Shown here in pieces: positions 1 through 64,000 of a stretch of 64,000 nt of DNA. This stretch comes from Acetothermia bacterium 64_32. GTDB lineage: Bacteria > Bipolaricaulota > Bipolaricaulia > Bipolaricaulales > Bipolaricaulaceae. Under the pieces are notes generated by a model. It was not told the origin of the DNA and did not search any database. It was given only the letters and a program-made list of their open reading frames with translations. The translations under genes and the position numbers were made by a program. Every line of letters begins with the position of its first letter. The first letter of the stretch is position 1. The DNA lies in assembly GCA_001508155.1 (NCBI GenBank), contig LGFI01000005.1, positions 1 through 64,000 of the forward strand. The letters run 5' to 3'.

Positions 1-87
1 TGTATTACATAAAGCACCTTTCCAAGGGAACTTTGCCGCTAGGCAGGAAAACTTCAGCCCCGAGGGCTACTCACGCTAAACAAGTAC

Positions 88-214
88 CCAGCGGGGTCTT
101 ACCCCTCCCGCGCGCTATTTCAGCTAGGCTGTTGCCTTCCCATCTCTTGTTGGCCTCGGTCTTCACGGACGAGATCAGAATCCGCTCCCAGTCGCTTACT
201 ACACACCCCGCTGG
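88..214. repeat. 10-bp inverted repeat bounding an inverted segment
   Basis: ccagcggggt at 88-97 is the exact reverse complement of accccgctgg at 205-214. The 107 bp between them (98-204) read as D-aminoacylase only on the minus strand, while sequence from 205 reads as the same gene on the plus strand. The pair therefore looks like the recombination or chimera point of a small inversion. Confidence 0.75.
98..204 (-). pseudogene. Inverted internal fragment of N-acyl-D-amino-acid deacylase
   Basis: Read on the minus strand, this segment gives VVSDWERILISSVKTEANK followed by RWEGNSLAEIARGRGK, which is the middle of a D-aminoacylase (the W-x-R-I-x-I-S-S and EG-x-S-x-AEIA blocks of the family). 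If the segment is flipped back, its last codon joins in frame to TPLEAALDLL at 205, restoring continuous family sequence. It cannot be translated as part of the gene in its present orientation. It is either a real inversion or an assembly chimera at the end of a contig. The sequence at 1-87 shows no deacylase homology in any frame I could read. Confidence 0.7.
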
Positions 215-702
215 AAGCCGCCCTGGACCTCCTGGTGGAGGAGGAGCTCCAGGTGGACATGATCCGCTTTGGCCTCTCCGAGGACGACGTGCGGACGATC
301 ATGCGCCACCCTTGGGTGATGGTGGGCTCGGATGGCAGCGCCCTGGCACCCTATGGCTTGTTGGGCAAGGGGAAACCCCACCCGCGGAATTACGGCACCT
401 TCCCCCGGGTGCTCGGCCATTACGTACGCGAGGAAGGGGTACTGGGACTAGAGGTGGCGGTGCACAAGATGACCGGGCTGCCCGCCTGGCGGCTTGGCCT
501 TTGGGACCGGGGCGTTCTTCGACCTGGTTTCTGGGCCGATCTTGTCCTCTTTGACCCCGAACGCATCCGGGACCTGGCCACCTACACCGATCCCCACCGG
601 TACCCCGAGGGGATCGAGCTGGTGGTGGTAAACGGAGTGGTGACGGTGGAGGCTGGGGAGCACACCGGGGCCCGGGCCGGGCAAGTGCTAGCCCGCTGTT
701 GA
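205..702 (+). pseudogene. N-acyl-D-amino-acid deacylase (D-aminoacylase), 3' fragment
   Basis: This is the C-terminal third of a D-aminoacylase, an amidohydrolase-superfamily zinc enzyme that removes the acyl group from N-acyl-D-amino acids. Visible landmarks are VMVGSDG (metal-ligand Asp region), HPRNYGTFPRVLGHYVRE, KMTGLPAWRLGL, RGVLRPGFWADLVLFDP (the composite beta-domain found at the end of amidohydrolases) and the terminal VNGVVTVEAG. A full gene would be about 500 codons; the N-terminal metal-binding HxH part is absent from the window and the adjoining 107 bp are inverted. A GTG at 235 could start a 155-residue peptide, but it would have no complete active site. The neighbouring dppABC permease genes fit a former peptide or acyl-amino-acid catabolic locus. 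Confidence 0.8.
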
Positions 703-912
703 CCTCCACCTGGCTTTGGGGATGGGGAGCTCCAGCACGGTTACCAGCCCCGGCGGAGCGGACAGGACGTTCGGTATTGAGTTCACCACCACGGCCGCCG
801 TGGCGAGATCCCCGGGGAACGATCCGGTATGAGGGTTTCGAAGCTCGGTTTTTCCGGTGATCATGACCCGGTCACCTGGCTCCTTATTTCGAGGAACGCC
901 GCGAATCCCAGC
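688..912 (-). pseudogene. C-terminal remnant of an Ord/DapB-like amino-acid dehydrogenase
   Basis: The minus strand encodes 74 codons ending in TAG at 690-688. The sequence includes GDRVMITGKTELRNP, then GDLATAAVVVNSIPNVL and APPGLVTVLELPIPKA. The pattern GDxATxAxVVNxIPxVLxAPPGLxT is what I know from the C-terminus of 2,4-diaminopentanoate dehydrogenase and related dihydrodipicolinate-reductase-fold enzymes. Upstream, the matching frame stops at 913-915 (TGA), while a shifted frame continues with EVELGFAAFLEIRS, so there is also a frameshift near 885. The NAD-binding domain is missing. The 3' end overlaps the deacylase 3' end tail-to-tail by 15 bp. Confidence 0.55.
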
Positions 913-1087
913 TCAACTTCTCGACTCGGTATTGCACCAATCTGGGTGCTTCGGGCACGCCCCCTCCTTTCAGATTTCCCCGCGGAGGCGGGGTCCAGGA
1001 TGTCCCGCAGGGTATCTCCCAAGAGGTTGAGCGTAGGTTACAATGCAGGGCGTGTCCCCTCTCAATCCAGGCCAACTTGTCCTTACC
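703..1087. other. Degenerate intergenic region with gene remnants
   Basis: No intact gene lies between the deacylase fragment and dppC. Apart from the two minus-strand remnants described separately (dehydrogenase tail, DppC tail) I see no RNA gene or clear promoter. Local coding signal is broken by stops and frameshifts, as expected for decaying DNA. Confidence 0.6.
990..1035 (-). pseudogene. 3'-end remnant of a second dppC-like permease gene
   Basis: The minus strand reads TLNLLGDTLRDILDP, nearly the same as the last residues of the intact DppC just beyond it (FNLLGDGIRDILDP). The rest of that copy is gone. It directly precedes the dehydrogenase remnant, which suggests that a duplicated transporter/dehydrogenase locus collapsed here. 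Confidence 0.65.
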
Positions 1088-1933
1088 TTATCGCATCCGA
1101 GGATCAAGGATATCGCGGATACCGTCTCCAAGAAGGTTGAATCCCAGAACTGTCACCATGATCGCCAGGCCAGGGAAGGTAGACACCCACCACCCATGTG
1201 GCATGAAGTTACGGCCTTCGGATACCATAACCCCCCATTCCGGGGTGGGTGGTTGGGCCCCGAACCCCAGGAACCCCAGACCGGCTGCAGTGAGGATGAT
1301 ACCCCCCATGCTGATTGTCCCTTGAATGATCACTGGGCTTATCGCCATTGGGAGGATATGGCGAACGATGATCCTAAAACCACTTGCCCCCACCGCGCGA
1401 GCTGCTTCCACATAGTCCTCTTCCCGGACGGCAATTGCCCGGGAACGCGCCAGCCGGGCAAACACCGTCCAAGCACTAAACGAGATGGCTATGACCACGT
1501 TGGTCAGGCTGGGACCCAGGGCGGCGGCAATGGCCATTGCTAAGATCAGGCGAGGAAACGCCATGAAGATATCGGTTATCCGCATGAGCAAGTTGTCGCC
1601 GAAGCCTCCGACGTACCCAGCTAGGATCCCCACTGCAGTTCCGACTACCCCTGCGGTCAAAAGGATCAGCACTGCGATCCACAGGGAAATCCGGGTTCCG
1701 TAGAGGACTCGACTCAAGATATCCCGTCCCAGCCCGTCAGTACCCATGAGGTGAGCGGAACTAGGGGGGGCTAGTTTGTTGATGGGGTCCGTGGCAAAGG
1801 GGTCATGAGGGGCGATGTAAGGGGCCAGGATGGCCACCAGTACGAGGGTTACGATGATGACCAATCCGGTTATGGAAAGCGGATTGCGGATGATCTGGCG
1901 CCACACATCCCGCCAAGTGAGCCCCCGCATCAT
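1088..1933 (-). CDS. dppC: Peptide/nickel-type ABC transporter permease, DppC/OppC family
   Basis: Inner-membrane permease subunit (281 aa) of a family-5 ABC importer for peptides or similar solutes. An N-terminal membrane segment (residues about 20-42, LSITGLVIIVTLVLVAILAPYI) is followed by the family signature MGTDGLGRDILSRVLYGTR and five further helices. The EAA loop that docks the ATPase is EAARAVGASGFRIIVRHILP. It ends in LLGDGIRDILDPRMR, the normal family terminus. It starts at an ATG 6 bp after the dppB stop, so dppA-dppB-dppC form one minus-strand operon. No ATPase subunits (dppD/dppF) lie in the window; they must be elsewhere or shared. Substrate is not determinable from sequence. 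Confidence 0.93.
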   Translation of the reverse strand: MMRGLTWRDVWRQIIRNPLSITGLVIIVTLVLVAILAPYIAPHDPFATDPINKLAPPSSAHLMGTDGLGRDILSRVLYGTRISLWIAVLILLTAGVVGTAVGILAGYVGGFGDNLLMRITDIFMAFPRLILAMAIAAALGPSLTNVVIAISFSAWTVFARLARSRAIAVREEDYVEAARAVGASGFRIIVRHILPMAISPVIIQGTISMGGIILTAAGLGFLGFGAQPPTPEWGVMVSEGRNFMPHGWWVSTFPGLAIMVTVLGFNLLGDGIRDILDPRMR

Positions 1934-1939
1934 CCCCCC

Positions 1940-2947
1940 TTACACGTAACGTATCTTGGGGTTGAGGTACGCGTACAGGATATCTACCACGAGGTTTGAA
2001 CCGGAATAGAGCAGGGCCATGAACAACGCCACCCCCACAACGGCATTGAAGTCGATGGAAAGGAAGGCGTGGGTGGCGTAGCGTCCCAGTCCCGGCCATG
2101 CGAATACGGTTTCCGTCAGCACTGCCCCCTCTAGCAAGCTGGCAAGGCGGATGCCGATTATCGTGACCACGGGAAGCAAGGCGTTCTTGAACGCGTGTTT
2201 CATTACTACTGAGGTTTCCCGCAGTCCTTTCATTCGGGCCGTTTTCACGTACTCCTCACGCAGTACCTCCAGCATGCTGGAGCGAGTGATGCGGGTTATG
2301 GAAGCGGTGGACAGCCACCCCAAGGTGAAGGCAGGCATGATCAGGTGTTTTAAGTAACTGCCAAAAGCCGTCCAGTCACCAGCGATCAGGGAGTCAAGAA
2401 ACATGAACCCGGTTACACGGGGAGGGCGTGGGAGCCAGTAAGGGAGCTGGCCGGGGCCTGGAAGCCACCCTAGACTGTAGTAGAAGACCAGAAGTAAAAG
2501 AAGCCCTAACCAGAATGCAGGCATGGAGAGCCCGACGATCGCAAATACCCGGGCTGCGTGATCCACCACCTGTCCACTTCGCACAGCCGAGATCACACCC
2601 AAACCGATCCCCATGATCAGTCCGATAAGAAGTGCAGCCAACGCCAGCTCCACTGTGGCGGGGAAGAACTGTTTGATGTCCTGAAGTACCGGCCTGCGGG
2701 TTCGCAAGGAGACCCCCAGATCCCCCTGTGCGAGCCCAGCTAGATAGCGTATGTACTGAACGTAAATGGGTTTGTCAAGCCCCCAACGGGCTTTTTCCGC
2801 CTCAATGGCCTCAGGAGGGGCCTGAGGCCCCAGAATGGCCCCCACCGGATCCGCGGGGATCACTCGAGCCACAAAGAAGGTGATGGTCAACACTCCCCAT
2901 AGGACCACCACCATCCACGCCAACCGGCGCACGATGTACGCAAACAC
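1940..2947 (-). CDS. dppB: Peptide/nickel-type ABC transporter permease, DppB/OppB family
   Basis: Partner permease (335 aa) of DppC. The N-terminus YIVRRLAWMVVVLWGVLTI is the family's usual first helix; the periplasmic motif DPVGAILGPQAPPEAIEA follows, then a second block of helices and the EAA loop YVKTARMKGLRETSVVMKHA. The terminus FAWPGLGRYATHAFLSIDFN and the final LYAYLNPKIRYV are canonical. Start is a GTG (2947). A strong stem-loop (2996-3023) sits between it and the upstream binding-protein gene, a position that commonly lowers permease expression relative to the binding protein. Confidence 0.93.
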   Translation of the reverse strand: MFAYIVRRLAWMVVVLWGVLTITFFVARVIPADPVGAILGPQAPPEAIEAEKARWGLDKPIYVQYIRYLAGLAQGDLGVSLRTRRPVLQDIKQFFPATVELALAALLIGLIMGIGLGVISAVRSGQVVDHAARVFAIVGLSMPAFWLGLLLLLVFYYSLGWLPGPGQLPYWLPRPPRVTGFMFLDSLIAGDWTAFGSYLKHLIMPAFTLGWLSTASITRITRSSMLEVLREEYVKTARMKGLRETSVVMKHAFKNALLPVVTIIGIRLASLLEGAVLTETVFAWPGLGRYATHAFLSIDFNAVVGVALFMALLYSGSNLVVDILYAYLNPKIRYV

Positions 2948-2995
2948 TCAACCCCCCTGTTGATAGGTGCCGTTTGTGACTCTCGAACTGAAGAA

Positions 2996-3023
2996 GGGGC
3001 AGCCCTCACCAGAGGGCTGCCCC
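2996..3023 (-). terminator. Intercistronic stem-loop between dppA and dppB
   Basis: A perfect 12-bp stem (ggggcagccctc 2996-3007 with gagggctgcccc 3012-3023) with a 4-base loop lies 8 bp after the dppA stop codon. There is no following T-run on the minus strand, so it more likely stabilises the dppA 3' end or causes partial termination than a full stop. The same arrangement occurs in two other transporter operons of this window. Confidence 0.7.
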
Positions 3024-3031
3024 ACCCAGCG

Positions 3032-4609
3032 TCATCCGGTCTTGTAGACTCCCCAGAACTCGGTGAAGCTCTCCATGGGAGCCAGCTCTAACCCCTCTAC
3101 TACGCCTCTGGCATTGGCTTGAAGAAGCGGATAATAGAGGATAATGAATGGTCCTTTGTCCAGAACTCGGCGCTGGATCTCCTCATACATAGCACGGCGC
3201 TTGTCTGCATCCAACTCTTTGCCCGCTGCCTCTACCATGAAGGTGGTATCACAATCTACGTACATGTTCCTCCAGGCCAGTTGGCGTACAGGGGCTTCGG
3301 GGCCGGTAGTGCAACAGTGGGCAAACGGTTTGGCCAAAGCGTCGGGGTCGGCGTAGTCTACGCCCCAACCGGCAACAAGGAACGTGTGCTTCTGAGCCCG
3401 ATACAGCTCGTAGAACTGGGCGGACACCATTTGGGTAATGTTCACCTTGATTCCGATCTCGGCCAGGTCGGCCTGAACCTGGGTAGCTATTGCCACTCGG
3501 CGAGGATGGGTGGAGGAGAGCATCTCCACTTCAAATCCATCCGGGTAACCGGCTGCCTCAAGCAGGGCCTTGGCCCGTTCGGTGTCTTTGTAGTAAGGGG
3601 TGGCGGGAAGGTGCCCGAACATCCCTGCGGGGATGAAGGTCTGCCCGGGCACCGCTGCGCCTTTCTGGATACCGTAAATGATGGCATCGTAGTCGATCGC
3701 CCACCGAATGGCGTCTCGAACCAGCTCGTTGTCAAACGGGGGTCGGCCTGCATTCACGGCCAAGTACTCGATGCTCCACCCAGGGACCTCAATGACCTTG
3801 AAGTTGGGATTGTCCCTATACATGTCCACCTGCTCAGGCAATAGGTCCCACGCGATGTCGATATCCCCTTTGTCCAAGGCCAGTTTCTGAGCTGCGGGCT
3901 CAGGGATGTCCTGAATGATGATCCGCTTCACCTTCGCGGGGCCACGCCAGTACTCATCAAATCTCTCCAAGATGATCCGTTCGTTGGGGCTCCATTCCCG
4001 GAGGATGAATGGACCTGATCCTGCGTCGTTTTCCTTGAGCCACTGGTTGGCCCAGGGATCGTCCGGAGTTGCATGAGCCTTTACTACCTCGGGATCCACG
4101 ATCGAGCAAATCCCCTGAAAGCCCACCACAGACGCGATTATCAGTTCGGCCACTGGCTCCGTGGTGGTAATTGTGACCGTGTAGTCGTCCACCTTCTGAA
4201 TCATATCCGAATCTGGAACGTATTGGGAGAGAATCCAAATGGGGGCGAAGTTTAGGGCCAGGGAACGATGAAAGGAGTAGACTACCGCGTCTGCCGTCAC
4301 CTCGTTTCCGGAGTGGAACTTTGCGCCCCGGCGAAGATGGAAGGTCCAAGTAAGCCCATCCTCGGAAACCTCCCATGCCTCCGCCAAGCCGGGCCTGGCT
4401 ACCACTTCCCCGCCCTCCACGGTGATATTCACCAACGCATCATAGTACTGTTCGATGATCAAATTCGTAAACACCTCGTAGGCCCTTGCCGGATCGAGGT
4501 CAACGATGATGTCGGTTCGGGCGCCGATCACCAGGGTGTCCGGAGGAGGAGCACCCACCGCCACGCCTGCTGTCACTACCAAACCAAGCAGAACCCACAA
4601 TTTTCTCAT
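3032..4609 (-). CDS. dppA: Family-5 extracellular solute-binding protein (DppA/OppA type)
   Basis: Exported binding protein (525 aa) that captures the solute for the DppBC permease. The N-terminus MRKLWVLLGLVVTAGVAVGA is a clear signal peptide. The mature part has the family hallmarks: DTLVIGARTDIIVDLDPARA, WEVSEDGLTWTFHLRRGAKFHSG split over residues about 82-105, and LDADKRRAMYEEIQRRV near the end. Start was placed at the ATG 4609, since the GTG at 4618 lies inside the ribosome-binding site gggaggtg. First gene of the dppABC operon; AT-richer sequence upstream (4619-4690) contains TATA-like hexamers compatible with a promoter. Whether it binds peptides, acyl-D-amino acids or something else cannot be seen. 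Confidence 0.92.
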   Translation of the reverse strand: MRKLWVLLGLVVTAGVAVGAPPPDTLVIGARTDIIVDLDPARAYEVFTNLIIEQYYDALVNITVEGGEVVARPGLAEAWEVSEDGLTWTFHLRRGAKFHSGNEVTADAVVYSFHRSLALNFAPIWILSQYVPDSDMIQKVDDYTVTITTTEPVAELIIASVVGFQGICSIVDPEVVKAHATPDDPWANQWLKENDAGSGPFILREWSPNERIILERFDEYWRGPAKVKRIIIQDIPEPAAQKLALDKGDIDIAWDLLPEQVDMYRDNPNFKVIEVPGWSIEYLAVNAGRPPFDNELVRDAIRWAIDYDAIIYGIQKGAAVPGQTFIPAGMFGHLPATPYYKDTERAKALLEAAGYPDGFEVEMLSSTHPRRVAIATQVQADLAEIGIKVNITQMVSAQFYELYRAQKHTFLVAGWGVDYADPDALAKPFAHCCTTGPEAPVRQLAWRNMYVDCDTTFMVEAAGKELDADKRRAMYEEIQRRVLDKGPFIILYYPLLQANARGVVEGLELAPMESFTEFWGVYKTG

Positions 4610-4875
4610 CTGATACACCTCCCTGGTATAACTAATAGCCTATCGATGATTTATAATCCGTTCTCACCCCCCTTAACCCCTGCTGTATAAACCATGCTTT
4701 AGGCATTATACCACTAGATCGACTTGTGAGTGTGTGGTAGACTCCGGCATCACCCGGCAGACGCGATCACAAACGCGTTTGTTTAGCACCAGGACCCCCT
4801 CGAGGAGGTCCTCATAGAGGTGCCTGGCTTCACGTGTAATTAGCGGGCTGTTTGCCTGGCCAAAGCTGAATAGGC

Positions 4876-4881
4876 TATAAG
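4876..4881 (+). promoter_or_regulatory. Probable -10 box of sfsA (leaderless)
   Basis: TATAAG lies 8 bp before the GTG start of sfsA, which would place the transcription start at or next to the start codon. No ribosome-binding site is visible. Confidence 0.45.
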
Positions 4882-4889
4882 GGGATAGC

Positions 4890-5579
4890 GTGAGGGCCGG
4901 CATGGTGTGGGGGGAGTTCCTGGAGCGGCCAAGCCGGTTTTCGGTGTGGGTAAAGCTGAACGGCCGCCGGGAGCTTGTTCACCTGCCCAACCCAGGGAGG
5001 CTCCTTTCCATCCTCGTCCCCGGACGCCCCCTCCTTTTGCGGCCCGCAGCCGGAGGGCCCAGAAAAACCCGCTACACCGCGGTCGGGGCTGAGCTTGAGG
5101 GCATGCTCGTCTCCCTGGACTCCACCCTGCCCAACCGCTTCTTCCCCCAAGCTTTGGCCCTGGGCTTGATCCCGCCCCTGGCCGGCTGGACCCTGGCGGG
5201 GAAAGAGCCCCGGATGGGCGCCGGCCGGGCCGACTTCCTCCTCCGCCAGGGCGATGAAAAGATGCTAGTGGAGGTGAAGTCGGTGACCTGGGTGGAGGGA
5301 GGGGTGGCCCTGTTCCCCGACGCCCCCACCGCCCGGGGACGACGCCACCTAAAGGAACTCGCCCAAGCGGTGCGGGAGGGGAAGAGGGCCTCCCTGGCAT
5401 TCGTGGTACAGCGGCCGGACGCGGTCGCCTTCGGCCCCAGCCCCATCGACCCGGGTTTCGCCAAGGCCTTGAGGGAAGCCCTGGCCACGGGGGTTGAGGC
5501 CTTCGCCTTGGTGTGCTCGTTCGACGGAACACAGCTTGAGCTCGTGCGCTTCCTGGGCCGGACGGCCCTGCGCCTGTGA
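4890..5579 (+). CDS. sfsA: SfsA family DNA/RNA nuclease-like protein
   Basis: 229 aa, the usual SfsA length. The family combines an N-terminal OB-fold with a PD-(D/E)xK nuclease-like domain; E. coli SfsA was named for stimulation of maltose genes and binds nucleic acid. Visible signatures are HLPNPGRL (residues 31-38), RKTRYTAVGAELEG, the probable catalytic EVKSVTW with a preceding DFLLRQGDE, LFPDAPTARGRRHLKEL, and RPDAVAFGPSPIDPGFAKAL. GTG 4890 was kept as start because of the adjacent -10 box; an ATG at 4902 is possible. Single gene, convergent with the following minus-strand gene. Confidence 0.92.
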   Translation: MRAGMVWGEFLERPSRFSVWVKLNGRRELVHLPNPGRLLSILVPGRPLLLRPAAGGPRKTRYTAVGAELEGMLVSLDSTLPNRFFPQALALGLIPPLAGWTLAGKEPRMGAGRADFLLRQGDEKMLVEVKSVTWVEGGVALFPDAPTARGRRHLKELAQAVREGKRASLAFVVQRPDAVAFGPSPIDPGFAKALREALATGVEAFALVCSFDGTQLELVRFLGRTALRL

Positions 5580-5598
5580 TGTCCCAGTGCGGATGCCT

Positions 5599-6369
5599 TT
5601 ATTCGCTGGCGAAGTCCATCGCCCACACCTCTAGGGCCTCGGGCAGCGCATCAGGGCTCAGGACAACTTGGGAGGCCCCCGGTTTTTGAACCGGCCAGCC
5701 CTCTTCCTGTGCCAGGTCAATGAAAACCGAGAGCGGATCCAAGCCCCTCCAGGGGCAGTGGCCCTCGACGAAGTAGTGCATGGGGAGCACCACCTTCACT
5801 GTGGGAAGTTGTTTTATTACATCGATGGCCTCGGCCGCGTCGACGGTGTAGGCGCCCCCCACCGGGATCATGAGCACTTCCACGTCACCCAGGGCCGCCA
5901 CCTGTCCCTCGGTGAGGGGCCTTCCCAGGTCGCCAAGGTGGGCGAACCGGATCCCCCCGAGGTCGAAGGCGAAGAGGGACACCAACCCCTGGCCTCCACC
6001 GGTACGGGTGACATGAGTGGCCTCGATGAAGTCCACCACCAGCCAATCCGTGATCCGCCAGTGGCCCTCCTTCACCCGACCCGCCTTGTCAAACGGCCAC
6101 ACCAGGATGGGCTCCCCCAATACCCGATCCTCCTCCCCATAACACCAGGGGCAATGGTCGATGTGCCCGTGGGTGATGAGGACGACGTCGGCGGGCTTGG
6201 GCAGGCCGGGGTAGGGGACGTAGGTGGCGTAGGGGTCGATCATGACGGTCCCCTTTTCCGCCTCCACGGTGAAACAGGAGTGCCCAAGGTAGGTGATGGT
6301 AACGTCTTCGGCCAGGACCAAAGGTCCGAGGAGAAGCGCTAGGGTGCTCAGCATAAGAAGGCTGCGCAT
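5599..6369 (-). CDS. Exported metallo-beta-lactamase-fold hydrolase (UPF0173-like)
   Basis: 256 aa with a signal peptide (MRSLLMLSTLALLLGPLVLA) before the mature start near EDVTITYLGHSCFTVE. The metal site of the metallo-beta-lactamase fold is present: THGHIDH (HxHxDH), His in EATHVTRTG, Asp in AHLGDLGRP and His in LPMHYF. The layout matches the UPF0173/UlaG-like group of metal-dependent hydrolases, but the export signal is unusual for that group. Start ATG 6369 has the site ggaggtgag upstream; the GTG at 6378 is part of that site. Substrate unknown. Confidence 0.85.
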   Translation of the reverse strand: MRSLLMLSTLALLLGPLVLAEDVTITYLGHSCFTVEAEKGTVMIDPYATYVPYPGLPKPADVVLITHGHIDHCPWCYGEEDRVLGEPILVWPFDKAGRVKEGHWRITDWLVVDFIEATHVTRTGGGQGLVSLFAFDLGGIRFAHLGDLGRPLTEGQVAALGDVEVLMIPVGGAYTVDAAEAIDVIKQLPTVKVVLPMHYFVEGHCPWRGLDPLSVFIDLAQEEGWPVQKPGASQVVLSPDALPEALEVWAMDFASE

Positions 6370-6502
6370 GGGACTCACCTCCAGGCCATCCTACCACAGA
6401 AGGCACGTCTTTAACCAAACGGGGCCGGACGCCCATTGAGGGCCTTCATGGCGCGGAAGGCCGGGTTGCCGAGTGGGCCCGGCTGGGGTAGGTTTTGTCA
6501 CC

Positions 6503-6961
6503 ATGAAGATCGTGGCCCGCAATCGCCGTGCCCGGCACAACTACACCATCGAGGAGACCTACGAGGCCGGGATCGCCCTTACCGGCTCCGAGGTCAAGTC
6601 CGTCCGGGCCGGCCGCGTGTCCCTGGATGAGGGCTACGCCAAGGTGGAGGAGGGGGAGGTGTGGCTGTACGGGGTTCACATCGCCCCCTACGAGGCCAGC
6701 TCTTACTTCGGCCACGAGCCGGAGCGGCCGAGGAAGCTGCTTTTAAGCCGCAAGGAGATCTCCCGCCTCATCGGCAAGACGACCCGGGCCGGCTACACCC
6801 TGGTGCCGCTTTCCCTGTACTTCAACGAACGGGGCTACGCGAAGGTGGAGCTGGCCTTGGCCAAGGGCCGCACCAAGGTGGACAAGCGGCGCAAGCTCAT
6901 CGAGGAAGAGGAGGAGAGGCGCGCCCGCCAAGCGCTGAGGCGCTTCGAGCGGGGGGGCTAA
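6503..6961 (+). CDS. smpB: SsrA-binding protein SmpB
   Basis: 152 aa, the standard size. SmpB binds tmRNA and delivers it to stalled ribosomes for trans-translation. Conserved blocks are KIVARNRRARHNYTIEETYEAG at the N-terminus (given in part), LTGSEVKSVRAG, VWLYGVHIAPYE, and the C-terminal basic tail KGRTKVDKRRKL that enters the decoding site. Start chosen at the ATG 6503; the ORF could be extended 30 bp but loses family similarity. A TAGGTT hexamer at 6489-6494 with TTGCCG 17 bp further upstream suggests a leaderless start. No tmRNA gene is visible in the window. Confidence 0.95.
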   Translation: MKIVARNRRARHNYTIEETYEAGIALTGSEVKSVRAGRVSLDEGYAKVEEGEVWLYGVHIAPYEASSYFGHEPERPRKLLLSRKEISRLIGKTTRAGYTLVPLSLYFNERGYAKVELALAKGRTKVDKRRKLIEEEEERRARQALRRFERGG

Positions 6962-6970
6962 GACTGGGGT

Positions 6971-7972
6971 TCAGAATTGGGAAAGGAAACGCAGGTCGTT
7001 TTGGTAAAACAGGCGGATGTCCTCGATCCCCCAGCGTAGCATGGCCATCCTCTCTATCCCGAGGCCGAAGGCAAAGCCGGTGACCTCCTCCGGATCATAG
7101 CCTACCTCGGAGAGCACGGCCGGGTCCACCATCCCCGCTCCCATGATCTCCAGCCACTTCCCCCCGGGACGGCGGATGTGTACCTGGGCCGAGGGCTCGG
7201 TGAACGGGAAGAAGTCCGCCGAAAACCTCATCTCGTAGCCCGGCCCGAAGAACTTGCGCACGAATTCCTCAATTATCCACTTCAGGTTGGCCATGGTGAG
7301 GCCCCGCTCCACCCACAGCAGCTCCACCTGGTGGAACACCGGGGAGTGGGTGGCATCGGGGTTGTCCCGCCGGAAGCACCTGCCCGGGCAGATGATGCGC
7401 ACCGGGGGCCGCCGGGACTTCATCACCCTGATCTGCACCGGGGAGGTATGGGTGCGGAGAAGATGCGTGTCATCGATGTAAAACGAGTCCCACTCGTCCC
7501 GAGCCGGGTGGTCCTCCGGGATGTTCAGGGCCTCGAAGTTGTAGTAGTCCGTCTCAACCTCGGGGCCGCTTGCCACATCGAACCCCATCCGCATGAAGAT
7601 GTCCTCGATCTCAAGCCGCACTTGGGTGAGGGGGTGGAGACGGCCCACCGGCCGCCACCTCCCGGGCAAGGTTAGGTCGTAGGATTCGGCGGCCAGCTTC
7701 CTTTCCTCGGTTTCTTGGGCCAGCCGCGCCCCTTTCTCCTCAAGCTCGCTTAGGATCTCCTGCTTCAGGGAGTTGAGGAGCCGGCCTGCCTCGGCCCGGG
7801 CCCCTGGGGGGAGCTCCTTCAGGGCCGAAAAAAGCCGGGTCAGGGGGCCTTTTCTCCCCAGGAACCGGATCCGCACCTCCTCCAGGGCCTCAGGCCCCTC
7901 CAGGGCGGCCTTCGCCCTCTCCCAGGCGGCCCTGACCTCCTGCACCTTGCCTTCCAGCTCCTTCAGGTCCAC
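6971..7972 (-). CDS. pheS: Phenylalanine--tRNA ligase alpha subunit
   Basis: Class II aminoacyl-tRNA synthetase alpha chain (333 aa) that forms the alpha2-beta2 enzyme charging tRNA-Phe. The N-terminal coiled-coil (residues 1-85) is followed by the catalytic core: motif 2 region RCFRRDNPDATHSPVFHQ, the phenylalanine-pocket FTEPSAQVHI, WLEIMGAGMVDPAVL and motif 3 FGLGIERMAML. GTG start 7972 has a TATAAT box just 6 bp upstream, so the transcript is probably leaderless. The usual partner pheT is not adjacent; it is not in this window. Convergent with smpB, divergent from the Xaa-Pro peptidase. Confidence 0.96.
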   Translation of the reverse strand: MDLKELEGKVQEVRAAWERAKAALEGPEALEEVRIRFLGRKGPLTRLFSALKELPPGARAEAGRLLNSLKQEILSELEEKGARLAQETEERKLAAESYDLTLPGRWRPVGRLHPLTQVRLEIEDIFMRMGFDVASGPEVETDYYNFEALNIPEDHPARDEWDSFYIDDTHLLRTHTSPVQIRVMKSRRPPVRIICPGRCFRRDNPDATHSPVFHQVELLWVERGLTMANLKWIIEEFVRKFFGPGYEMRFSADFFPFTEPSAQVHIRRPGGKWLEIMGAGMVDPAVLSEVGYDPEEVTGFAFGLGIERMAMLRWGIEDIRLFYQNDLRFLSQF

Positions 7973-7978
7973 AGGCCG

Positions 7979-7984
7979 ATTATA
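7979..7984 (-). promoter_or_regulatory. -10 box of pheS (leaderless)
   Basis: On the minus strand TATAAT (7984-7979) is 6 bp upstream of the pheS GTG. A TTGTCA-like -35 lies near, with a short 14-bp spacer. It shares the intergenic space with the divergent peptidase promoter. Confidence 0.55.
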
Positions 7985-7997
7985 CCCAGAAAACGCT

Positions 7998-8026
7998 TTG
8001 ACAACGGTTTTTCTCTTGCATAAAAT
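7998..8026 (+). promoter_or_regulatory. Sigma70-like promoter of the Xaa-Pro peptidase gene
   Basis: TTGACA (7998-8003), 17-bp spacer, TAAAAT (8021-8026). The transcript would carry a leader of about 23 nt with gaaagggg as ribosome-binding site before the ATG 8056. Confidence 0.75.
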
Positions 8027-8055
8027 GGATGTAACCTAAGCAGAAAGGGGATGGA

Positions 8056-9138
8056 ATGGACTACGGAAAAAGGAGGGACAGGCTCAAGCGCCGTGTAAGT
8101 CGAGAGGGATTGGATGCCTTCGTCCTGATCAACGTGGAGGGCTCAGACCGCCCAAACCTGCGGTATCTCACCGGTTTCACCGGCACGTTTGGGCTCCTTG
8201 TTTTAGGAGAAGAGGAGCTGTTTGCCACGGATTCCCGGTACCTGGAGAGGGCTGGCCGGGAGGTGGGGGGCCTTCCGGTGGAGGGGGTCCGGGGGAGGTG
8301 GTTCGACTGGTTTTGCGGACGTCTGAAGGACCTCGGGCTGAGGCGTTTTGCCATCGGCGCTCACACCACCAGCGTCCACATCTTCAAGAAGCTCGAGGGG
8401 AAAGGGTTTGAGCCGGTGCCGGTGGACGGCTGGGTGGAGTCCCTCCGGCGGGTGAAGGAGCCAGAGGAGGTGGACAGGATCGGGGCGGCGGCCAGGCTCA
8501 CCGATCAGGGCCTGCGGTGGGTGCTGGGGAGGCTCCGGCCGGGGATGACGGAGAGGGAGGTGGCCCTGGAGCTCGAGATGTGGTACCGCACCCACGGGGC
8601 CGAGGATGTGGCATTCGATCTGATGGTCGCCTTCGGTGAAAACTCCTCCATGCCCCACTATACCCCGGGGACAAGGGAGCTTAGGGAAGGTGACCTCCTT
8701 TTGTTCGACATCGGGGTGAAGGTGGACGGGTACTGTGCCGATCTCACCAGGGTGGTGGCCTTGGGGAGGCCGGCCCCCCAGGCCCGGGTCATCTACGAGC
8801 TGGTGCTGGCGGCCAACCGGGCCGGGATAGAGGCGCTTCAGGCCGGGGTCCCCGGGGTGGAGGCAGATCGCGCCGCCAGGGCAGTGATCGAAGGGGCGGG
8901 CCACGGTGAGCACTTCGGGCATGGCCTCGGCCACGGGGTGGGCCTGGAAGTACACGAAGCTCCGCGCCTTTCCCCCACCTCCGAGGACACCCTGGAGGCG
9001 GGGATGGTGGTCACGGTGGAGCCCGGGGTGTATCTACCGGGGGAGTTCGGGGTGCGGATAGAGGACCTGGTGGTGGTGCGCCCCGACGGCTGCGAGCTCC
9101 TATCGGCTTTCCCCAAGGAAGAGCTCTTGGTGCTGTAG
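8056..9138 (+). CDS. pepQ: Xaa-Pro aminopeptidase / dipeptidase (M24B)
   Basis: 360-aa M24 metallopeptidase that cleaves the bond before proline in dipeptides or peptide N-termini; cytoplasmic. An N-terminal creatinase-like domain (residues 1-125, with NLRYLTGFTGTFGLL) precedes the pita-bread catalytic domain. The five metal ligands can be assigned: Asp in LLLFDIGVKVDGYCADLTR (two Asp), His in GHGLGHGVGLEVHE, Glu in VTVEPGVYLPG and Glu in GVRIEDLV. Length fits bacterial PepQ/YpdF enzymes. Own promoter upstream; gap of 52 bp to the polyamine operon. Confidence 0.92.
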   Translation: MDYGKRRDRLKRRVSREGLDAFVLINVEGSDRPNLRYLTGFTGTFGLLVLGEEELFATDSRYLERAGREVGGLPVEGVRGRWFDWFCGRLKDLGLRRFAIGAHTTSVHIFKKLEGKGFEPVPVDGWVESLRRVKEPEEVDRIGAAARLTDQGLRWVLGRLRPGMTEREVALELEMWYRTHGAEDVAFDLMVAFGENSSMPHYTPGTRELREGDLLLFDIGVKVDGYCADLTRVVALGRPAPQARVIYELVLAANRAGIEALQAGVPGVEADRAARAVIEGAGHGEHFGHGLGHGVGLEVHEAPRLSPTSEDTLEAGMVVTVEPGVYLPGEFGVRIEDLVVVRPDGCELLSAFPKEELLVL

Positions 9139-9190
9139 CAGCTCTTTGGGTATCCTTCCTCTTCCCAAACACGATCACAAGGAGGTGAGA

Positions 9191-10246
9191 ATGGAGCTAG
9201 GCGGCGTTGCTGCCGAGGTTAGGGAGAGGACGTCGGCGGCGTTTACCGACCGGGATGCAGAGCGCATCTTGGCGGCGATCCTCTCGTCCGAGGACATCTG
9301 GCGGGTGATCGACCTTGCGGATGTCCCGGTGATGGCCCTATGTGCCGCCCTGGAGGTCATGGGGAGGGCGGGCTGGGTGGAGTTCACCGAAAGCAGGATC
9401 AGGCTTACCGATGCCGGCCGCAAGCTTGTCCAGGGGTTGGGGATCGCCCCTGCCCGGGAGCTCCGCTGCGGGCGCTGCGGGGGGCGGGGCCTGGAATTGG
9501 GGCCCGTGGCCAAGATCGCCGAGAGGTTTAAGAGGATCGTGGAGGCGCGCCCCGAGGCCATCCAGGAGTTCGATCAGGGCTACGTCACCGAGGAGAGCAC
9601 CCTGTACCGGGTAGCGTTCATGTGGGCGAGAGGGGATCTTGTGGGCAAGGAGCTGCTCGTCCTGGGGGACGACGACCTGGTATCGATCGCTGCCGCCCTG
9701 ACCGGTGCCCCACGGAGGGTGGTGGTGCTGGACATCGACGAGCGAATCCTGGAGTTCGTCCGGGAGGTGGCCCAGGGCGAGGGGTTGTGCCTTGAGGTGC
9801 GGCACCACGATCTGAGGAACCCCCTTCCGGCGGGGCTCTTGTCCTGCTTCGATGTCTTCTTCTGTGATCCCACGGAGTCCCTGCGGGGGTTTTTGGCGTT
9901 CGCCGGCCGAGGCATCTCGGCCCTGCGGGCCCCTGGGTGCGCCGGCTACCTGGGCCTCACCCGCCGGGAGGCCTCCCTCTTGAAGTGGCAAGCCATCCAA
10001 AGGGAGCTCCTCTCCTGCGGGGCTGCCATCACCGACATCCGGGATGACTTCCACGAGTACGTAAACTGGCCTTATATCGAGACCATGCGGGCCTGGGACC
10101 ACCTCCCGGCCAGGCGGGTGCCGGGGAGGGTTGAACCCTGGTACCGTTCTGCCCTGATCCGAATCGAGCTTGTGGAGCCCCCCAAGGCGGTAAGCGAGCG
10201 CCTGGAGGGCGACATCTTCACAGACCCCGAGGCGGCCACCACTTAG
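9191..10246 (+). CDS. bpsA: Branched-chain polyamine synthase (N4-bis(aminopropyl)spermidine synthase)
   Basis: 351 aa of the BpsA/DUF43 family. These enzymes move aminopropyl groups from decarboxylated SAM onto the internal nitrogen of spermidine, giving branched polyamines known from hyperthermophiles such as Thermococcus and Thermus. N-terminal winged-helix-like part (residues 1-90), a CxxC pair in LRCGRCGG (93/96), then the Rossmann domain with the family's GDDD motif (159-162), VVVLDIDERIL and the FCDPTES loop. Start ATG 9191 has a strong aaggaggtgag site; the longer frame to 9146 does not. It is the first gene of a five-gene set making agmatine and spermidine, which fits the assignment. 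Confidence 0.88.
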   Translation: MELGGVAAEVRERTSAAFTDRDAERILAAILSSEDIWRVIDLADVPVMALCAALEVMGRAGWVEFTESRIRLTDAGRKLVQGLGIAPARELRCGRCGGRGLELGPVAKIAERFKRIVEARPEAIQEFDQGYVTEESTLYRVAFMWARGDLVGKELLVLGDDDLVSIAAALTGAPRRVVVLDIDERILEFVREVAQGEGLCLEVRHHDLRNPLPAGLLSCFDVFFCDPTESLRGFLAFAGRGISALRAPGCAGYLGLTRREASLLKWQAIQRELLSCGAAITDIRDDFHEYVNWPYIETMRAWDHLPARRVPGRVEPWYRSALIRIELVEPPKAVSERLEGDIFTDPEAATT

Positions 10247-10249
10247 GGG

Positions 10250-10708
10250 ATGATCCCGAACGAGATAAGCCGGGCTTGTCTTGTTGCCGGGGCTGGGGAG
10301 GGGAGCACTGAGCTCAACGCCTTTGACCGGGCGCTCCTTTCCGCCGGGATCGGGGACCTGAACCTTGTCAGGGTCAGCAGCATCATGCCCCCTCACGTGA
10401 AGCTGGTGGGGACCCTGCCCCAGCTCCCGAAGGGGGCGTTCGTGCTGGTGGTCTACAGCGCCCGCACCTCCTCGGTGCCCGGGGAGAGCCTGGCGGCGGC
10501 TGTGGCGGTAGGTCGGGCCCCGGACGGGTTCGGGGTGGTGATGGAGGCCCAGGGAAAGGATCGGGCGCAGGCCGAATGTGAAGCCCGAAAGAAGGTTGAA
10601 GAGGCGTTCCGCATGCGGGGTCTTAAGCTTTCCGAGGTTCAGGTGGCGGCCGCCGAGCACCGGGTGAGCCGGTGCGGGGGTGTGGTCGCCGCGTGCCTTT
10701 TCTTCTAA
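10250..10708 (+). CDS. pdaD: Pyruvoyl-dependent arginine decarboxylase
   Basis: 152 aa, typical for PvlArgDC, which decarboxylates arginine to agmatine, the first step of this polyamine route. The pro-enzyme self-cleaves at a Ser-Ser bond; the motif VSSIMPP with Ser43-Ser44 is present, and the new pyruvoyl group would form at Ser44. The N-terminal GAGEGSTELNAFDRALLSAG block and C-terminal GLKLSEVQVAAAEH are family features. It starts 3 bp after the bpsA stop, so both are co-transcribed. Confidence 0.93.
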   Translation: MIPNEISRACLVAGAGEGSTELNAFDRALLSAGIGDLNLVRVSSIMPPHVKLVGTLPQLPKGAFVLVVYSARTSSVPGESLAAAVAVGRAPDGFGVVMEAQGKDRAQAECEARKKVEEAFRMRGLKLSEVQVAAAEHRVSRCGGVVAACLFF

Positions 10709-10740
10709 AATTGCCCTCGTGGAAAGGCCACTTTATCCGG

Positions 10741-10800
10741 GAGGTGGCACGGCCCTTTTGGGGAGCCCCCCAGAGGGGCCGCTTGTGTGTGCCCCAAATT
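10741..10800 (+). promoter_or_regulatory. Long imperfect stem-loop upstream of speD
   Basis: The 112 bp between pdaD and speD can fold into an extended hairpin: ggcac (10746-10750) pairs with gtgcc (10789-10793), and inside it ggccc and gggg arms pair around 10751-10780. No T-run follows, so it is not an obvious terminator. It could be a cis-acting leader, an RNase site or only a spacer. I do not recognise a known riboswitch class. Confidence 0.35.
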
Positions 10801-10820
10801 TCCCGGGGAAGGAGGTGAAA

Positions 10821-11168
10821 ATGAAGGCACTCGGGAGGCAGCTCGTGGTCGAACTATGGGGGTGCGAGCGCAACCTCAACGAGCCGGAAGGGATCCGCCG
10901 GGCCCTGAAGGAGGCGGTGGATCGGGCTAATGCCACCGGCCTGGACATCCAAGTTCACACCTTCAACCCCCATGGGGTGTCCGGGGTGGCAGTGATCGCC
11001 GAGTCCCATATATCCCTTCACACTTGGCCGGAGCTCTCGTACGTGGCGCTGGACGTGTTCACCTGTGGGGACAAGGCGATCCCGGAGGCCGCCGTGGAGG
11101 TGTTCCGGGAGCTGTTCCGGCCCCAGCGCGTAGAGGTGCTGGAGATAAAGAGGGGAATCCAGCTATGA
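10821..11168 (+). CDS. speD: S-adenosylmethionine decarboxylase proenzyme, bacterial type
   Basis: 115 aa. SpeD self-processes to a pyruvoyl enzyme and makes decarboxylated SAM, the aminopropyl donor for SpeE and BpsA. The processing site ESHISLHTWPE is intact: cleavage between Glu61 and Ser62, with the catalytic His67 and Cys82 (FTCGD) following. This is the short class 1B form found in archaea and many bacteria. The start ATG has an excellent ggaggtgaaa site at 10810-10819. The stop overlaps the speE start (ATGA). Confidence 0.95.
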   Translation: MKALGRQLVVELWGCERNLNEPEGIRRALKEAVDRANATGLDIQVHTFNPHGVSGVAVIAESHISLHTWPELSYVALDVFTCGDKAIPEAAVEVFRELFRPQRVEVLEIKRGIQL

Positions 11169-12025
11169 GCGCCGGAGATAGATGCGGAGATTGGTTATGT
11201 GAGGAGCAAACCGAAGGCGTGGAGCTACGCCTGCGCGTTCGGCGCTGGCTCGTCCGTCGGAGGACCCCGTACCAGGAGCTGGTGCTCGCTGAGACAGAAG
11301 GGCTCGGCCGGGTGCTGGCCCTGGACGGCAAGATCATGCTCTCCGAACGGGACGAGCCTTTTTATCACGAGATGCTGGTCCATCCGGCACTGCTTTCCCA
11401 CCCCTCGCCGGAGCGGGTGCTGGTGATTGGGGGAGGGGACGGGGGCACCTTGCGGGAGGTCTTGCGCCACCCCATGGTGCAGGAGGCGGTATTGGTGGAG
11501 ATCGACCAGGCGGTGATAGAGGCCTCCCGAGAGCATCTCAGTTCCGTGCATCAGGGGGCGTTTGACGACCCCCGGACCAGGATAGTGATCTCCCCGGGGG
11601 AGGAGTTCATCTCCCGCTGCCAGGACCCCTTTGATGCCATCCTGATCGACTCCACGGACCCCATCGGGCCAGGGGAAGCGCTGTTTTCCCCCGAGTTCTT
11701 CCTGGCCTGCCGAAGGGCATTGCGGGAAGGGGGGATCATGGCCCTGCAGGCCGGCACCCCCTTCTATTGGCCGGATGAGCTCTCCAACACCACGAAGGGG
11801 TTGAGGGCTTTCCCCTACCTGGGGGTGTATCTGGGGCATGTTCCCGCCTATCCCTCGGGCATGTGGGCATACGTCTTGGCGGGGCTTTTCGACTTTCGAG
11901 GGGCGGAACCCGAGCTTGAGGAGAGGTTCGCCGCCCGGGGCCTTGCCACCCGCTACTACTCCCCCGCCCTGCACCGGGCCGCCTTCGCCCTCCCCCGGTT
12001 CGTGGAGGAGCTTTTGTTGCGATGA
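11165..12025 (+). CDS. speE: Spermidine synthase-family aminopropyltransferase
   Basis: 286 aa. Transfers aminopropyl from decarboxylated SAM to putrescine or agmatine. N-terminal beta-strand domain (to about 60) with YQELVLAETEGLGRVLALDG, the GGGDGGTLRE nucleotide loop (89-98), VLVEIDQAVIE and the catalytic IDSTDPIGP. In Thermus thermophilus the homologue uses agmatine to give aminopropylagmatine, which an ureohydrolase turns into spermidine; the presence here of arginine decarboxylase and an agmatinase-like gene but no ornithine decarboxylase favours that route. Overlaps speD and speB by 4 bp each. Confidence 0.93.
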   Translation: MSAGDRCGDWLCEEQTEGVELRLRVRRWLVRRRTPYQELVLAETEGLGRVLALDGKIMLSERDEPFYHEMLVHPALLSHPSPERVLVIGGGDGGTLREVLRHPMVQEAVLVEIDQAVIEASREHLSSVHQGAFDDPRTRIVISPGEEFISRCQDPFDAILIDSTDPIGPGEALFSPEFFLACRRALREGGIMALQAGTPFYWPDELSNTTKGLRAFPYLGVYLGHVPAYPSGMWAYVLAGLFDFRGAEPELEERFAARGLATRYYSPALHRAAFALPRFVEELLLR

Positions 12026-12846
12026 GCGTTCGTCCGCTTTCCTTCCTGGCAGCGGATCGGCCCTTCGAGAAGGCCAAGGTCGCCATCCTGGGGGTGCCCT
12101 TGGAGCGGACCGTCTCCTTCCGGGGCGGGCCCGCCCAGGCCCCGGCCGCGATCCGCCTGGCTTCCGATTCGGTAGAGCCCTATTCTGCCATCTTCCGGGC
12201 CGACCTTCAGGGGATCGGCCTCTGCGACCTGGGGGACATCGACGTCCACATGCCCCTCGTTCAAGTCCTCTCCTCGCTGGGCCGGGAAACCGAAAAACTC
12301 CTGCAGGCGGGGAAGTTCCCGGTCGTCCTGGGGGGTGAGCACACCATCACCCTGGGGGCGGTGCGGGGCGCGAAGGCCGCGCTGGGGAGGCTCCAGCTCC
12401 TTGCCTTGGATGCCCACTCGGACCTCAGGGAGGAGTACGAGGGGGAAAGGGTGTGCCACGCCACCGTGCTCCGCCGCTCCTGGGAGGAGGTGGAGCGACT
12501 GGTGATCGTGGGGGCCCGGTCCTTCTTCGGTGGGGAGGTGAGGGAGCCGGTGTTCGTCCAGCCCTCCGAACTTTCGGACAGGTTGGACCCCAAGGTCCCG
12601 GTATGGCTTTCCCTGGACCTGGACGCCCTCGACCCGTCCCTGTGTCCCGGGGTCACCAACCCCGAGCCGGGTGGGCTTTCCTACCGGGAGGTGATCGAGG
12701 TCTTCCGGGCCCTGCAGGGGTTCAACGTGGTGGGGCTGGACCTGGTGGAGCTGGCCCCGCCCTACGATCCCTCGGGCGTTTCGGCCGTCACCGCCGCCAA
12801 GCTCGTGATCGAGGCCATCTGCGCCTTCCTGTCTCCAAGGATATAG
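12022..12846 (+). CDS. speB: Agmatinase / aminopropylagmatine ureohydrolase
   Basis: 274-aa member of the arginase-agmatinase family with a two-manganese site. All metal ligands are visible: His in LGGEHTITLG, the three in DAHSD and the Asp pair in LSLDLDALDPSLCPG, plus His in CHATV. It removes urea from agmatine (giving putrescine) or from N1-aminopropylagmatine (giving spermidine); context supports the second. Its ATG overlaps the speE stop. Confidence 0.92.
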   Translation: MSVRPLSFLAADRPFEKAKVAILGVPLERTVSFRGGPAQAPAAIRLASDSVEPYSAIFRADLQGIGLCDLGDIDVHMPLVQVLSSLGRETEKLLQAGKFPVVLGGEHTITLGAVRGAKAALGRLQLLALDAHSDLREEYEGERVCHATVLRRSWEEVERLVIVGARSFFGGEVREPVFVQPSELSDRLDPKVPVWLSLDLDALDPSLCPGVTNPEPGGLSYREVIEVFRALQGFNVVGLDLVELAPPYDPSGVSAVTAAKLVIEAICAFLSPRI

Positions 12847-12865
12847 AGGCCGCCGCGCCCGGGAC

Positions 12866-12937
12866 TTGGAGGAGCTGGGCAAGAAGATCGAGGAGAAGAT
12901 CAAGCGCAAGCTGCGCGACCGGCTAAAGGAGGGGTAA
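12866..12937 (+). CDS. Possible very small helical protein
   Basis: After speB a short frame beginning at TTG 12866 gives 23 charged residues (EELGKKIEEKIKRKLRDRLK core) and stops with TAA at 12935. It looks like one amphipathic helix. No ribosome-binding site is seen and no family is recognised; it may be chance or a remnant. Confidence 0.2.
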   Translation: MEELGKKIEEKIKRKLRDRLKEG

Positions 12938-12953
12938 CCCAACCCCTCGGGAG

Positions 12954-13454
12954 TCAGGGTTTGGGTTCCCAGGCGATCCCCAGGCCCTCCAGCCACTCCG
13001 CTATCTCGCGCTCAAAATAAGAACTTTTGAATGCATACCAGCGCTCAAGTTGTTCTGGATAGCGGGCGAGCACGTCCTTGAACCTGCGGAACGCCCCCGG
13101 CCCGTCCAGGGCCACATCGAGGAGCTCCCCCAGGTGCTAGTCCTCCAAGGACTTAGCGAAATTTGCCATGAGCTCGTAGACCTCATGCGTGGGGACGAAT
13201 GGGACGTTGATCCAACGCGGGTCCTCTTCGAGAACGATCGCCTCGACCAACCCGGCCAAGGGCTTCTCCCACCCCGGAAGGCCTTTCTTCGTCTCTTCCC
13301 AGTCCTCGTACCCCGCCGCCCGCAGGAGTTCCTCGGGGATCGCTTCCACCTCACCGGTCTTGCGGTCAAGGAAATATTCGTTGTAGTCGCGCCTGGCATC
13401 CTCCATCGCCGCGATCAACTGTTCCAAATCGATCTTTATCTTCACTTCGTTCAC
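12954..13454 (-). pseudogene. UPF0158 family protein interrupted by an in-frame TAG
   Basis: The frame from ATG 13454 gives MNEVKIKIDLEQLIAAMED and, after 105 codons, EDPRWINVPFVPTHEVYELM, the centre of the UPF0158 family. It then meets a single TAG (13139-13137) and continues in the same frame for 60 more codons, with GAFRRFKDVLARYPEQLERW and FEREIAEWLEGLGI, exactly the family's C-terminal half, to a TGA at 12956-12954. Full length would be 166 codons, normal for UPF0158. No frameshift is involved. It is a fresh nonsense mutation, a sequencing error or a read-through codon. Function of the family is unknown. Confidence 0.85.
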
Positions 13455-13467
13455 TTCCCTTCAAAAT

Positions 13468-14067
13468 CTATGGTGCTTCCGGGCGCCAGCCTGCTCGTTT
13501 GAGCAGGCGGTATACGGTTGACACCGGCAGCCCCATGACGTTGTAAAAATCCCCCTCGATGCCTTCGACGAAGGCCGCCGCCCGGCCCTGTATCCCGTAG
13601 GCCCCGGCCTTGTCCAGCACCCCCTCGGAGCCCAGGTACCAATCGATCTCCTCCGGGGTGAGGGGGAAAAACTTGACTCGGGTGCTGACGAGCTCTTCCT
13701 CCATCCCCGTACGGGAAAGCACGCACACCCCGGTGGCCACGGTGTGCTTTCTTCCGGAGAGCGCAGCCAGCATCCTCCGGGCCTCGTCCAGGTCCCTGGG
13801 CTTCCCCAGGTGCCGGCCCGAGACGAACACGCCGGTGTCGGCGGCGATCACGATTGCCTTTTCCACCCTCTCCCCCACGGCCTGGGCCTTGGCCCGGGCG
13901 GCGAGGAGGAGATCCTCCGGAGTCTTCGGGTCCCCTTCGTCCACCCGGGGAGGGACCTGCTCGAACCTTTCCGTGATCAGCTTAAGGAGCCTTGCCCTGC
14001 GGGGGGAGCTCGAGGCGAGCACGATCCGTTGCAGGGCTCCAGTCGGCTTAGGATAATCCTGGGCCAT
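13468..14067 (-). CDS. maf: Maf-like nucleoside triphosphate pyrophosphatase
   Basis: 199 aa. Maf proteins hydrolyse dTTP, UTP or modified nucleotides to monophosphates and are thought to sanitise the pool or affect septation. Landmarks: IVLASSSPRRARLLKLI at the N-terminus, DEGDPKTPEDLLLAARAKA, IAADTGVFVSGRHLGKP (catalytic Asp), LSGRKHTVATGV, DKAGAYGIQGRAAAFVEGIEG and the terminal NVMGLPVSTVYRLL. Start chosen at ATG 14067; its first bases overlap the ATG of the divergent deacetylase gene in the palindrome CCATGG. A longer frame to 14142 would run through that gene. Confidence 0.9.
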   Translation of the reverse strand: MAQDYPKPTGALQRIVLASSSPRRARLLKLITERFEQVPPRVDEGDPKTPEDLLLAARAKAQAVGERVEKAIVIAADTGVFVSGRHLGKPRDLDEARRMLAALSGRKHTVATGVCVLSRTGMEEELVSTRVKFFPLTPEEIDWYLGSEGVLDKAGAYGIQGRAAAFVEGIEGDFYNVMGLPVSTVYRLLKRAGWRPEAP

Positions 14068-14908
14068 GGACATCATTTTCAGCAAGAGGTGCCTGGAGTA
14101 CAACCAGGTGGGGCATCCGGAAGGGCCGGCCCGCCTGCGCATCGCCCAGCATTACCTGGCGCGGCTGGGCTACAACTTCCTTGAGCCGCAGCCCGCCAGC
14201 CGGGAGGAGATCCTCTCGGTGCACACCGAGGAGCTGGTGAGGCGTGTGGAGACCGGGGATTTCTACGATCCTGATTGTCCGGCCTACGATGGGATCGACT
14301 ATTATGCTCGCCTTTCCGCCGGGGGGGCCATCCTGGCCCAAAGGAGGCTCGGCTTTTCCCTAATGCGCCCCCCCGGACATCACGCCGGGCCGGCTTTCCT
14401 GGGGGGCTTCTGCTACTACAACAACATCGCCATCGCGGTGAAGCTCTCGGGCCTCAAGACACTGATCGTGGACATCGACGGCCATCACGGCAACGGCACC
14501 CAGGCCATCTTCTTCGGCGACGAGAAGGTGACGTATGTTTCGCTTCATCGGATGTACAACTACCCCGGGACAGGGCACAAATCACAGGGGAACTGCCTCA
14601 ACTTCCCGCTCCCACCCCGGTGTGGGGGACAGCTTTACCTTGAGACCCTGGAGAAAGCCCTGGAGGCAGCGGGGAAGGATTACGAGCAGCTCGCCATCTC
14701 GGCTGGCTTCGATACCTACAAACACGACCCCTTGGCCTCGCTGGGCCTTGGGGTCGAGACCTTCTACGACATCGGCTACATGCTGGGCGAGCTCTCGCTC
14801 CCCACCTTCTGCGTGCTCGAGGGCGGCTACGTCCCGGAGATCATGGGCCCGGCGACCGAAGCCCTGATCACAGGCCTAGAAGAAGCAGGAGCAAAAACGG
14901 GACGATGA
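14066..14908 (+). CDS. Histone-deacetylase-family amidohydrolase (possible acetylpolyamine deacetylase)
   Basis: 280-aa arginase/deacetylase-fold zinc hydrolase. Active-site blocks: HPEGPARL (17-24), RPPGHHAGP (His105-His106 dyad), DIDGHHGNGT (zinc Asp and His, near 136-145), SLHRMYNYPGTG, ISAGFDTYKHDP (second zinc Asp) and LEGGY. Bacterial members act on acetylpolyamines, acetoin-related proteins or acetyl-lysine. Proximity to the polyamine operon makes an acetylpolyamine role plausible, but this is inference. A GATAAT 8 bp before the ATG suggests a leaderless transcript. The 3' end overlaps the next minus-strand gene by 41 bp. Confidence 0.85.
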   Translation: MDIIFSKRCLEYNQVGHPEGPARLRIAQHYLARLGYNFLEPQPASREEILSVHTEELVRRVETGDFYDPDCPAYDGIDYYARLSAGGAILAQRRLGFSLMRPPGHHAGPAFLGGFCYYNNIAIAVKLSGLKTLIVDIDGHHGNGTQAIFFGDEKVTYVSLHRMYNYPGTGHKSQGNCLNFPLPPRCGGQLYLETLEKALEAAGKDYEQLAISAGFDTYKHDPLASLGLGVETFYDIGYMLGELSLPTFCVLEGGYVPEIMGPATEALITGLEEAGAKTGR

Positions 14909-15644
14909 GCCCCCCGCGGCAGGGATCACAGGGGTCGCAGCCCTCCTGGGGGCAGCACCACCACTGGGAGAGCCACGCGCAGGGATCACACGGGCACGGC
15001 TCGGCCTGGGTGCAGGGGCCGCAGGGCTCGGGCCCAAGCCCCTGGGCCTGGACGGTCGCCTGGGCTTGTGCCGTGGCCTGGGCGGTCGCCTCCGCTTGGG
15101 CCTGAACCTCCACCGAAGCCTGGGATTGAGCCTCGGAGGCCGCCAGGGCCACGTTCACCGCCATGGAGGCCATGGCCACATCGCCGTAGTGGATCTCAAA
15201 GGGCTGTGCCGGGTCGATCCCCTCACCCAGGACCACCACGGCGGCCACCGGGGCCATGGCCGGGATGGTCCCCGAGGCGAGATCCCCCTCGATGGGCACC
15301 AGCACCTCCGGGCTCAGCGTGATCGTCGTCTCCCCTTGGGCAAACCAGATGGACCCAGGGTCGAAAGCCGCCCCGCCCTCGGAGTATCCCCAGATCAAAA
15401 GGGCATTCTGGCCCACATAAGGGGCGATGGCCTGGGCCACCTCCGGCCGCACGTTGGAGCCGAGCGTCCGCTCATCGATGTATACGAAGACCAGAAGGAA
15501 CTTGTTCTGCCCCTGCTCCACCGTCAACATGGCCACGAGGTCCGAGTCGAGCCCGGTCTGGGCCAGGATCTGCTCCAGCGTTTGTCCGCCGGCCAGCCCG
15601 GCCACCACGGCGACCGCCGCCACAGCAACCAGAAAACGGGTCAT
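14868..15644 (-). CDS. Exported Gln/Ala-rich protein with Cys-Pro cluster and hydrophobic C-terminus
   Basis: 258 aa, no family recognised. The signal peptide MTRFLVAVAAVAVVAGLAGG is followed by a folded region to about residue 185. Then comes a low-complexity Gln/Ala/Val stretch (about 187-215, repeats of AQA/TAQA) and a segment with thirteen Cys in about 37 residues, mostly CxxC and CDPC repeats ending ...QEGCDPCDPC. The last 15 residues are GG plus a Leu-rich membrane tail. Such a tail could anchor the protein or be removed by a sorting enzyme; there is no clear LPxTG or PEP motif. Start at 15644 because the longer frame lacks a signal. It follows a tiny membrane-peptide gene with the same WWCCP motif. 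Confidence 0.7.
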   Translation of the reverse strand: MTRFLVAVAAVAVVAGLAGGQTLEQILAQTGLDSDLVAMLTVEQGQNKFLLVFVYIDERTLGSNVRPEVAQAIAPYVGQNALLIWGYSEGGAAFDPGSIWFAQGETTITLSPEVLVPIEGDLASGTIPAMAPVAAVVVLGEGIDPAQPFEIHYGDVAMASMAVNVALAASEAQSQASVEVQAQAEATAQATAQAQATVQAQGLGPEPCGPCTQAEPCPCDPCAWLSQWWCCPQEGCDPCDPCRGGLIVPFLLLLLLGL

Positions 15645-15645
15645 G

Positions 15646-15741
15646 CTACGGGCAGCACCACCAGGCAGCGAACACCCCGAGCCACAGGAACCAGAAGAAC
15701 GCAAGAAGCCACCAACCGCAGCACATCCGTTCCACCTCCAT
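15646..15741 (-). CDS. 31-residue Trp/Phe/Cys-rich membrane peptide
   Basis: A short frame ending at TAG 15648-15646 encodes one hydrophobic helix flanked by cysteine pairs: MCCGWWLLAFFWFLWLG, then VFAAWWCCP. It lies one base upstream of the exported Cys-rich gene and shares its WWCCP motif. The site aaggaggtgg precedes the first ATG (15741), and an exact duplicate precedes a second in-frame ATG (15726), so the peptide has 31 or 26 residues. No homologue known to me. The strong ribosome-binding sites and adjacency support a real gene. Confidence 0.5.
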   Translation of the reverse strand: MEVERMCCGWWLLAFFWFLWLGVFAAWWCCP

Positions 15742-15754
15742 CCGTTCCACCTCC
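15725..15754. repeat. Tandem duplication of a 15-bp RBS/start module
   Basis: atccgttccacctcc occurs twice in a row (15725-15739, 15740-15754). On the minus strand each copy supplies ggaggtggaacgg plus the first bases of an ATG, so the small peptide gene has two complete translation-initiation modules in tandem. Confidence 0.8.
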
Positions 15755-15819
15755 TTAAACCGTGCTTGGGTGCCCCACTATAGCACTTGCCCAGCTGGCT
15801 GACAAGTATCCCCATTACA

Positions 15820-15849
15820 TTGTGGCCTTGGATAGGCGGCCGCTATAAT
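15820..15849 (+). promoter_or_regulatory. Promoter of the NMT1-type ABC operon
   Basis: TTGTGG (15820-15825), 18-bp spacer, TATAAT (15844-15849), then 8 bp to the ATG 15858. The transcript should begin at or one base from the start codon. Confidence 0.65.
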
Positions 15850-15857
15850 GGCTTGAC

Positions 15858-16877
15858 ATGCTGAAAAGGATGCTTGCGGCCTTCTTTTTCCTGCTTGTCG
15901 GGGCCGGGGGGGGCGCTGCCCCCCTGCGGATCTCCCTCCCCCCACTCTTGGGCGCGGTCCCGGTGGCCCTGGGGGTAGCTTGGGAGATGTTTGAAGAGGA
16001 GGGGGTAGAGGTTAAACTCATCCCGCTGGCCAGCCAGCGGGATCGCCTGGTGGCCTTTCAGGCTGGCCAGATAGACGGGATGGTCACCGACCTCACCTCC
16101 GCCATAATGCTGGCGGCCCAGATGCCGGGCGAGGTGGCCATTGTGAGCACCGCCTACAGTCCGGCCGCAAACCCTACCCCACATCTTTCCCTCATCGCTC
16201 AGGGGTATTCCGGGGTGGATGACCTCGCCGAGCTTGCGGAAATGGCCGGGGGCCGGAAGGTCCGCATTGCTGTCCCCAGGCAGTCGGACCTGGAGTTTTC
16301 CTTGGACATGCTGTTTTCCTCCCAGGGGCTTGAGCCGCCGGAGGAGGCCTACATCGGCCAGGACGACCTGCTCGTCAATGCCACTTGGGTGCTGTTCGGC
16401 ATGGTGGCCTGTGGGGTGCTTCCCCAGCCGTATGTGGACTACCTCCTTAGCTACCAGTACGAGGGGAAGCCGGCCCTCAAGGTCCTTTCCGATTTCTCCG
16501 GCATCCCCATCCCCCCCAGCGTCATCGTGTTTCGCCGTTTGGTCTTGGCGGCTCAACTCCCGGATGTGGCCGGTTTTTTTCGGGCGTTCCGCCGGACGGT
16601 GGAGAGGGTGAACTCCTCCTCCCGGGAGGAGCTCCTTACCACGGGTTGGGCGGTGGCCGTGGAGCTTTTCTTCCCGGGGCTTTCCCCGGAGACCTTGAGC
16701 CCCGAGGCCAGGGGGAAGGTGGAGGCGGCCGTCCAGGCGATCCACATCCCCAAGTTCACCGAGCCCGGCCCTGTATCCCGGGAGGTGTTCGAGCAGGTGA
16801 GGGTGTGGGCCGAAGGCAAGGGGTATCTAGCGGGCAGCGTGGACTACGATCAGGTGGTGGCGATCCTGGGTCCATGA
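15858..16877 (+). CDS. ABC transporter substrate-binding protein, NMT1/THI5-like
   Basis: 339 aa. Signal peptide MLKRMLAAFFFLLVGAGGGA, then a periplasmic-binding fold: LRISLPPLLGAVPVALGVAW, a pocket block AFQAGQIDGMVTDLTSAIM (compare the GxxDxxxxD..A of NMT1 proteins), and FSGIPIPPSVIVFR. Family members bind thiamine precursors, taurine, nitrate or aromatic acids. The next two genes are the ATPase and permease of the same importer, all overlapping by 4 bp, so this is one transcription unit. Substrate is not evident; no riboswitch is seen upstream. Confidence 0.85.
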   Translation: MLKRMLAAFFFLLVGAGGGAAPLRISLPPLLGAVPVALGVAWEMFEEEGVEVKLIPLASQRDRLVAFQAGQIDGMVTDLTSAIMLAAQMPGEVAIVSTAYSPAANPTPHLSLIAQGYSGVDDLAELAEMAGGRKVRIAVPRQSDLEFSLDMLFSSQGLEPPEEAYIGQDDLLVNATWVLFGMVACGVLPQPYVDYLLSYQYEGKPALKVLSDFSGIPIPPSVIVFRRLVLAAQLPDVAGFFRAFRRTVERVNSSSREELLTTGWAVAVELFFPGLSPETLSPEARGKVEAAVQAIHIPKFTEPGPVSREVFEQVRVWAEGKGYLAGSVDYDQVVAILGP

Positions 16878-17608
16878 TCGAGGTCGAGGGGCTCACCGTC
16901 TCCTATGGCGCCGGCAGGCGCACCGTCCTTGCGCTGGCGGGGGTTTCCCTGAGCGTGGCGGAGGGGGAGCTGGTGGCGGTGGTGGGGCCCTCCGGATGTG
17001 GCAAGTCCACGCTGCTTTTCACCCTGGACGGTCTCATCCCCCCCACCCAAGGCGTGGTCAGGATCGGGGGGCAGATGGTACAGGGGGTCCGTAGGGATGT
17101 GGCCCTGATCCTGCAGGATGCCGGCCTCCTCCCTTGGAAGACGGTGCTGGCCAACGCGGAGCTCGGCCTTCGGATCCAGGGGCGACGTGGCGACGTCCGG
17201 GAGGTGTTGGAGGAGCTGGGGCTGGCGGGGTTCGAGCGCCGCTATCCGGGGGAGCTCTCCGAGGGGATGCGTCGTCGGGTGGGGATCGCCCGGGCCTTGG
17301 CCTTAAATCCCAAGGTCTTCCTCATGGACGAGCCCATGGCGAACCTGGATTCCATAACCCGCCAGCGGATCCAGGATTTGATCCTCAAGCTCTGGCAGGG
17401 GTTCCACTTCACCGGGGTGCTCGTCACCCATGACATCGAGGAGGCGGTTTTCTTGGGGCAGCGGATATTCGTGTTCAGCCCCCGCCCCGGCCGGCTGGTG
17501 GAGGTGGTGGAAAACCCCGAGGTTGGCACAAGCAAGTACCGGGACTCAGCCCAGTTCCTGGCCCGGGTGCGCCACCTGCGACAGGTGCTGGTGGAAAGCG
17601 GGACATGA
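16874..17608 (+). CDS. ABC transporter ATP-binding protein, NitT/TauT type
   Basis: 244-aa ATPase of the preceding importer. Walker A GPSGCGKSTLL, Q-loop LILQDAGLLPWKTV, signature LSEGMRRRVGIARAL (LSEGM in place of LSGGQ, common in this subfamily), Walker B VFLMDEPMANLDS and the H-loop VLVTHDIEEAVFLG. Start ATG 16874 overlaps the binding-protein stop (ATGA). The EAVFLG helix followed by VFSPRPGRL is typical of nitrate/taurine/aliphatic-sulfonate transporters. Confidence 0.93.
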   Translation: MIEVEGLTVSYGAGRRTVLALAGVSLSVAEGELVAVVGPSGCGKSTLLFTLDGLIPPTQGVVRIGGQMVQGVRRDVALILQDAGLLPWKTVLANAELGLRIQGRRGDVREVLEELGLAGFERRYPGELSEGMRRRVGIARALALNPKVFLMDEPMANLDSITRQRIQDLILKLWQGFHFTGVLVTHDIEEAVFLGQRIFVFSPRPGRLVEVVENPEVGTSKYRDSAQFLARVRHLRQVLVESGT

Positions 17609-18378
17609 AACGGGTGGTCCACTATCTCGTGGCAGCTTTGGTGGTCTTCCTCTTGTGGGAGCTGGTTTCCGTATCGCTCCTCGCCGTGCGGGGGCGGGTG
17701 ATCCTGCCCGGGCCGGTGGCCACCATCCGCGAGGGGATCCAGCATGTGAGCGAGCTTTCCTCGGCCTTTGGGGCCTCGGCCCTCCGGTTTTCGATTGCCC
17801 TTTCCATCGCCTTTTTCCTGGGGCTTCCGGCCGGGCTGGTCCTCGGTTTTGAGCGGGGTCTTTATCAGGTCTTTTCACCCCTCATCTACCTGACCTACCC
17901 CATCCCCCCGGTGGCCCTGTTGGTGTTCCTGTACCTCGCCTTTGGGGTGGGGGAGGCGGTGAAGATCGTGGTGGTCACCTGTGCCCTTTTCTTCCAGGTG
18001 TTGGTGGCCGCCCAAGGGGCGGCCCGGGGGATCCCCCGCACCTACGTGACCGCCGTTCGCTCCGCCGGGGCCAGCCGTTGGCAGCTTTATCGTCATGTGG
18101 TCGTCCCGGCCACCCTGCCGGCCGTTCTCACCGCCGCCCGGGTGTCGGTGGGGCTGGGGATCACCATGCTGTACGTTGTTGAGACCAAGCTTGGGCTGGT
18201 GGGAGGGCCCAAGACGGGCCTTGGTAGGTTCATCGAGTACTACACGTTCCGGGCCGAGCTCTCCCTGGCCGGGGTGGTGGGCCTGTCCCTTTTGGGGCTC
18301 ATGTTCTACGCTCTCCTTGAGCTCCTTGAGCGGTGGCTGTGCCGCTGGAAGCACCTAGGAGGTCCGGGTGCCCCCTAA
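17605..18378 (+). CDS. ABC transporter permease, NitT/TauT type
   Basis: 257-aa inner-membrane permease with about six helices, completing the importer. N-terminal helix HYLVAALVVFLLWELVSV, central block FSPLIYLTYPIPPVALLVFL, and the EAA loop YVTAVRSAGASRWQLYRHVV that contacts the ATPase. Overlaps its ATPase gene by 4 bp and nadK by 11 bp, so NAD kinase is likely co-transcribed. Confidence 0.92.
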   Translation: MKRVVHYLVAALVVFLLWELVSVSLLAVRGRVILPGPVATIREGIQHVSELSSAFGASALRFSIALSIAFFLGLPAGLVLGFERGLYQVFSPLIYLTYPIPPVALLVFLYLAFGVGEAVKIVVVTCALFFQVLVAAQGAARGIPRTYVTAVRSAGASRWQLYRHVVVPATLPAVLTAARVSVGLGITMLYVVETKLGLVGGPKTGLGRFIEYYTFRAELSLAGVVGLSLLGLMFYALLELLERWLCRWKHLGGPGAP

Positions 18379-19168
18379 TCGGATCCTGTTTGTGTACAAC
18401 CCGGAGAAGGCGGGGGCAGAGGAGGTGGCCCGTGCCGGGGCCGACTGGTGCCGGGGGAGGGGGGTTCCGGCCCGGATCACCTCTCGTCAGAACTTCTCCG
18501 CCGAGGAAGTGGACCTGGTGGTGGCGATCGGCGGCGACGGCACCCTCCTGAGGGCGGCCGCGGTCATCTACCCCAGGCAAGTTCCCATCCTGGGGGTTCA
18601 CATGGGGTCCCTGGGTTTCCTCGCCGCCTGCGAGGCAGGGGGGATAAGAGAAGCCCTGGAGCTTGTCCTCGACGACCGGGTGGAGGTGGAGTCCCGCATG
18701 CGGCTGGAGCTCAAGGGCAGGGGGGGCACGGCGCTGAACGAGGTGGCGGTGCTGGGCCCCCCTGACAGCCGGCTCACCGAGGTGCGGGTTTGGTCTGACG
18801 ACGAGCCGGTGATGGGGATCGCCGGAGACGGCGTCCTGATCGCCACCCCTACCGGCGCCTCCGCTTACGCCCTGGCATGCGGGGGGCCGGTGGTGCACCC
18901 ACACGCCGATTGCCTGCTCGTTGTCCCGGTCGCCCCCCACCGCCTCGACGTCCGACCGGTGATCCTCCCAAAGGGAACCAGGATCAGGCTTGAGGCCCTA
19001 TATCCGGCGGAGGTTTGGTTGGACGGGGACCGGGCGGCCCGGCTCTCAGGGGGGGAGGGGATATGGATAGGGGTTGCCCCGGCAGCCACACTCCTCGTCA
19101 GGCTTCCGGGCGAGGAACCCTTCTTCTCCCGGCTCCGACACAAGCTGGGGGGAGGATTTGGACATTGA
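18368..19168 (+). CDS. nadK: NAD kinase
   Basis: 266 aa. Phosphorylates NAD to NADP with ATP or polyphosphate in the cytoplasm. The GGDGTLLRAA motif (residues about 57-66) with its catalytic Asp is intact; TGASAYALACGGPVVHP is the second conserved region (normally T-G-S-T-A-Y, here TGASAY), and the NE/D region appears as ALNEVAVL. The N-terminal VYNPEKAGAEEVA is as expected. GTG start lies inside the permease 3' end (11-bp overlap), with ctaggagg just upstream. Confidence 0.93.
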   Translation: MPPNRILFVYNPEKAGAEEVARAGADWCRGRGVPARITSRQNFSAEEVDLVVAIGGDGTLLRAAAVIYPRQVPILGVHMGSLGFLAACEAGGIREALELVLDDRVEVESRMRLELKGRGGTALNEVAVLGPPDSRLTEVRVWSDDEPVMGIAGDGVLIATPTGASAYALACGGPVVHPHADCLLVVPVAPHRLDVRPVILPKGTRIRLEALYPAEVWLDGDRAARLSGGEGIWIGVAPAATLLVRLPGEEPFFSRLRHKLGGGFGH

Positions 19169-19179
19169 AAGGAGGAGTT

Positions 19180-20517
19180 TTGAATATAGAGGGGGTGTTG
19201 GAGGAGGGGTTGAGGTTAAAGGGGGTCGATGTTGTGGAGCTGGTTGCGGTGCGCCAGCGGGAGGAGCTCACCCGGTTCACCGGCGGGAGGATACATCAGA
19301 ACGTGGCTACCGAAGGAGTGGTGCTTTACGCGCGGGCCTGGGTGGAGGGTAGGTTCGGGGTTGCGGAGACGAACGACTTAAGCCCCGGGGGGCTCAAGGA
19401 GGCGTTGAGGCAGGCGGCCAGGATCGCCCGGGCACAAGGTTCCCCGGCCGGGTACTGGCCGCCTGAGCCCAAGCCGATTGCAGCCGTGGCGGCGGATGAC
19501 GAGGCCACCTGGGCCGCCACCCCTGAGGAGAGGGCAGCCCTTGTGGCCCGGGCCGTGAAGGAGCCAAACTCATTGGGCTTTAACGCTTCCGGTTCCCTGT
19601 CTACCGGGGGGATGGAGGTGTGGGTGCTTTCCTCCAAGGGGGTGGAGGCCCATCATCGCGGCTCTCAAGCTCGGTTCATAACCGTCATCACGGGGAGGAA
19701 GCAGGGCTCGGGCTATGCGGAGTTCTCTTCCACAAGCCTTTCCGACCTCCGGCCGGAGGAGGTGGCCTCCCGGGCCCTCAAGAAGGCCGCCGATTCAGAA
19801 AACCGCATCCCGATCGAGCCCGGGGAGTACACCGTGGTTTTGGAGCCCCCGGCCGTGGCTACGCTACTTGGGATGCTGTCCTACATGGGCTTTTCCGCCC
19901 GGGCGGTCCTCGAAGGCCGCAGTTTCCTGTGCGACCGGTTTGGGGAAAGGCTCGTCTCCGAGCTTGTCACCGTCTACGACGACGGCCTGGACGAGCGCAC
20001 CCTGCCCTTGCCGTTTGACTTTGAGGGGATGCCGAAAAAGAGGGTTTACTTCTTCCGGGGCGGGGTGGCAGAGGGGGTGGTGCACGACTGTCGTACCGCT
20101 GCCCTGATGGGGGCTGAATCCACCGGCCATGCCCTGCCCCCACCCTACTCCACCTATTCCCCCATGCCCATGCACATCGTGCTCGCCCCCGGGGGGGCCA
20201 CCCTGGAGGAACTGATAGCCGGGGTGGAGCAGGGGCTGTTGGTGACCAGGTTCCACTACGCCCGTGCGGTGGACCCCCGCCGGGCGATGATGACCATGAT
20301 GACCCGCGACGGCACGTTCCTCATCCAGGACGGAAAGATCACGCAGGCGGTGGAGGACCTCAGGGTGACGGAGTCCGGCCTCAGGGCCCTTGCGGGGGTG
20401 GAGGCCGTGGGCCGGGACCCCTCCCTAATAACCGGTGGGGAGGGGTTCGGTGGGTACCTCGTCCCCCCCTTGAGGATCGCCCGTTTCACCTTCACCGGCA
20501 GGACGGAAAGGGTGTGA
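19180..20517 (+). CDS. TldD/PmbA family protein (TldE-like)
   Basis: 445 aa. TldD and TldE form a heterodimeric protease that matures microcin B17 and degrades CcdA; only TldD carries the HExxxH zinc motif. That motif is absent here. The protein keeps the TldD/E core: QREELTRFTGGRIHQNVATE, GGMEVWVLSSKGVEAHHRG, GVVHDCRTAALMGAESTGHA and the C-terminal TRDGTFLIQDGKITQAVEDL. So it should be the non-catalytic TldE partner; no tldD is in the window. TTG start 19180 has a strong aaaggagg at 19168-19175. A longer frame to 19015 overlaps nadK and has no site. Confidence 0.85.
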   Translation: MNIEGVLEEGLRLKGVDVVELVAVRQREELTRFTGGRIHQNVATEGVVLYARAWVEGRFGVAETNDLSPGGLKEALRQAARIARAQGSPAGYWPPEPKPIAAVAADDEATWAATPEERAALVARAVKEPNSLGFNASGSLSTGGMEVWVLSSKGVEAHHRGSQARFITVITGRKQGSGYAEFSSTSLSDLRPEEVASRALKKAADSENRIPIEPGEYTVVLEPPAVATLLGMLSYMGFSARAVLEGRSFLCDRFGERLVSELVTVYDDGLDERTLPLPFDFEGMPKKRVYFFRGGVAEGVVHDCRTAALMGAESTGHALPPPYSTYSPMPMHIVLAPGGATLEELIAGVEQGLLVTRFHYARAVDPRRAMMTMMTRDGTFLIQDGKITQAVEDLRVTESGLRALAGVEAVGRDPSLITGGEGFGGYLVPPLRIARFTFTGRTERV

Positions 20518-20518
20518 G

Positions 20519-22003
20519 TTGAACCCCATAGAGGGGCTGAAGGGGTACGTTAGGGAGATCCGGGAACTGGAGGCGGCGGCCGCCCTGGCCCATTGGGACC
20601 AGCGCACCTACATGCCCCCGCGGGGCCTGGAGGCCCGGGCCCAGGTGGTGGGCCGCCTTAAGCGCCTTGCCTTCGAGCGCTTGGTGTCCCCGAAGCTCGA
20701 TCAACTTTTGAAGGAGGCCGAGGCTGGACTGGATGCGGGGTCGGAGTTGGACCGGGCCCTGGTACGCCACTGGCGGCGCGAGCACGATCGAAAACGGGCC
20801 ATCCCACCTGATCTCTACCAGAAGTTTGTGGAGACCTGCTCCCGGGCGGAGGCGGTATGGGAGCAGGCGAAGGCGAAATCGGACTTCGCCATGTTCGCCC
20901 CGCATCTTGGCGAGGTGGTGGAATTGGTGCGAAAGCTGGCCGAGCTCCTTGGCTACGAGGAGCATCCTTACGATGCGCTGCTTGAGGAATACGAGCCGGG
21001 GATGAGGGCCAGTCGGCTGAAGGAGGTGATCGAGCCGCTCCGGGCCGAGCTCGTGCCCCTGGTCCAAAGGCTAGAGGAGGGGAGCCCACCTCCGGCCCGT
21101 CCTGCCGGCCCGTTTCCCGTCCCCGCCCAAAGGGCCCTGGCCAGGAAGGCCCTTGAGCTGATTGGGTATGACTTCTCGGCCGGCCGGCTGGACGATTCCG
21201 TGCATCCTTTCACCGTAGGGCTGGGGCCGGGCGATGTGCGGGTGACGAACCGCTATTCGGAGGACGATCCGTTCCCCGGCCTGTTTGCCGCCCTGCACGA
21301 GGGGGGACACGCCCTCTACGACCAGGGGGTTCCCCGTGAACTTGCTTGGACCGGCCTGGATTCCGGGGCCTCCTTTGGGGTGCACGAGTCCCAGTCCCGG
21401 CTGTGGGAAAACCAGATCGGCCGCTCCCTTCCCTTCTGGCAGTTCTTCCACCACTGCCTGGTAGAGCACCTGCCGGCCTTTAGGGGAACCGGTCCCGAGG
21501 AGGTGTGGCGGATGGTCTGCGAGGTACGGCCCTCCCCGGTTCGGGTGGAGGCCGACGAGGTCACCTACAACCTCCACATCGCGCTCAGGTTCGAGCTAGA
21601 GCTGGCGCTCATCGAGGGGAGGCTTTCGGTGGAAAGGCTTCCGGAGAGGTGGAACCAGGCCATGGAAAGCTATCTGGGCATAATCCCCCCGGACGACGCC
21701 AGGGGGGTGCTCCAGGACGTGCACTGGTCTGGGGGGATGTTCGGCTACTTCCCTTCCTACATGCTTGGGAACCTGTACGCCGCCCAGCTCATGGCCGCGG
21801 CCGAGCACGCCATCCCGGATCTGTGGGATAAGGTCGCCTCCGGGGACATGCGGCCCTTGCTTGCCTGGCTCAGGGAGGAGGTACACGCCCACGGCCGCAT
21901 CTACCCGCCGGAGGAGCTGATGAAAAGGGCCACTGGGGAGGGGCTCACCCCTCGCCCTTTCCTTGACTACCTGAAAAGGAAATATGATTGGCTTTTCCGT
22001 TGA
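20519..22003 (+). CDS. Carboxypeptidase Taq (M32 metallocarboxypeptidase)
   Basis: 494 aa, the standard M32 length. Removes C-terminal residues from peptides; first described from Thermus aquaticus and often thermostable. The zinc site HEGGH lies in AALHEGGHALYDQGVPREL, followed by the family's DSGASFGVHESQSRLWENQI (HES motif and third ligand Glu) and VRVEADEVTYNLHIALRFEL. TTG start one base after the preceding stop, so it is co-translated with the TldE-like gene; both belong to peptide turnover. Confidence 0.93.
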   Translation: MNPIEGLKGYVREIRELEAAAALAHWDQRTYMPPRGLEARAQVVGRLKRLAFERLVSPKLDQLLKEAEAGLDAGSELDRALVRHWRREHDRKRAIPPDLYQKFVETCSRAEAVWEQAKAKSDFAMFAPHLGEVVELVRKLAELLGYEEHPYDALLEEYEPGMRASRLKEVIEPLRAELVPLVQRLEEGSPPPARPAGPFPVPAQRALARKALELIGYDFSAGRLDDSVHPFTVGLGPGDVRVTNRYSEDDPFPGLFAALHEGGHALYDQGVPRELAWTGLDSGASFGVHESQSRLWENQIGRSLPFWQFFHHCLVEHLPAFRGTGPEEVWRMVCEVRPSPVRVEADEVTYNLHIALRFELELALIEGRLSVERLPERWNQAMESYLGIIPPDDARGVLQDVHWSGGMFGYFPSYMLGNLYAAQLMAAAEHAIPDLWDKVASGDMRPLLAWLREEVHAHGRIYPPEELMKRATGEGLTPRPFLDYLKRKYDWLFR

Positions 22004-22018
22004 AACCCTCGGGATCAT

Positions 22019-22363
22019 ATGAGCCGTCGGGAGGATTTTGAGCGGAGGCGCAGGGAGCTCAACGCCCTGGTCCTGCGGGGGGCCAACCTCCCCATCAAGC
22101 GCTTTTTCGCCCTCGATTCCGATGTTTACGGGGAGGGGGCCCTTTCGCGAAGGACGAAGGAGCTCTTGGGGCTTGTGGCCTCGCTAGTCCTGCGTTGCGA
22201 CGACTGCGTTTCCTATCACCTCATCCAGGCCAAGGAAAACGGGGTGAGCAGGGAGGAGGTGGTGGAGGCCTTGGCCGTGGGACTGGTGGTGGGGGGCTCC
22301 ATAGTCATTCCCCACCTGCGCCGGGCCTTTGAGCTTGTCTCCGAGCTTTGGGGCGAGGGCTAA
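22019..22363 (+). CDS. Carboxymuconolactone decarboxylase / AhpD-like protein
   Basis: 114 aa with the AhpD-like core VASLVLRCDDCVSYHLIQAKENG: the CxxC-x3-H element (C-D-D-C-V-S-Y-H) of alkylhydroperoxidase-type members, followed by EEVVEALAVGLVVGGSIV. Such small helical proteins act as disulfide reductants or peroxidases, or in aromatic degradation. It follows the carboxypeptidase by 15 bp and overlaps the CDF gene's 3' end by 59 bp on the other strand. Confidence 0.85.
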   Translation: MSRREDFERRRRELNALVLRGANLPIKRFFALDSDVYGEGALSRRTKELLGLVASLVLRCDDCVSYHLIQAKENGVSREEVVEALAVGLVVGGSIVIPHLRRAFELVSELWGEG

Positions 22364-23270
22364 GGGCGAGGCAGTTTCCCGTGCTGCCCCCTTTTTGAAG
22401 GCCGTTGCAGTAGGGGGCGTCGCACGGGCTTCCTTCGAGCTGGAGGGTGGTGTGCTGGATCCCGAACTCATCGTGCAGAAGCCGCCTGAGGCGGAGGGAG
22501 AGGGAATCGGCCTCGGCCAGGGACTGGCTTTCCACCACCACGTGGGCGCTCAAGGCGGGGAAGTCCGGCCCGATGGTCCAGAGGTGTAGATCGTGTACAT
22601 CCCGCACCCCGGGGATGGCGGCCATCCTTTGGGCGACCTGGGTCAGTTCCATGCCTTTGGGGGTCCCTTCGGCCAGGATGTGGAGGGCCTCTCGGAGCAC
22701 GCGCACCGCCCCTGTTCCCACGATGCCGGCGATCAGGAGGCTTGCCAGGGGATCGGCGAGCGTCCAGCCGGAAAGCAGGATTAAAAGCCCGGCGGCGAAG
22801 GCGGCCACCGAGCCCAGCGCATCCCCAAGGACGTGGAGGAAGGCGGCGCGCATGTTCAGGTCCCCCTCCTCATGGCGGTGGAGCAGGCCGGCCATGAGGA
22901 GGTTGGCCAAGAGGCCGGCCAGGGCCATCCCCAACATGGGGGCGGCCCACACCTCTTGGGGTGCGCCGAGCCGGCTGAAGGCCTCCTTCACCACGAAGGC
23001 CACGAGGAAAAGCAGGGTGACGCCGTTCCCGAAGGCGGTGAGGACCTCCACGCGCCTAAATCCATAGGTATAATGGGCTGTGGGCGGCCTGTGGGAGAGG
23101 CGAACCCCAAGGTAGGCCAACGCCAGAGCGAAAACGTCCAGGAAGACATGTGCTGAGTCGGCAAGGAGCGCCAGGCTCCCCGTGATGAGCCCCACGGATA
23201 CCTGGGCCACAAGCACCGAAATCCCGAGGCCTAAGGCAATAAGGAGCCGTTGTTCACGTCCTTTTCCCAC
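22305..23270 (-). CDS. Cation diffusion facilitator (Zn/Co/Cd efflux, CzcD-like)
   Basis: 321-aa inner-membrane metal/proton antiporter. Six helices; the transport-site motifs are LADSAHVFLDVF (TM2) and HVLGDALGSVAAF (TM5), both with the H-x3-D pair of Zn/Cd transporters. A cytoplasmic His-rich loop (LLHRHEEGD) joins TM4 and TM5. The C-terminal ferredoxin-like domain contains VRDVHDLHLWTIGPDFPALSAHV. GTG start with TAAAAT (23282-23277) 6 bp upstream, probably leaderless. Last 20 residues are Arg-rich and overlap the neighbouring gene. Confidence 0.92.
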   Translation of the reverse strand: MGKGREQRLLIALGLGISVLVAQVSVGLITGSLALLADSAHVFLDVFALALAYLGVRLSHRPPTAHYTYGFRRVEVLTAFGNGVTLLFLVAFVVKEAFSRLGAPQEVWAAPMLGMALAGLLANLLMAGLLHRHEEGDLNMRAAFLHVLGDALGSVAAFAAGLLILLSGWTLADPLASLLIAGIVGTGAVRVLREALHILAEGTPKGMELTQVAQRMAAIPGVRDVHDLHLWTIGPDFPALSAHVVVESQSLAEADSLSLRLRRLLHDEFGIQHTTLQLEGSPCDAPYCNGLQKGGSTGNCLALSPRPKARRQAQRPGAGGE

Positions 23271-23361
23271 AGCCCGATTTTACCGCGGATGGTTTGTGCG
23301 GTCCGGAGGCCCGGGGCTGGGTTGGCTAAGGAGCGCCTAAGGGGTTCGACGAGCTCGGGCA

Positions 23362-23390
23362 TTGACAAGTGTGGTGGCGGGCGTTAACAT
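23362..23390 (+). promoter_or_regulatory. Sigma70-like promoter of the Rrf2 operon
   Basis: TTGACA (23362-23367), 17-bp spacer, TAACAT (23385-23390). The short AT-rich leader contains the small dyad gata-ttgt-tatc (23404-23415 region), a possible site for autoregulation by the Rrf2 protein. Confidence 0.65.
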
Positions 23391-23416
23391 AAAAGAGATA
23401 AAAAGATATTGTTATC

Positions 23417-23827
23417 ATGTTCAGCAAGACGGCGAAGTATGCGGTCTTGGCCCTGGTGGCCCTGGCGGGCTGGGGAGATGGATACCCAGTTCAGGTAAAG
23501 CGCCTGGCGACCGCCTCCGGCGTCCCCCGGCCGTTCCTCGCCAAGCTGGTCCCCCAGCTCGTACGGGCCGGGATCCTCTCCTCCACCCGGGGAAAAGGAG
23601 GAGGCATCGCCTTCTCCCGCCCCCCCGAGGAGATCACCCTGGCTCAGGTGATCCGGGCGGTGGAAGGGGAACGCCTCATGCTCGACTGCCCCTTCTCCCC
23701 CCACCCCTGTCGGGGCCGGGAGGATTGCCCACTGGCTCCCCTATGGGACCCGGTGCGGCAGCGCGTCGTGGCCTTCCTGGAGACAACGAGCTTGTCCCAG
23801 GTCTCTAAAAGGAGGAAAGATGGGTGA
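23417..23827 (+). CDS. Rrf2 family transcriptional regulator with three-cysteine cluster
   Basis: 136 aa. Winged helix with the Rrf2 pattern KTAKYAVLALVALAG, ASGVPRPFLAKLVPQLVRAG and TRGKGGGIAFSRPPEEITLA. Three cysteines at positions 91, 98 and 104 match the [2Fe-2S]-binding triad of IscR/NsrR/RsrR (the spacing is 6 and 5). It should sense iron-sulfur status, nitric oxide or redox. It overlaps the hemerythrin-PAS gene by 8 bp, so it heads and probably autoregulates the operon to about 27057. Confidence 0.9.
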   Translation: MFSKTAKYAVLALVALAGWGDGYPVQVKRLATASGVPRPFLAKLVPQLVRAGILSSTRGKGGGIAFSRPPEEITLAQVIRAVEGERLMLDCPFSPHPCRGREDCPLAPLWDPVRQRVVAFLETTSLSQVSKRRKDG

Positions 23828-25028
23828 GCTTACCAACGAAGACAGGAAACGGGCCCTCAAGGGGATCCTACGGCGATTGCATGCGGGTGAGTCCCCGGAC
23901 GCCCTCAAGGGGGAATTCCGCCGGGCGGTGGGGGATGTAACCCCGGTGGAGATCGCTCAGATCGAGCAAGAGTTGGTGCGGGAGGGGATCTCCCGGGAGG
24001 AGATCGCCAAGCTCTGCGACGTCCATCTGGCGCTGTTCCGGGAGTCGTTGGAGGAGGTGGAGCCCCTGGCCCCGCCCTGGCACCCAATCCACATCCTGAT
24101 GGAGGAGCACCGGCGCATGCTCGGCTTCGCCAAGCGGCTGCGCAAGGCAGCAGAACGCCTGGCGGGGTCGCCGGGGGACGCAGGGCTCCTGGCGGAGATC
24201 GAGGACCTGATGAAACACCTCGAGGAAGCTGAATCCCACTACCTTAGGGAGGAGAACGTGCTGTTCCCGGCCCTGGAGCGGCACGGGATCGCAGAACCCC
24301 CACAGGTGATGTGGATGGAGCACGACCACATCCGGTCCCTCAAGAAGGAGCTCAGGCGCCTTCATGCCGCCCGGGAGCAGGGCTACGAGCCGAGACTTGC
24401 TGAGTTCGCCCTGGCCCTGTCCGATACCCTGGTGAGGCACTTCCACAAGGAGGGGAAGATCCTGTTCCCCACCGCCCTGGGCGTGATCCCGGAGGCGGAG
24501 TGGCCGGCCCTGCGGGCGGAGTTCGACGAGATCGGCTACTGCTGCTTCACCCCGCCACCCCCTCCCGCTCCGGAGGGCGAGCCACCCTCCCAGCCGAGGC
24601 CCGTGGAGGGCATGGTGGAACTCCCCACCGGGAGCTTCACCGTGAAGGAGCTTGCGGCGGTGCTGGACGCCCTTCCGGTGGATATCACGTTTGTAGATGC
24701 CGAGGACCGCGTGCGTTACTTCAATCAAAGCAAGGATCGGATCTTCGTGCGCTCCAAGTCCGTCATCGGCCGCACGGTTCAGAACTGCCACCCTCAGAAA
24801 AGCGTCCACGTGGTGAACCGCATCTTGGAGGACTTCCGGGCGGGCCGGCGTGACGTCGCGGAGTTCTGGATAAACCTTAAGGGCAGGCTCGTGTACATCC
24901 GTTACTTCCCCGTCTGGAGCCCGGAGGGGGAGTACCTCGGTGTGATCGAGGTCACCCAGGACGTCACCGGGGTCAGGGAGCTCAAGGGGGAAAGGCGGCT
25001 TTTGGATGAGCCGGCCGTGAAGGGGTAG
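23820..25028 (+). CDS. DUF438-hemerythrin-PAS protein
   Basis: 402 aa in three parts. Residues 1-80 are a DUF438 domain ([38 protein letters not shown]). Residues about 85-245 are a hemerythrin HHE domain with di-iron ligands [41 protein letters not shown] and [17 protein letters not shown] proline-rich linker ([10 protein letters not shown]) leads to a PAS domain (about 280-390) with the DUF438-type FNQSKDRIF and [16 protein letters not shown]. Such proteins handle or sense NO/O2 at a di-iron centre. Co-transcription with the Rrf2 gene supports nitrosative or oxidative stress. Confidence 0.88.
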
Positions 25029-25030
25029 GG

Positions 25031-25423
25031 ATGGGCACGATCGCGGTAAAGCGTGTTTACGAACCCCCGGCTGAAGGGGACGGTGTGCGGATCCTCGTAG
25101 ACCGGCTCTGGCCCCGCGGGCTTTCCAAGGAGAGGGCGAAGGTGGACCTGTGGCTGAAGGACATCGCCCCCAGCCCGGACCTCAGGCGGCGCTATTGTCA
25201 GCCCCGGGGAGGATGGGCCCCCGACAAGTGGGATGAGTTCAAACAAGCTTACTTCGCTGAACTAGAGGAGAAACAGGAGCTGGTGTCCGAGATACTTAAA
25301 CATGCCAGTAGCTCTTGCGTGACACTCCTTTTCGCCGCCAAAAGCGAAGGGTTGAATAATGCCGTGGCCCTCAAGGAGTACCTGGAGGGCAGGGGTGGGG
25401 CCGGACAGGAGGAGGGGGGATGA
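25031..25423 (+). CDS. DUF488 family protein
   Basis: 130 aa. The hallmark [20 protein letters not shown] is present, then [27 protein letters not shown] and [23 protein letters not shown]488 proteins are small cytoplasmic proteins of unknown function, often near redox or stress genes, as here. Starts 2 bp after the hemerythrin-PAS stop and overlaps the next gene by 4 bp. Confidence 0.88.
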
Positions 25424-26442
25424 CCATGGGGGCAAGGCTTTTCCAACCGGTGCCGGAGCTCGCCCTGCAAGGGCGCGACGGGGAGGTGCGGCTCTCCTCC
25501 TTCAGGGGGCGGTACCTCGTGCTTTACTTTTTCCCCAAGGCGGGCACCCCGGGCTGCACCCGGGAGGCCCAGGATTTCACCTCCCTGCTTCCTGAGTTCT
25601 CGCGGCTGGACGCCCAGGTGGTGGGGGTGTCGCGGGACGGACCCGAGGCCCAAGCCCGGTTCGTGGATAAATACGGACTGAAGGTGACCATGCTCTCCGA
25701 TCCCCAGGGGGAGGTCCACCGGGCGTTCGGCGCCCTGAAGGAGGGAGGCGGGGCGCAGCGGTCCACGTTCCTCATCGACCGGGTGGGGGTGCTGCGCTAC
25801 CGGTGGCCCAAGGTGCGGGTGGAGGGGCACGCTCAGGAGGTGCTCACCATGCTGCGGGCTTTGTATGAGGCCGACCAGCAGGTGAACCCGCTCATCCAGG
25901 CCCGGCGGGCCCGCCGGGCCCTGGCCAACCGGCCCGTCCCGGAGTCGGCCATCCTGGCGCTCCTCGAGGCGGCGCACCTTGCCCCCTCCTGCTTCAACAA
26001 CCAGCCCTGGCGGCTGGTGGTGGCCACCGGGGAAGCCCTTGAGGAATTGAAGGAGGCGCTCACCGGCGGGAACTACTGGGCAAGGCGCGCCCCGGCCATG
26101 GTCGCCGTGGCCTCCCAGCGGGATCTGGACTGCAAGCTGAGCGACGGCCGGGATTATTTCCTGTTCGGCTGCGGCATGGCGGTGGGGTTCCTCATGCTCC
26201 AGGCCACGCAACTGGGGCTCATCGCCCACCCCATCGCCGGCTACGATCCGGCAAAGGCCAAGGAGGCCTTGGGGATCCCGGACGATTACGTCCTGATCAC
26301 CCTGGTGGTGCTGGGCTGGCCCGGGGATCCGGCGGTGCTATCGGACAAGCACCGGGAGCTGGAGTCCTCACCCCGGGACAGGAAGCCCCTGTCCGAAGTG
26401 GCGTTTTGGAACCGATTTGGCCAGGGGATGGAAGTAGAGTAG
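25420..26442 (+). CDS. Peroxiredoxin-nitroreductase fusion protein
   Basis: 340 aa with two enzymes in one chain. Residues 1-150 are a Bcp-type peroxiredoxin: [19 protein letters not shown], peroxidatic Cys46 in [16 protein letters not shown], and [15 protein letters not shown]; there is no nearby resolving Cys. Residues about 155-340 are an FMN nitroreductase: [56 protein letters not shown]. Both halves are complete, joined by a short linker ([11 protein letters not shown]). The flavin domain might reduce the peroxiredoxin Cys directly. No frameshift or stop separates them. Confidence 0.9.
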
Positions 26443-26450
26443 GCTGATAT

Positions 26451-26468
26451 CGTCGCCTCCTGGCGACG
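26451..26468 (+). other. Small intergenic stem-loop
   Basis: cgtcgcc (26451-26457), loop tcct, ggcgacg (26462-26468) between the fusion gene and the nitroreductase; no T-run. Probably an mRNA processing or stability element. Confidence 0.4.
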
Positions 26469-26481
26469 GAAAGGACTGAAC

Positions 26482-27057
26482 ATGGGAAACGAGGTATTAA
26501 AGGCGATCAGAGGGCGCAGGAGCGTGGTCAGGTTCAAGCCCGAGCCGGTGCCCGAGGAGGCTCTCCAGGAGATCCTGGAGGCGGGGCGCTGGGCGCCCTC
26601 CTATGCCAACTCTCAACCCTGGACGTTTATCGTGGTTCGCGACGAGGAGACCAAGAGGAAATTGGGGCAGTTGGTAGAGCGGATAGCCCTGGCCCGCCGG
26701 GGCAGGGTAGCCATCTCTGGCCAGGGGGTCGGGGATGCCCCGGTGGTGATCGCCGTGGTGGTGGACCCGTGGCGGGACCCGCGGCACTTCGTGGAGGCGG
26801 GGGCGGCCGCCGCCCAGAACATGGCCCTGGCCGCCCACTCCCTGGGCCTTGCCTCCTATTGGGCCGGGATCTACGAGCCCGGCGGCGGTCGCCGGTCGGT
26901 GGAAGCCCAGGTGAAGAGGCTGCTTGGCGTGCCCCGGGAGCTGCACGTGATCGCGCTCCTGCCCCTTGGGTACCCTGCCTACCAGGCCCAATCCGATCGG
27001 GCGGAGCTCGCCGAGCTGGTCCACTACGATCGGTTCGGCCGGCCCGAGGTGGTTTGA
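26482..27057 (+). CDS. Nitroreductase family protein
   Basis: 191-aa FMN-dependent NAD(P)H oxidoreductase. Core motifs: AIRGRRSVVRFKPEPVPEEA (FMN phosphate Arg residues), GRWAPSYANSQPWTFIVVRD, AAAAAQNMALAAHSLGLASYW and LPLGYPA. Reduces nitro compounds, quinones or flavins. It resembles the C-terminal half of the preceding fusion gene; both lie in the same stress operon, last gene before the RpiR regulator. Confidence 0.92.
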   Translation: MGNEVLKAIRGRRSVVRFKPEPVPEEALQEILEAGRWAPSYANSQPWTFIVVRDEETKRKLGQLVERIALARRGRVAISGQGVGDAPVVIAVVVDPWRDPRHFVEAGAAAAQNMALAAHSLGLASYWAGIYEPGGGRRSVEAQVKRLLGVPRELHVIALLPLGYPAYQAQSDRAELAELVHYDRFGRPEVV

Positions 27058-27067
27058 GACGTAGCCC

Positions 27068-27943
27068 GTGAACGACATCCGTCGGCAGGTGCAGCGGGCC
27101 CTTCCGGGTCTTAACCGGAACCAGCAGGCCCTGATCCAGGACATCCTCTCTCACTACGAGGAGTTCATCTTCCTGTCGGTGGAGGAGGCGGCCCGCATCC
27201 TGGGGGTACACAAGTCGACGCTTGTGCGGCTGGCGCAGAAGCTGGGCTATAGGGGCTACCCGGAGCTCCGCGCCGCGCTGCAGGAGCTTTACAAAAGCGA
27301 GGTGGCCCCGGGGAGGAAACTCGGCCGCGCCCTGGCCGAGGTGCACTCCGAGGACCTGTTCAAGCAGCTTGTGGAGACGGAGATCGCCTACCTCAGGGAG
27401 TCCACGGAGCTGGTTCGCCCCGAGCACATCCGCCGGGCGGCGGAGCTCATCCTAAAGGCCAGACGGACCTTCATCTGTGGCCGCGGGCCACAGGCCCCCC
27501 TCACCGAGCTCCTCGCCTTCCGGCTCCGCAGGTTTCACCTGGACGTGTACCCAGTGACCGAGGAGGGCCGCGGGATCCTGGAAAAGCTTCAGCTTTTGAG
27601 CAAGGACGACGTCTTGATCGTCTACAGCTTCCTTTTCATCCCCCAGGATTACCTCAACGCCCTCGCCCTGGCCCGCGAGGTAGGGGCCCCCACCATCTTG
27701 ATCACTGACACGGTGGCCAAGGACATGGTGCGGGACGCCACGGTGGTGCTGGCGGCGCGGCGGGGCCCGGCCACCATCTACCACACCAACATCGTCCCCC
27801 TGGCCATCCAGACGGCCATCGTCCTCCAGATCGCCAAGCTCCGCTCCCCAGAGGTGCTGAAGAAACTGGAAAGGCTCCAGGAACTTCGCCGCCGCTTCGG
27901 CTACGAGTATTCCCTCCTCCCCCACCAAAAACACCCCTCTTGA
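27068..27943 (+). CDS. MurR/RpiR family transcriptional regulator
   Basis: 291 aa. N-terminal HTH_6 domain (1-80) with LSVEEAARILGVHKSTLVRL and LGYRGYPELRAALQEL, then a SIS sugar-phosphate-binding domain (about 125-250): ARRTFICGRGPQAPLTELLA and KDDVLIVYSFLFIPQDYLNAL. RpiR regulators respond to phosphorylated sugars or amino sugars. GTG start 10 bp after the nitroreductase stop. The gene's stop codon overlaps the -35 box of the promoter of the next operon, whose inverted repeats are probable RpiR sites. Confidence 0.9.
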   Translation: MNDIRRQVQRALPGLNRNQQALIQDILSHYEEFIFLSVEEAARILGVHKSTLVRLAQKLGYRGYPELRAALQELYKSEVAPGRKLGRALAEVHSEDLFKQLVETEIAYLRESTELVRPEHIRRAAELILKARRTFICGRGPQAPLTELLAFRLRRFHLDVYPVTEEGRGILEKLQLLSKDDVLIVYSFLFIPQDYLNALALAREVGAPTILITDTVAKDMVRDATVVLAARRGPATIYHTNIVPLAIQTAIVLQIAKLRSPEVLKKLERLQELRRRFGYEYSLLPHQKHPS

Positions 27944-28004
27944 CAACCCCCCCTCCCCCCACTATATTAGCAACGTAAGTTGCAAGAGCTGTTTTTATTG
28001 CAAC
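27940..28004 (+). promoter_or_regulatory. Promoter and candidate RpiR operators
   Basis: TTGACA (27940-27945), 17-bp spacer, TATATT (27963-27968). Covering the start site is gcaac-gtaa-gttgc (27970-27983), and GTTGCAA (27979-27985) is repeated inverted as TTGCAAC (27998-28004). Three half-sites around +1 to +30 suit a repressor; the adjacent RpiR protein is the obvious candidate. Confidence 0.65.
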
Positions 28005-28029
28005 GAACTTTGGGTTGTGGGAGGGGGTT

Positions 28030-28701
28030 ATGGGAACAGTGAAGGCCTTGGCCTTGGATGGGCATGGGGTGGTTTACTCCCGCAACCGGGAGGTCCCAGA
28101 GGCGGTGGTGGGGGCCTTGCAGGGGATGGGGAAGTTGAAAGTACCTCCGGAGGAAGCCCTCAGGCAATATCTCTCCCTCCAGGAGCGTGCCTTTTCCGGG
28201 GAGCTCTCCTATCGGGAGATGCTCGCCCGGCTTGCCAAGGCGGTGGGCTGGGAGGGGGTGGAGGCCGTGGAGGGGATCCACCGGCTGATCCAGCGGTTCA
28301 GCGCCGACATCGTGGTTGATCCGGATCTCGTGTCGGTGCTTTCCAGGCTGCGGGCGGGGGGGGTGAAGATCGCCATGCTCACCAACAGCATCCACCCGGC
28401 GGAGACGAAGTGGGATTGGCTCCGCAGGAGAGGGGTGGACGCCCTCTTTGACCTCATCTACTCGTCGGTGGAGGCGGGGCACAAAAAACCCGCGCCGGAG
28501 ATCTTCTCCGCCTTTGCGCGTTCCATCGGGCTTTCCCCAGGGGAGGTGGTATTCGTAGGGCATGACCAGGCCGAGGTACAGGGGGCCAAGCGGGCCGGGT
28601 TGATCTCGGTGTGCCTTAGGTGCCGGTGTGCCGAAGCGGACTTTGTTTGCGACCGCCTCGGGGAGATCTTAAGGCTCCCGGTTTGGCCGCCAGGGGTTTA
28701 G
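28030..28701 (+). CDS. HAD-superfamily phosphatase-like hydrolase
   Basis: 223 aa, subfamily IA layout. Motif I reads KALALDGHGVVYSRN: the nucleophile Asp is present but the usual second Asp (DxD) is His. Motif II is AMLTNSIHP, motif III Lys in GHKKPAPEIFSAFARSIG, motif IV FVGHDQAEVQGAKRAG (Asp kept). Closest in pattern to sugar-phosphate or epoxide-hydrolase-like HADs. Start at ATG 28030 (gggaggggg upstream) rather than GTG 28015. First gene of the RpiR-associated operon; presumably handles an imported phosphorylated compound. Confidence 0.8.
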   Translation: MGTVKALALDGHGVVYSRNREVPEAVVGALQGMGKLKVPPEEALRQYLSLQERAFSGELSYREMLARLAKAVGWEGVEAVEGIHRLIQRFSADIVVDPDLVSVLSRLRAGGVKIAMLTNSIHPAETKWDWLRRRGVDALFDLIYSSVEAGHKKPAPEIFSAFARSIGLSPGEVVFVGHDQAEVQGAKRAGLISVCLRCRCAEADFVCDRLGEILRLPVWPPGV

Positions 28702-28716
28702 GAAAAAGGAGGGTAG

Positions 28717-29859
28717 ATGCTTAAGCGAGTCCTGTCGGTGGTTTTCTTGCTTTGTGGGCTCACCGTGGGATTGCTTGCGGAAGGGGGGCCGTGGGGGATC
28801 CACCTCTCTTGGCAACACGACCCGGCCACCACCATGACCATCATGTGGCGCATGGAACCGGGAGAAGTGGAGGCCATGGTGGAGTACGGACCTACCCCCC
28901 AACTCGGGGAACGGGCCCTGGGGACGAGGACATCCTACGTTTACGCACGTAAAGAGGTCATTTGGTATGTGGCCGAGTTGACCGGGCTTTCCCCAAAGAC
29001 CACTTATTTTTACAGGTGCGGTACGCCGGGAAATTGGAGTGATATATATTCGTTCACCACCGCGCCGCTTCCCGATGACCCTAGGGCCTCCTTCTCCTTT
29101 GCGGTGCTGGCGGATACCCCGGGCAAGGGAGGATATGCTGTCACGGGAAAGCTCCTGGAGATGGCCGAGGCCGACGGCGCCGACTTTGTGATCTTCGGGG
29201 GGGACTTCACCGCGGGAGGAGCTCAACCCGAGTTCGACTACTGGTTCAACTCCGCCCCGGAGGTACTTGCCCGCCTCCCCCTCCTCAGCGTCCTGGGGGA
29301 CAATGATGGCCTCTCCCGGGCCTATTTCGGCTCCTTCTCGTACCCCGGAGACGAAAGCTGGTACTTCTTGGACTGTGGCCCGGTGAGGTTCATATTCCTC
29401 CTTGCCGTATCGGAGCCCTATGTGCGCCAGCAAACTCCCTGGCTTGCGGAGGTGCTCCAGTCGGCCTCCACCCCATGGAAGATCGCCGTGGGCCACAAGC
29501 CCGCCTACTCAGCCGGTTGGTACGGCCCCACGGATTACATCCTGGATCAATGGGTGCCGCTCTTTGAGAGGTGCGGCTTGGACATCTACTTCAACGGCCA
29601 TGAGCACAGCTACGAGCGTACCTGGCCGATCAAGGGCGGGTGCCTGTGCGCGGACGGGGTGGTATACGTAACGGCAAGCGGGGCCGGCTCTGACCTGCGG
29701 GAGCCCGGCCAGGAGTTCTGGACAGCTAAGGCGGCCAGCGTGTTCCATTATGTCCTTGTCCAGGTTAAGCCCACCGAGCTCACCGTCTTCGCCAAGGACA
29801 TAGATGGGAACGTGTTTGACCATTTCCGGGTCCGCAATCCCGGGAAGGAAGGGGGGTGA
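28717..29859 (+). CDS. Exported purple-acid-phosphatase-like metallophosphoesterase
   Basis: 380 aa. Signal peptide MLKRVLSVVFLLCGLTVGLLA; a fibronectin-like PAP N-domain (about 22-120, WGIHLSWQHDPATTMTIMW ... YVAELTGLSPKTTYFYR); then the calcineurin-type catalytic domain. Metal ligands seen: ADTPG (Asp), FGGDFT (Asp), VLGDNDG (usually GNHE/D), VGHKPAYS and NGHEHSYERT. The GNH Asn-His pair is replaced by Asp-Asn, so activity may differ. It would release phosphate from organic phosphates outside the membrane before import. Position in the ABC operon supports this. Confidence 0.83.
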   Translation: MLKRVLSVVFLLCGLTVGLLAEGGPWGIHLSWQHDPATTMTIMWRMEPGEVEAMVEYGPTPQLGERALGTRTSYVYARKEVIWYVAELTGLSPKTTYFYRCGTPGNWSDIYSFTTAPLPDDPRASFSFAVLADTPGKGGYAVTGKLLEMAEADGADFVIFGGDFTAGGAQPEFDYWFNSAPEVLARLPLLSVLGDNDGLSRAYFGSFSYPGDESWYFLDCGPVRFIFLLAVSEPYVRQQTPWLAEVLQSASTPWKIAVGHKPAYSAGWYGPTDYILDQWVPLFERCGLDIYFNGHEHSYERTWPIKGGCLCADGVVYVTASGAGSDLREPGQEFWTAKAASVFHYVLVQVKPTELTVFAKDIDGNVFDHFRVRNPGKEGG

Positions 29860-29919
29860 TCGGCTGAGGAGAGCCACCTTGACGTTGGCTTTAGGTCTCG
29901 AGCTTGAGGAGGGACGGCT

Positions 29920-30873
29920 ATGAGCATAAAGGTTATGGTATTGGGAGTGGTGTTGGCGGTTTTAGGCGCGAGTGCCGCGCCGTGGATCGAACTTTCCCCG
30001 ATCAACGTGCCACGCGTTGGGGCCAGAGCCTGTGTTCTAGATGGCAAGATCTACCTCGTTGGGGGTGAGGACCCCGAGGGAAAGGTCGCCCCTCTGGAGG
30101 TCTATAACCCGCAGGCGGATTCCTGGACGGTATTGGGGCCGAGCCCGCTGATCGCTGCCGGAGGGCACGTGGTTGCCGCTGTGGGCGATGCCATCTTCGT
30201 CTTCGCTGGCGAGACCCCGGAGGGGGAGAGGTTCCGGGGCGGGTTCTTCTGGGAAGTAGGCCCAGGTGAGCCCAGCTGGGAGCAGGTCCCCGGGGCTGCC
30301 ACCATGGGGCATTCCGACGGGGCCGGGGCCGCGGTGGGCAGCAGGATCTACCTCATCACCGGGGAGGACGACGCCCTGGAAAACGAGGGAGAGGACTACG
30401 TGCGGGTGGTAGATGTGTTCGATGCTTCTACCATGACCTGGACCACCGCGGCCTCCATCGAACCTTATCAACGGGAGGACTGTGACGCCGTTGCCCTAGG
30501 CGGTCGGATAATCGTCTTGGGCGGCCAAGGTGGCCTGGCGAACGCGGCGGTGTCCTGGCTCAACATCTATGACACCGATACAGACACGTGGGCCCATTAC
30601 GACGAAGGGGCCCCCTTCCCCTGGGAACATCCCCGGCTGGCAGTCCTCGACGGGCTTGTCTACGCCCTGACCGGCCGGGGGGAGGGTGGGTTCGTCAACC
30701 TACGACTGGACCTTTCGACCATGGAGTGGACGGATCTCACCCCCTGCCCCACCCCCATGTCTGAACCCGCCGTGATCGCTTATGAGGGCAAGATATTCGT
30801 CATCGGGGGGGAGACCCTGGACGGGGTCATCCTGAACACGGTTTGGGTATATGACCCTGACCTAGAAGAGTGA
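29920..30873 (+). CDS. Exported kelch-repeat beta-propeller protein
   Basis: 317 aa with a signal peptide (VMVLGVVLAVLGASAAPWIE). Kelch blades repeat about every 50 residues with the pattern R.G..A.VLDGKIYLVGGE..., e.g. VLDGKIYLVGGEDPEG (about 40-55), VGSRIYLITGEDDALENEG, ALGGRIIVLGGQGG, VLDGLVYALTGRGEGG and YEGKIFVIGGETLDG. Some family members are mutarotases or sugar-binding proteins (NanM-like). Lies between the phosphatase and the binding protein, so a periplasmic role on the same ligand is likely; exact function unknown. Confidence 0.8.
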   Translation: MSIKVMVLGVVLAVLGASAAPWIELSPINVPRVGARACVLDGKIYLVGGEDPEGKVAPLEVYNPQADSWTVLGPSPLIAAGGHVVAAVGDAIFVFAGETPEGERFRGGFFWEVGPGEPSWEQVPGAATMGHSDGAGAAVGSRIYLITGEDDALENEGEDYVRVVDVFDASTMTWTTAASIEPYQREDCDAVALGGRIIVLGGQGGLANAAVSWLNIYDTDTDTWAHYDEGAPFPWEHPRLAVLDGLVYALTGRGEGGFVNLRLDLSTMEWTDLTPCPTPMSEPAVIAYEGKIFVIGGETLDGVILNTVWVYDPDLEE

Positions 30874-30883
30874 GGAGGTGCCT

Positions 30884-32071
30884 ATGAAGGCTTGGATGTG
30901 GTTTGTGGTGGTGGCGGTGCTGGGAGCAATGGGATTGGCCCAGGGTTTAACCCCGGCCCAGGAGGCCTGGCTCAAGGCGGCCCAGCTTGGGCCCTATCAG
31001 CCGGAGGTGGAGGATTGGGATGCCATCTACCAAGCGGCCCTAGGGGAGGGAAAGGTCGTTATCTACTCGCTCTCCTCCCGCATCTTCGATGTGGTGGAGG
31101 CGTTCCAGGCCGCCTATCCCGGGATCGAGGTGGAGGCCTACGACATGACCGACGTGGAGCAGGTGGAAAAGCTCACCCGGGAGCAGGGCGCCGGCATCTA
31201 TAACGTGGACATCCTGTTCACCGCCGGGATCACCACCCTCACCAAGGAGCTCCTCCCCCAGCATCTCATCTGGAACTACGTTCCCACCACCACCTACGAC
31301 GGCGTCCCCACGGCCGATGTGATCCCACCGGAGTTCCGGGAGCCGCTCCTTGTGCACAGCCTGGAGGCCAAGGTGGTGTTCTATAACTACGAGAGCTATC
31401 CTGACGGTTGCCCGGTGGATACGCTTTGGGACCTGGTGCGGCCGGAGTGGCGGGGCCGGGTCCAGATGAAGGATCCCATGCTCACCGAGGAGAACATGAA
31501 CTTCCTGCAGACCGTCGTTCAGCACGCAGATGAGATGGCTTTTGCCTACGAGCTCGAGTTCGGGGAGCCCATCCAGCTCAGCCCCGGCTGTCCGAACGCC
31601 GGCTACGAGTTTATAAAGAGGCTCATCGAGAACGGCATCGTCCTCACCAGCTCCGATGGCGATGCCTCCAAGGCGGTGGGGGTCCCCGGGCAGACCAACC
31701 CGCCCGTCACCCTGAGCGTGGCCTCGTCCAAGATCCGGGACAACGCAAGAAAGGGGTACGTGCTTGCCATCGGCTGGGATATCCAGCCCAGGGTGGGCAT
31801 AACCAAGACCAACTTCCTGGTGGTGGCCAACCTCGCCCCCCATCCCAACGCGGCCAAGCTCCTCATCCGCTTCATGTTGGGCGACCGGGAGGGCGGGGCC
31901 GGGTTCTCCCCCTTCTACGTTCCGGGACAGTGGAGCCCCAGGACCGACGTCGCGCCCGCCTTGGAGGGGGTGACCCTGGATATCCTGGCCGAGCGCACCT
32001 GGTTCCTGGACCCTGACTGGATCTACGAAAACGGAATCGAGGTGCAGGACTTCTGGCTTTCCTTGCAGTAG
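30884..32071 (+). CDS. ABC transporter substrate-binding protein, ferric/AfuA-like family
   Basis: 395 aa. Signal peptide MKAWMWFVVVAVLGAMGLAQG. The mature core resembles the iron/phosphonate/sugar-phosphate binding family: GKVVIYSLSSRIFDVVEAFQ, YPGIEVEAYDMTD, DTLWDLVRPEWRGRVQMKD, LVVANLAPHPNAAKLLIRFM. The Tyr-Tyr iron motif of FbpA is not apparent, so ferric iron is unlikely. Neighbouring phosphatases, RpiR regulator and isomerase favour a phosphorylated organic ligand, as shown for AfuA. Start ATG 30884 follows gaggaggtg. A stem-loop follows the gene. Confidence 0.82.
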   Translation: MKAWMWFVVVAVLGAMGLAQGLTPAQEAWLKAAQLGPYQPEVEDWDAIYQAALGEGKVVIYSLSSRIFDVVEAFQAAYPGIEVEAYDMTDVEQVEKLTREQGAGIYNVDILFTAGITTLTKELLPQHLIWNYVPTTTYDGVPTADVIPPEFREPLLVHSLEAKVVFYNYESYPDGCPVDTLWDLVRPEWRGRVQMKDPMLTEENMNFLQTVVQHADEMAFAYELEFGEPIQLSPGCPNAGYEFIKRLIENGIVLTSSDGDASKAVGVPGQTNPPVTLSVASSKIRDNARKGYVLAIGWDIQPRVGITKTNFLVVANLAPHPNAAKLLIRFMLGDREGGAGFSPFYVPGQWSPRTDVAPALEGVTLDILAERTWFLDPDWIYENGIEVQDFWLSLQ

Positions 32072-32079
32072 GAAGGGGA

Positions 32080-32108
32080 GGGGGCCACGGCAGGACGCCG
32101 TGGCCCCC
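32080..32108 (+). terminator. Intercistronic stem-loop after the binding-protein gene
   Basis: gggggccacggc (32080-32091), loop aggac, gccgtggccccc (32097-32108): perfect 12-bp stem 8 bp after the stop codon, no T-run. It should protect the upstream mRNA or reduce read-through into the permease. Confidence 0.7.
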
Positions 32109-32123
32109 TATTCGATCCTCCCG

Positions 32124-33917
32124 ATGGTCAACCGGCACCTGGTGAAGCTGAAGCGGAGGGGGGCGCGTCTTCTGCGCCGGCCGGAGCGGGGGTGGGGGAT
32201 CGTGCTTGCGCTCCTCCTTGTTGTTTTCGTAGTCATCCCCATCGGGTACATGGCAGCCAGCTCCTTCACCTTCGATTCCTGGGGGCCTCGGTACGTCCGG
32301 GGCGCCCAGCCCGGGGAGCTTACCACCTTCTATTGGCAGCGGGTGCTCACCGGGAGGCTGGCCCGGGCCATCTTCTGGGAGCCACTCCTGCATAGCTTCC
32401 TGATCGCCGTCTTGATGACCGGGATCGCCCTGCCGGTGGGGGCCCTGTTCGCCTGGCTCGTCGCCCGCACCGATATCCCCTTCAAAGGGTTTTGGAACTC
32501 GGCCTTGATCGTCCCCTACATCGTGCCCTCATGGACGGTGGGCCTCGCATGGCTCACGCTCTTTAAAAATCCCCAGTTTGGGGGACAGCCGGGCCTTTTC
32601 TCTTCCCTTTTTGGAAGTTCTCCTCCTACCTGGCTTGGCTACGGGCTTTTGCCCATTGTGATCTCGCTTGCGGCTCATTACGTGCCGTACACCTTCATCC
32701 TCCTCCGGGGGGCGCTGGCCACCGTGGATGCCCAGCTTGAGGAGAGCGCGGAGATCTTGGGGGCAGGGCGCCTCGAGGTGCTTCGGAAGATCACCTTTCC
32801 CTTGGTGTTGCCGGCTTTGGGCTCGGCGTTCGTGCTCACGTTCGGGAAGGGGTTGGGGGAGTTCGCAACCCAAGCCTTCCTGGGGCTTCCCGTCCGCTAC
32901 TATACCCTCTCCACCCGGGTTTACGCCGCCTTCAGCAACCGCCAGCAGTCGGAAGGGTATGTGTTAACCTTGATCCTGGTCCTGTTGACCGCCCTCACCG
33001 TGTTTGCCAACCAAAGGCTGATTGGGGCCCGCAAGCGCTATACCACCATAAGCGGCAAGGGCGCGTTTCGGAAGCCCGTAAACCTTGGCAGGTGGCGGAC
33101 GCCCGCGGTCTTCTTGCTCGGGGCGTTTGTGCTCCTTTTTGTGATCGCCCCGGTGGGGCTGATCGCCTGGGAGACCTTCATGAAATTCGAGGGGCAGTAC
33201 AGCCTGTCCAATTTCACCCTCCATTACTGGGTGGGGGCAGGGGATCCCCTGCTCGCCGACGGCCAGCCCGGGATCTTCAAGAACCCGGTTATCCTGGGGG
33301 CGATCAAGAACTCGGTGCTCCTCGCCGGGCTGACCGCGCTAGCGAGTGGGACCATCGGGATAATGCTTGGGTACGCCGTGGTGCGCACCCGGGGGAGCCT
33401 TCTTTCCCGCTCCCTGGAGTTCCTCTCCTTCACCCCCTACATGATCCCGGGGATCGCCTTTGGGGGGATCTACCTGAGCCTCTTTGCCCGCTCCTGGGGG
33501 CCCCTGCCCGCTCTATACGGCACCATGGCCCTGCTCGTGGTCACCTGTACCGCCAAGTACCTCCCGTTTTCATCGAGCTCCGGGATCTCCGCCATGCACC
33601 AGATCGATCCCACCTTGGAGGAGGCGGCCGAGCTCCACGGCGCCCGCTGGGGGAAACGGTTCGTGCGGATCATCCTTCCTTTGGCTAAAAGCGGCTTCAT
33701 GTCGGCAGTGCTACTTACGTTGATAACAACCATGCGGGTGCTGGATCTGATCGTGCTTCTTGTCACCCCCCACACCCGTACCATGACCTCCATCATCTTC
33801 CGTTTCCAGCAGCAGGGCTTCACCCAGCATGCCTACGGGATCATGCTCCTCATCGTGGTCATAACCCTTTTCGGCCACTTCCTGATAAGGCGGCTTGGGG
33901 GAAGGATCGAGTTTTAA
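32124..33917 (+). CDS. ABC transporter permease, fused two-domain (FbpB/AfuB type)
   Basis: 597 aa with two permease domains in one chain, about 12 helices, as in ferric-type importers. First half: GIVLALLLVVFVVIPIGYMA, YIVPSWTVGLAWLTLF, EAA loop ESAEILGAGRLEVLRKITFP. Second half from about residue 325: AVFLLGAFVLLFVIAPVGLI, FTPYMIPGIAFGGIYLSLF, EAA loop EAAELHGARWGKRFVRIILP. ATG 32124 was preferred to GTG 32100, which lies within the stem-loop. Followed by its ATPase after 9 bp. Confidence 0.9.
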   Translation: MVNRHLVKLKRRGARLLRRPERGWGIVLALLLVVFVVIPIGYMAASSFTFDSWGPRYVRGAQPGELTTFYWQRVLTGRLARAIFWEPLLHSFLIAVLMTGIALPVGALFAWLVARTDIPFKGFWNSALIVPYIVPSWTVGLAWLTLFKNPQFGGQPGLFSSLFGSSPPTWLGYGLLPIVISLAAHYVPYTFILLRGALATVDAQLEESAEILGAGRLEVLRKITFPLVLPALGSAFVLTFGKGLGEFATQAFLGLPVRYYTLSTRVYAAFSNRQQSEGYVLTLILVLLTALTVFANQRLIGARKRYTTISGKGAFRKPVNLGRWRTPAVFLLGAFVLLFVIAPVGLIAWETFMKFEGQYSLSNFTLHYWVGAGDPLLADGQPGIFKNPVILGAIKNSVLLAGLTALASGTIGIMLGYAVVRTRGSLLSRSLEFLSFTPYMIPGIAFGGIYLSLFARSWGPLPALYGTMALLVVTCTAKYLPFSSSSGISAMHQIDPTLEEAAELHGARWGKRFVRIILPLAKSGFMSAVLLTLITTMRVLDLIVLLVTPHTRTMTSIIFRFQQQGFTQHAYGIMLLIVVITLFGHFLIRRLGGRIEF

Positions 33918-33926
33918 GGGGGGAAG

Positions 33927-35069
33927 ATGCCGTCGATAACAATAAGTGGGCTGACTAAACGCTTCGGCAGCACACTAGCGGTTCGAAAGCTCGACATGGA
34001 GATCGAGGATGGGGAGTTCGTAACGCTGCTTGGCCCCTCGGGCTGCGGGAAGACCACCACCTTGAGGTGCCTTGCCGGCCTGGAGGAGCCCGACGAAGGG
34101 GAGATCCTGTTCGGCGATCGGTGCGTCTTCTCCTCCCAGAAGGGGGTTTTCGTCCCCCCGGGTGGCCGGCGCGTGGGCCTGGTGTTTCAAAGCTATGCCC
34201 TGTGGCCCCACATGACGGTGTTTCAGAACGTTTCATTCGGCTTGTCAAAGCAGAGGCTCCCGAAGGAGGAGATCCGCAAGAGGGTTTCCGAGATCCTGAC
34301 TCTCCTTGGGCTCCAAGGCTACGAAAACCGTTACCCAAGCGAGCTATCCGGGGGCCAACAGCAGCGGGTGGCCCTGGCCAGGATGATCGTCACCCAGCCG
34401 GAGATCCTCCTCTTCGATGAGCCCCTGTCCAACCTAGATGCAAAGCTCCGGATGACGCTGCGGGCCGAACTCAAGCGGCTGCACCGCGAGATCGGTGCCA
34501 CCACGGTGTATGTGACCCACGATCAGCTGGAGGCCCTCACCCTTTCCACCCGCATCGCGGTGATGAAGGAAGGCGTGGTACAACAGATGGGCACCCCCAA
34601 GGAGGTATACCACTTCCCGGAGAACCTGTTTGTGGCCGAGTTCATGAGCAACCCGAAGACGAACCTCTTTCCCGCCCGAGTGGTAGAGCCCGGCCCGCCC
34701 GCCGCCTGCGCACTTGCGGCCGACCCCGCCGTCCGTTTCCACCTGCAGGCAGGTCCCCTTCCGGAGGAGAAGCCCCTGGTGATAAACGTGCGCCCTGAGG
34801 ACATAGAGATCTCCCCGATCGCAGGGCCGGGGCTCAAGGCCAAGGTATACGCCACCCTTCCCACCGGGGGCGAGTGCATAAGCTACTTCCGCCTTGAGGC
34901 AGGGGGGCTAGAGGTGGTGGCCAAGGGCCCGGAGGAGGAGCACCTGTGCCTCAATCCAAACCAGCCCGCCTGGCTCTCCTTCAAGCGGGGGAATATCTTT
35001 AATGAGGAAACAGGGAGGATCATCGCTTCTTTTGGCTTTTTAAGTGGTGAGGGAAAGGATGAAGGATGA
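33927..35069 (+). CDS. ABC transporter ATP-binding protein (FbpC/PotA type)
   Basis: 380-aa ATPase. Walker A LLGPSGCGKTTTLRCLAG, Q-loop VFQSYALWPHMTV, signature LSGGQQQRVALARM, Walker B ILLFDEPLSNLDAKL, H-loop VYVTHDQLEALT. The C-terminal third (from about 240) is a TOBE/OB regulatory domain with NVRPEDIEISP. It has an insertion RCVFSSQKGVFVPPGGRR typical of the ferric/organophosphate branch. Overlaps the isomerase gene by 4 bp. Confidence 0.93.
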   Translation: MPSITISGLTKRFGSTLAVRKLDMEIEDGEFVTLLGPSGCGKTTTLRCLAGLEEPDEGEILFGDRCVFSSQKGVFVPPGGRRVGLVFQSYALWPHMTVFQNVSFGLSKQRLPKEEIRKRVSEILTLLGLQGYENRYPSELSGGQQQRVALARMIVTQPEILLFDEPLSNLDAKLRMTLRAELKRLHREIGATTVYVTHDQLEALTLSTRIAVMKEGVVQQMGTPKEVYHFPENLFVAEFMSNPKTNLFPARVVEPGPPAACALAADPAVRFHLQAGPLPEEKPLVINVRPEDIEISPIAGPGLKAKVYATLPTGGECISYFRLEAGGLEVVAKGPEEEHLCLNPNQPAWLSFKRGNIFNEETGRIIASFGFLSGEGKDEG

Positions 35070-35890
35070 GGCTGGGGATCGCCCCCAGCCGCTCCTTCCC
35101 GGGCACGTGGGAGGACATCCTGAACTTTGCCCTGCAAGAGGGGTTCTCGGGGGTTGAGTTCAAATACGAGCTCCCGTTCATCCTGCCCGAGCGGTTCCCG
35201 CAGGGGATGCTCAACCGCCTGGCCGGAGCCCGGGTTGAGCATGGCCTCGTGTACGGTATACATGGGCCCTATGTGAACATCGGCTCCCCCCTCCCCTACC
35301 GGTGGCGGGCGGCGGTGGACGAGCACCTGCGGGCATTGGAGGTGGCCCAAAGGATCGGGGCTGGGACCTACACGATCCACCCCGGTTTCGTGGAGTCCAA
35401 GTACGCGACGGGTGAGCTCCTTGCCCGGGGAAGGGAGCTCACCGCCCGGGCGTTGCGAGAGCTGACGAAGTGTTCCGAGGGGGTTACCCTGTGCCTTGAG
35501 AACCAAAACCCAAGGGAGGGGGGCAAGGCCAAATGCGCGGCCCGGCCAAACGAGCTCTTGGAGGTCCTGGCCGCGGCAGGCGGGGGGATAAAGGTGACCT
35601 GGGACGTGGGGCACGCCAACCTGCTCCCCGGAGGGGTGCTGGGTTTCGCCCGGGAGGTGGGGCTGGACAAGGTGGCGGTGATGCACCTTCACGATAACCG
35701 GGGGGACGAGGACTCCCATGATACCCCCGGCAACGGGACGGTCCCCTGGAAGGAGCTGCTATCGCTCTTTGTGAATACCGACCGCTCTCCTATGCTCTAC
35801 CTCGAACTGCGGGCCGAGGAGGACCTCTCCCGGGGCCGGGATTTTCTTGAACGGCTGGCTCGAAAGGTTCAGGCTAACCTGATTCGGTGA
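35066..35890 (+). CDS. Sugar-phosphate isomerase/epimerase-like TIM barrel
   Basis: 274 aa, xylose-isomerase-like (AP-endonuclease 2) fold. Metal-site strands: GLVYGIHGPYVNIG (His), AGTYTIHPGFVES (His), TLCLENQNPRE (Glu), VTWDVGHANLL (Asp, His), VAVMHLHDNRG (His, Asp) and MLYLELRAEED (Glu). Such enzymes isomerise or epimerise keto sugars and acids. Last gene of the RpiR operon; a second gene of this family opens the other importer operon at 53685. Confidence 0.85.
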   Translation: MRLGIAPSRSFPGTWEDILNFALQEGFSGVEFKYELPFILPERFPQGMLNRLAGARVEHGLVYGIHGPYVNIGSPLPYRWRAAVDEHLRALEVAQRIGAGTYTIHPGFVESKYATGELLARGRELTARALRELTKCSEGVTLCLENQNPREGGKAKCAARPNELLEVLAAAGGGIKVTWDVGHANLLPGGVLGFAREVGLDKVAVMHLHDNRGDEDSHDTPGNGTVPWKELLSLFVNTDRSPMLYLELRAEEDLSRGRDFLERLARKVQANLIR

Positions 35891-36437
35891 GCCCCTCCCA
35901 GGCCCGGAGGTAGGCCGTAAGGTCCGCCGGGGAGAAGAGGACCATCCGCACCTCGGAGAGCGCCCCGGGGTGTTCCTTCAGGAAGTCGCGGATCGTCTGG
36001 AGGGCCACCGGTGCCGCCTCCTCCACCGGGTAGCCGTAGGCCCCGGTGGAGATGCTGGGGAAGGCGATGGTCTTTATCCCCCGGCTGACTGCAAGCTCAA
36101 GGCAGGATCTGTAGGCCTTGGAAAGGAGCTCCGGCTCATCTTTTTTCCCGCCGTGCCACACCGGGCCCACGGTGTGGATGACCCACTTGGCCGGCAGGTT
36201 CCCCCCTGGGGTGATGACCGCCTCGCCGGTGGCAAGCGGCCCCCTTTCCCGGCGGATGGCGGCCGCTGCCTCCGTCACCTCCGGCCCCCCGGCCCGGTGG
36301 ATGGCCCCGGACACCCCGCCCCCAGGGGTGAGCTCCCGGTTGGCCGCGTTCACGATCGCGTCCACTTCCTGCCGGGTGATGTCCCCCTGGGCCAGTACCA
36401 GCCGCGTCCCCCCGAGCTCAACTTCCATCCGTTGCAT
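35874..36437 (-). CDS. Macrodomain protein (ADP-ribose/O-acetyl-ADP-ribose hydrolase)
   Basis: 187 aa. Motifs of the MacroD/YmdB group: LAQGDITRQEVDAIVNAANREL, quoted in part; TPGGGVSGAIHRAGG, TGEAVITPGGNLPAKWVIHTVGPVW and IAFPSISTGAYGYPVEEAA. Removes ADP-ribose from proteins or deacetylates O-acetyl-ADP-ribose. The 3' end overlaps the isomerase by 17 bp. Upstream TAAAAT lies about 20 bp before the ATG. No ADP-ribosyltransferase is nearby. Confidence 0.92.
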   Translation of the reverse strand: MQRMEVELGGTRLVLAQGDITRQEVDAIVNAANRELTPGGGVSGAIHRAGGPEVTEAAAAIRRERGPLATGEAVITPGGNLPAKWVIHTVGPVWHGGKKDEPELLSKAYRSCLELAVSRGIKTIAFPSISTGAYGYPVEEAAPVALQTIRDFLKEHPGALSEVRMVLFSPADLTAYLRAWEGLTESG

Positions 36438-36487
36438 AACCCCATCACCCCGGGGGATTTTAGCTGGTCCCCCTCCCGGAGGGAGGG

Positions 36488-36493
36488 TATAGT
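36488..36493 (+). promoter_or_regulatory. -10 box of the nitrilase-fold gene (leaderless)
   Basis: TATAGT, 6 bp before the ATG 36500; no ribosome-binding site within the six bases, so the transcript likely starts at the A of ATG. Confidence 0.5.
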
Positions 36494-36499
36494 GGGGGC

Positions 36500-37291
36500 A
36501 TGCGCGTAGGGTATCTACAGTTCAACCCGCGGTTTGGCGAGGTGGAGGAGAACGTGAGGCGGGCCCTGGCCCTGCTATCCGGGGAGGAGGCAGACCTGTG
36601 GGTCCTCCCGGAGCTTTTTTCCACCGGTTATCATTTCACCTCCCCCCAGGAGGCGCGGGCCCTGGCGGAGCCGGTGCCAAGCGGGCCCACCACCCAGGCG
36701 CTCCTCGCCTGGGCTGGGGAGCGGGGTTGTCATATCGCGGCCGGGCTGGCCGAACTGGCCCCGGAGGGGGTGTACAACTCCGCCGTCCTGGTGGGCCCCC
36801 AGGGGCTTCTCCTCCTCTACCGCAAGGCCCACCTCTTCTGGCGGGAGAAGGAGAATTTCCTGCCCGGTGACACCGGATTCCAGGTGGCGGAAGTGGGGGG
36901 AGTGAAGGTGGGGTTGATGGTGTGCTTCGATCACCTGTTCCCGGAGGCGGCGCGCACCCTGGCCTTGAAGGGGGCACAGATCATCGCCCACCCAGCGAAC
37001 CTCGTCCTCCCTGGGGTGGCCCAGCTCACCACCAGGGTACGGGCACTGGAGAACCGCCTTTACCTCGTGACCGCCAACCGAACAGGGGAAGAGCGGCGGG
37101 GCGGGGAGGTATTGCGGTTCACCGGCCAGTCACAGATCGTCTCCCCCCAAGGGGAGGTCCTGGCCAGCTCAACCCCACAGGCAGAGGAGGCCGTGGTGTG
37201 CGAGATCGACCCCGAGCTCGCCCGGCAGAAACGCATCAACCCCTACAACGACCTCCTCTCAGACCGCCGCCTCGACCTGTATTTCCGGTGA
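36500..37291 (+). CDS. Carbon-nitrogen hydrolase (nitrilase superfamily amidase)
   Basis: 263 aa. The Glu-Lys-Cys triad is present: WVLPELFSTGY (Glu), LLLYRKAHLFWREKENF (Lys) and GLMVCFDHLFPEAARTLAL (Cys). The layout matches omega-amidase/N-carbamoyl-putrescine amidase-like branches; substrate unresolved. In view of the polyamine genes a carbamoylputrescine role was considered, but the cluster uses an agmatine ureohydrolase, so I do not assign it. Confidence 0.9.
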   Translation: MRVGYLQFNPRFGEVEENVRRALALLSGEEADLWVLPELFSTGYHFTSPQEARALAEPVPSGPTTQALLAWAGERGCHIAAGLAELAPEGVYNSAVLVGPQGLLLLYRKAHLFWREKENFLPGDTGFQVAEVGGVKVGLMVCFDHLFPEAARTLALKGAQIIAHPANLVLPGVAQLTTRVRALENRLYLVTANRTGEERRGGEVLRFTGQSQIVSPQGEVLASSTPQAEEAVVCEIDPELARQKRINPYNDLLSDRRLDLYFR

Positions 37292-37348
37292 AAGGCTGGT
37301 GCCGGCGAGTGTTTTCCGACAGAATAAGGGGTCGGAAGGGGGTAATGT

Positions 37349-37663
37349 ATGGCGGATTGGAGTGACCTCCTGGTGGGGGCGGGCATTCGAGCCCGGGTGG
37401 CCCGGGATCGGGTCCTGGCCCGAGTGCTGGAGGAGGCCTTGGAGGGGATCGACAGGCTCCTTTCCGAAAGTGGGCTTCCATATCGGCTCGACGCCCACCT
37501 GACCCGAGGCGGCGAGTACCTCATCCACATGCAGATAGCCTACCGGAGCCGGGAGGAGCGTGATAGGCTCTGGGATCAGGCGGCCCAGATCCTGGAACGG
37601 GCAAGGCGGGGGCAGGGGGTTCACATCCTGTGTGGCATCAGCTCCTTTTCCCAGCTCAACTGA
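37349..37663 (+). CDS. Hypothetical protein upstream of a PF09818 ATPase
   Basis: 104 aa, soluble, no signal. Mostly helical by composition, with a central EYLIHMQIAYRSREERDRL. No family recognised. Good spacing (gggggtaatgt before ATG) and 3 bp to the next gene indicate co-translation with the ATPase. A 7-bp dyad (ttccgac/gtcggaa, 37313-37336 region) lies just before it. Confidence 0.6.
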   Translation: MADWSDLLVGAGIRARVARDRVLARVLEEALEGIDRLLSESGLPYRLDAHLTRGGEYLIHMQIAYRSREERDRLWDQAAQILERARRGQGVHILCGISSFSQLN

Positions 37664-37666
37664 TCC

Positions 37667-39388
37667 ATGGCGGACCACAGGGAACTCGGATCGCTTCTTG
37701 CGAGGATCGATGGAGCTGGTTATGGGGCTTACAAGCGCCTGCAGGGAAGCTGGGCCTTCCCCGATTTCACCTTGCACATCGAGCACGTGCAGGGGGACCC
37801 CTTTGCCGCCCCCAGTCGCCTGCGGGTGGAGGTCGGGCAAGAGATAGCGGGCTTCCCGCGGAACCTCTTTTCCGGGCGGGCTCGGAGGATAGCCCTGGAG
37901 GACTTCCTGGTGAGGAAGCTGGCCGCGGAGATCCCCCGGTGTACGAAGGGATCGCGCGGCTCAGGCCGCTCGGGGGAGTTCTCGGTGGTGGATTTTGGCC
38001 AGTGCATTCTGCCCCGGACCGCCGTGGCGGTCAGCGAGGGGAAGGTGGAGGCGGTCATCTCCTGCGGGCTTCCGGCGGCGGGCCGGCGGATCCTGGGCCG
38101 GGAGGCCCGCGAGATGCTCCTTTCCGAGCTCCCAGAGCTTGTCCGCAGGGCCCTTCTTTACCGAAACCTCGATCCTCAAGCGGTCCTCAGGCATGTGGAG
38201 TGTGGGGAGGACGCCGAGGCCCTGCGGGCCCAGCTCTACGATCGGGATCTGGTGGCCTTTGTGGCCGAGGGGGCGATCCTGCCCCGGGCGTCGGGGGTTT
38301 CCGACCGGCCGCTCCGGGCTGGGGCGATCCCATTTGTCCCCCCGGAGTCCCTGGCGGTGACCCTGGAGCGCCCGAACGGGGGCCCCATCCGGGGGATGGG
38401 GATCCCGACCGGGGTGACCCTGATCGTGGGGGGCGGCTACCACGGGAAATCCACCCTGCTTTCCGCCCTGGCCCAAGGGGTGTACAACCACGTCCCCGGG
38501 GACGGGCGGGAGTACGTGGTCACCCGGAGGGAGGCGGTGGTGATCCGGGCCGAGGACGGCCGGTTCGTATGTGGGGTGGACATCTCCCCCTTTATCTCCA
38601 GTCTGCCGAACGGCACGGACACCCGCAGGTTTACCAGCCAAAACGCCTCCGGCTCCACCTCCCAGGCGGCCAACATCATGGAGGCCCTGGAGGTGGGGGC
38701 GAAGGTGCTGCTTGTGGACGAGGACACCTCCGCCACCAACTTCATGATCCGGGATGAAAGGATGCAGGCCCTGGTCTCCAAGGACAAGGAGCCCATCACC
38801 GCGTTCATCGACCGGGTGAGGCAGCTTTATGAGGAGTTCGGGGTGTCCACGGTCCTGGTCATGGGGGGTTCGGGGGACTACTTCGAGGTGGCCGACACGG
38901 TGATCATGATGGACGCCTACCGTCCTCGGGACGTGACCGGGGAGGCCAAGCGCATTGCCCGGGAGCTCGGGCGGCCCCGCCGGCCGGAGGGCGGGGCGAG
39001 GGTTGGCCCCTTCCTCAAACGCAGGGTGGACCTGAGGAGCATCCAACCCAGGACCCGCAAGGGAAAGCTCAAGGTGCAGGGGTCCCGGATGTCCCTCCGG
39101 CTTGGCAATTACACCATCGACCTCTCCCGGGTGCACCAGTTTGCGGAGGTGGGCCAGGTGAGGGCCGTGGGGTACCTCCTGGCCTGGCTGGCGGAGCACG
39201 GCCAGGGGTTGGGGACCGATGGCACGGTGGGGGAGATGCTTGTGGCGCTGGAACGGAGGCTGGAAAAGGAGGGGTTGATCCCCTTCCTCCCGGCCAGATA
39301 CGGGGACCTGGCCCAGCCGCGCCGGTTCGAGATCGCCATCGCCTTAAACCGCCTCCGCACCCTTAGGCTGCGGGATGGAGCGGTATAA
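37667..39388 (+). CDS. Predicted ATPase of the ABC class (PF09818/COG3044)
   Basis: 573 aa. A long N-terminal domain (1-235, with AYKRLQGSWAFPDFTLHI and FVAEGAILPRASGVSD) precedes the ATPase core: Walker A IVGGGYHGKSTLLSAL, FTSQNASGSTSQAANIMEAL in the signature position, and Walker B VLLVDEDTSATNFMIRDERM. The family is soluble, not a transporter, and its role is unknown; some members sit near RNA genes. Here it overlaps an rRNA/tRNA m5C methyltransferase gene by 14 bp, which hints at RNA metabolism. Confidence 0.9.
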   Translation: MADHRELGSLLARIDGAGYGAYKRLQGSWAFPDFTLHIEHVQGDPFAAPSRLRVEVGQEIAGFPRNLFSGRARRIALEDFLVRKLAAEIPRCTKGSRGSGRSGEFSVVDFGQCILPRTAVAVSEGKVEAVISCGLPAAGRRILGREAREMLLSELPELVRRALLYRNLDPQAVLRHVECGEDAEALRAQLYDRDLVAFVAEGAILPRASGVSDRPLRAGAIPFVPPESLAVTLERPNGGPIRGMGIPTGVTLIVGGGYHGKSTLLSALAQGVYNHVPGDGREYVVTRREAVVIRAEDGRFVCGVDISPFISSLPNGTDTRRFTSQNASGSTSQAANIMEALEVGAKVLLVDEDTSATNFMIRDERMQALVSKDKEPITAFIDRVRQLYEEFGVSTVLVMGGSGDYFEVADTVIMMDAYRPRDVTGEAKRIARELGRPRRPEGGARVGPFLKRRVDLRSIQPRTRKGKLKVQGSRMSLRLGNYTIDLSRVHQFAEVGQVRAVGYLLAWLAEHGQGLGTDGTVGEMLVALERRLEKEGLIPFLPARYGDLAQPRRFEIAIALNRLRTLRLRDGAV

Positions 39389-40265
39389 GGGGATAATCCC
39401 TGAATGGGACCTTTTCCGGGAGGCGATGCAACGCCCCCTTCCCACCGTGATCCGGGCCAACACGTTGCGTATCCCACCGGAGGGGTTGCGCCGCAGGCTT
39501 GAGGGGAAGGGCTTTCGCCTTGAGCTTTTGCCCTGGGATGGGACCGCCTTCAAGGTGGAGGGGGAAGTCCCCGTTGGAAATACCGTAGAGCATTGGCTCG
39601 GCTACTATTACGTGCAGGAGGCCACCCAGACCCTGCCCGTCCTGGCCCTTGATCCTCAGCCGGGGGAAAGGGTGCTGGACCTGTGCGCCGCTCCGGGCGG
39701 AAAGGCCACCCAGATCGCCCAGCTCATGGGTGATCAGGGGCTGGTGGTGGCAAACGACCCCTCCCCCAAAAGGCTGCGGGCGCTCCTTGCCAACCTTTAC
39801 CGGCTGGGGGTGCGTTGTGCGGTGGTAACCCAGTGCCCCGGTGAGGGCTTTCCCGGGGAGGGGACCTTCGATCGGGTGCTGGTCGATGCCCCCTGTAGCG
39901 CCGAGGGCACGGCCAGGCGGCATCCCCCCCTCCGCAGGGGAGCACCGCTGGGGGTCATACGCAGGATGGCCAGCTTGCAAAAGAAGATCCTCTCCCACGC
40001 CCTCAAGCTGGTGAGGCCTGGGGGGATCGTGGTCTACTCCACCTGCACCATCGCCCCCGAGGAGAACGAGGCGGTGGTGAAATACGTCTTAGAGCAAGGC
40101 CTGGCCGAGCTACTCCCCTGGGAACCCCCGGTGCCTCACTCCCCCGGCTTGACCTCCTTCGCCGGACAGGAATACGGCCCGGAGCTAAAGAAGGCGGTGC
40201 GGTTCTACCCACACCACTTCGACTCCGAAGGGGGGTTCGTTGCCGTCCTCAGGCGATCTCGCTAG
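39375..40265 (+). CDS. NOL1/NOP2/Sun family RNA m5C methyltransferase
   Basis: 296-aa SAM-dependent cytosine-C5 RNA methyltransferase (RsmB/RsmF/TrmK-like group). Motif I VLDLCAAPGGKATQIAQ, motif IV VDAPCSAEGTARR with the release Cys, and motif VI VYSTCTIAPEENEAVV with the catalytic Cys. It ends FDSEGGFVAVLRRSR, exactly where longer family members continue into a PUA-like RNA-binding domain. That domain appears in the next overlapping frame. Target RNA unknown. Confidence 0.9.
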   Translation: MERYKGIIPEWDLFREAMQRPLPTVIRANTLRIPPEGLRRRLEGKGFRLELLPWDGTAFKVEGEVPVGNTVEHWLGYYYVQEATQTLPVLALDPQPGERVLDLCAAPGGKATQIAQLMGDQGLVVANDPSPKRLRALLANLYRLGVRCAVVTQCPGEGFPGEGTFDRVLVDAPCSAEGTARRHPPLRRGAPLGVIRRMASLQKKILSHALKLVRPGGIVVYSTCTIAPEENEAVVKYVLEQGLAELLPWEPPVPHSPGLTSFAGQEYGPELKKAVRFYPHHFDSEGGFVAVLRRSR

Positions 40266-40698
40266 GCAGGCCTTCGACTACCTCCGGGAGAACTTCGGCG
40301 TGGAGGAGTTGCCCGGCAGGGTGGTGGAGCGGGGGGACTCCCTGTGGTGGACCACCGCCCCGGAGGTGCCCGAGGGGGTGAGGGTCCACTCCCTGGGGAT
40401 CCGCCTTCTCAGAAGAGGGGAAAAGGGCTTCAAGCCCACCAGCTTCGGGCTCATGCTGCTTGGGGATCGGGTCCGCAAGCGAAGGATCGACCTGTCCCGC
40501 GCTGAGCTTAAGGCCCTCCTCCAGGGCCGCTCCCTGGACTGCGACGCCCTGCCTTCAGGCTATGTGGCCCTGTGCCTGGAGGGCGAGGTCATCGGTTGCG
40601 GCCAGGTGAAGGGGGGAAGGCTACGCTCTCAGCTCCCCCGGGGACGCCGCCAGGAGCTCCTCATCGCCCTTGAGGCCGCCCGTCGCGGGGGAGTGTAG
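40240..40698 (+). CDS. PUA-like RNA-binding domain protein, split partner of the m5C methyltransferase
   Basis: 152 aa. Starts at TTG 40240 within the methyltransferase 3' end (26-bp overlap, different frame) and gives DLARQAFDYLRENFGVEE, WTTAPEVPEGVRVHSLGIRL, KGFKPTSFGLMLLGD and SGYVALCLEGEVIGCGQVKG. This is the C-terminal domain normally fused to RsmF-type methyltransferases. Either the enzyme is naturally made as two chains, or a frameshift joins them, or a single indel split the gene. No ribosome-binding site precedes the TTG. Confidence 0.65.
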   Translation: MPSSGDLARQAFDYLRENFGVEELPGRVVERGDSLWWTTAPEVPEGVRVHSLGIRLLRRGEKGFKPTSFGLMLLGDRVRKRRIDLSRAELKALLQGRSLDCDALPSGYVALCLEGEVIGCGQVKGGRLRSQLPRGRRQELLIALEAARRGGV

Positions 40699-40813
40699 CC
40701 GACATTACAGATCAGAACAGGGCTTCCGTGGTATAATGCCCCAAACGTGGGTGAGGGTTCTGTGCCCCGGGCCCTCGAAAAAGCTGGTTGCCTTGGTGGG
40801 TGAGGAGGAGGAG

Positions 40814-42745
40814 ATGAGAGGGAAGGGTATCGCGGTTTTGCTCGCTTTTATCTCGGCCAGCTGTCTGGCCAGCCCCAGTGGGATCGTGTTCGTCCTGGAC
40901 GCCTCAAACTCCATGAATCAAAGGCTGGACGCTGCCGAGACCAAATTCGAATGGGCAAAGGAAGCCCTTACGCTGGTGCTTGAGGAACTGCCCCAGGAGG
41001 TGCCTTTCGCTGTGGTGGCCTTCGGTCACCGGGTGTCCAAGGACCTAGCGGCCGAGAGCTGCCTGGACCTGGAGATATTGGTTCCCTACGGGGTTCATGT
41101 GGAGCGGGCGGCGATCCTGCGGAAGGTGCAGGCCCTGGAGGCCATGGGGAAGACCCCGCTTGCCCGGGCGCTCTCCTTTGCCGCCGGGGTGGCGGGCGAG
41201 CCGGCCCGGCTCGTGCTGCTCACGGACGGGGAGGAGACCTGTGGCGGTGACCCCCTTGCCGCGGCCCAAGACATATGCGCCGGCGGCAGCACCTTGGACG
41301 TGGTGGCCGTGGGGGTGACCTCCGAGGTGGCGGCCCTGCTGGGGAACCTGGCCCGTACCTGTGGTGGAAGGTTCGTGCTCGCCGAGGCCCCGACGGAGCT
41401 ACCCGCCTTGTTCCGGGAGGTGGCCATGCCCCAGCCCGAGGTCCCCGAGACCTACCGTTGTTATCCGGTGGACAACGTGATCTGGGGTAGTGAGGGGGAC
41501 GATGTACTCATCGGCACCCCTAAAAACGACCTCATCTTCGGCCTGGGGGGGGATGACCTCCTCATCGGCCTTGATGGTGACGACGTCTTGGTAGGTGGTG
41601 AGGGGGAGGACGTCCTCCAGGGTGGGGAGGGGGATGATCGCCTTGAGGGTGGCCTTGGGGACGACCGCTTGCTCGGCGGGCCGGGGGACGACACGCTCCT
41701 CGGCGAGGCCGGCAGTGACGTGCTGGAGGGCGAGGGGGGGGACGATGTGCTCTCCGGCGGTGAGGGCGATGACAAGCTCCTGGGGGGGCCGGGGTGCGAC
41801 CGCCTCGAGGGCGGCCCCGGCACCAACTTCGTCTACGACGAGGAGGGGGTCTGCGAGCCTTGCCCGGCTCCCACCCCGCCCTGCGAGGCCCCCACCTCTT
41901 TAAAAGAGGTCGACGAGGGGGCCTCGATCGTGCTGCGTGCCGACGTGTACGACCCCGATGGGGATCAAGTTTCCGTCACCTGGTGGGCGGAGGACGGTTT
42001 CTTCTCCGACCCCAACTCCCTCAATCCCACCTACTACGCGCCCTGGGTGCGGGAGTGCGAAGGGCGCGATGTGACGATCAAGGTCACCGCGGTGGACTCC
42101 TGCGGGGCCAAGTCCGAGGACACCTTGGTCATCCACGTGCGCAATGTCAACCATCCTCCCACGGCGGACGCTGGGCCGGACATGATCGTGCCCGAGGGGG
42201 GAACGATACAGCTTTGCTGTTCCGCGTCTGATCCTGACGGGGATACCCTTACCTACACTTGGCAAGTGGAGTGTGGCAGGGGCTCGTTCGACGACCCCCA
42301 TGCCCTAAGGCCGAAGTTCACCGCCCCCCGGACCGGCCGCTGCGAGGGGGAGGATGTGGTGCTCACCCTGATCGTCCGGGACGCCTGTGGGGCGGAGGCC
42401 CGGGACACCATGGTGGTGCACGTCCAGAACGTGAACCAGCCGCCGTGGGTGGACGCCGGGCCGGACCTTTCGGTGAGCGAGGGTGGGCAGATCGCTATCC
42501 TGGCCAAGGCAGGAGATCCCGACGGGGAGCCCCTTGAGGTGGAGTGGTGGGCCGAGGCGGGCTCGCTTTCCGGGGCGGATTCCCTGTGCCCGGTGTTCCA
42601 TGCCCCGGAGGTCACCGGCTGCGACGAGATCCTGGTGAACGTCTGTGTGACGGTGACCGATCCGTGTGGTGCTATGGCCACCGACTCCCTGGTGATCCGG
42701 GTGCGGAACGTGAACCACCCGCCCACCGTCAAGGCTGACCCTTAA
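40814..42745 (+). CDS. Exported VWA - RTX-repeat - PKD/cadherin-like repeat protein
   Basis: 643 aa. Signal peptide GIAVLLAFISASCLA. A von Willebrand A domain (about 22-200) has a full MIDAS: VLDASNSMNQ, KTPLARAL, LTDGEE. A block of about 14 nonapeptides GGxGDDxLxG (about 225-340) is an RTX calcium-binding beta-roll. Three PKD/Ig-like repeats of about 105 residues follow, each with DPDGDxxxxxW and ending VRNVNHPP or VQNVNQPP. A surface adhesion or matrix role is likely. TATAAT at 40731-40736 is the probable -10; ATG follows gaggaggaggag. The terminator lies after the gene. Confidence 0.87.
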   Translation: MRGKGIAVLLAFISASCLASPSGIVFVLDASNSMNQRLDAAETKFEWAKEALTLVLEELPQEVPFAVVAFGHRVSKDLAAESCLDLEILVPYGVHVERAAILRKVQALEAMGKTPLARALSFAAGVAGEPARLVLLTDGEETCGGDPLAAAQDICAGGSTLDVVAVGVTSEVAALLGNLARTCGGRFVLAEAPTELPALFREVAMPQPEVPETYRCYPVDNVIWGSEGDDVLIGTPKNDLIFGLGGDDLLIGLDGDDVLVGGEGEDVLQGGEGDDRLEGGLGDDRLLGGPGDDTLLGEAGSDVLEGEGGDDVLSGGEGDDKLLGGPGCDRLEGGPGTNFVYDEEGVCEPCPAPTPPCEAPTSLKEVDEGASIVLRADVYDPDGDQVSVTWWAEDGFFSDPNSLNPTYYAPWVRECEGRDVTIKVTAVDSCGAKSEDTLVIHVRNVNHPPTADAGPDMIVPEGGTIQLCCSASDPDGDTLTYTWQVECGRGSFDDPHALRPKFTAPRTGRCEGEDVVLTLIVRDACGAEARDTMVVHVQNVNQPPWVDAGPDLSVSEGGQIAILAKAGDPDGEPLEVEWWAEAGSLSGADSLCPVFHAPEVTGCDEILVNVCVTVTDPCGAMATDSLVIRVRNVNHPPTVKADP

Positions 42746-42751
42746 GCCGGG

Positions 42752-43327
42752 CTAGCTTGGCAAGAGGGGCTGCCCTGAGGCAGTCCCTCTTTCTTTCTTA
42801 CACCTCCTGTCTTGACAGAAGAGCCTGGGCAACAGGGTGGCGACGTCCTGCCCGATGGGGTTTTCCCCCCGGGCGAGGAAGTGGGCGAGCTGGGCGTGAA
42901 GGCACTTCACCCGCCGCGGGTTCCGCAGGCCGGCCACCCCGGTTCCCACGGCAGCCCATGCCCCCCTCTCGCATAGGAACCCGCGCTCATTAGGGGTGAG
43001 GAGTGCCAGGCGCTCCTTTCGGTAAGCCTCGTGAGCCAGTGCGTACTGCCGGGCGAGCTCGGGGTCACTGTTGAGCCTCGCCTCCAAGCGCTTCACCCAA
43101 CCGGCCGACTCCAGGTGGGCCACTTCCTCCACAAGATAGGGACAGGTGAGCCAAAAAAGGGTGGGGAAGACTTCGAAGGAGTCCCCTTCGCGCCTTAGTG
43201 GGTGGTTCACGGTCACCTGGGGGTAGCCGTAGGGGCAAGTTCTGGCGATGGCCACCACCCCCCGGGCGGGACGACCCAGCTGCCAGGAGATGATCTCCAG
43301 GTCCTCCGGGGTAGGGCGACGGTCCAT
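42752..43327 (-). CDS. DUF501 family protein
   Basis: 191 aa. Pattern GVVAIARTCPYGYPQVTVNHPL, given here in the fragments VVAIARTCPYGYPQVTVNH; TLFWLTCPYLVEEVAHLES and VGTGVAGLRNPRRVKCLHAQ, with AHFLARGENPIGQDV, which are the conserved stretches of DUF501. Three conserved Cys and His suggest metal or Fe-S binding. Function unknown; in many genomes it neighbours enolase or Ppx genes, here it is co-translated with lplA (ATGA overlap). Start at 43327; a frame to 43636 is antisense noise. Confidence 0.85.
   Translation of the reverse strand: MDRRPTPEDLEIISWQLGRPARGVVAIARTCPYGYPQVTVNHPLRREGDSFEVFPTLFWLTCPYLVEEVAHLESAGWVKRLEARLNSDPELARQYALAHEAYRKERLALLTPNERGFLCERGAWAAVGTGVAGLRNPRRVKCLHAQLAHFLARGENPIGQDVATLLPRLFCQDRRCKKERGTASGQPLLPS
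42762..42800 (+). terminator. Rho-independent terminator of the VWA/RTX gene
   Basis: aagaggggctgcc (42762-42774), loop ctga, ggcagtccctctt (42779-42791) with one G-T pair, followed by ttctttctta. It lies within the 3' coding end of the convergent DUF501 gene. Confidence 0.75.
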
Positions 43328-44031
43328 CAGTCCAGGGCCGCTTGGGCCAACGCCCACTCCCGCAGCGATAGCTCCTCTTGGGCCAGCTCCCCCAGGGGCC
43401 GGAACGCGGAAAGGATCGCCCTGATCCCCTCCTCCAGCGGCACCCGTTCCCTGACCAGGGCCGAGAGATCCCCAACCGGGGCGGGCCGGGAGGCCACCTG
43501 GGTGGGGCGATAACCGGGCCGCAGGGCGAGGAGCAGCTCTTCCATGGGGATCGGATCGCGCCACAGGAGCAACGTCCCGTGATGAAGCAGGGCCCGCCGC
43601 CGGAGCTGGGCCGAGCCCGAGACCTTCTTCCCCCACACGTACACCCCACCGTCCCGGGCCACCGCCGGGAGGGAAAACCTACGCCGGAGCTCAGCGGCCA
43701 GAAGCCCGGCCAGCCTCGCCTGGGACCCCTTGACCGAGCTCCAGGGGCCGGACAGGGGCAAAAACAGCGAGAAGTTTAGGTTCCCGGGATGGTGATACAC
43801 CGCCCCGCCCCCGCTCGGACGCCGGACCACGGGGATCCGGAACCTCTGGCACAGGACAAGGTCCACCTCGTCCTCGGGGCGCTGGCCCCTGCCGATCACC
43901 ACACAGCGGCCGTTCCGCCAGATGCGGAGCGTGGGCGGCTGGTCTCCTTCCCCCACCGCCCGCAGGATCGCCTCCTCCAGGGCCAGGTTCTCCTGGGGGG
44001 AGCGCCAAACAAGGTCCAAAAGCGCTCTCAT
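43327..44031 (-). CDS. lplA: Lipoate-protein ligase A-like protein
   Basis: 234 aa. Attaches lipoate (or octanoate) to carrier domains. Motifs: SPQENLALEEAIL, LRIWRNGRCVVIGRGQR, VVRRPSGGGAVYHHPGNLNFS and the adenylate-binding Lys in WGKKVSGSAQLRR. No extended C-terminal accessory domain, so it may act as ligase small form or octanoyl transferase (LipM-like). Start at ATG 44031, overlapping the lipA stop (ATGA). Its coexistence with lipB and lipA gives both salvage and synthesis. Confidence 0.88.
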   Translation of the reverse strand: MRALLDLVWRSPQENLALEEAILRAVGEGDQPPTLRIWRNGRCVVIGRGQRPEDEVDLVLCQRFRIPVVRRPSGGGAVYHHPGNLNFSLFLPLSGPWSSVKGSQARLAGLLAAELRRRFSLPAVARDGGVYVWGKKVSGSAQLRRRALLHHGTLLLWRDPIPMEELLLALRPGYRPTQVASRPAPVGDLSALVRERVPLEEGIRAILSAFRPLGELAQEELSLREWALAQAALD

Positions 44032-44885
44032 CGCAGGCGGGAAAACACCTGGGCCGCCCGGAAGGAGGTGCGCACAAGGGGACCCGCCACCACCCCCCGG
44101 AACCCCATGGCCCGTGCCCGGGCCTCCCAATGCTCAAACTCCTCGGGCGACACATACCTTTCCACCGGAAGCTGCCTTTCCGTGGGCCTGAGGTACTGGC
44201 CGAGCACCACGATGTCCACCCTGGCCTCCCGCAGGTCGGAGAGGGCCTCCTCGACCTCCTCCTCGGCCTCCCCCAGCCCCAAAAGCAGCGAGGATTTAGT
44301 GACGAGCGTGGGGGAAAGCTCCTTCAGGGCCCTGAGGACGGAAAGGGAGAGGTCGTAGCCCGCCCGCCGGTCCCGCACCTTCCCGGTTAGCCGCCGCACC
44401 GTCTCCAGGTTGTGCCCTACCACCTGGGGGCCGGCTTCCACCACCTCCTGCAGGGCTTCCCGGCGGCCGGAAAAGTCCGGGATCAATGCCTCCACCGCTG
44501 CCCCGGGGAGTTCCCGCCTCAGGGCGCGGATGGTGGCCGCAAACTGCCCCGCCCCCCCGTCAGGCAGATCGTCCCGGTCCACCGAGGTGAGCACCACATA
44601 GGAGAGCCCCAGCTCCTTGGCCGCCTGGGCCACCTTCTCCGGCTCCTTGGGGTCCAGCTCCCCGGCGGGCCAGCCGGTGGCCACCGAGCAGAACCGACAG
44701 GCCCGGGTGCAAACATCCCCAAGGAGCATGAACGTGGCCGTGCCCTCGCCCCAACAGACGGGCAGGTTGGGGCACCGGGCGAACTGGCACACCGTGTGCA
44801 CCCGGTGCCGCGCCAGGATCCCCTCCATCTTCCCCCCTCGGCCCGGGGCCTTCACCTTAAGCCAGCTGGGCTTCATCCCGTCCAC
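44028..44885 (-). CDS. lipA: Lipoyl synthase
   Basis: 285-aa radical SAM enzyme that inserts two sulfurs into protein-bound octanoate. Auxiliary cluster cysteines in HTVCQFARCPNLPVCWGEGT (CxxxxCxxxxxC), the radical SAM CTRACRFCSV (CxxxCxxC), and the C-terminal conserved RTSFRAAQVF region with the Ser of RSSY replaced as RTSF. HNLETVRRLTGKVRDRRAGY is typical. Overlaps lipB by 13 bp and lplA by 4 bp: one operon. Confidence 0.95.
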   Translation of the reverse strand: MDGMKPSWLKVKAPGRGGKMEGILARHRVHTVCQFARCPNLPVCWGEGTATFMLLGDVCTRACRFCSVATGWPAGELDPKEPEKVAQAAKELGLSYVVLTSVDRDDLPDGGAGQFAATIRALRRELPGAAVEALIPDFSGRREALQEVVEAGPQVVGHNLETVRRLTGKVRDRRAGYDLSLSVLRALKELSPTLVTKSSLLLGLGEAEEEVEEALSDLREARVDIVVLGQYLRPTERQLPVERYVSPEEFEHWEARARAMGFRGVVAGPLVRTSFRAAQVFSRLR

Positions 44886-45553
44886 CTCTCCAAGACCCCT
44901 CGGTCCAGGGGGGAGAGTCGCACCTCGAACACCCGGGAGAACTCGTCCAGGGCGGCGGCCCGCACCTCCTCCAGGGGGATGGGGCGGGCGGCCAGTTCGG
45001 CTAGGGAGGTGGCCTCCACCCCGTGCAGTCCGCAGGGGACGATGAGAGAAAAGAGGTCAGGATCCAGGTCCACGTTCAGGGCCAGGCCGTGCATGGTGAT
45101 CCAGCCCCGTACATGTACCCCCACCGAGCCGAGCTTCCGCATCCCCTGCCATACCCCGGGGAAGCCCGGCCGGCGATGCGCCTCCACCCCAAACCGGGCC
45201 GCCGTGCGGATCATCACCTCCTCCAGACAGGAAACGTACCTTCTCAGGTCCCGGCCGTGATCCCGCAGGTCCAGGATGGGGTACATGACCAGCTGCCCCG
45301 GGCCGTGATAGGTGACGCCCCCGCCCCGCTCCACCCGATACACCTCCACCCCAAGCCGGGCCAGCAGGGCCGGATCGGCCAGGATGTGATCCGGGCTGGC
45401 CAGCCGGCCCAGGGTGATCGTCGGCTCGTGCTCCAGGGAGAGCAAGAGGTCCGGGATCCGCCCGGCGCCCCTCAGGGCGTGCAGCCGGCGCTGCAGGTCC
45501 AAGACCGGGCCATAGGGGGCCCGGCCCAAGGCCGCATGGGCGACCTCCCTCAA
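44873..45553 (-). CDS. lipB: Octanoyl-[acyl carrier protein]-protein transferase
   Basis: 226 aa. Moves octanoyl from ACP to the carrier domain. Core: LLSLEHEPTITLGRLASPDH, VERGGGVTYHGPGQLVMYPI, the catalytic Lys and Cys in GMRKLGSVGVHVRGWITMHG and FSLIVPCGLHG. The TTG start 45553 overlaps the stop of the lipoyl-domain gene (TTGA). A longer frame to 45727 runs antisense-like through that gene and has no similarity. Confidence 0.93.
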   Translation of the reverse strand: MREVAHAALGRAPYGPVLDLQRRLHALRGAGRIPDLLLSLEHEPTITLGRLASPDHILADPALLARLGVEVYRVERGGGVTYHGPGQLVMYPILDLRDHGRDLRRYVSCLEEVMIRTAARFGVEAHRRPGFPGVWQGMRKLGSVGVHVRGWITMHGLALNVDLDPDLFSLIVPCGLHGVEATSLAELAARPIPLEEVRAAALDEFSRVFEVRLSPLDRGVLERWTG

Positions 45554-45780
45554 GGGGGCTCCAACCGTCCGATGGCGGCCCCAGGTCTTGTCTTCTCCCC
45601 CTGGGGGACCAACACCTGGGCGATCCGCCCGGCGGCGGGGGCCTCGATCACGAAAACAGCCTTGTCCGCCTCCACCTCGGCCACCGCCTCCCCCGCCTCC
45701 ACCCACTGCCCGGGGCCTTTCAGCCACCGCACCAGCGTCACCTCCTCCACCTCTCCCAGATAAGGAACGCTGATCTCCAA
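45550..45780 (-). CDS. Free-standing lipoyl/biotinyl carrier domain
   Basis: 76 aa, a single lipoyl domain and nothing else. EISVPYLGEVEEVTLVRWL, then VEAGEAVAEVEADKAVFVIE with the lipoylated Lys in EADKA at the hairpin tip, and GRIAQVLVPQGEKTRPGAAI. No E2 catalytic core, peripheral-subunit domain or GcvH-type features. Being first in an operon with lipB, lipA and lplA it is surely their client. Its oxidoreductase partner is not in the window. Confidence 0.88.
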   Translation of the reverse strand: MEISVPYLGEVEEVTLVRWLKGPGQWVEAGEAVAEVEADKAVFVIEAPAAGRIAQVLVPQGEKTRPGAAIGRLEPP

Positions 45781-45804
45781 GCCCGCCTCCTTTCCGGACG
45801 GATT

Positions 45805-46332
45805 TTAGGCCGCATCGGTCTCCTCGTGGGAGAACCTGGGGATGACGACGCCGGCCAGGGAGTCTATGTTCCTGAAGTGATCGGAGGCGCGGATGAGCTC
45901 CACCGAGGTGGAGCCACGGCCGGGGCCGAACACGGTGACCCTCACCCCCCTGCGGCTGAGCTCATCCACCAGCGGCACGAAGTCGGAGTCCCCGCTGACC
46001 AGGACTATCTCGCTCGCCACCGATGAAAGATGGATCGCCTCCAGGACGATCTCTACGTCCATGTTGGCCTTCATGCCGCCGTCGGGATGCTCCCGCACGG
46101 GCTTGGTGACCACCCGAAAGCCCATGAAAGACAGGGCATCGATGAGGCGCATCCTGCGATCGTCGTCCCGCCGATAGGGGACGAAGGCCAGGAACTTCAC
46201 CTCCCGCTCGTCGAGCTCGAACTCCGCCTTCAGGTAATCCCTGAGGGCATCATAGCGGACCTCCATGCCCTGCCTCTCGAAGGTCTCCTGCAGATTCTGG
46301 ACGTCCACAAGGACGGCAGCCTTGATATGCAT
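45805..46332 (-). CDS. NYN domain protein (LabA/DUF88-like RNase)
   Basis: 175 aa with the PIN-like NYN fold. Acidic site residues: AVLVDVQNLQETF (Asp9), KANMDVEIVLEAIHLSS and VLVSGDSDFVPLVDELSRRG, followed by VTVFGPGRGSTSVELIRASD. Predicted Mg-dependent nuclease acting on RNA. Ribosome-binding site taggaggc precedes the ATG. Independent small unit. Confidence 0.9.
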   Translation of the reverse strand: MHIKAAVLVDVQNLQETFERQGMEVRYDALRDYLKAEFELDEREVKFLAFVPYRRDDDRRMRLIDALSFMGFRVVTKPVREHPDGGMKANMDVEIVLEAIHLSSVASEIVLVSGDSDFVPLVDELSRRGVRVTVFGPGRGSTSVELIRASDHFRNIDSLAGVVIPRFSHEETDAA

Positions 46333-46450
46333 ATTACTTGCCTCCTAATTTGGCTTCACGCCGAAGATGGTTTCCCGGAAATGGTCGGTGCCACGGTTTT
46401 ATAACGCATTTGCGGACGGTTCGCAACAGGATCCCTTTGAGGGGGCTGTT

Positions 46451-47344
46451 TTAACTTCCCGCCTTGAGTTGGGCGAGGATAGCCTGGGCGAGCTGGGTGA
46501 ACCCGGCTTCCCATTCCGGCAGCGCCTCCACCAATGGGGTTCCCCGGGCATAGCCCTCGGCGATCCTCCGGTCCATGGGGATGCGGAGGAGCACGGGGAC
46601 CCCTTCGCCCTCAAGGTAGTGGTCCAGCTCATCGGTCCCGATCCCGTCCTTGCTGATAACCACCCCGGTGGGGAGGCCGAGCTCCCTCGTCACCCCCAGG
46701 GCGAGCTTGAGGTCGTGGAGGCCGAAGGGGGTGGGCTCGGTTACAAGGAGGACGTAGCTCGCCCCTTTCAGGGTCTCGATCATGGGGCATCCGGTCCCGG
46801 GTGGGGCGTCGAGGACGGTCAAGCCTTGATCGGACAGTTTCCGTTTCAGGGCCCGGATGACGGGGGTGGCCATGGGCTCCCCGGGGTTCAGCACCCCTTG
46901 CCAGAGGCAAATCCCCTTTGCCAGGCCCCGTTCGATCCTCCCGATGGGCCGGGGGACCTCGGCGATGGCCGAGGCCGGACACACCCGAGCACACAGGCCG
47001 CAGCCATGGCAGAGCTCGGGGTGAAACAGCACTTTCCTCCCGATCACGGCCAGGGCCCCGTATCGGCACGCCCGGGCACACGCCCCGCAGTAGGCGCAGG
47101 TGCCCTCGTCCACCTGGGGCACCGGGATGGCCACCTCCTCCTTCTGGACGATCTTCGGGGCCAAGAAGAGGTGGGCGTTGGGCTCCTCCACATCGCAGTC
47201 TACCAGGGTCACCGGCCCCAAGCCCCGGGTGGCCAGGGCCAGGGACACGGCCACCGTGGTCTTCCCGGTGCCCCCCTTCCCTGAGGCCACCGCGATCCGC
47301 AACGGGACCAGCCTATCAGCGACCCGGCCTTTCAACCAAACCAC
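46451..47344 (-). CDS. Mrp/MinD-type P-loop ATPase with inserted ferredoxin domain
   Basis: 297 aa. Deviant Walker A IAVASGKGGTGKTTVAVSLA, VDCDVEEPNAHLFL, then an inserted 2[4Fe-4S] ferredoxin: CAYCGACARACRYGAL and CHGCGLCARVCPASAI, then LDAPPGTGCPMIETL (switch) and VTEPTPFGLHDLKLAL. Such proteins assemble or transfer Fe-S clusters, or act in nitrogenase-like cofactor pathways. GTG start 47344 was chosen as a TAAAAT box (47355-47350) lies 5 bp upstream; alternative starts at 47335 and 47302 are possible. Divergent from DUF134. Confidence 0.9.
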   Translation of the reverse strand: MVWLKGRVADRLVPLRIAVASGKGGTGKTTVAVSLALATRGLGPVTLVDCDVEEPNAHLFLAPKIVQKEEVAIPVPQVDEGTCAYCGACARACRYGALAVIGRKVLFHPELCHGCGLCARVCPASAIAEVPRPIGRIERGLAKGICLWQGVLNPGEPMATPVIRALKRKLSDQGLTVLDAPPGTGCPMIETLKGASYVLLVTEPTPFGLHDLKLALGVTRELGLPTGVVISKDGIGTDELDHYLEGEGVPVLLRIPMDRRIAEGYARGTPLVEALPEWEAGFTQLAQAILAQLKAGS

Positions 47345-47349
47345 CCCCC

Positions 47350-47386
47350 ATTTTAAGCATATGCACAATTTGTGGCAAGCTATAAT
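47350..47386. promoter_or_regulatory. Divergent leaderless promoters of the Mrp-type gene and DUF134 regulator
   Basis: Minus-strand TAAAAT (47355-47350) is 5 bp before GTG 47344; plus-strand TATAAT (47381-47386) is 5 bp before ATG 47392. Between them lies the palindrome cacaa-t-ttgtg (47364-47374), a possible operator for the DUF134 protein. Confidence 0.5.
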
Positions 47387-47391
47387 TGCAC

Positions 47392-47730
47392 ATGCCCAGG
47401 TCGCCCAAGCCGCGCTGGTGTCAGGGCCCGCCGCCCCAATGGGTTTATAAGCCCGCCGGGGTGCCTTTGGGGAAGCTGAACCAGGTGGTCCTGGGGCTGG
47501 ACGAGCTCGAGGCCCTTAGGCTATGCGACCTCCTCGGCCTCTCCCAGGAGGAGGCGGGGACCAGGATGGGGGTCTCCCGGGGCACGGTGCAGCGGCTCCT
47601 TTCCTCCGCTCGGGCCAAGGTGGCCGACGCCCTCGTCCATGGGAAGGCCATCAACATAGCCGGCGCCGATTACATAAGGTTTGCCCACCCTGGAAGGCAC
47701 CGCTTCCACGGCGGGAGGGGAAAGGCTTAA
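47392..47730 (+). CDS. DUF134/UPF0251 family DNA-binding protein
   Basis: 112 aa. Starts MPRSPKPRWCQGPPPQWVYKP and has the helix-turn-helix LVLGLDELEALRLCDLLGLS and EEAGTRMGVSRGTVQRLL, then ARAKVADALVHGKAINIAG: the UPF0251 pattern. These putative regulators are often next to Mrp/NifX-like Fe-S genes, as here on the other strand. Stop overlaps the next convergent gene by 4 bp. Confidence 0.9.
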   Translation: MPRSPKPRWCQGPPPQWVYKPAGVPLGKLNQVVLGLDELEALRLCDLLGLSQEEAGTRMGVSRGTVQRLLSSARAKVADALVHGKAINIAGADYIRFAHPGRHRFHGGRGKA

Positions 47731-48050
47731 GCCCGGCCCCCCGCAGGCGGGCTTTGGCCCCCAAGCTCCTCCCTTATGAGCTCCTGGCAGCGGCGGTACT
47801 CCTCCGGGGAGTAGACCAGGTCCATACACCTCCTTCTGGCTTCCTCCCGACGACGGGCGGCCACCAGGGCCTGCAGGGCGGCCTCCACTTGCGAGGCCAG
47901 GGCCCCTTCCCCCGCTTCCCTCAGCGATTCAGAGAAGGCACGCCAAAACGCGTCCGGAAGCGAAATCCTCCTTTTGGCACCCACCTCCTCCAGCCACAGG
48001 CCGGCCTCTCTGCCTCCTTGCACATGCACCTCCAACACCAGCTCCCCCAT
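47727..48050 (-). CDS. Hypothetical protein
   Basis: 107 aa, soluble, no family recognised. N-terminal strand-like GELVLEVHVQGGREAGLWLE, then an amphipathic, Arg/Glu-rich helical half (ALQALVAARRREEARRRCMD). ATG 48050 is preceded by ggaggtgaagac. Four bases separate it from the exported gene upstream, so both are co-transcribed. Confidence 0.6.
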   Translation of the reverse strand: MGELVLEVHVQGGREAGLWLEEVGAKRRISLPDAFWRAFSESLREAGEGALASQVEAALQALVAARRREEARRRCMDLVYSPEEYRRCQELIREELGGQSPPAGGRA

Positions 48051-48054
48051 GTCT

Positions 48055-48864
48055 TCACCTCCCCTCATGGGCTACCAGAGGCCACCAGGTGGGAAGCAGG
48101 CCTACGTCGGAGATGCGGAACCTGCCACGGCTTCTGTAGATGGGGGTTTGCCTTCCCCCCGCCAGCTCCAACAGGTGGATCTCCCCGCCCAGGTTTGCAT
48201 AGAGGATCGTGTTCAGGTCCAGGAAGACAAACCCCCCGATGCGGTCGCCCTCGATGCGGAATAGCTCCTCAGGCCCTCGGCTGCCCCAGCGGTACAGCCT
48301 CCCCGGGAGCCGCCCCCCGGAGGATAGGTAAACTGCACCATCAGGCCCAAAGGCGAAAAAGCCGCCCCAATGGAACCCAGGGCCATCCTGCACCGTCAGC
48401 AAGGCGGAGACCTCCCCGGCGCCCTCCAGCCGGAGGATACGCCCCCGCCCCTCCCCATCGAGCTCGCTGAAGTACAGGGATGCCCCTCCATCCGGCCCCT
48501 CCCCGAACGCCAGGTCATAGACCGGCCTGGGATGCTCATAGAGGACCCACTCGGCCAGGGGACCAGCCGGGGTAAGCTGGACCACCCGGATCTCCCCCGA
48601 TCCCGGGCGCACGAAGAACAGCTTGGTGTCTTGGGGGTGGAAGCAGAAGCTCTGGATCCTCCCTTGAGCGCTGGTGTAAAGCGTCCATTCGTCTACGGCC
48701 CTGATGCCACAAAGGCGGCATTCAGCCTTCAGGCCGCGTACCTCCCCGGGCAGGCTGGCAGCGCTGGTAAACAGGAGTTCCAGTCGAGCATACGGGACCT
48801 GTCCCCAGGCAAGCCCCCCCGCCAAAAGCAGCCACCAAGCCCACAGCACGCCTGATCTCGCCAT
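48055..48864 (-). CDS. Exported beta-propeller-like hypothetical protein
   Basis: 269 aa with signal peptide MARSGVLWAWWLLLAGGLAWG. The rest shows NHL/SMP-30-like repeats around single strands: FCFHPQDTKLFFVRPGSG, VYDLAFGEGPDGGASLYFSE, FFAFGPDGAVYLSSGGRLPG, GGFVFLDLNTILYANLGGEI. A CRLCG pair occurs near residue 52. Function unknown. Start at ATG 48864 after ggaaggaggg; an upstream ATG at 48912 would hide the signal peptide. The IS256 element is inserted about 50 bp upstream and may affect its promoter. Confidence 0.65.
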   Translation of the reverse strand: MARSGVLWAWWLLLAGGLAWGQVPYARLELLFTSAASLPGEVRGLKAECRLCGIRAVDEWTLYTSAQGRIQSFCFHPQDTKLFFVRPGSGEIRVVQLTPAGPLAEWVLYEHPRPVYDLAFGEGPDGGASLYFSELDGEGRGRILRLEGAGEVSALLTVQDGPGFHWGGFFAFGPDGAVYLSSGGRLPGRLYRWGSRGPEELFRIEGDRIGGFVFLDLNTILYANLGGEIHLLELAGGRQTPIYRSRGRFRISDVGLLPTWWPLVAHEGR

Positions 48865-48911
48865 GATCCAGCCCTCCTTCCACAGGTTAGCTCCCACCAC
48901 CCGGCCAGTCA

Positions 48912-48921
48912 ACTTGCCTGG
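48912..48921 (+). repeat. Left copy of 10-bp direct repeat flanking the IS
   Basis: acttgcctgg, identical to 50318-50327; candidate target-site duplication. Confidence 0.65.
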
Positions 48922-50317
48922 TCAAGTCCGAATTTTGGTGTAAATTCTCCTCTGGTAGATGATTGCTTTATTCTAAGCCACCTGAGAGCGCTTGGCGTCC
49001 TCTGCAGCCTTCACCCGCTTCACACTAGCCTTCCTCCATTCCCAGTACTCCGTCATGTCAAAGTAGCGGTGTCCGGTAGTCCAGGCTTCATCGATTTCTA
49101 TGAGGACTGCCCCGATCAAACGCAGTGCGGACTCTTCGTTGGGGAAGATCCGGATTACCCGTTCACGACGCCGGATCTCCTGGTTCAGCCGCTCTACACC
49201 GTTTGTGGTCCGCAAGCGCTTCCGATACCTCTCAGGCAGGGCCATTACTGCCATCGCGTCCTCAAAACCGGCTTCCAGTCGTTCGATTGCCTTAGGAGCC
49301 CGCTGGACGTAGTCCCGGATCACATCGTCCATAAGCCGGCGCGCCGTCGCCAGGTCCGGTGCGTCAAAGATCAACCGCAGCCGCCCGTGCAGTTCGCGCT
49401 GCAGAGACTTGGGGCAGGCATCCAGGATGTTGCGGACAAAATGCGTCTGGCAACGCTGCCACGTTGCCCCCTGAAAGTGGGTCTCCACGGCTTTCACCAG
49501 GCCTTTATGGTCATCAGAGACGACCAGGTCCACCCCGTGAAGCCCCCGCGCCTTGAGCCGGCCGAAGAATTCAGACCAGCTGGCCTCCGATTCGCTGTCG
49601 CCAATCATCAGCCCCAAAATCTCGCGGTAGCCCTCCCGGTTGATCCCAGTGGCGATCAGCGCACTGCAGAGCCGTACCCGGCCATCCTTCCGCACGCGGA
49701 GCACCAGGGCATCTACCAGCAGGAACGGGTATTCTTGATGAGCCAAGCTCCTCTCGTTCCATTCGTGGACTACGAGGTCCAGCCTCTTGCACAATTCCGA
49801 AACCGTGGACCGGGAGAATTCCGTCCCGCATAGCTCCTCCACAATGGCTCTAACCTTCCGGGTGGATACCCCGTTAATGACCATCTCTATCATGGCTAGA
49901 AGGAGCGCCTGCTCACTCCGCTGGTATCGTTCGAACAGGTCAGTGGAGAAATGTCCGCTGCGCAGTCGGGGAACCAGCAGGGTAAGTTCGCCCACCCGTG
50001 TCTTGAGCAGCTTCTCCCGGTGGCCATTCCGATAACCCTGTCTATCCGGTGTACGTTCATAAGGCGCCGCTTTCAGCTGCTCGGTGAGCTGGGCTTCGAG
50101 AATCTGGTTCACCACCTGCTCCACAAGCCGGGCCAGGCCATCATCCCGGACAAATAGGTGCTGCAAAATTTCGCTGTCTATGGTAACCTGGTATTGGGCC
50201 ATCCCTTGTCCCTCCTGGTGATGTTAGTTTGTGACTACCTTTACATCTACCAGAGGGAGGGTGGCCTTTCCTGCTTCAACGCCACTCCATTTTTACACCA
50301 TTATATCGGACACTACT
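48922..50317 (-). mobile_element. IS256-family insertion sequence
   Basis: About 1.4 kb with one transposase gene. Ends share inverted sequence: left gtccga-attt-tggtgtaaa (48926-48944), right, read inward on the minus strand, gtccga-tataa-tggtgtaaa (50311-50292); subterminal ctctggtagatg also occurs inverted (48950-48961 and 50247-50258). acttgcctgg flanks both sides (48912-48921 and 50318-50327) and may be the target duplication, a base or so longer than usual for IS256. The transposase frame is open, so the element looks recent. Confidence 0.85.
48973..50202 (-). CDS. IS256-family (mutator-type) transposase
   Basis: 409 aa, full length. DDE catalytic region: FLLVDALVLRVRKDGRVRLC (first Asp), GVDLVVSDDHKGLVKAVETH (second Asp) and RLNQEIRRRERVIRIFPNEE (Glu). 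N-terminal part has the usual YERTPDRQGYRNGHREKLL and LLVPRLRSGHFSTDLFERYQ. The C-x2-C-x22-H-type motif appears as CQTHFVRN. No stop or frameshift, so probably active. Base use is less GC-rich than neighbours, as expected for a mobile gene. Confidence 0.96.
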   Translation of the reverse strand: MAQYQVTIDSEILQHLFVRDDGLARLVEQVVNQILEAQLTEQLKAAPYERTPDRQGYRNGHREKLLKTRVGELTLLVPRLRSGHFSTDLFERYQRSEQALLLAMIEMVINGVSTRKVRAIVEELCGTEFSRSTVSELCKRLDLVVHEWNERSLAHQEYPFLLVDALVLRVRKDGRVRLCSALIATGINREGYREILGLMIGDSESEASWSEFFGRLKARGLHGVDLVVSDDHKGLVKAVETHFQGATWQRCQTHFVRNILDACPKSLQRELHGRLRLIFDAPDLATARRLMDDVIRDYVQRAPKAIERLEAGFEDAMAVMALPERYRKRLRTTNGVERLNQEIRRRERVIRIFPNEESALRLIGAVLIEIDEAWTTGHRYFDMTEYWEWRKASVKRVKAAEDAKRSQVA

Positions 50318-50327
50318 ACTTGCCTGG
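50318..50327 (+). repeat. Right copy of 10-bp direct repeat flanking the IS
   Basis: acttgcctgg, identical to 48912-48921; candidate target-site duplication. Confidence 0.65.
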
Positions 50328-50385
50328 CTTCCCAGGCATTTTACCTTGGGGGTGGCCGGTAAAATAAGGGGAAAGGAGGCTTGTC

Positions 50386-50931
50386 TTGCAGTTGAGGATT
50401 AAAGGATGGTTGTTCATCCTTTTACTTTCCCTGTTTTCCGCAGGGGCGGAGCCCTCGCCGTGCCGCTATCCTGTGGGGCCAGCCCCAGACCTGCCCGTGG
50501 GGGCCGAGGTGGGGAAGCTGGCGCCCGATTTCACCCTGCGAGACCTTTCCTCCGGGGAGCCCGTCAGCCTCTCCCAGCTGCGCGGCTGCGTGGTACTGCT
50601 GGAGTTCTGGGCCAGCTGGTGTTCGGCTTGCCGCAGCAGCATCCCTTATGTGGAGGGGCTTGCCACCCGCTATCGGGCCCAGGGGTTGGTGACGGTGAGG
50701 GTGAGCCTGGACCGGGAGGCCAAAAGGGCAGTCGGCTTCCTCTCTGCCCTGGGGGTCAAGGAGGGCATGGCCCTGTGGGGCCCGCTCGACCAGGTCATGG
50801 ACGTGGTCCGCCTGTACCACGTTGTGGCCATCCCCCGGGTTTTCCTCCTGGACCGGGAGGGGGTGGTGCGCTTCTCCGGCCATCCCAGCCAGCTTCTCAG
50901 CGGGCTCATCGAGCCCCTGCTTGGGAGTTGA
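50386..50931 (+). CDS. Exported thioredoxin-like (TlpA/ResA type) protein
   Basis: 181 aa. N-terminal membrane/signal segment GWLFILLLSLFSAGAE, then a thioredoxin fold: KLAPDFTLRDLSSGEPVSLS, catalytic WASWCSACRSSIPYVEG (CxxC as CSAC), VTVRVSLDREAKRA and the cis-Pro loop VVAIPRVFLLDREG. Acts outside the membrane in thiol exchange, e.g. cytochrome c or disulfide reduction. TTG start with aaaggagg at 50372-50379; TAAAAT at 50361-50366 is the probable -10. Confidence 0.9.
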   Translation: MQLRIKGWLFILLLSLFSAGAEPSPCRYPVGPAPDLPVGAEVGKLAPDFTLRDLSSGEPVSLSQLRGCVVLLEFWASWCSACRSSIPYVEGLATRYRAQGLVTVRVSLDREAKRAVGFLSALGVKEGMALWGPLDQVMDVVRLYHVVAIPRVFLLDREGVVRFSGHPSQLLSGLIEPLLGS

Positions 50932-50971
50932 CCCGGACTTTCCCCCGGGCTAACATGGGTCCCGTCGCAGT

Positions 50972-51049
50972 GCGCCCGTAGCTCAGTTAGGACAGAGCAG
51001 CGGTTTCCTAAACCGCAGGTCGGAGGTTCGAGTCCTCCCGGGCGCACCA
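50972..51049 (+). tRNA. tRNA-Arg (anticodon CCT)
   Basis: Acceptor GCGCCCG/CGGGCGC, D arm GCTC..GAGC, anticodon stem GCGGT/ACCGC with loop TTCCTAA (anticodon CCT, reading AGG), T arm GGAGG-TTCGAGT-CCTCC, and an encoded CCA at 51047-51049. All stems pair. Confidence 0.95.
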
Positions 51050-51066
51050 TTATCTTGCCTCAGCTT

Positions 51067-51084
51067 CTTTATAGTGCTATAAAG
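51067..51084. promoter_or_regulatory. 18-bp perfect palindrome upstream of pit
   Basis: ctttatag-tg-ctataaag, 18 bp after the tRNA and 19 bp before the pit ATG. AT-rich, unlike its surroundings; a likely operator, or a hairpin in the leader. It includes TATAGT-like -10 sequence on both strands. Confidence 0.5.
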
Positions 51085-51102
51085 CAGCCTATAGGAGCAC
51101 AT

Positions 51103-52041
51103 ATGTGGACGATCATCCCGGCGGTGCTGATGGGTTGGTCGCTGGGGGCCAACGATGCGGCCAACGTGTTCGGGCTTGGGGTGGGGGTGCGGGCGGTGCG
51201 GTACTGGGTGGCCGTGGGGCTCACCGCGGCCTTCTCCCTCCTGGGGGCTTTTCTGGGAGGGGCGCGGGGCATGGCCACCTACAGTTCCGTGGCCGCCCAG
51301 AGCATGGCAAGTTCGTTCTGTGTGGCCCTGGCCGCCGGGCTCACCGTGGCGCTCATGACCTGGCGGGGCTTGCCGGTTTCCACCACCCAGGCTGCGGTGG
51401 GGGCGATCATCGGGGTGGCCCTGGTGACGGGGCGGGCTGTGGACTGGGGGGTGCTGGGGCGCATCGCCCTTTCCTGGGTCGCTTCCCCGGTGGGCGCCAT
51501 GATCCTCGCCTACCTGCTCCACCGGTTCTTAAGCCCCCTCCTTGAGGCCAAGCTCCGGGGCCTGGTGCTGTATGACCGGGTCATCCGGCTGGGGATCGTG
51601 GCGGTGGGGATCTGGGGTGCCTATGCCCTGGGGGCGAACAACGTGGCCAACGTGACCGGGGTGTACGTAGGGGCTGGAGTCGTCTCGATCCCGGTGGCCA
51701 CGCTGATCGGGGGGGGGAGCATCGCCCTGGGGGTGATCACCTTCTCCCGCCGGGTTATGGAAACGGTGGGGGAGAGGCTCGTGCCCCTGGGCCCCCTTCC
51801 GGCGCTGTTGGCGGTGGCCGCCCAGGCCGCCTCCTTGCAGGTGTTCGCCGTCCTGGGGGTGCCGGTGTCGGCTTCTCAGGCCGTGGTGGGGGCGGTGGTG
51901 GGGATCGGCCTGGTGAAGGGGGTGCGCACGGTGAACCGACGCCAGCTTTTTGCGATCGTCGCCGGCTGGGTCCTCACCCCGGCCCTGGCCGGGCTGGTGG
52001 GCGCCCTGTTTTGGCTGGCCTTCGGCCCCCTGCTCGGTTGA
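51103..52041 (+). CDS. pit: PiT-family inorganic phosphate permease
   Basis: 312 aa, about ten helices. The duplicated PiT signature occurs in both halves: GWSLGANDAANVFGLGVGV (about 11-29) and GAYALGANNVANVTGVYVG. Other blocks: GLPVSTTQAAVGAIIGVALV and GVPVSASQAVVGAVVGIGLV. Carries phosphate with H+ or Na+. No cytoplasmic central loop, as in archaeal/bacterial short forms. Start ATG 51103 after taggag; the longer frame overlaps the tRNA spacer. Confidence 0.93.
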   Translation: MWTIIPAVLMGWSLGANDAANVFGLGVGVRAVRYWVAVGLTAAFSLLGAFLGGARGMATYSSVAAQSMASSFCVALAAGLTVALMTWRGLPVSTTQAAVGAIIGVALVTGRAVDWGVLGRIALSWVASPVGAMILAYLLHRFLSPLLEAKLRGLVLYDRVIRLGIVAVGIWGAYALGANNVANVTGVYVGAGVVSIPVATLIGGGSIALGVITFSRRVMETVGERLVPLGPLPALLAVAAQAASLQVFAVLGVPVSASQAVVGAVVGIGLVKGVRTVNRRQLFAIVAGWVLTPALAGLVGALFWLAFGPLLG

Positions 52042-52076
52042 TCCCACCGCCTCCCCCCCGGTAAACTTGGGGGCCC

Positions 52077-52167
52077 GGAGGGGTGGGCGAGCGGTCTAAA
52101 CCACCTGCCTGGAGAGCAGGTGCACCCCAAAAGGGTGCCGTGGGTTCGAATCCCACCCCCTCCGCCA
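52077..52167 (+). tRNA. tRNA-Ser (anticodon GGA)
   Basis: Type II tRNA. Acceptor GGAGGGG/CCCCTCC, anticodon stem CCTGC/GCAGG with loop CTGGAGA (anticodon GGA, reading UCC/UCU), long variable arm gcaccccaaaagggtgc, T arm GTGGG-TTCGAAT-CCCAC, encoded CCA at 52165-52167. Confidence 0.95.
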
Positions 52168-52185
52168 AACTGACAGTTGGCAAGT

Positions 52186-52643
52186 TCAAAGTTGCAAGTC
52201 AAAAGGAGAGTTGGCAAGCCCAAAGCTGCCGGCTTGACCAAGGTTTGTATGTCTACTGTCAGGCGCTTTGAGGATCTTGCGGCGTGGAAGTTAGCGCGGG
52301 AACTTGTCTGCTTGATCTACGCGGTCACTAAAAAATCTGACTTCGACAGTGACATCAGTTTTAGGGATCAGTTCCGCCGGGCTGCCGTTTCCATAGTGGC
52401 AAACGTCGCTGAGGGGTTTGAGCGTGGCTCTGATAAGCAGCTGATTCAGTTTCTCTACAACGCCCGTGGTTCCGCAGGTGAGGTGAGGAGTCTCCTGTAT
52501 GTTGCTTTAGATCAAGGTTACCTCACCATGGAAGAGTTCCAGAACTGCATTTCAAAGGCTGAAGAAGTTTCCAAGGCCCTGTTTGGCTTTATTCGTTATC
52601 TTCAATCGGGCCGCTGACACTGTCGACTACTTGCGACTTTGGA
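52186..52643. repeat. Imperfect inverted repeat bounding the S23/IVP cassette
   Basis: tcaaagttgcaagt (52186-52199) is the reverse complement of acttgcgactttgg (52629-52642) but for one or two bases. Both flanks are rich in short aagt/caaag and actt/gactttgg repeats. They enclose a single four-helix-bundle gene of lower GC. Confidence 0.6.
52249..52617 (+). CDS. Four-helix-bundle protein (S23/IVP family)
   Basis: 122 aa. Pattern FEDLAAWKLARELVCLIYAV, FRDQFRRAAVSIVANVAEGF, ERGSDKQLIQFLYNARGSAG and EVRSLLYVALDQGYL: the family first found inside 23S rRNA intervening sequences and related to Avd of diversity-generating retroelements. Stand-alone copies form pentamers; function unknown. Lower GC than the surroundings, flanked by inverted repeats, between tRNA-Ser and SRP RNA: looks like a mobile cassette. 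No reverse transcriptase nearby, so not a retroelement. Confidence 0.88.
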   Translation: MSTVRRFEDLAAWKLARELVCLIYAVTKKSDFDSDISFRDQFRRAAVSIVANVAEGFERGSDKQLIQFLYNARGSAGEVRSLLYVALDQGYLTMEEFQNCISKAEEVSKALFGFIRYLQSGR

Positions 52644-52665
52644 CCTTCGACTTTAGACTGTTTTC

Positions 52666-52941
52666 GGGCCCGTGCAGGGTGGGGGGCTAGCGGTCCCCTG
52701 TATCCAAAACCCGCTATATGTGGAGCCCATGGGCCTTCCGAGAGGGCAGGGGGGCGGAAACGGCCCGGGCAGGGAGGCGATGACGGCCGAGCCCCCTGCG
52801 ACGCATACCGGTGAACCCCGCCAGGCCCGGGAGGGAGCAACGGTAAGCCGGTCCCTGCGGGTGATAGGGGATCCCTTGGCCCGAGCCGAAGGCCCGGGAG
52901 AAGCCCGCTGAACTGTCAGCGAAGAAGGCCCGCACGGGCCC
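52666..52941 (+). ncRNA. ffs: Signal recognition particle RNA (large bacterial type)
   Basis: The 5' end gggcccgtgc (52667-52676 region) pairs with the 3' end gcacgggccc (52932-52941). Near the 5' side is the Alu-domain sequence ggcTAGCGGTCCCCTGTA with aacccgctata. In the centre is the universal S-domain: ccggTGAACCCCGCCAGG, cccgggagGGAGCAACGGTAA, giving the Ffh-binding symmetric loop (CAGG/AGCA) with a GGGA-type tetraloop. About 276 nt, so the long form with Alu domain as in Bacillus and many thermophiles. Partner of Ffh in protein export. Confidence 0.93.
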
Positions 52942-52947
52942 CTTACC

Positions 52948-52989
52948 TTGACCCAAAATTTATTTTCCCTTACGATTGGTCAGTCCAAT
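52948..52989 (+). promoter_or_regulatory. Promoter and GntR operator of the cPGS/mutase operon
   Basis: TTGACC (52948-52953), 17-bp spacer, TACGAT (52971-52976). Overlapping the -10 and start site is attggt-cag-tccaat (52975-52989), a PdhR/FadR-like FCD-GntR operator. Binding there would block transcription, so the encoded GntR is likely an autorepressor. Confidence 0.7.
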
Positions 52990-53005
52990 TTGCCAGTGAG
53001 GGCCA

Positions 53006-53698
53006 ATGGAGAAAAGGCCAACTCAGGTGCTCTCTTTCGTCGTTGGGGCCATAGCCTCTGGCGAGTACGGGGTGGGGGATCGCCTCCCCACAGAACGGGA
53101 GCTAGCCGAGCTATGTGGAGTAAGCCGTTCTTCGGTGCGCGAGGCCTTGAGCATCCTGAGCGCCCTCAACATCGTGGACCGGCGCGTGGGGAACGGCACG
53201 TATGTGCGTACTTCCGATGAGACGATCCTTACCCTGGCCCTGGAGCTTGCCCAAAGCGAGGGAACCCTCAAGGAGACCTTCGAGCTCCAGAGGATCTTGG
53301 AGGTAGGCGTAGTGGAGCTCGCCGCCCGCAAGATGGCCCCAGGGAAGCTTGTCCCCATAGAGCAAGCGTTCGAGGAAATGGAGCGGGCTTGTGTCGAAAG
53401 CGATATCGAGGCATATTTTGCCGGGGACCGAAAGTTCCACCTTGCGGTGGCCCGGGCCACGGGCAATGCCCTGCTAGAGCAAAACGTGCTTGGCTTACTC
53501 CAGCGGATGGACCAACCGCTTTGGCGGTCGGTCAAAAGGTACTTCATAAACCGCAGCAGCGAGTACCTCAAGCGCTCGCTTCTCGACCACCAGCGGCTCC
53601 TCCAAGCGCTGCGGGTTCGGGATACGGCCCTGGCAAGGAGGGTCATGGAAGACCACTTCGAGCGCATCGAGCAGGAGATCTTCGATGCTGAGGAATAA
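53006..53698 (+). CDS. GntR family regulator, FCD subfamily
   Basis: 230 aa. N-terminal winged helix: VGAIASGEYGVGDRLPTERE and AELCGVSRSSVREALSILSA. C-terminal all-helical FCD ligand domain (about 80-225) with metal ligands in AYFAGDRKFHLAVARATGNA, SLLDHQRLLQALRVRD and VMEDHFERIE. FCD regulators respond to small organic acids (lactate, pyruvate, gluconate-type). It heads a seven-gene overlapping operon, so its effector is probably the transported or produced acid, e.g. a glycerate derivative. Confidence 0.92.
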   Translation: MEKRPTQVLSFVVGAIASGEYGVGDRLPTERELAELCGVSRSSVREALSILSALNIVDRRVGNGTYVRTSDETILTLALELAQSEGTLKETFELQRILEVGVVELAARKMAPGKLVPIEQAFEEMERACVESDIEAYFAGDRKFHLAVARATGNALLEQNVLGLLQRMDQPLWRSVKRYFINRSSEYLKRSLLDHQRLLQALRVRDTALARRVMEDHFERIEQEIFDAEE

Positions 53699-54572
53699 TC
53701 TGGAACCCTCGCGGCCGCTTCTTGCCCTCTCATCCCGCCTTCTATGGTCCCATCCGGTTGTGAAAGCAGCCGAGATCGCAAGCGACCTTGGGTTTCAAGG
53801 GCTTGAGCTGTGGACAGAGCACCTATGGCGAGAGGGCCCACCAAGCGGGCTTGAGGGGAAACTCGCTCGGCTTCCCCTCCGCTATTTTCTGCACGGTCCC
53901 TTCATGGACCTCAACCCTTGTTCCCGCAACCCCCGGGTTGCCAAGCTCTCCCTTACCGAACAGCTTAAGGCGCTGGAGCTGGCACGGGGGTTGGGGATTG
54001 ACCTTGTGGTCGTCCACCCTGGCCGCTGTTCTTCCAGCAAGGACCCCCCGGAGGAATACTGGCCCGCGTTGCTCGAGTCCTTGGGGCTCTTGGCAAGGAG
54101 GGCCAGGGGGTTTGGGATCACCCTGGCAGTGGAGAACATGGAGCCCCGTCCCAAAGAAATATTGGTCCGACCAATTGATTTGGAGAGGCTTTTCGGGGAG
54201 ATCTCAAGCCTCGGTTTGTGTCTTGACCTTGCCCATGCGGCGGTGGGGGGACTGGGGATGGTGGAAGAGTTCTTAGCCCGTTTAGGAAGTCGCATCCGCC
54301 ACGTTCACATAAGCAATGTTGGGGATGGCAAGGTACACTTGCCTTTGGATAAAGGGAGACTTCCCCTCACGCCGGCCGCGCTCGACTTCCTCCGGGAATT
54401 CCGTGGCGCCCTGACCCTGGAGGGGGCGTGGGAGCCGGGCGAGCAAGTGGCGAGGCTGGGGCTGACGAAGCTGCGGGGACTGCTTGAAGGGGGTGATAGC
54501 AGGGAGAAGCTAGCACCATCTGTAGATAACACAAACAAATCACAAGGAGGATCAAATGAGAAAGCTGACTAG
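53685..54572 (+). CDS. Sugar-phosphate isomerase/epimerase-like TIM barrel
   Basis: 295 aa, xylose-isomerase-like fold. Site strands: PLRYFLHGPFMDLNP (His), DLVVVHPGRCSSS (His), ITLAVENMEPRP (Glu), LCLDLAHAAVG (Asp, His), IRHVHISNVGDGKVHLPLDK (His, Asp/His) and LTLEGAWEPG (Glu). The C-terminal 20 residues are hydrophilic and unlike the family, perhaps due to overlap with the binding-protein gene. ATG overlaps the GntR stop by 14 bp. A GntR-type operator copy lies inside the gene at 54161-54175. Confidence 0.83.
   Translation: MLRNNLEPSRPLLALSSRLLWSHPVVKAAEIASDLGFQGLELWTEHLWREGPPSGLEGKLARLPLRYFLHGPFMDLNPCSRNPRVAKLSLTEQLKALELARGLGIDLVVVHPGRCSSSKDPPEEYWPALLESLGLLARRARGFGITLAVENMEPRPKEILVRPIDLERLFGEISSLGLCLDLAHAAVGGLGMVEEFLARLGSRIRHVHISNVGDGKVHLPLDKGRLPLTPAALDFLREFRGALTLEGAWEPGEQVARLGLTKLRGLLEGGDSREKLAPSVDNTNKSQGGSNEKAD
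54161..54175. promoter_or_regulatory. Second, perfect GntR-type operator inside the isomerase gene
   Basis: attggt-ccg-accaat: a perfect 6-3-6 inverted repeat, same architecture as attggt-cag-tccaat at 52975-52989. It may allow repression by looping or roadblock, about 1.2 kb downstream of the promoter. Confidence 0.55.
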
Positions 54573-55542
54573 CTCATTACTGGTGGCAGTGCTGGCAGGG
54601 CTGATTGCGCTCCCGGCGCTGGCCGAAAAAGAGACGCTGATGGTTTACACCTCCTGTCCCATCGAGATCATGACCGAGATCGAGCGGGTCTTCGAGGCGG
54701 CCCACCCAGAAATAGACGTACAGGTTTATCGCTCGGGCACGGGCACCATCACCGCCAAGATAGCCGCGGAAAGGGAGGCTGGCAAAATCCTGGCCGACAT
54801 CGTTTGGGTGGCTGATTACGCCTACTTCGAAGGCCTGAAGGGACTCGACCTCTTGTACCCCTATGAGTCACCCGAGGCCAAAAACCTCCCGGAGATATTC
54901 GTCGACCCGGATAGGTGCTACTATGGGGCACGGATCTTCAGCATGGTGATCGCTTACAACACGCTTTTGGTGGACGATCCCCCGCGCCGGTGGACAGATC
55001 TCCTGGACCCGAAGTGGCGGGGGCAGCTCGTGACGGGCAATCCCCAGTACTCCGGCTCCAATGTGGTGGCCACCACCGCCCTGTGCCTGGAGTATGGCCT
55101 CTCTTACCTAAAAGGGCTCAGGGAGAACGAGATCGCCGTGGTCAGGGGGAACAGCCAGGCGGCGGCGGAGATCGCTGCCGGTGCTTACATGGTGGGGTTT
55201 ACGCTGGACAACATAGCCAGGGGCATGAAGGCCCAGGGGAGCCCGATAGATCTCGTATACCCGGAGGACGGGGCCGTGTTCTTGCCCAGCCCGATCGCCA
55301 TCATCAAGACAAGCGAACACATAGAGGCAGCGAAGACCTTCGTGGATTTCGTGCTCTCACCGGCCGGGCAAGAGGCCTTGGTCGAGTACGGCTCCTATAT
55401 CCCGGCACGCCCTGACGTCGCCCCGCCGCCGGACACCCCCACCGTTGATCAGATCCACGTTATGGACCTCCCGCTTTCCTTCCTCATGGCGAACAAGGAC
55501 TTCTACACCGACCAGTTCATAAAGCTCTTGCTGGAGGAGTGA
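54556..55542 (+). CDS. ABC transporter substrate-binding protein, AfuA/ferric-type family
   Basis: 328 aa. Signal peptide KLTSSLLVAVLAGLIALPALA. Core: LMVYTSCPIEIMTEIERVFE, HPEIDVQVYRSGTGTITAKI, ADIVWVADYAYFEGLKGLDL, RWTDLLDPKWRGQLVTGNPQ, FLPSPIAIIKTSEHIEAAKT. The pattern VYRSGTGTI plus AYMVGFTLDNIARG is like phosphonate/sugar-phosphate binders (AfuA, PhnS) and lacks the FbpA iron Tyr pair. A phosphorylated small molecule is the likely ligand. Overlaps the isomerase by 17 bp; followed by a stem-loop. Confidence 0.85.
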   Translation: MRKLTSSLLVAVLAGLIALPALAEKETLMVYTSCPIEIMTEIERVFEAAHPEIDVQVYRSGTGTITAKIAAEREAGKILADIVWVADYAYFEGLKGLDLLYPYESPEAKNLPEIFVDPDRCYYGARIFSMVIAYNTLLVDDPPRRWTDLLDPKWRGQLVTGNPQYSGSNVVATTALCLEYGLSYLKGLRENEIAVVRGNSQAAAEIAAGAYMVGFTLDNIARGMKAQGSPIDLVYPEDGAVFLPSPIAIIKTSEHIEAAKTFVDFVLSPAGQEALVEYGSYIPARPDVAPPPDTPTVDQIHVMDLPLSFLMANKDFYTDQFIKLLLEE

Positions 55543-55550
55543 GGGGCCTT

Positions 55551-55579
55551 GGGCGGGGCCGGCCAGGCCGGCCCCGCCC
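55551..55579 (+). terminator. Intercistronic stem-loop after the binding-protein gene
   Basis: gggcggggccggc (55551-55563), loop cag, gccggccccgccc (55567-55579): perfect 13-bp stem, 9 bp after the stop codon; cttcttc follows but no strong T-run. Third case of this arrangement in the window. Confidence 0.7.
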
Positions 55580-55596
55580 TTCTTCAAAGGGGGAAA

Positions 55597-57276
55597 ATGA
55601 AAACGATGCTGAAGCCTCGCCAGATGATCTTCCTGGTCGCCGTGCTCCTTTTGCTCTTTTTGGTGGCGCTACCCCTTTCGCTCCTTTTCTTCAAGAGCTT
55701 TGTGCGGGATGGGGTCTTGACCATGGCCAACTACGTCGAGGTTTTTTCAGAGCCCAAGAACTACGCGCCGCTTTGGAACACGGTGAAACTCGGCCTTTGG
55801 ACCGTGCTTTTGGCCACTGCCCTGGGGCTTCCACTCGGGTGGCTGGTGGCGAGGACGGATCTTCCGGGCAGAAGGTGGCTTGAGACGCTCTGTCTTCTGC
55901 CCTACATGCTCCCCCCTTTTATCGGGGCCATCGCCTGGACCCAGCTCCTTGCCCCGCGGGTCGGGTACCTCAACAAGCTTTGGACGATGATCACCGGCTT
56001 GCGAAGCTCCCTTTTCAATATCTACAGCTTCGAAGGCATAGTTTGGGTGCTCGGCATGTACACCTTCCCCTTCGTCTTCCTCACAGTTCGGGGGGCTTTG
56101 GAGAGGATGAACCCTTCTTTGGAGGAGGTGGCCAGGATATCCGGCGCCGGGAAGCTCCGCGTCCTCAAGGACATCACGATCCCCCTGGTCATGCCGAGCA
56201 TCCTGGCCGGGATGATCCTTTCCTTTCTCTACTCCATCTCGAATTTCGGGGTTCCCGCCCTGATCGGGATGCGGGCGAGGGTGTTCGTGATCACAACACA
56301 GATCTTCAGGTACATATATCAGCGTGCGGATTTCTCAGGGATTCGGCTTGCCACGGCCCTTTCCGTGCTCCTTGTGGGCGTGGCAGGGTTGGTTTTGGCA
56401 CTAAACCGATGGGTTCTGAGCCGACAACACGGGGCGGCCATCATCTCCGGAAAGAGCGTGCGGCCCACCATAGTGGAGCTGGGGCGCTGGAGGCACCCGA
56501 TCGCCGTGGGCGTACATCTCCTCATGGCCTTTCTGGTCTTGGCGCCCTTGGTCTCAGTGCTTTTGAGCTCTTTCCTCAAGGCCTGGGGGCTCCCCATCCG
56601 GTGGGAGAACCTCACCTTCAGGAACTACGCGTACATATTGTTTGACTACGATCTGACCAAAAGGGCTATCCTGAACAGTCTGCTCCTTGCCGTGTCCGCA
56701 GCTACGGTCACCACGCTGGTCGGGGGGATCCTGGCCTACATCACCACCAAGACCAGGATCAAAGGGAGGCAGGCCTTGGACTTCCTCAGCACTCTGCCCC
56801 ACTCCATCCCGGGGACGGTGGTGGCGCTCGCCATGATCCTGGCCTGGTCGGGGCAGTTCAAGATCAACCTGTACAACACCTTCTGGATCATCCTCGTGGC
56901 CTACATCACCCGGTACCTTTTCTACAGTTTCCGTAACATCTCCGCCGCGCTGGTCCAGATCCATCCTTCCCTGGAAGAAGCAGCCCGGATCTCCGGGGCG
57001 GGCTGGCTCCAAAACTTCCGGGACATAGTGGTGCCCCTCATAAAGCCCGGGCTCATCGCTGGCTGGCTCCTTGTATTCATGCCCACCTTAAGGGAGCTCA
57101 CCGTCTCAATCCTCCTTTACGGGCCCAAGACCCCTACCATCAGCGTGGCGGTGTTCGAACTGCAAGACGCCGGCTATTACCACATAGCGGCCGCCCTTTC
57201 GGTGATCATCGTGGCGGTGCTTCTTGTCTGCAATTACGTGGCCAGGAAGCTCATAGGTTTGGGGGTCCGAGCCTGA
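55597..57276 (+). CDS. ABC transporter permease, fused two-domain (AfuB/FbpB type)
   Basis: 559 aa, about 12 helices in two permease halves. First half: MIFLVAVLLLLFLVALPLSL, LPYMLPPFIGAIAWTQLLAP, EAA loop EVARISGAGKLRVLKDITIP. Second half: HLLMAFLVLAPLVSVLLSSF, LPHSIPGTVVALAMILAWSG, EAA loop EAARISGAGWLQNFRDIVVP. ATG 55597 has aaagggggaaa upstream; the longer frame to 55549 runs through the stem-loop. Followed after 10 bp by its ATPase. Confidence 0.92.
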   Translation: MKTMLKPRQMIFLVAVLLLLFLVALPLSLLFFKSFVRDGVLTMANYVEVFSEPKNYAPLWNTVKLGLWTVLLATALGLPLGWLVARTDLPGRRWLETLCLLPYMLPPFIGAIAWTQLLAPRVGYLNKLWTMITGLRSSLFNIYSFEGIVWVLGMYTFPFVFLTVRGALERMNPSLEEVARISGAGKLRVLKDITIPLVMPSILAGMILSFLYSISNFGVPALIGMRARVFVITTQIFRYIYQRADFSGIRLATALSVLLVGVAGLVLALNRWVLSRQHGAAIISGKSVRPTIVELGRWRHPIAVGVHLLMAFLVLAPLVSVLLSSFLKAWGLPIRWENLTFRNYAYILFDYDLTKRAILNSLLLAVSAATVTTLVGGILAYITTKTRIKGRQALDFLSTLPHSIPGTVVALAMILAWSGQFKINLYNTFWIILVAYITRYLFYSFRNISAALVQIHPSLEEAARISGAGWLQNFRDIVVPLIKPGLIAGWLLVFMPTLRELTVSILLYGPKTPTISVAVFELQDAGYYHIAAALSVIIVAVLLVCNYVARKLIGLGVRA

Positions 57277-57286
57277 AGGAGGGGAT

Positions 57287-58384
57287 ATGGGGGCCATAGC
57301 TTTACGCAACGTGGTAAAGGAGTTCGGGGAAGTGCGGGCGGTGGACGGGGTCAGCATGGAGATAGCCGACGGGGAGATCGTATGTCTCTTGGGGCCCTCC
57401 GGCTGTGGGAAGACCACTACCCTCCGGATGATCGCTGGGTTCGAGCGCCCTACCGCCGGCGAGATCTACATAGAGGACCGACTCGTCTCCTCAGAGAAGT
57501 ACCTCGTCCCCCCGGAGCAGCGCAATCTGGGGATGGTGTTTCAAAACTACGCCGTTTGGCCACATATGACGGTGTTCGACAACGTGGCCTACCCGCTCAA
57601 GCTGCGCAAGGTTCCTAGGCCAAAGCTTCGGGAGAAGGTGCTTGAGACCCTGGAGATGGTGGGGCTTACGGGCCTCGAGAAGCGTTACCCAGAGCAACTC
57701 TCCGGGGGCCAGCAGCAGCGGGTTGCCCTGGCCCGCGCCCTGGTGGTGGAGCCGGTGGCCATGCTCTTGGACGAACCCCTCTCGAACCTGGATGCAAAGC
57801 TCAGGGAGAAAATGCGCTTCGAGCTCATGGACCTGCATCGCAGGACCAAGATCACGGTTATCTACGTTACACATGACCAAGCTGAGGCCATGGTGCTCTC
57901 AGACCGGATCGTGGTGATGCACAGGGGCAAGATCGTTCAGATCGGGTCCCCGGTCCAGATATATCAGGAGCCGGCAAACGCCTTTGTCGCCGACTTCATC
58001 GGCCTGGCCAACTTCGCCCCCGCCAGACTGGTAGAGGTCAAACAAGGGCATGGGGTTGCGGAGCTTTTCGCCGGCAGGGGGTTGCGCTTGACCTGTCGGG
58101 TGCCGGCCTTGCAGCGTGGGGGCAAAGCGCAAGACAAAGGGCTCCTGTTCGTCCGCCCCGAGGACATCCAGCTCGTCCCCGAGGGGGAGGGGGAACTCGC
58201 CGGGGTGGTGGTCCGGCGCACTTTCTTGGGGGACAGGCTGGACTTCCGGGTGGAGGCAGAGGGGATGGAGTGGCGTGTGGAAACGGGCCCCGATGTCAAG
58301 TTCGATGAAGGCGCCAGGGTGGGCCTTGCAATTAAAAGGGCCGTCTTCCTGGCCGGAGAGGAGGACCATGACTCGAGCCTCTGA
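57287..58384 (+). CDS. ABC transporter ATP-binding protein (AfuC/FbpC type)
   Basis: 365-aa ATPase of this importer. Walker A LLGPSGCGKTTTLRMIAG, Q-loop VFQNYAVWPHMTV, signature LSGGQQQRVALARAL, Walker B AMLLDEPLSNLDAKL, H-loop VIYVTHDQAEAM, then a TOBE domain with LFVRPEDIQLVP. Strongly similar to the ATPase at 33927, so the two importers are related systems. Overlaps the cPGS gene by 17 bp. Confidence 0.94.
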   Translation: MGAIALRNVVKEFGEVRAVDGVSMEIADGEIVCLLGPSGCGKTTTLRMIAGFERPTAGEIYIEDRLVSSEKYLVPPEQRNLGMVFQNYAVWPHMTVFDNVAYPLKLRKVPRPKLREKVLETLEMVGLTGLEKRYPEQLSGGQQQRVALARALVVEPVAMLLDEPLSNLDAKLREKMRFELMDLHRRTKITVIYVTHDQAEAMVLSDRIVVMHRGKIVQIGSPVQIYQEPANAFVADFIGLANFAPARLVEVKQGHGVAELFAGRGLRLTCRVPALQRGGKAQDKGLLFVRPEDIQLVPEGEGELAGVVVRRTFLGDRLDFRVEAEGMEWRVETGPDVKFDEGARVGLAIKRAVFLAGEEDHDSSL

Positions 58385-59717
58385 AAATCCAAGGGCGATT
58401 GCGTTGATAGATGGGGAGCACTACCTGCCCGTCCTCAAATGGGCCTTGGATGGCTTGAGGGCCTCATATCAGCTGGTTGGGGCCGTCTTCTTGGGGGGGA
58501 CGGAGAAGATCGGCTCTGAGGAGGACCTAAAGGCGCTTGGGGTGCCCGTGATCTACGGAAAGCCCATCCCCCAGGCCCTGCGCGAGGCGGTGGAGCTCTT
58601 CGCTCCTGAGGTGGCAGTGGACCTGTCGGATGAGCCGGTGGTGGGCTACCGGGAGCGGTTTCAGATAGCGAGCCTCCTCCTCTCCTGGGGGGTGCGCTAC
58701 GTGGGCCAGGACTTCGCCTTCACCCCACCGCGCAGGGTGCCCACAGCCCTTCCCGCCATCGGGGTGGCCGGGACCGGAAAACGCACGGGAAAGACCGCCG
58801 TATGCGGTTACGCGGCCCGGGTACTGAAGAAAAGCTGGCGGGTGGGGATCGTGACCATGGGTCGCGGTGGCCCTGAGGAGCCGGAGGTGCTTCACGGGGG
58901 TGAGATGGAGCTCACCCCCGAAGCCCTGGTCAAGCTCGCCGACCAGGGCCGCCACGCCGCCTCCGACCACTTCGAGGACGCCCTCATGGCCCGCGTGCTC
59001 ACCGTCGGCTGCCGCCGCTGCGGCGGTGGGATGAGCGGGGGGGCCCCGTTCTTCAGCAACGTGGAGGCCGGGGCCAAGCTGGCGGAGGGCTTCGGGCTGG
59101 ACCTTGTGCTGCTTGAGGGGAGCGGCAGCACCGCCGCCCCAATCAAAGTGGACCGCCAGATCCTCATCGTGGGTGCTCATCAGCCCCTTGATTACATCCG
59201 AGGATACTTCGGCCCCTACCGCATCCTGCAAAGCCACCTGGTGGTGCTCACGGGCTGCGAGCCGCCCCTGGCAGACGAGGAGAAGGTGGAGGCGATGGAG
59301 GCCGCCGTGCGGGAGGTGAATCCCGAAATCCCGGTGATCCGGACGGTGTTCCGCCCCCGGCCCCTGGAGCCCGTAGAGGGGGCGAAGGTCTTCCTTGCCA
59401 CCACCGCCCCCAAGGGGATCCTGCCCGTTTTGGCTGACTACCTGGAAGGACACTATCGCTGCCGGGTGGTGGGGGCCTCGCCCCACCTATCAAAGAGGCC
59501 GAAGCTGAGGGAGGATTTGGCCTCGGCCCCGGACTTCGACGTGTTGCTCGTGGAGCTAAAGGCCGCCGGGGTGGACGTGGGGGCGCGGCTTGCCCTGCAA
59601 GGGGGGCGGAAGGTGGTGTTCGTGGACAACGAACCGGTAGGGGAACTCGATCGCCACCTTTATCGCCTGGCCGAGGAGGCGATCCGGGAAAAGAAGGGCG
59701 GTGCGGCCCATGGCTGA
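58368..59717 (+). CDS. cpgS: Cyclic 2,3-diphosphoglycerate synthetase
   Basis: 449 aa, matching cPGS of Methanothermus fervidus in size and start. cPGS uses ATP to close 2,3-diphosphoglycerate into cyclic 2,3-DPG, a thermoprotectant and phosphate store of thermophilic methanogens. Landmarks: IALIDGEHYLPVLKWALDGL near the N-terminus, AVFLGGTEKI, VAVDLSDEPVVGYRERF, a P-loop-like GVAGTGKRTGKTAVCGYAAR, TMGRGGPEEPEV, DHFEDALMARVLTVGCRRCG, VLLEGSGSTAAPI and NEPVGELDRHL. Sits between a transporter and a phosphoglycerate mutase gene, overlapping both. No 2-phosphoglycerate kinase is in the window. Rare in bacteria, so likely ancient transfer from or with archaea. Confidence 0.88.
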   Translation: MTRASENPRAIALIDGEHYLPVLKWALDGLRASYQLVGAVFLGGTEKIGSEEDLKALGVPVIYGKPIPQALREAVELFAPEVAVDLSDEPVVGYRERFQIASLLLSWGVRYVGQDFAFTPPRRVPTALPAIGVAGTGKRTGKTAVCGYAARVLKKSWRVGIVTMGRGGPEEPEVLHGGEMELTPEALVKLADQGRHAASDHFEDALMARVLTVGCRRCGGGMSGGAPFFSNVEAGAKLAEGFGLDLVLLEGSGSTAAPIKVDRQILIVGAHQPLDYIRGYFGPYRILQSHLVVLTGCEPPLADEEKVEAMEAAVREVNPEIPVIRTVFRPRPLEPVEGAKVFLATTAPKGILPVLADYLEGHYRCRVVGASPHLSKRPKLREDLASAPDFDVLLVELKAAGVDVGARLALQGGRKVVFVDNEPVGELDRHLYRLAEEAIREKKGGAAHG

Positions 59718-61281
59718 AGCGAGCCAGGGCCTCCGGAGCGTGGAGCTCATGGCCGAACGGGTGGAGGCCCTCTACGAGGAGGGCCACACCGACTATTGGC
59801 TTCCCGCGTTGGTCCTCACCGGCCCCCAGGGCCCCATCGGTCGGGTCCGGGCCGGGGATTCCTTGATCTTCTGCTGCCGTCGGGGGGAGCGGGAGATCCA
59901 GCTCACCCGGGCCTTTGTGGATGAGGAATTCACAGAGTTCCCCCGCCGGCGCCTCGAGCCCCTCACCTTCGTCCCCCTTACCCTCTATCATCCGGACTTC
60001 AGGCACCTTCCGGTGGCCTTCGCCCCCCAGCGCCTGGATGACACCCTGGGGGAGGTGATAAGCAGACAAGGTCGCGCGCAACTTCGCCTGGCGGAGAAGG
60101 AGAAGTATGCTCACGTTACTTATTTCTTCAGCGGCGGCCGCACCGAGCCCTTCCCGGGCGAGGTGGATCGGGGGGTTCCCTCATTCCTGGATGATCCCCC
60201 ACGGGCGCTCCCGCTTCTCCTTTCCGCCCTGGAGGAGGAGCTCTCCCTGAGGCCGACCCTGGCGGTGGTGAACGTGGCCACCGGGGACATCATGGGCCAC
60301 TACGCGGAGCTCGGGCCCAAGGTCCGCTGTGCGGAGGAGGTGGACCGGGCCCTGGGGGCGATCCTCAAGCTCGCCGAGAAAAACGGCTACTGGACGGCCG
60401 TAACCGCGGACCACGGCCTCCTTGAGGACCACGGGCCGAAAGGTGGTCCCCCCAACGTAAGCCACACCACCAATCTGGTCCCCTTCCTCCTTTTGGGCCC
60501 GCGCGGGGAAAGCCTAGATCTCGCTAAGGAAGGGATCCTGGGGGACGTTGCCCCCACCATCCTACAACTCCTTGACATACCCCGGCCGGCGGCCATGACC
60601 GGCCGCTCCCTCCTTTTAGAAAGGGTTCCGAGGGCTGACAGGGTGCTGCTTGTGATCCTGGACGGTTGGGGGCTGGGTAAGGCGGGGCATGTGAACCCGA
60701 TAGAGCTGGCACGAACCCCCAACTGGGACGAACTTTCCCAGCGGCCCATGGTACAGCTTGCGGCCTCCGGCGAGGCGGTGGGGCTGCTTTCTGGCCGCAA
60801 GGGGAACTCCGAGGCAGGGCACATGAACCTCGGTGCGGGTAGGGTCGTCCCCCAGGATGAGGTGAGAATCAAGCAAGCAATCGAGACGGGCAACTTCTCG
60901 GAAAACCCGGCCTTCCATCTGGCCATCGAGGACGCCCGAGCACGAGTCGGGGCACTCCACCTGTTGGGGCTGCTCTCGGAGAAAAGCTCCCACGGATCGA
61001 TGGAATACGTGCTGGAGCTCCTTAAGCTGGCGCGCAGGAAAGGTTGCCTGCGGGTCTTCGTGCACCTCATCACCGACGGCCGCAGCACCCAGCCGGGCAG
61101 CGCCCCTGCCCTTCTGCGAGGGTTCGGCAAGGAGATGGAACGGATCGGAGTGGGGACCCTCGTCACCTTGGTGGGGCGGGGGCTGGCCCTGGACCGGGGG
61201 GGCGACTATGTAGGTAAGACCAGGAAGGCATATCGAGCATTGGTCTTAGGGGAAGGGATTCCGGTACCCTTAGATAACTAG
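59710..61281 (+). CDS. gpmI: Circularly permuted cofactor-independent phosphoglycerate mutase (GpmI family)
   Basis: 523 aa, about normal GpmI length, but the two parts are swapped. Residues 12-302 match the C-terminal part: GHTDYWLPALV, GDSLIFCCRRGEREIQLTRA, DTLGEVISRQGRAQLRLAEK, EKYAHVTYFFSGGRTEPFPG, VTADHG, SHTTNLVPF, MTGRSLL. Residues 311-515 match the N-terminal part: RVLLVILDGWGLGKAG, RKGNSEAGHMNLGAGRVVPQ, LHLLGLLSEKSSHGS, VTLVGRGLALDRG, KAYRALVLGEG. Metal ligands are all kept: Asp193, His197, His252 and Asp318, Ser367 (phospho-Ser), Asp234, His235. His123 is kept (His428), but Asp154 is Ser459 (DGRSTQP for DGRDTPP). Interconverts 3- and 2-phosphoglycerate or a related reaction. ATG overlaps cPGS by 8 bp. 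Confidence 0.92.
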   Translation: MAEASQGLRSVELMAERVEALYEEGHTDYWLPALVLTGPQGPIGRVRAGDSLIFCCRRGEREIQLTRAFVDEEFTEFPRRRLEPLTFVPLTLYHPDFRHLPVAFAPQRLDDTLGEVISRQGRAQLRLAEKEKYAHVTYFFSGGRTEPFPGEVDRGVPSFLDDPPRALPLLLSALEEELSLRPTLAVVNVATGDIMGHYAELGPKVRCAEEVDRALGAILKLAEKNGYWTAVTADHGLLEDHGPKGGPPNVSHTTNLVPFLLLGPRGESLDLAKEGILGDVAPTILQLLDIPRPAAMTGRSLLLERVPRADRVLLVILDGWGLGKAGHVNPIELARTPNWDELSQRPMVQLAASGEAVGLLSGRKGNSEAGHMNLGAGRVVPQDEVRIKQAIETGNFSENPAFHLAIEDARARVGALHLLGLLSEKSSHGSMEYVLELLKLARRKGCLRVFVHLITDGRSTQPGSAPALLRGFGKEMERIGVGTLVTLVGRGLALDRGGDYVGKTRKAYRALVLGEGIPVPLDN

Positions 61282-61302
61282 CGGCCCGCGCTTGCGGGCC
61301 GC
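61281..61302. terminator. Stem-loop at the end of the cPGS/mutase operon
   Basis: gcggcccgc (61281-61289), loop gctt, gcgggccgc (61294-61302): perfect 9-bp stem beginning in the stop codon; followed by aactt without a long T-run. Lies between convergent genes and may serve both. Confidence 0.65.
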
Positions 61303-61333
61303 AACTTAGATATACGACGCCCAGAAGGGCCTG

Positions 61334-63613
61334 TCAAGCCCCTTCTTCCACGAACCCGATCTGGCGGGAGGCCTTCCTGAGGTCCCGCGCCAGCTTGCGA
61401 TAGTGCTCCTCCAGGTCTGCCGTCACCGAGGGCTGGGTCTTTTTCAGGGCCTCCAGGAAGTGGCGCCGCTCCACCCGCTTCGCCCCCAGGTCCTCCCTCA
61501 GGGCGAGCCGGCCCGCCTTGCGGCACACCTCGGCGATGTCCGCCCCAGAATACCCCTTGGTCAGCCTGGCCAGCTCCTCAAGGTCCACGTCATCCGCCAG
61601 GGCCATCCCCCGGGTATGGACCTTGAAGATCGCCAGCCGCGCCCCCTCGTCCGGCACCGGGACGTAGATGAGCTCGTCGAACCTCCCCGGCCTAAGCAGC
61701 GCCGGGTCGATGATGTCCGGCCGGTTGGTGGCCCCGATCACCACCACCCCCCTGAGCTCCTCCAGGCCATCGAGCTCGGCAAGGAGCTGGTTCACGATCC
61801 TCTCGGTGGCATGCGGCTCGCCGGCCGCCGTGCCGCGCCGGGGGGCCAGGGAATCGAGCTCGTCCAGGAAGATCACCGCCGGGGCCACCTGCCGCGCCCT
61901 CCGGAACACCTCCGCCACCCGCTGCTCGGACTCTCCATACCACTTAGAGAGGAGCTCGGAGCCCTTGGCGGAGATGAAGTTGGCCGAGGACTCATTGGCC
62001 ACCGCTTTCGCAAGCAGGGTCTTCCCGGTACCCGGCGGCCCGTAAAGCAGGATCCCCTTGGGCGGGGTCACCCCCAGCCGGCGGAAGGCCTCCGGGGCCT
62101 TGAGCGGAAGCTCCACCGCCTCCCTTAGGAGCTGCTTCACCTCCTCCAAGCCCCCGATGTCCTCCCATGTGACTTTTGGAATCTCAAAAAGCACCTCCCG
62201 CATCGCCGAGGGGCGCACTTCCTTTAAGGCCTGGTCGAAGTCCTCCCTCTTTACGATGAGCTCGTCCAGGACCTCCTTGGGGATGCCCTCTTTCTCCAGG
62301 TCTATCTTGGGGAGCACCCTCCTTAGGGCGTTCATGGCCGCCTCGCGCGTCAGGGCCTCGATGTCCGAGCCCACAAACCCGTGGGTGAGCTCGGCGTACT
62401 CCTCCAGGTCCACATCCTGTGCCAGGGGCATCCCCCGGGTGTGGATCATGAAGATCTCCTTGCGCCCTTCCCGGTCCGGCACCCTGACCTCGATCTCCCG
62501 GTCGAAGCGCCCGGGCCGCCGGAGGGCCGGATCGATGGCCTCTATCCGGTTGGTGGCCCCGATCACGATCACGTTCCGCCGCTCTTTGAGTCCGTCCATC
62601 AGGGTGAGGAGCTGGGCCACCACCCGCCGCTCCACCTCCCCGGTCACCTCGGCCCTCTTGGGGGCGATGGAATCGAGCTCATCGATGAAGATGATGGCCG
62701 GGGCGTTCTTCTCGGCCTCCTCGAAGATCTCCCTCAGGCGCTTTTCGGACTCCCCATAATAGCGGGACATGATCTCCGGCCCGGACAGGGCGATGAAGTG
62801 GGCGTCGGTCTCGTGGGCCACCGCCTTGGCGAGCAAGGTCTTCCCCGTCCCAGGGGGGCCATAGAGCAGCACCCCCTTGGGGGGCTCGATCCCAAGGCGC
62901 GCAAAAAGCTCCGGCTTTTTCAAGGGGAGCTCCACCATCTCCCGGATCTTCTGGATCACGTCCTTAAGGCCCCCGATGTCCTCGTAGGTGACCTCGGGGA
63001 TCTCCCGGCCCCGCTCCTCGGCCTCCACGTACTCGGGCAAAAGCTCGATCTCGGTGTTCGGGGTGATGCGCACCAGGCCCTTGGGGCTGGTGCGCACCAC
63101 CTTCAGCCGGATCTCCCCCAGTCCGAACGCCCCCGACTCGAAGAATTCCCGGAAGATCCGCTCGGTGAGGAGTTCCCCCCCAAAGGGCGACCCCGGGGGC
63201 CGGGCGGCGGTGGTGGACACGGCATCCCCCGTCTTCACCACCCGCCCAAGGAGGATCTGCCTGAGGCTGTCCGGGGAGGCCACAAGGCGAATCCCCCGCC
63301 GCGCCGGGGCCAGGGTCACATGGGCCGCCTCCTGCCAGGAGGCCTTCCTCACCTCCGCCGTGTCCCCGATCCCTATCTCCGCGTTGGAGCGGATGAGCCC
63401 GTCTATGCGGATGATGTCCAGCCCCTCATCCGGCGGGTAGGCGGGAGCGGCGATGGCCCCGGTGGTGCGGTGTCCCTTGATCTCGATGGGTTCCCCCGGG
63501 GCTACCCCCAGCGTCGCCATGTGCTGGGAGCTGATCCGGGCGATGCCCTTCCCCACGTCCTGCTGATGGGCCTCGGCCACCTTCAGCCTGAGGCCTTCTT
63601 TCTGATCCCCCAT
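61334..63613 (-). CDS. CDC48/VCP/VAT-type double AAA ATPase
   Basis: 759 aa, the length of archaeal VAT. N-domain (1-190) with double-psi barrel [20 protein letters not shown] and [14 protein letters not shown], then a beta-clam part. Two AAA modules follow: D1 with Walker [13 protein letters not shown] (252-263), Walker [15 protein letters not shown] and Arg finger region [10 protein letters not shown]2 with [20 protein letters not shown], pore loop [20 protein letters not shown] and [15 protein letters not shown]. Ends in a charged tail without the HbYX proteasome motif. An ATP-driven unfoldase rare in bacteria; likely acquired from archaea. ATG with gaggtgaacc. Confidence 0.95.
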
Positions 63614-63670
63614 CGGTTCACCTCACGGACACATGTTAATTCCAGGGGGCCTTCCTCGCTACTTGGGGGC

Positions 63671-63676
63671 TATAAT
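63671..63676 (+). promoter_or_regulatory. -10 box of thpR (leaderless)
   Basis: TATAAT, 8 bp before ATG 63685; no room for a ribosome-binding site. Confidence 0.55.
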
Positions 63677-63684
63677 GTCTTGCC

Positions 63685-64000
63685 ATGCGGCTTTTCTACT
63701 GTGTGGAGCTCGATGGGCCCGTGCGGGCCGCCCTGGCCGAGCTGGAGAGGGAGCTCAGGGCCCGGATCGGCACTGCCAATTGGGTGGCCCCGGGGAACCT
63801 CCACCTCACCGTGCGGTTCGTCGGCGAGGTGGGGGAGGGGTTGGTGGAGGGGCTGACGCGCCTGGGCGGGGAGGTGGCAAGGAGGTCCTCCCCCTTCTCC
63901 CTTTCCTTGACGCGCCTGGGGGCGTTCCCCAACCTGCGCCGGGCCCGGGTGCTCTGGGCCGGCCCGGAGGAAGTCCCAGAGGGGTTCGTTCAGCTGGTAA
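63685..64000 (+). CDS. thpR: RNA 2',3'-cyclic phosphodiesterase (partial, runs off the window)
   Basis: First 105 residues of a 2H-phosphoesterase of the ThpR/LigT group. N-terminus MRLFYCVELDGPVRAALAEL; the first HxT catalytic motif is in WVAPGNLHLTVRFVGEV. FSLSLTRLGAFPNLRRARVL is the usual following block. Opens 2',3'-cyclic phosphates at RNA ends. The second HxT motif and stop lie beyond the window. Confidence 0.9.
   Translation, partial: MRLFYCVELDGPVRAALAELERELRARIGTANWVAPGNLHLTVRFVGEVGEGLVEGLTRLGGEVARRSSPFSLSLTRLGAFPNLRRARVLWAGPEEVPEGFVQLV

Follow-up and report, generated by a model that had tools for sequence, protein, structure and literature searches.

The gene at positions 59710-61281 on the + strand of the window (the whole 64,000-nucleotide stretch of the Acetothermia bacterium 64_32 genome analyzed here) encodes a circularly permuted protein of the iPGM type of phosphoglycerate mutase (PGM), referred to below as cpPGM. 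Its substrate pocket is remodeled: Asp154 has been lost from all permuted proteins, and Phe260 is replaced by Arg in the subfamily to which cpPGM belongs. The permuted iPGM-type family is ancient, has a single origin and extends across several phyla, gut and hot-spring lineages among them. Given that the pocket change accompanies the swap of the two parts of the chain, the enzyme has probably taken on a new role in place of the textbook one; cpPGM most likely serves organophosphate salvage as a phosphoserine phosphotransferase or phosphatase, and 2,3-bisphosphoglycerate is a possible substrate in this host.

The single open frame runs from an ATG at 59710 to a stop codon at 61279-61281 and specifies 523 amino acids. 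In GpmI, the start of the phosphatase domain is followed by the transferase insert and then by the rest of the phosphatase domain, whereas in cpPGM the halves are swapped. The first part (residues 12-303; 59743-60618, + strand) corresponds to the old C-terminal part, residues 218-510 of the iPGM structure 1ejj, and contains the remainder of the transferase domain followed by most of the phosphatase domain. A linker of about eight residues (304-311, LERVPRAD; 60619-60642, + strand) joins the old C terminus to the old N terminus. The second part (residues 312-517; 60643-61260, + strand) corresponds to residues 6-211 of 1ejj and contains the start of the phosphatase domain, with the phosphoserine S367, and the first part of the transferase domain. 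A phmmer search of solved structures aligned residues 312-517 with 6-211, and residues 16-303 with 218-510, of the B. stearothermophilus iPGM (1ejj). The Pfam families iPGM_N and Metalloenzyme each matched two stretches of cpPGM, with iPGM_N profile positions 1-129 at 60868-61257 and 128-216 at 59725-59991, that is, in reversed order within one frame. These matches bear out the first-pass annotation, in which a C-terminal part (about 12-302) preceded an N-terminal part (about 311-515). The alignment to 1ejj also agrees with the proposed eight-residue join after MTGRSLL, which reads MTGRSLL-LERVPRAD-RVLLVILDGWG, and with the proposed new ends, GEG... and ...GHTDYWLPALV. In the permuted proteins, both new ends lie within a single transferase-domain segment, at about 211-218 of 1ejj.

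Further evidence for the permutation was obtained by rotating cpPGM at every position and scoring it against an HMM built from 31 canonical iPGMs. The native sequence matched as two domains, of 218.3 bits (profile 220-508 at residues 13-302) and 192.8 bits (profile 9-216 at residues 310-517). By contrast, a single collinear iPGM domain of 414 bits was recovered, among the 522 rotations scored, only at rotations of ~300-313, as expected from the permuted order put forward initially. An AlphaFold2 model with 56 permuted sequences as input had a pLDDT of 94.8 and a pTM of 0.90. When this model was submitted to Foldseek, solved iPGMs ranked first; the alignments spanned ~275-300 columns, the coverage expected when a permuted chain is aligned sequentially. 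The first-pass annotation knew of no described permuted iPGM, and a literature search likewise returned no relevant description; the word "permuted" is absent from a 2010 survey of bacterial PGMs (PMC2964296).

Proteins with the same order, full length and with 61-70% identity, are present in six other genomes of the family of the host, and relatives from another family of its class retain the canonical iPGM order. Among 84,980 species genomes scanned, full-length permuted matches were present at 80 or more loci. At least 83 distinct sequences have the permuted order; they come from Bipolaricaulota, Chloroflexota and Clostridia, and a sister subgroup adds to them. The matches listed also included one Actinomycetes MAG and one Thorarchaeota-labeled MAG. 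The gene occurs in the isolate Levilinea saccharolytica (Chloroflexota; NZ_LGCM01000037.1) and in the single-contig chromosome record CP070811.1. Although the window genome is fragmented (33 contigs), which would be compatible with an assembly error, a chimera or a pseudogene, identical order, breakpoints and intact frames recur across many independent assemblies, including that of the isolate. Such an origin is therefore exceedingly improbable, and an assembly artifact or a pair of separate genes is ruled out by these independent copies. A match across the junction on a Bradyrhizobium plasmid was rejected as a truncated remnant that lacks an annotated gene.

A second, more divergent permuted subgroup (permB, as distinct from the main group, permA) came to light when the class to which the Levilinea genome belongs, within the Chloroflexota, was searched. 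Its loci (L231-L242, in genomes G146, G133, G141, G227, G150, G130, G177 and G182) encode YN or YD at the FCC position, and GRRG replaces DGRD. A histidine-phosphatase-like gene adjoins the permB gene twice, and no HAD neighbors were seen in permB neighborhoods. In maximum-likelihood trees, the permuted proteins formed one clade with support of 100/100, and a joint clade with support of 100/99 when both subgroups were included. Given that the permuted proteins are monophyletic and share the same breakpoints, one permutation event suffices. The most plausible route to the permutation is a tandem duplication followed by fusion and trimming; since no intermediate was found, fission followed by re-fusion may have been the route instead. 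In a profile search of 100 Bipolaricaulota and 150 Chloroflexota genomes for a pre-swap ancestor, a canonical-order protein with a permuted-type pocket, all two-piece matches scored about like canonical iPGMs.

In its catalytic apparatus, cpPGM closely resembles GpmI (TIGR01307; 1ejj/1o98), with which it shares the two domains, the two-metal site, the phosphoserine and most substrate-contact residues; canonical GpmI-type relatives in the same class are ~38-44% identical to it in each half. The metal-site residues D318, S367, D193, H197, D234, H235 and H252 are equivalent to D12, S62, D403, H407, D444, H445 and H462 of 1ejj, confirming the proposal that seven metal ligands, including the phosphoserine, align in the permuted order. 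Also retained are H123, R153, R185, R191, R261, R264 and K336 (1ejj numbering). The substrate-contact set of GpmI is, however, incomplete. Asp154, which we take to contact substrate in iPGM (1ejj), is present in 31 of 31 canonical proteins but is replaced by Ser in permA (Ser459 in cpPGM) and by Gly in permB, and Phe260 has become Arg57 in cpPGM; neither change was noted in the first-pass annotation. At twelve alignment columns, the permuted and the canonical groups are each at least 90% conserved, but for different residues. Among them, the substitutions V122S, S124G, H128Y, D154S, N259C, F260R, D263E, A265E and M189L separate 83/83 permuted from 19/19 canonical sequences, with the qualification that FCCRRGER was one of the two patterns used to find the permuted loci, so that the search itself partly accounts for the conservation of C56, R57 and E60 among these sequences; columns outside both patterns are unaffected. 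Most of the group-specific pocket changes fall within a few residues of substrate contacts, and five of them (V122S, S124G, M189L, D263E and A265E) are common to permA and permB. Given that both subgroups are permuted and both lack Asp154, the change of order and the loss of this residue lie on the same branch. For this reason, this natural permutation, which was fixed a single time in an enzyme of textbook central metabolism and is now spread across phyla, offers a clean case in which to ask whether permutation can accompany or trigger new function.

Several of these features would suit an ordinary 3-PG/2-PG mutase, that is, a GpmI isozyme with changed order. All the metal ligands, S62 and the seven further residues named above are kept, the model is iPGM-like and of high confidence, and TIGR01307 was matched with 398 bits against a cut-off of 330.65, as two pieces in swapped order. 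On the sequences compared, this reading is nevertheless rather unlikely, given the loss of Asp154 from every permuted protein and its retention in every canonical one. For the NF003897 (PRK05434) equivalog, whose cut-off is 862 bits, the score was only 295, a shortfall to which the permutation itself contributes. A further objection comes from the complement of PGMs in the same genomes. The window genome carries a full apgM gene (C27:25280-26458), which rules out cpPGM as the sole PGM of the cell, and another intact PGM (apgM, canonical iPGM or dPGM) was detected in 27 of the 30 permuted-bearing genomes tested: 25 with a full canonical iPGM or apgM and two with dPGM. Among the other three, a partial apgM is present in one, and no other PGM was detected in two MAGs, as an ordinary mutase would allow. 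In permB, apgM is present in 8/8 genomes, split in one. Because a further PGM is nearly always present in the host, the cpPGM gene is accessory, and in this, as in its gene neighbors and several other pocket residues, it differs from GpmI. The archaeal-type apgM (TIGR00306), which adjoins the permuted gene in most Chloroflexota and is a frequent neighbor overall, belongs to the same superfamily and probably serves these cells as their glycolytic PGM; it is, by contrast, ~400 amino acids long and unpermuted, and cpPGM scores only 22 bits against TIGR00306. Of the first-pass description, a permuted GpmI phosphoglycerate mutase, the permutation of an iPGM-type protein therefore stands, while the GpmI function and label are doubtful, Asp154 being lost and another PGM nearly always present. 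The pocket changes could, against the salvage reading, merely retune a PGM. The combined data suggest that many genomes, among them those of gut Clostridia, carry a likely non-PGM that TIGR01307 labels as a PGM.

In Bipolaricaulota, the cpPGM gene closes an operon that includes an ABC importer of the organophosphate/phosphonate type, and a cyclic 2,3-diphosphoglycerate synthetase gene (cPGS, also cDPGS) usually precedes it. In the window, the operon lies on the + strand and several gene ends overlap. It comprises, in order, a GntR-family protein with an FCD domain, the probable operon regulator, which heads the operon in other genomes too (53006-53698); a xylose-isomerase-like TIM barrel (AP_endonuc_2) with weak likeness to the phosphodiesterase CbiR (53685-54572); a PhnS2-like substrate-binding protein (54556-55542), among whose nearest solved structures are a pyridoxal-phosphate binder and proteins of the Fe3+ type; a PhnU2-like fused permease (55597-57276; TIGR03262, 214 bits, below cut-off); an ATPase of the 2-aminoethylphosphonate/Fe/polyamine type that is conserved in the operon (57287-58384; TIGR03265, 370 bits, below cut-off); cPGS (58368-59717); and cpPGM, whose start is overlapped by the cPGS stop. 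In the general order of this operon, the TIM barrel is an optional member. The substrate-binding protein, permease and ATPase are of the same broad class as the PhnSTU2 and P5PA-type importers of 2-aminoethylphosphonate and organophosphates, but every component falls below the family cut-offs. A PHO4-family phosphate/sulfate permease (51055-52041) lies shortly upstream of the operon, and a transposase-like frame (48973-50202, - strand), of the IS256/Mutator type by eye, lies ~3 kb upstream. A CDC48-family AAA ATPase (61334-63613, - strand; TIGR01243, 1083 bits), here in a bacterium, is convergent to the cpPGM gene.

The cPGS gene starts at the ATG at 58368; searches were begun one codon later, at 58371. 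The protein matched the structures 8ork and 8oru with an E-value of 3e-126 (residues 5-427 for 8ork) and 9sxb with 5e-122. It retains the Walker A sequence GTGKRTGKT and the motifs GGTEK, GTGKR-GKT, ASDH-EDALM and ELKAA that bind 2,3-DPG and ATP, the substrate and nucleotide contacts being those described for cDPG synthetase (PMC10690619). The cPGS gene stands immediately upstream of cpPGM in about 10 genomes. An invariable link between the two genes was rejected: among the loci examined outside Bipolaricaulota, cPGS was absent except from one Thorarchaeota-labeled MAG, and one locus (L112) has the same operon with only cPGS missing. On this evidence, there is no basis for naming 2,3-DPG as substrate of the family as a whole. 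The contig of the Thorarchaeota-labeled MAG (L113) carries the importer-cPGS-cpPGM operon at 57-65% identity, through either lateral transfer or a binning error.

The salvage reading can be set out as a putative mechanism. As in iPGM and alkaline phosphatase, the serine, placed between two Mn-type ions, would take up the phosphate of the substrate and pass it on to an acceptor or to water. The substrate would differ from that of iPGM and would probably be a more highly charged phosphorylated acid. The enzyme would then perform the last cytoplasmic step of organophosphate uptake and salvage operons; that its phosphoserine chemistry is directed at an organophosphate brought in by the neighboring ABC system is an evenly balanced judgment. 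In this genome, the likeliest substrate would be 2,3-bisphosphoglycerate, the compound handled by the adjoining cPGS, although action on 2,3-DPG here is a possibility of lesser weight. The apgM enzyme and lower glycolysis would then use the products. Tentatively, the permuted proteins may constitute a new enzyme family in which permutation and Asp154 loss go with a putative bisphosphorylated or other organophosphate substrate, and which in Bipolaricaulota may take part in cDPG/2,3-DPG metabolism with cPGS and the importer. To our knowledge, such metabolism has no earlier description in bacteria, and the host operon raises a testable case for it.

The opposite direction of flow also has to be considered. 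cDPG has been described as limited to hyperthermophilic methanogens, in which 2-phosphoglycerate kinase (2PGK) makes 2,3-DPG (PMC10690619). Like the methanogen pathway of 2PGK and cDPGS (PMC10690619, PMC12136491), the window operon has a cDPGS with substrate-binding motifs, but it has a permuted iPGM and an ABC importer in place of 2PGK, and its host is bacterial. Thus, cpPGM might supply 2,3-bisphosphoglycerate for the thermoprotectant cyclic 2,3-diphosphoglycerate, replacing 2PGK, with the phosphoserine relaying phosphate donated by either 1,3-bisphosphoglycerate or a second phosphoglycerate molecule. The position of cPGS directly upstream and its intact motifs would be consistent with this, as would an acid lost and an Arg gained in the pocket, which fit a bisphosphate. 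A profile search with NF003259, which we take to represent 2PGK (PRK04220), gave no match in the window genome (92% complete), no convincing one in the other genomes with both cpPGM and cPGS, and a convincing match only in the sole class member with cPGS but without cpPGM; this absence is soft because MAGs are incomplete. The importer and the FCD-type GntR regulator, however, look catabolic, the family mostly occurs without cPGS, and L112 has the operon without it. Given these observations, a supply role is unlikely, and organophosphate salvage is preferred.

Outside Bipolaricaulota, the permuted gene comes after HAD phosphatase genes. Such genes, in tandem, flank it at 46/46 Clostridia and 23/24 Chloroflexota loci. 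Its partners in Chloroflexota are apgM and a PRK-family kinase, and in Clostridia LacI and PfkB. Several clusters of opposite-strand frames were disregarded as antisense shadows. At one Bipolaricaulota locus, a gene resembling phosphonopyruvate hydrolase or PEP mutase (L105:4547-5512; TIGR02321, 315 bits, below cut-off) directly separates the ABC importer from the permuted gene. One Lachnospiraceae locus (L180:9660-10943) and four related ones have, downstream of the permuted gene, a gene resembling that of phosphoglycerate kinase (340 bits for its best NCBIfam match, whose cut-off is 883), accompanied by inositol catabolism genes (IolG/IolE).
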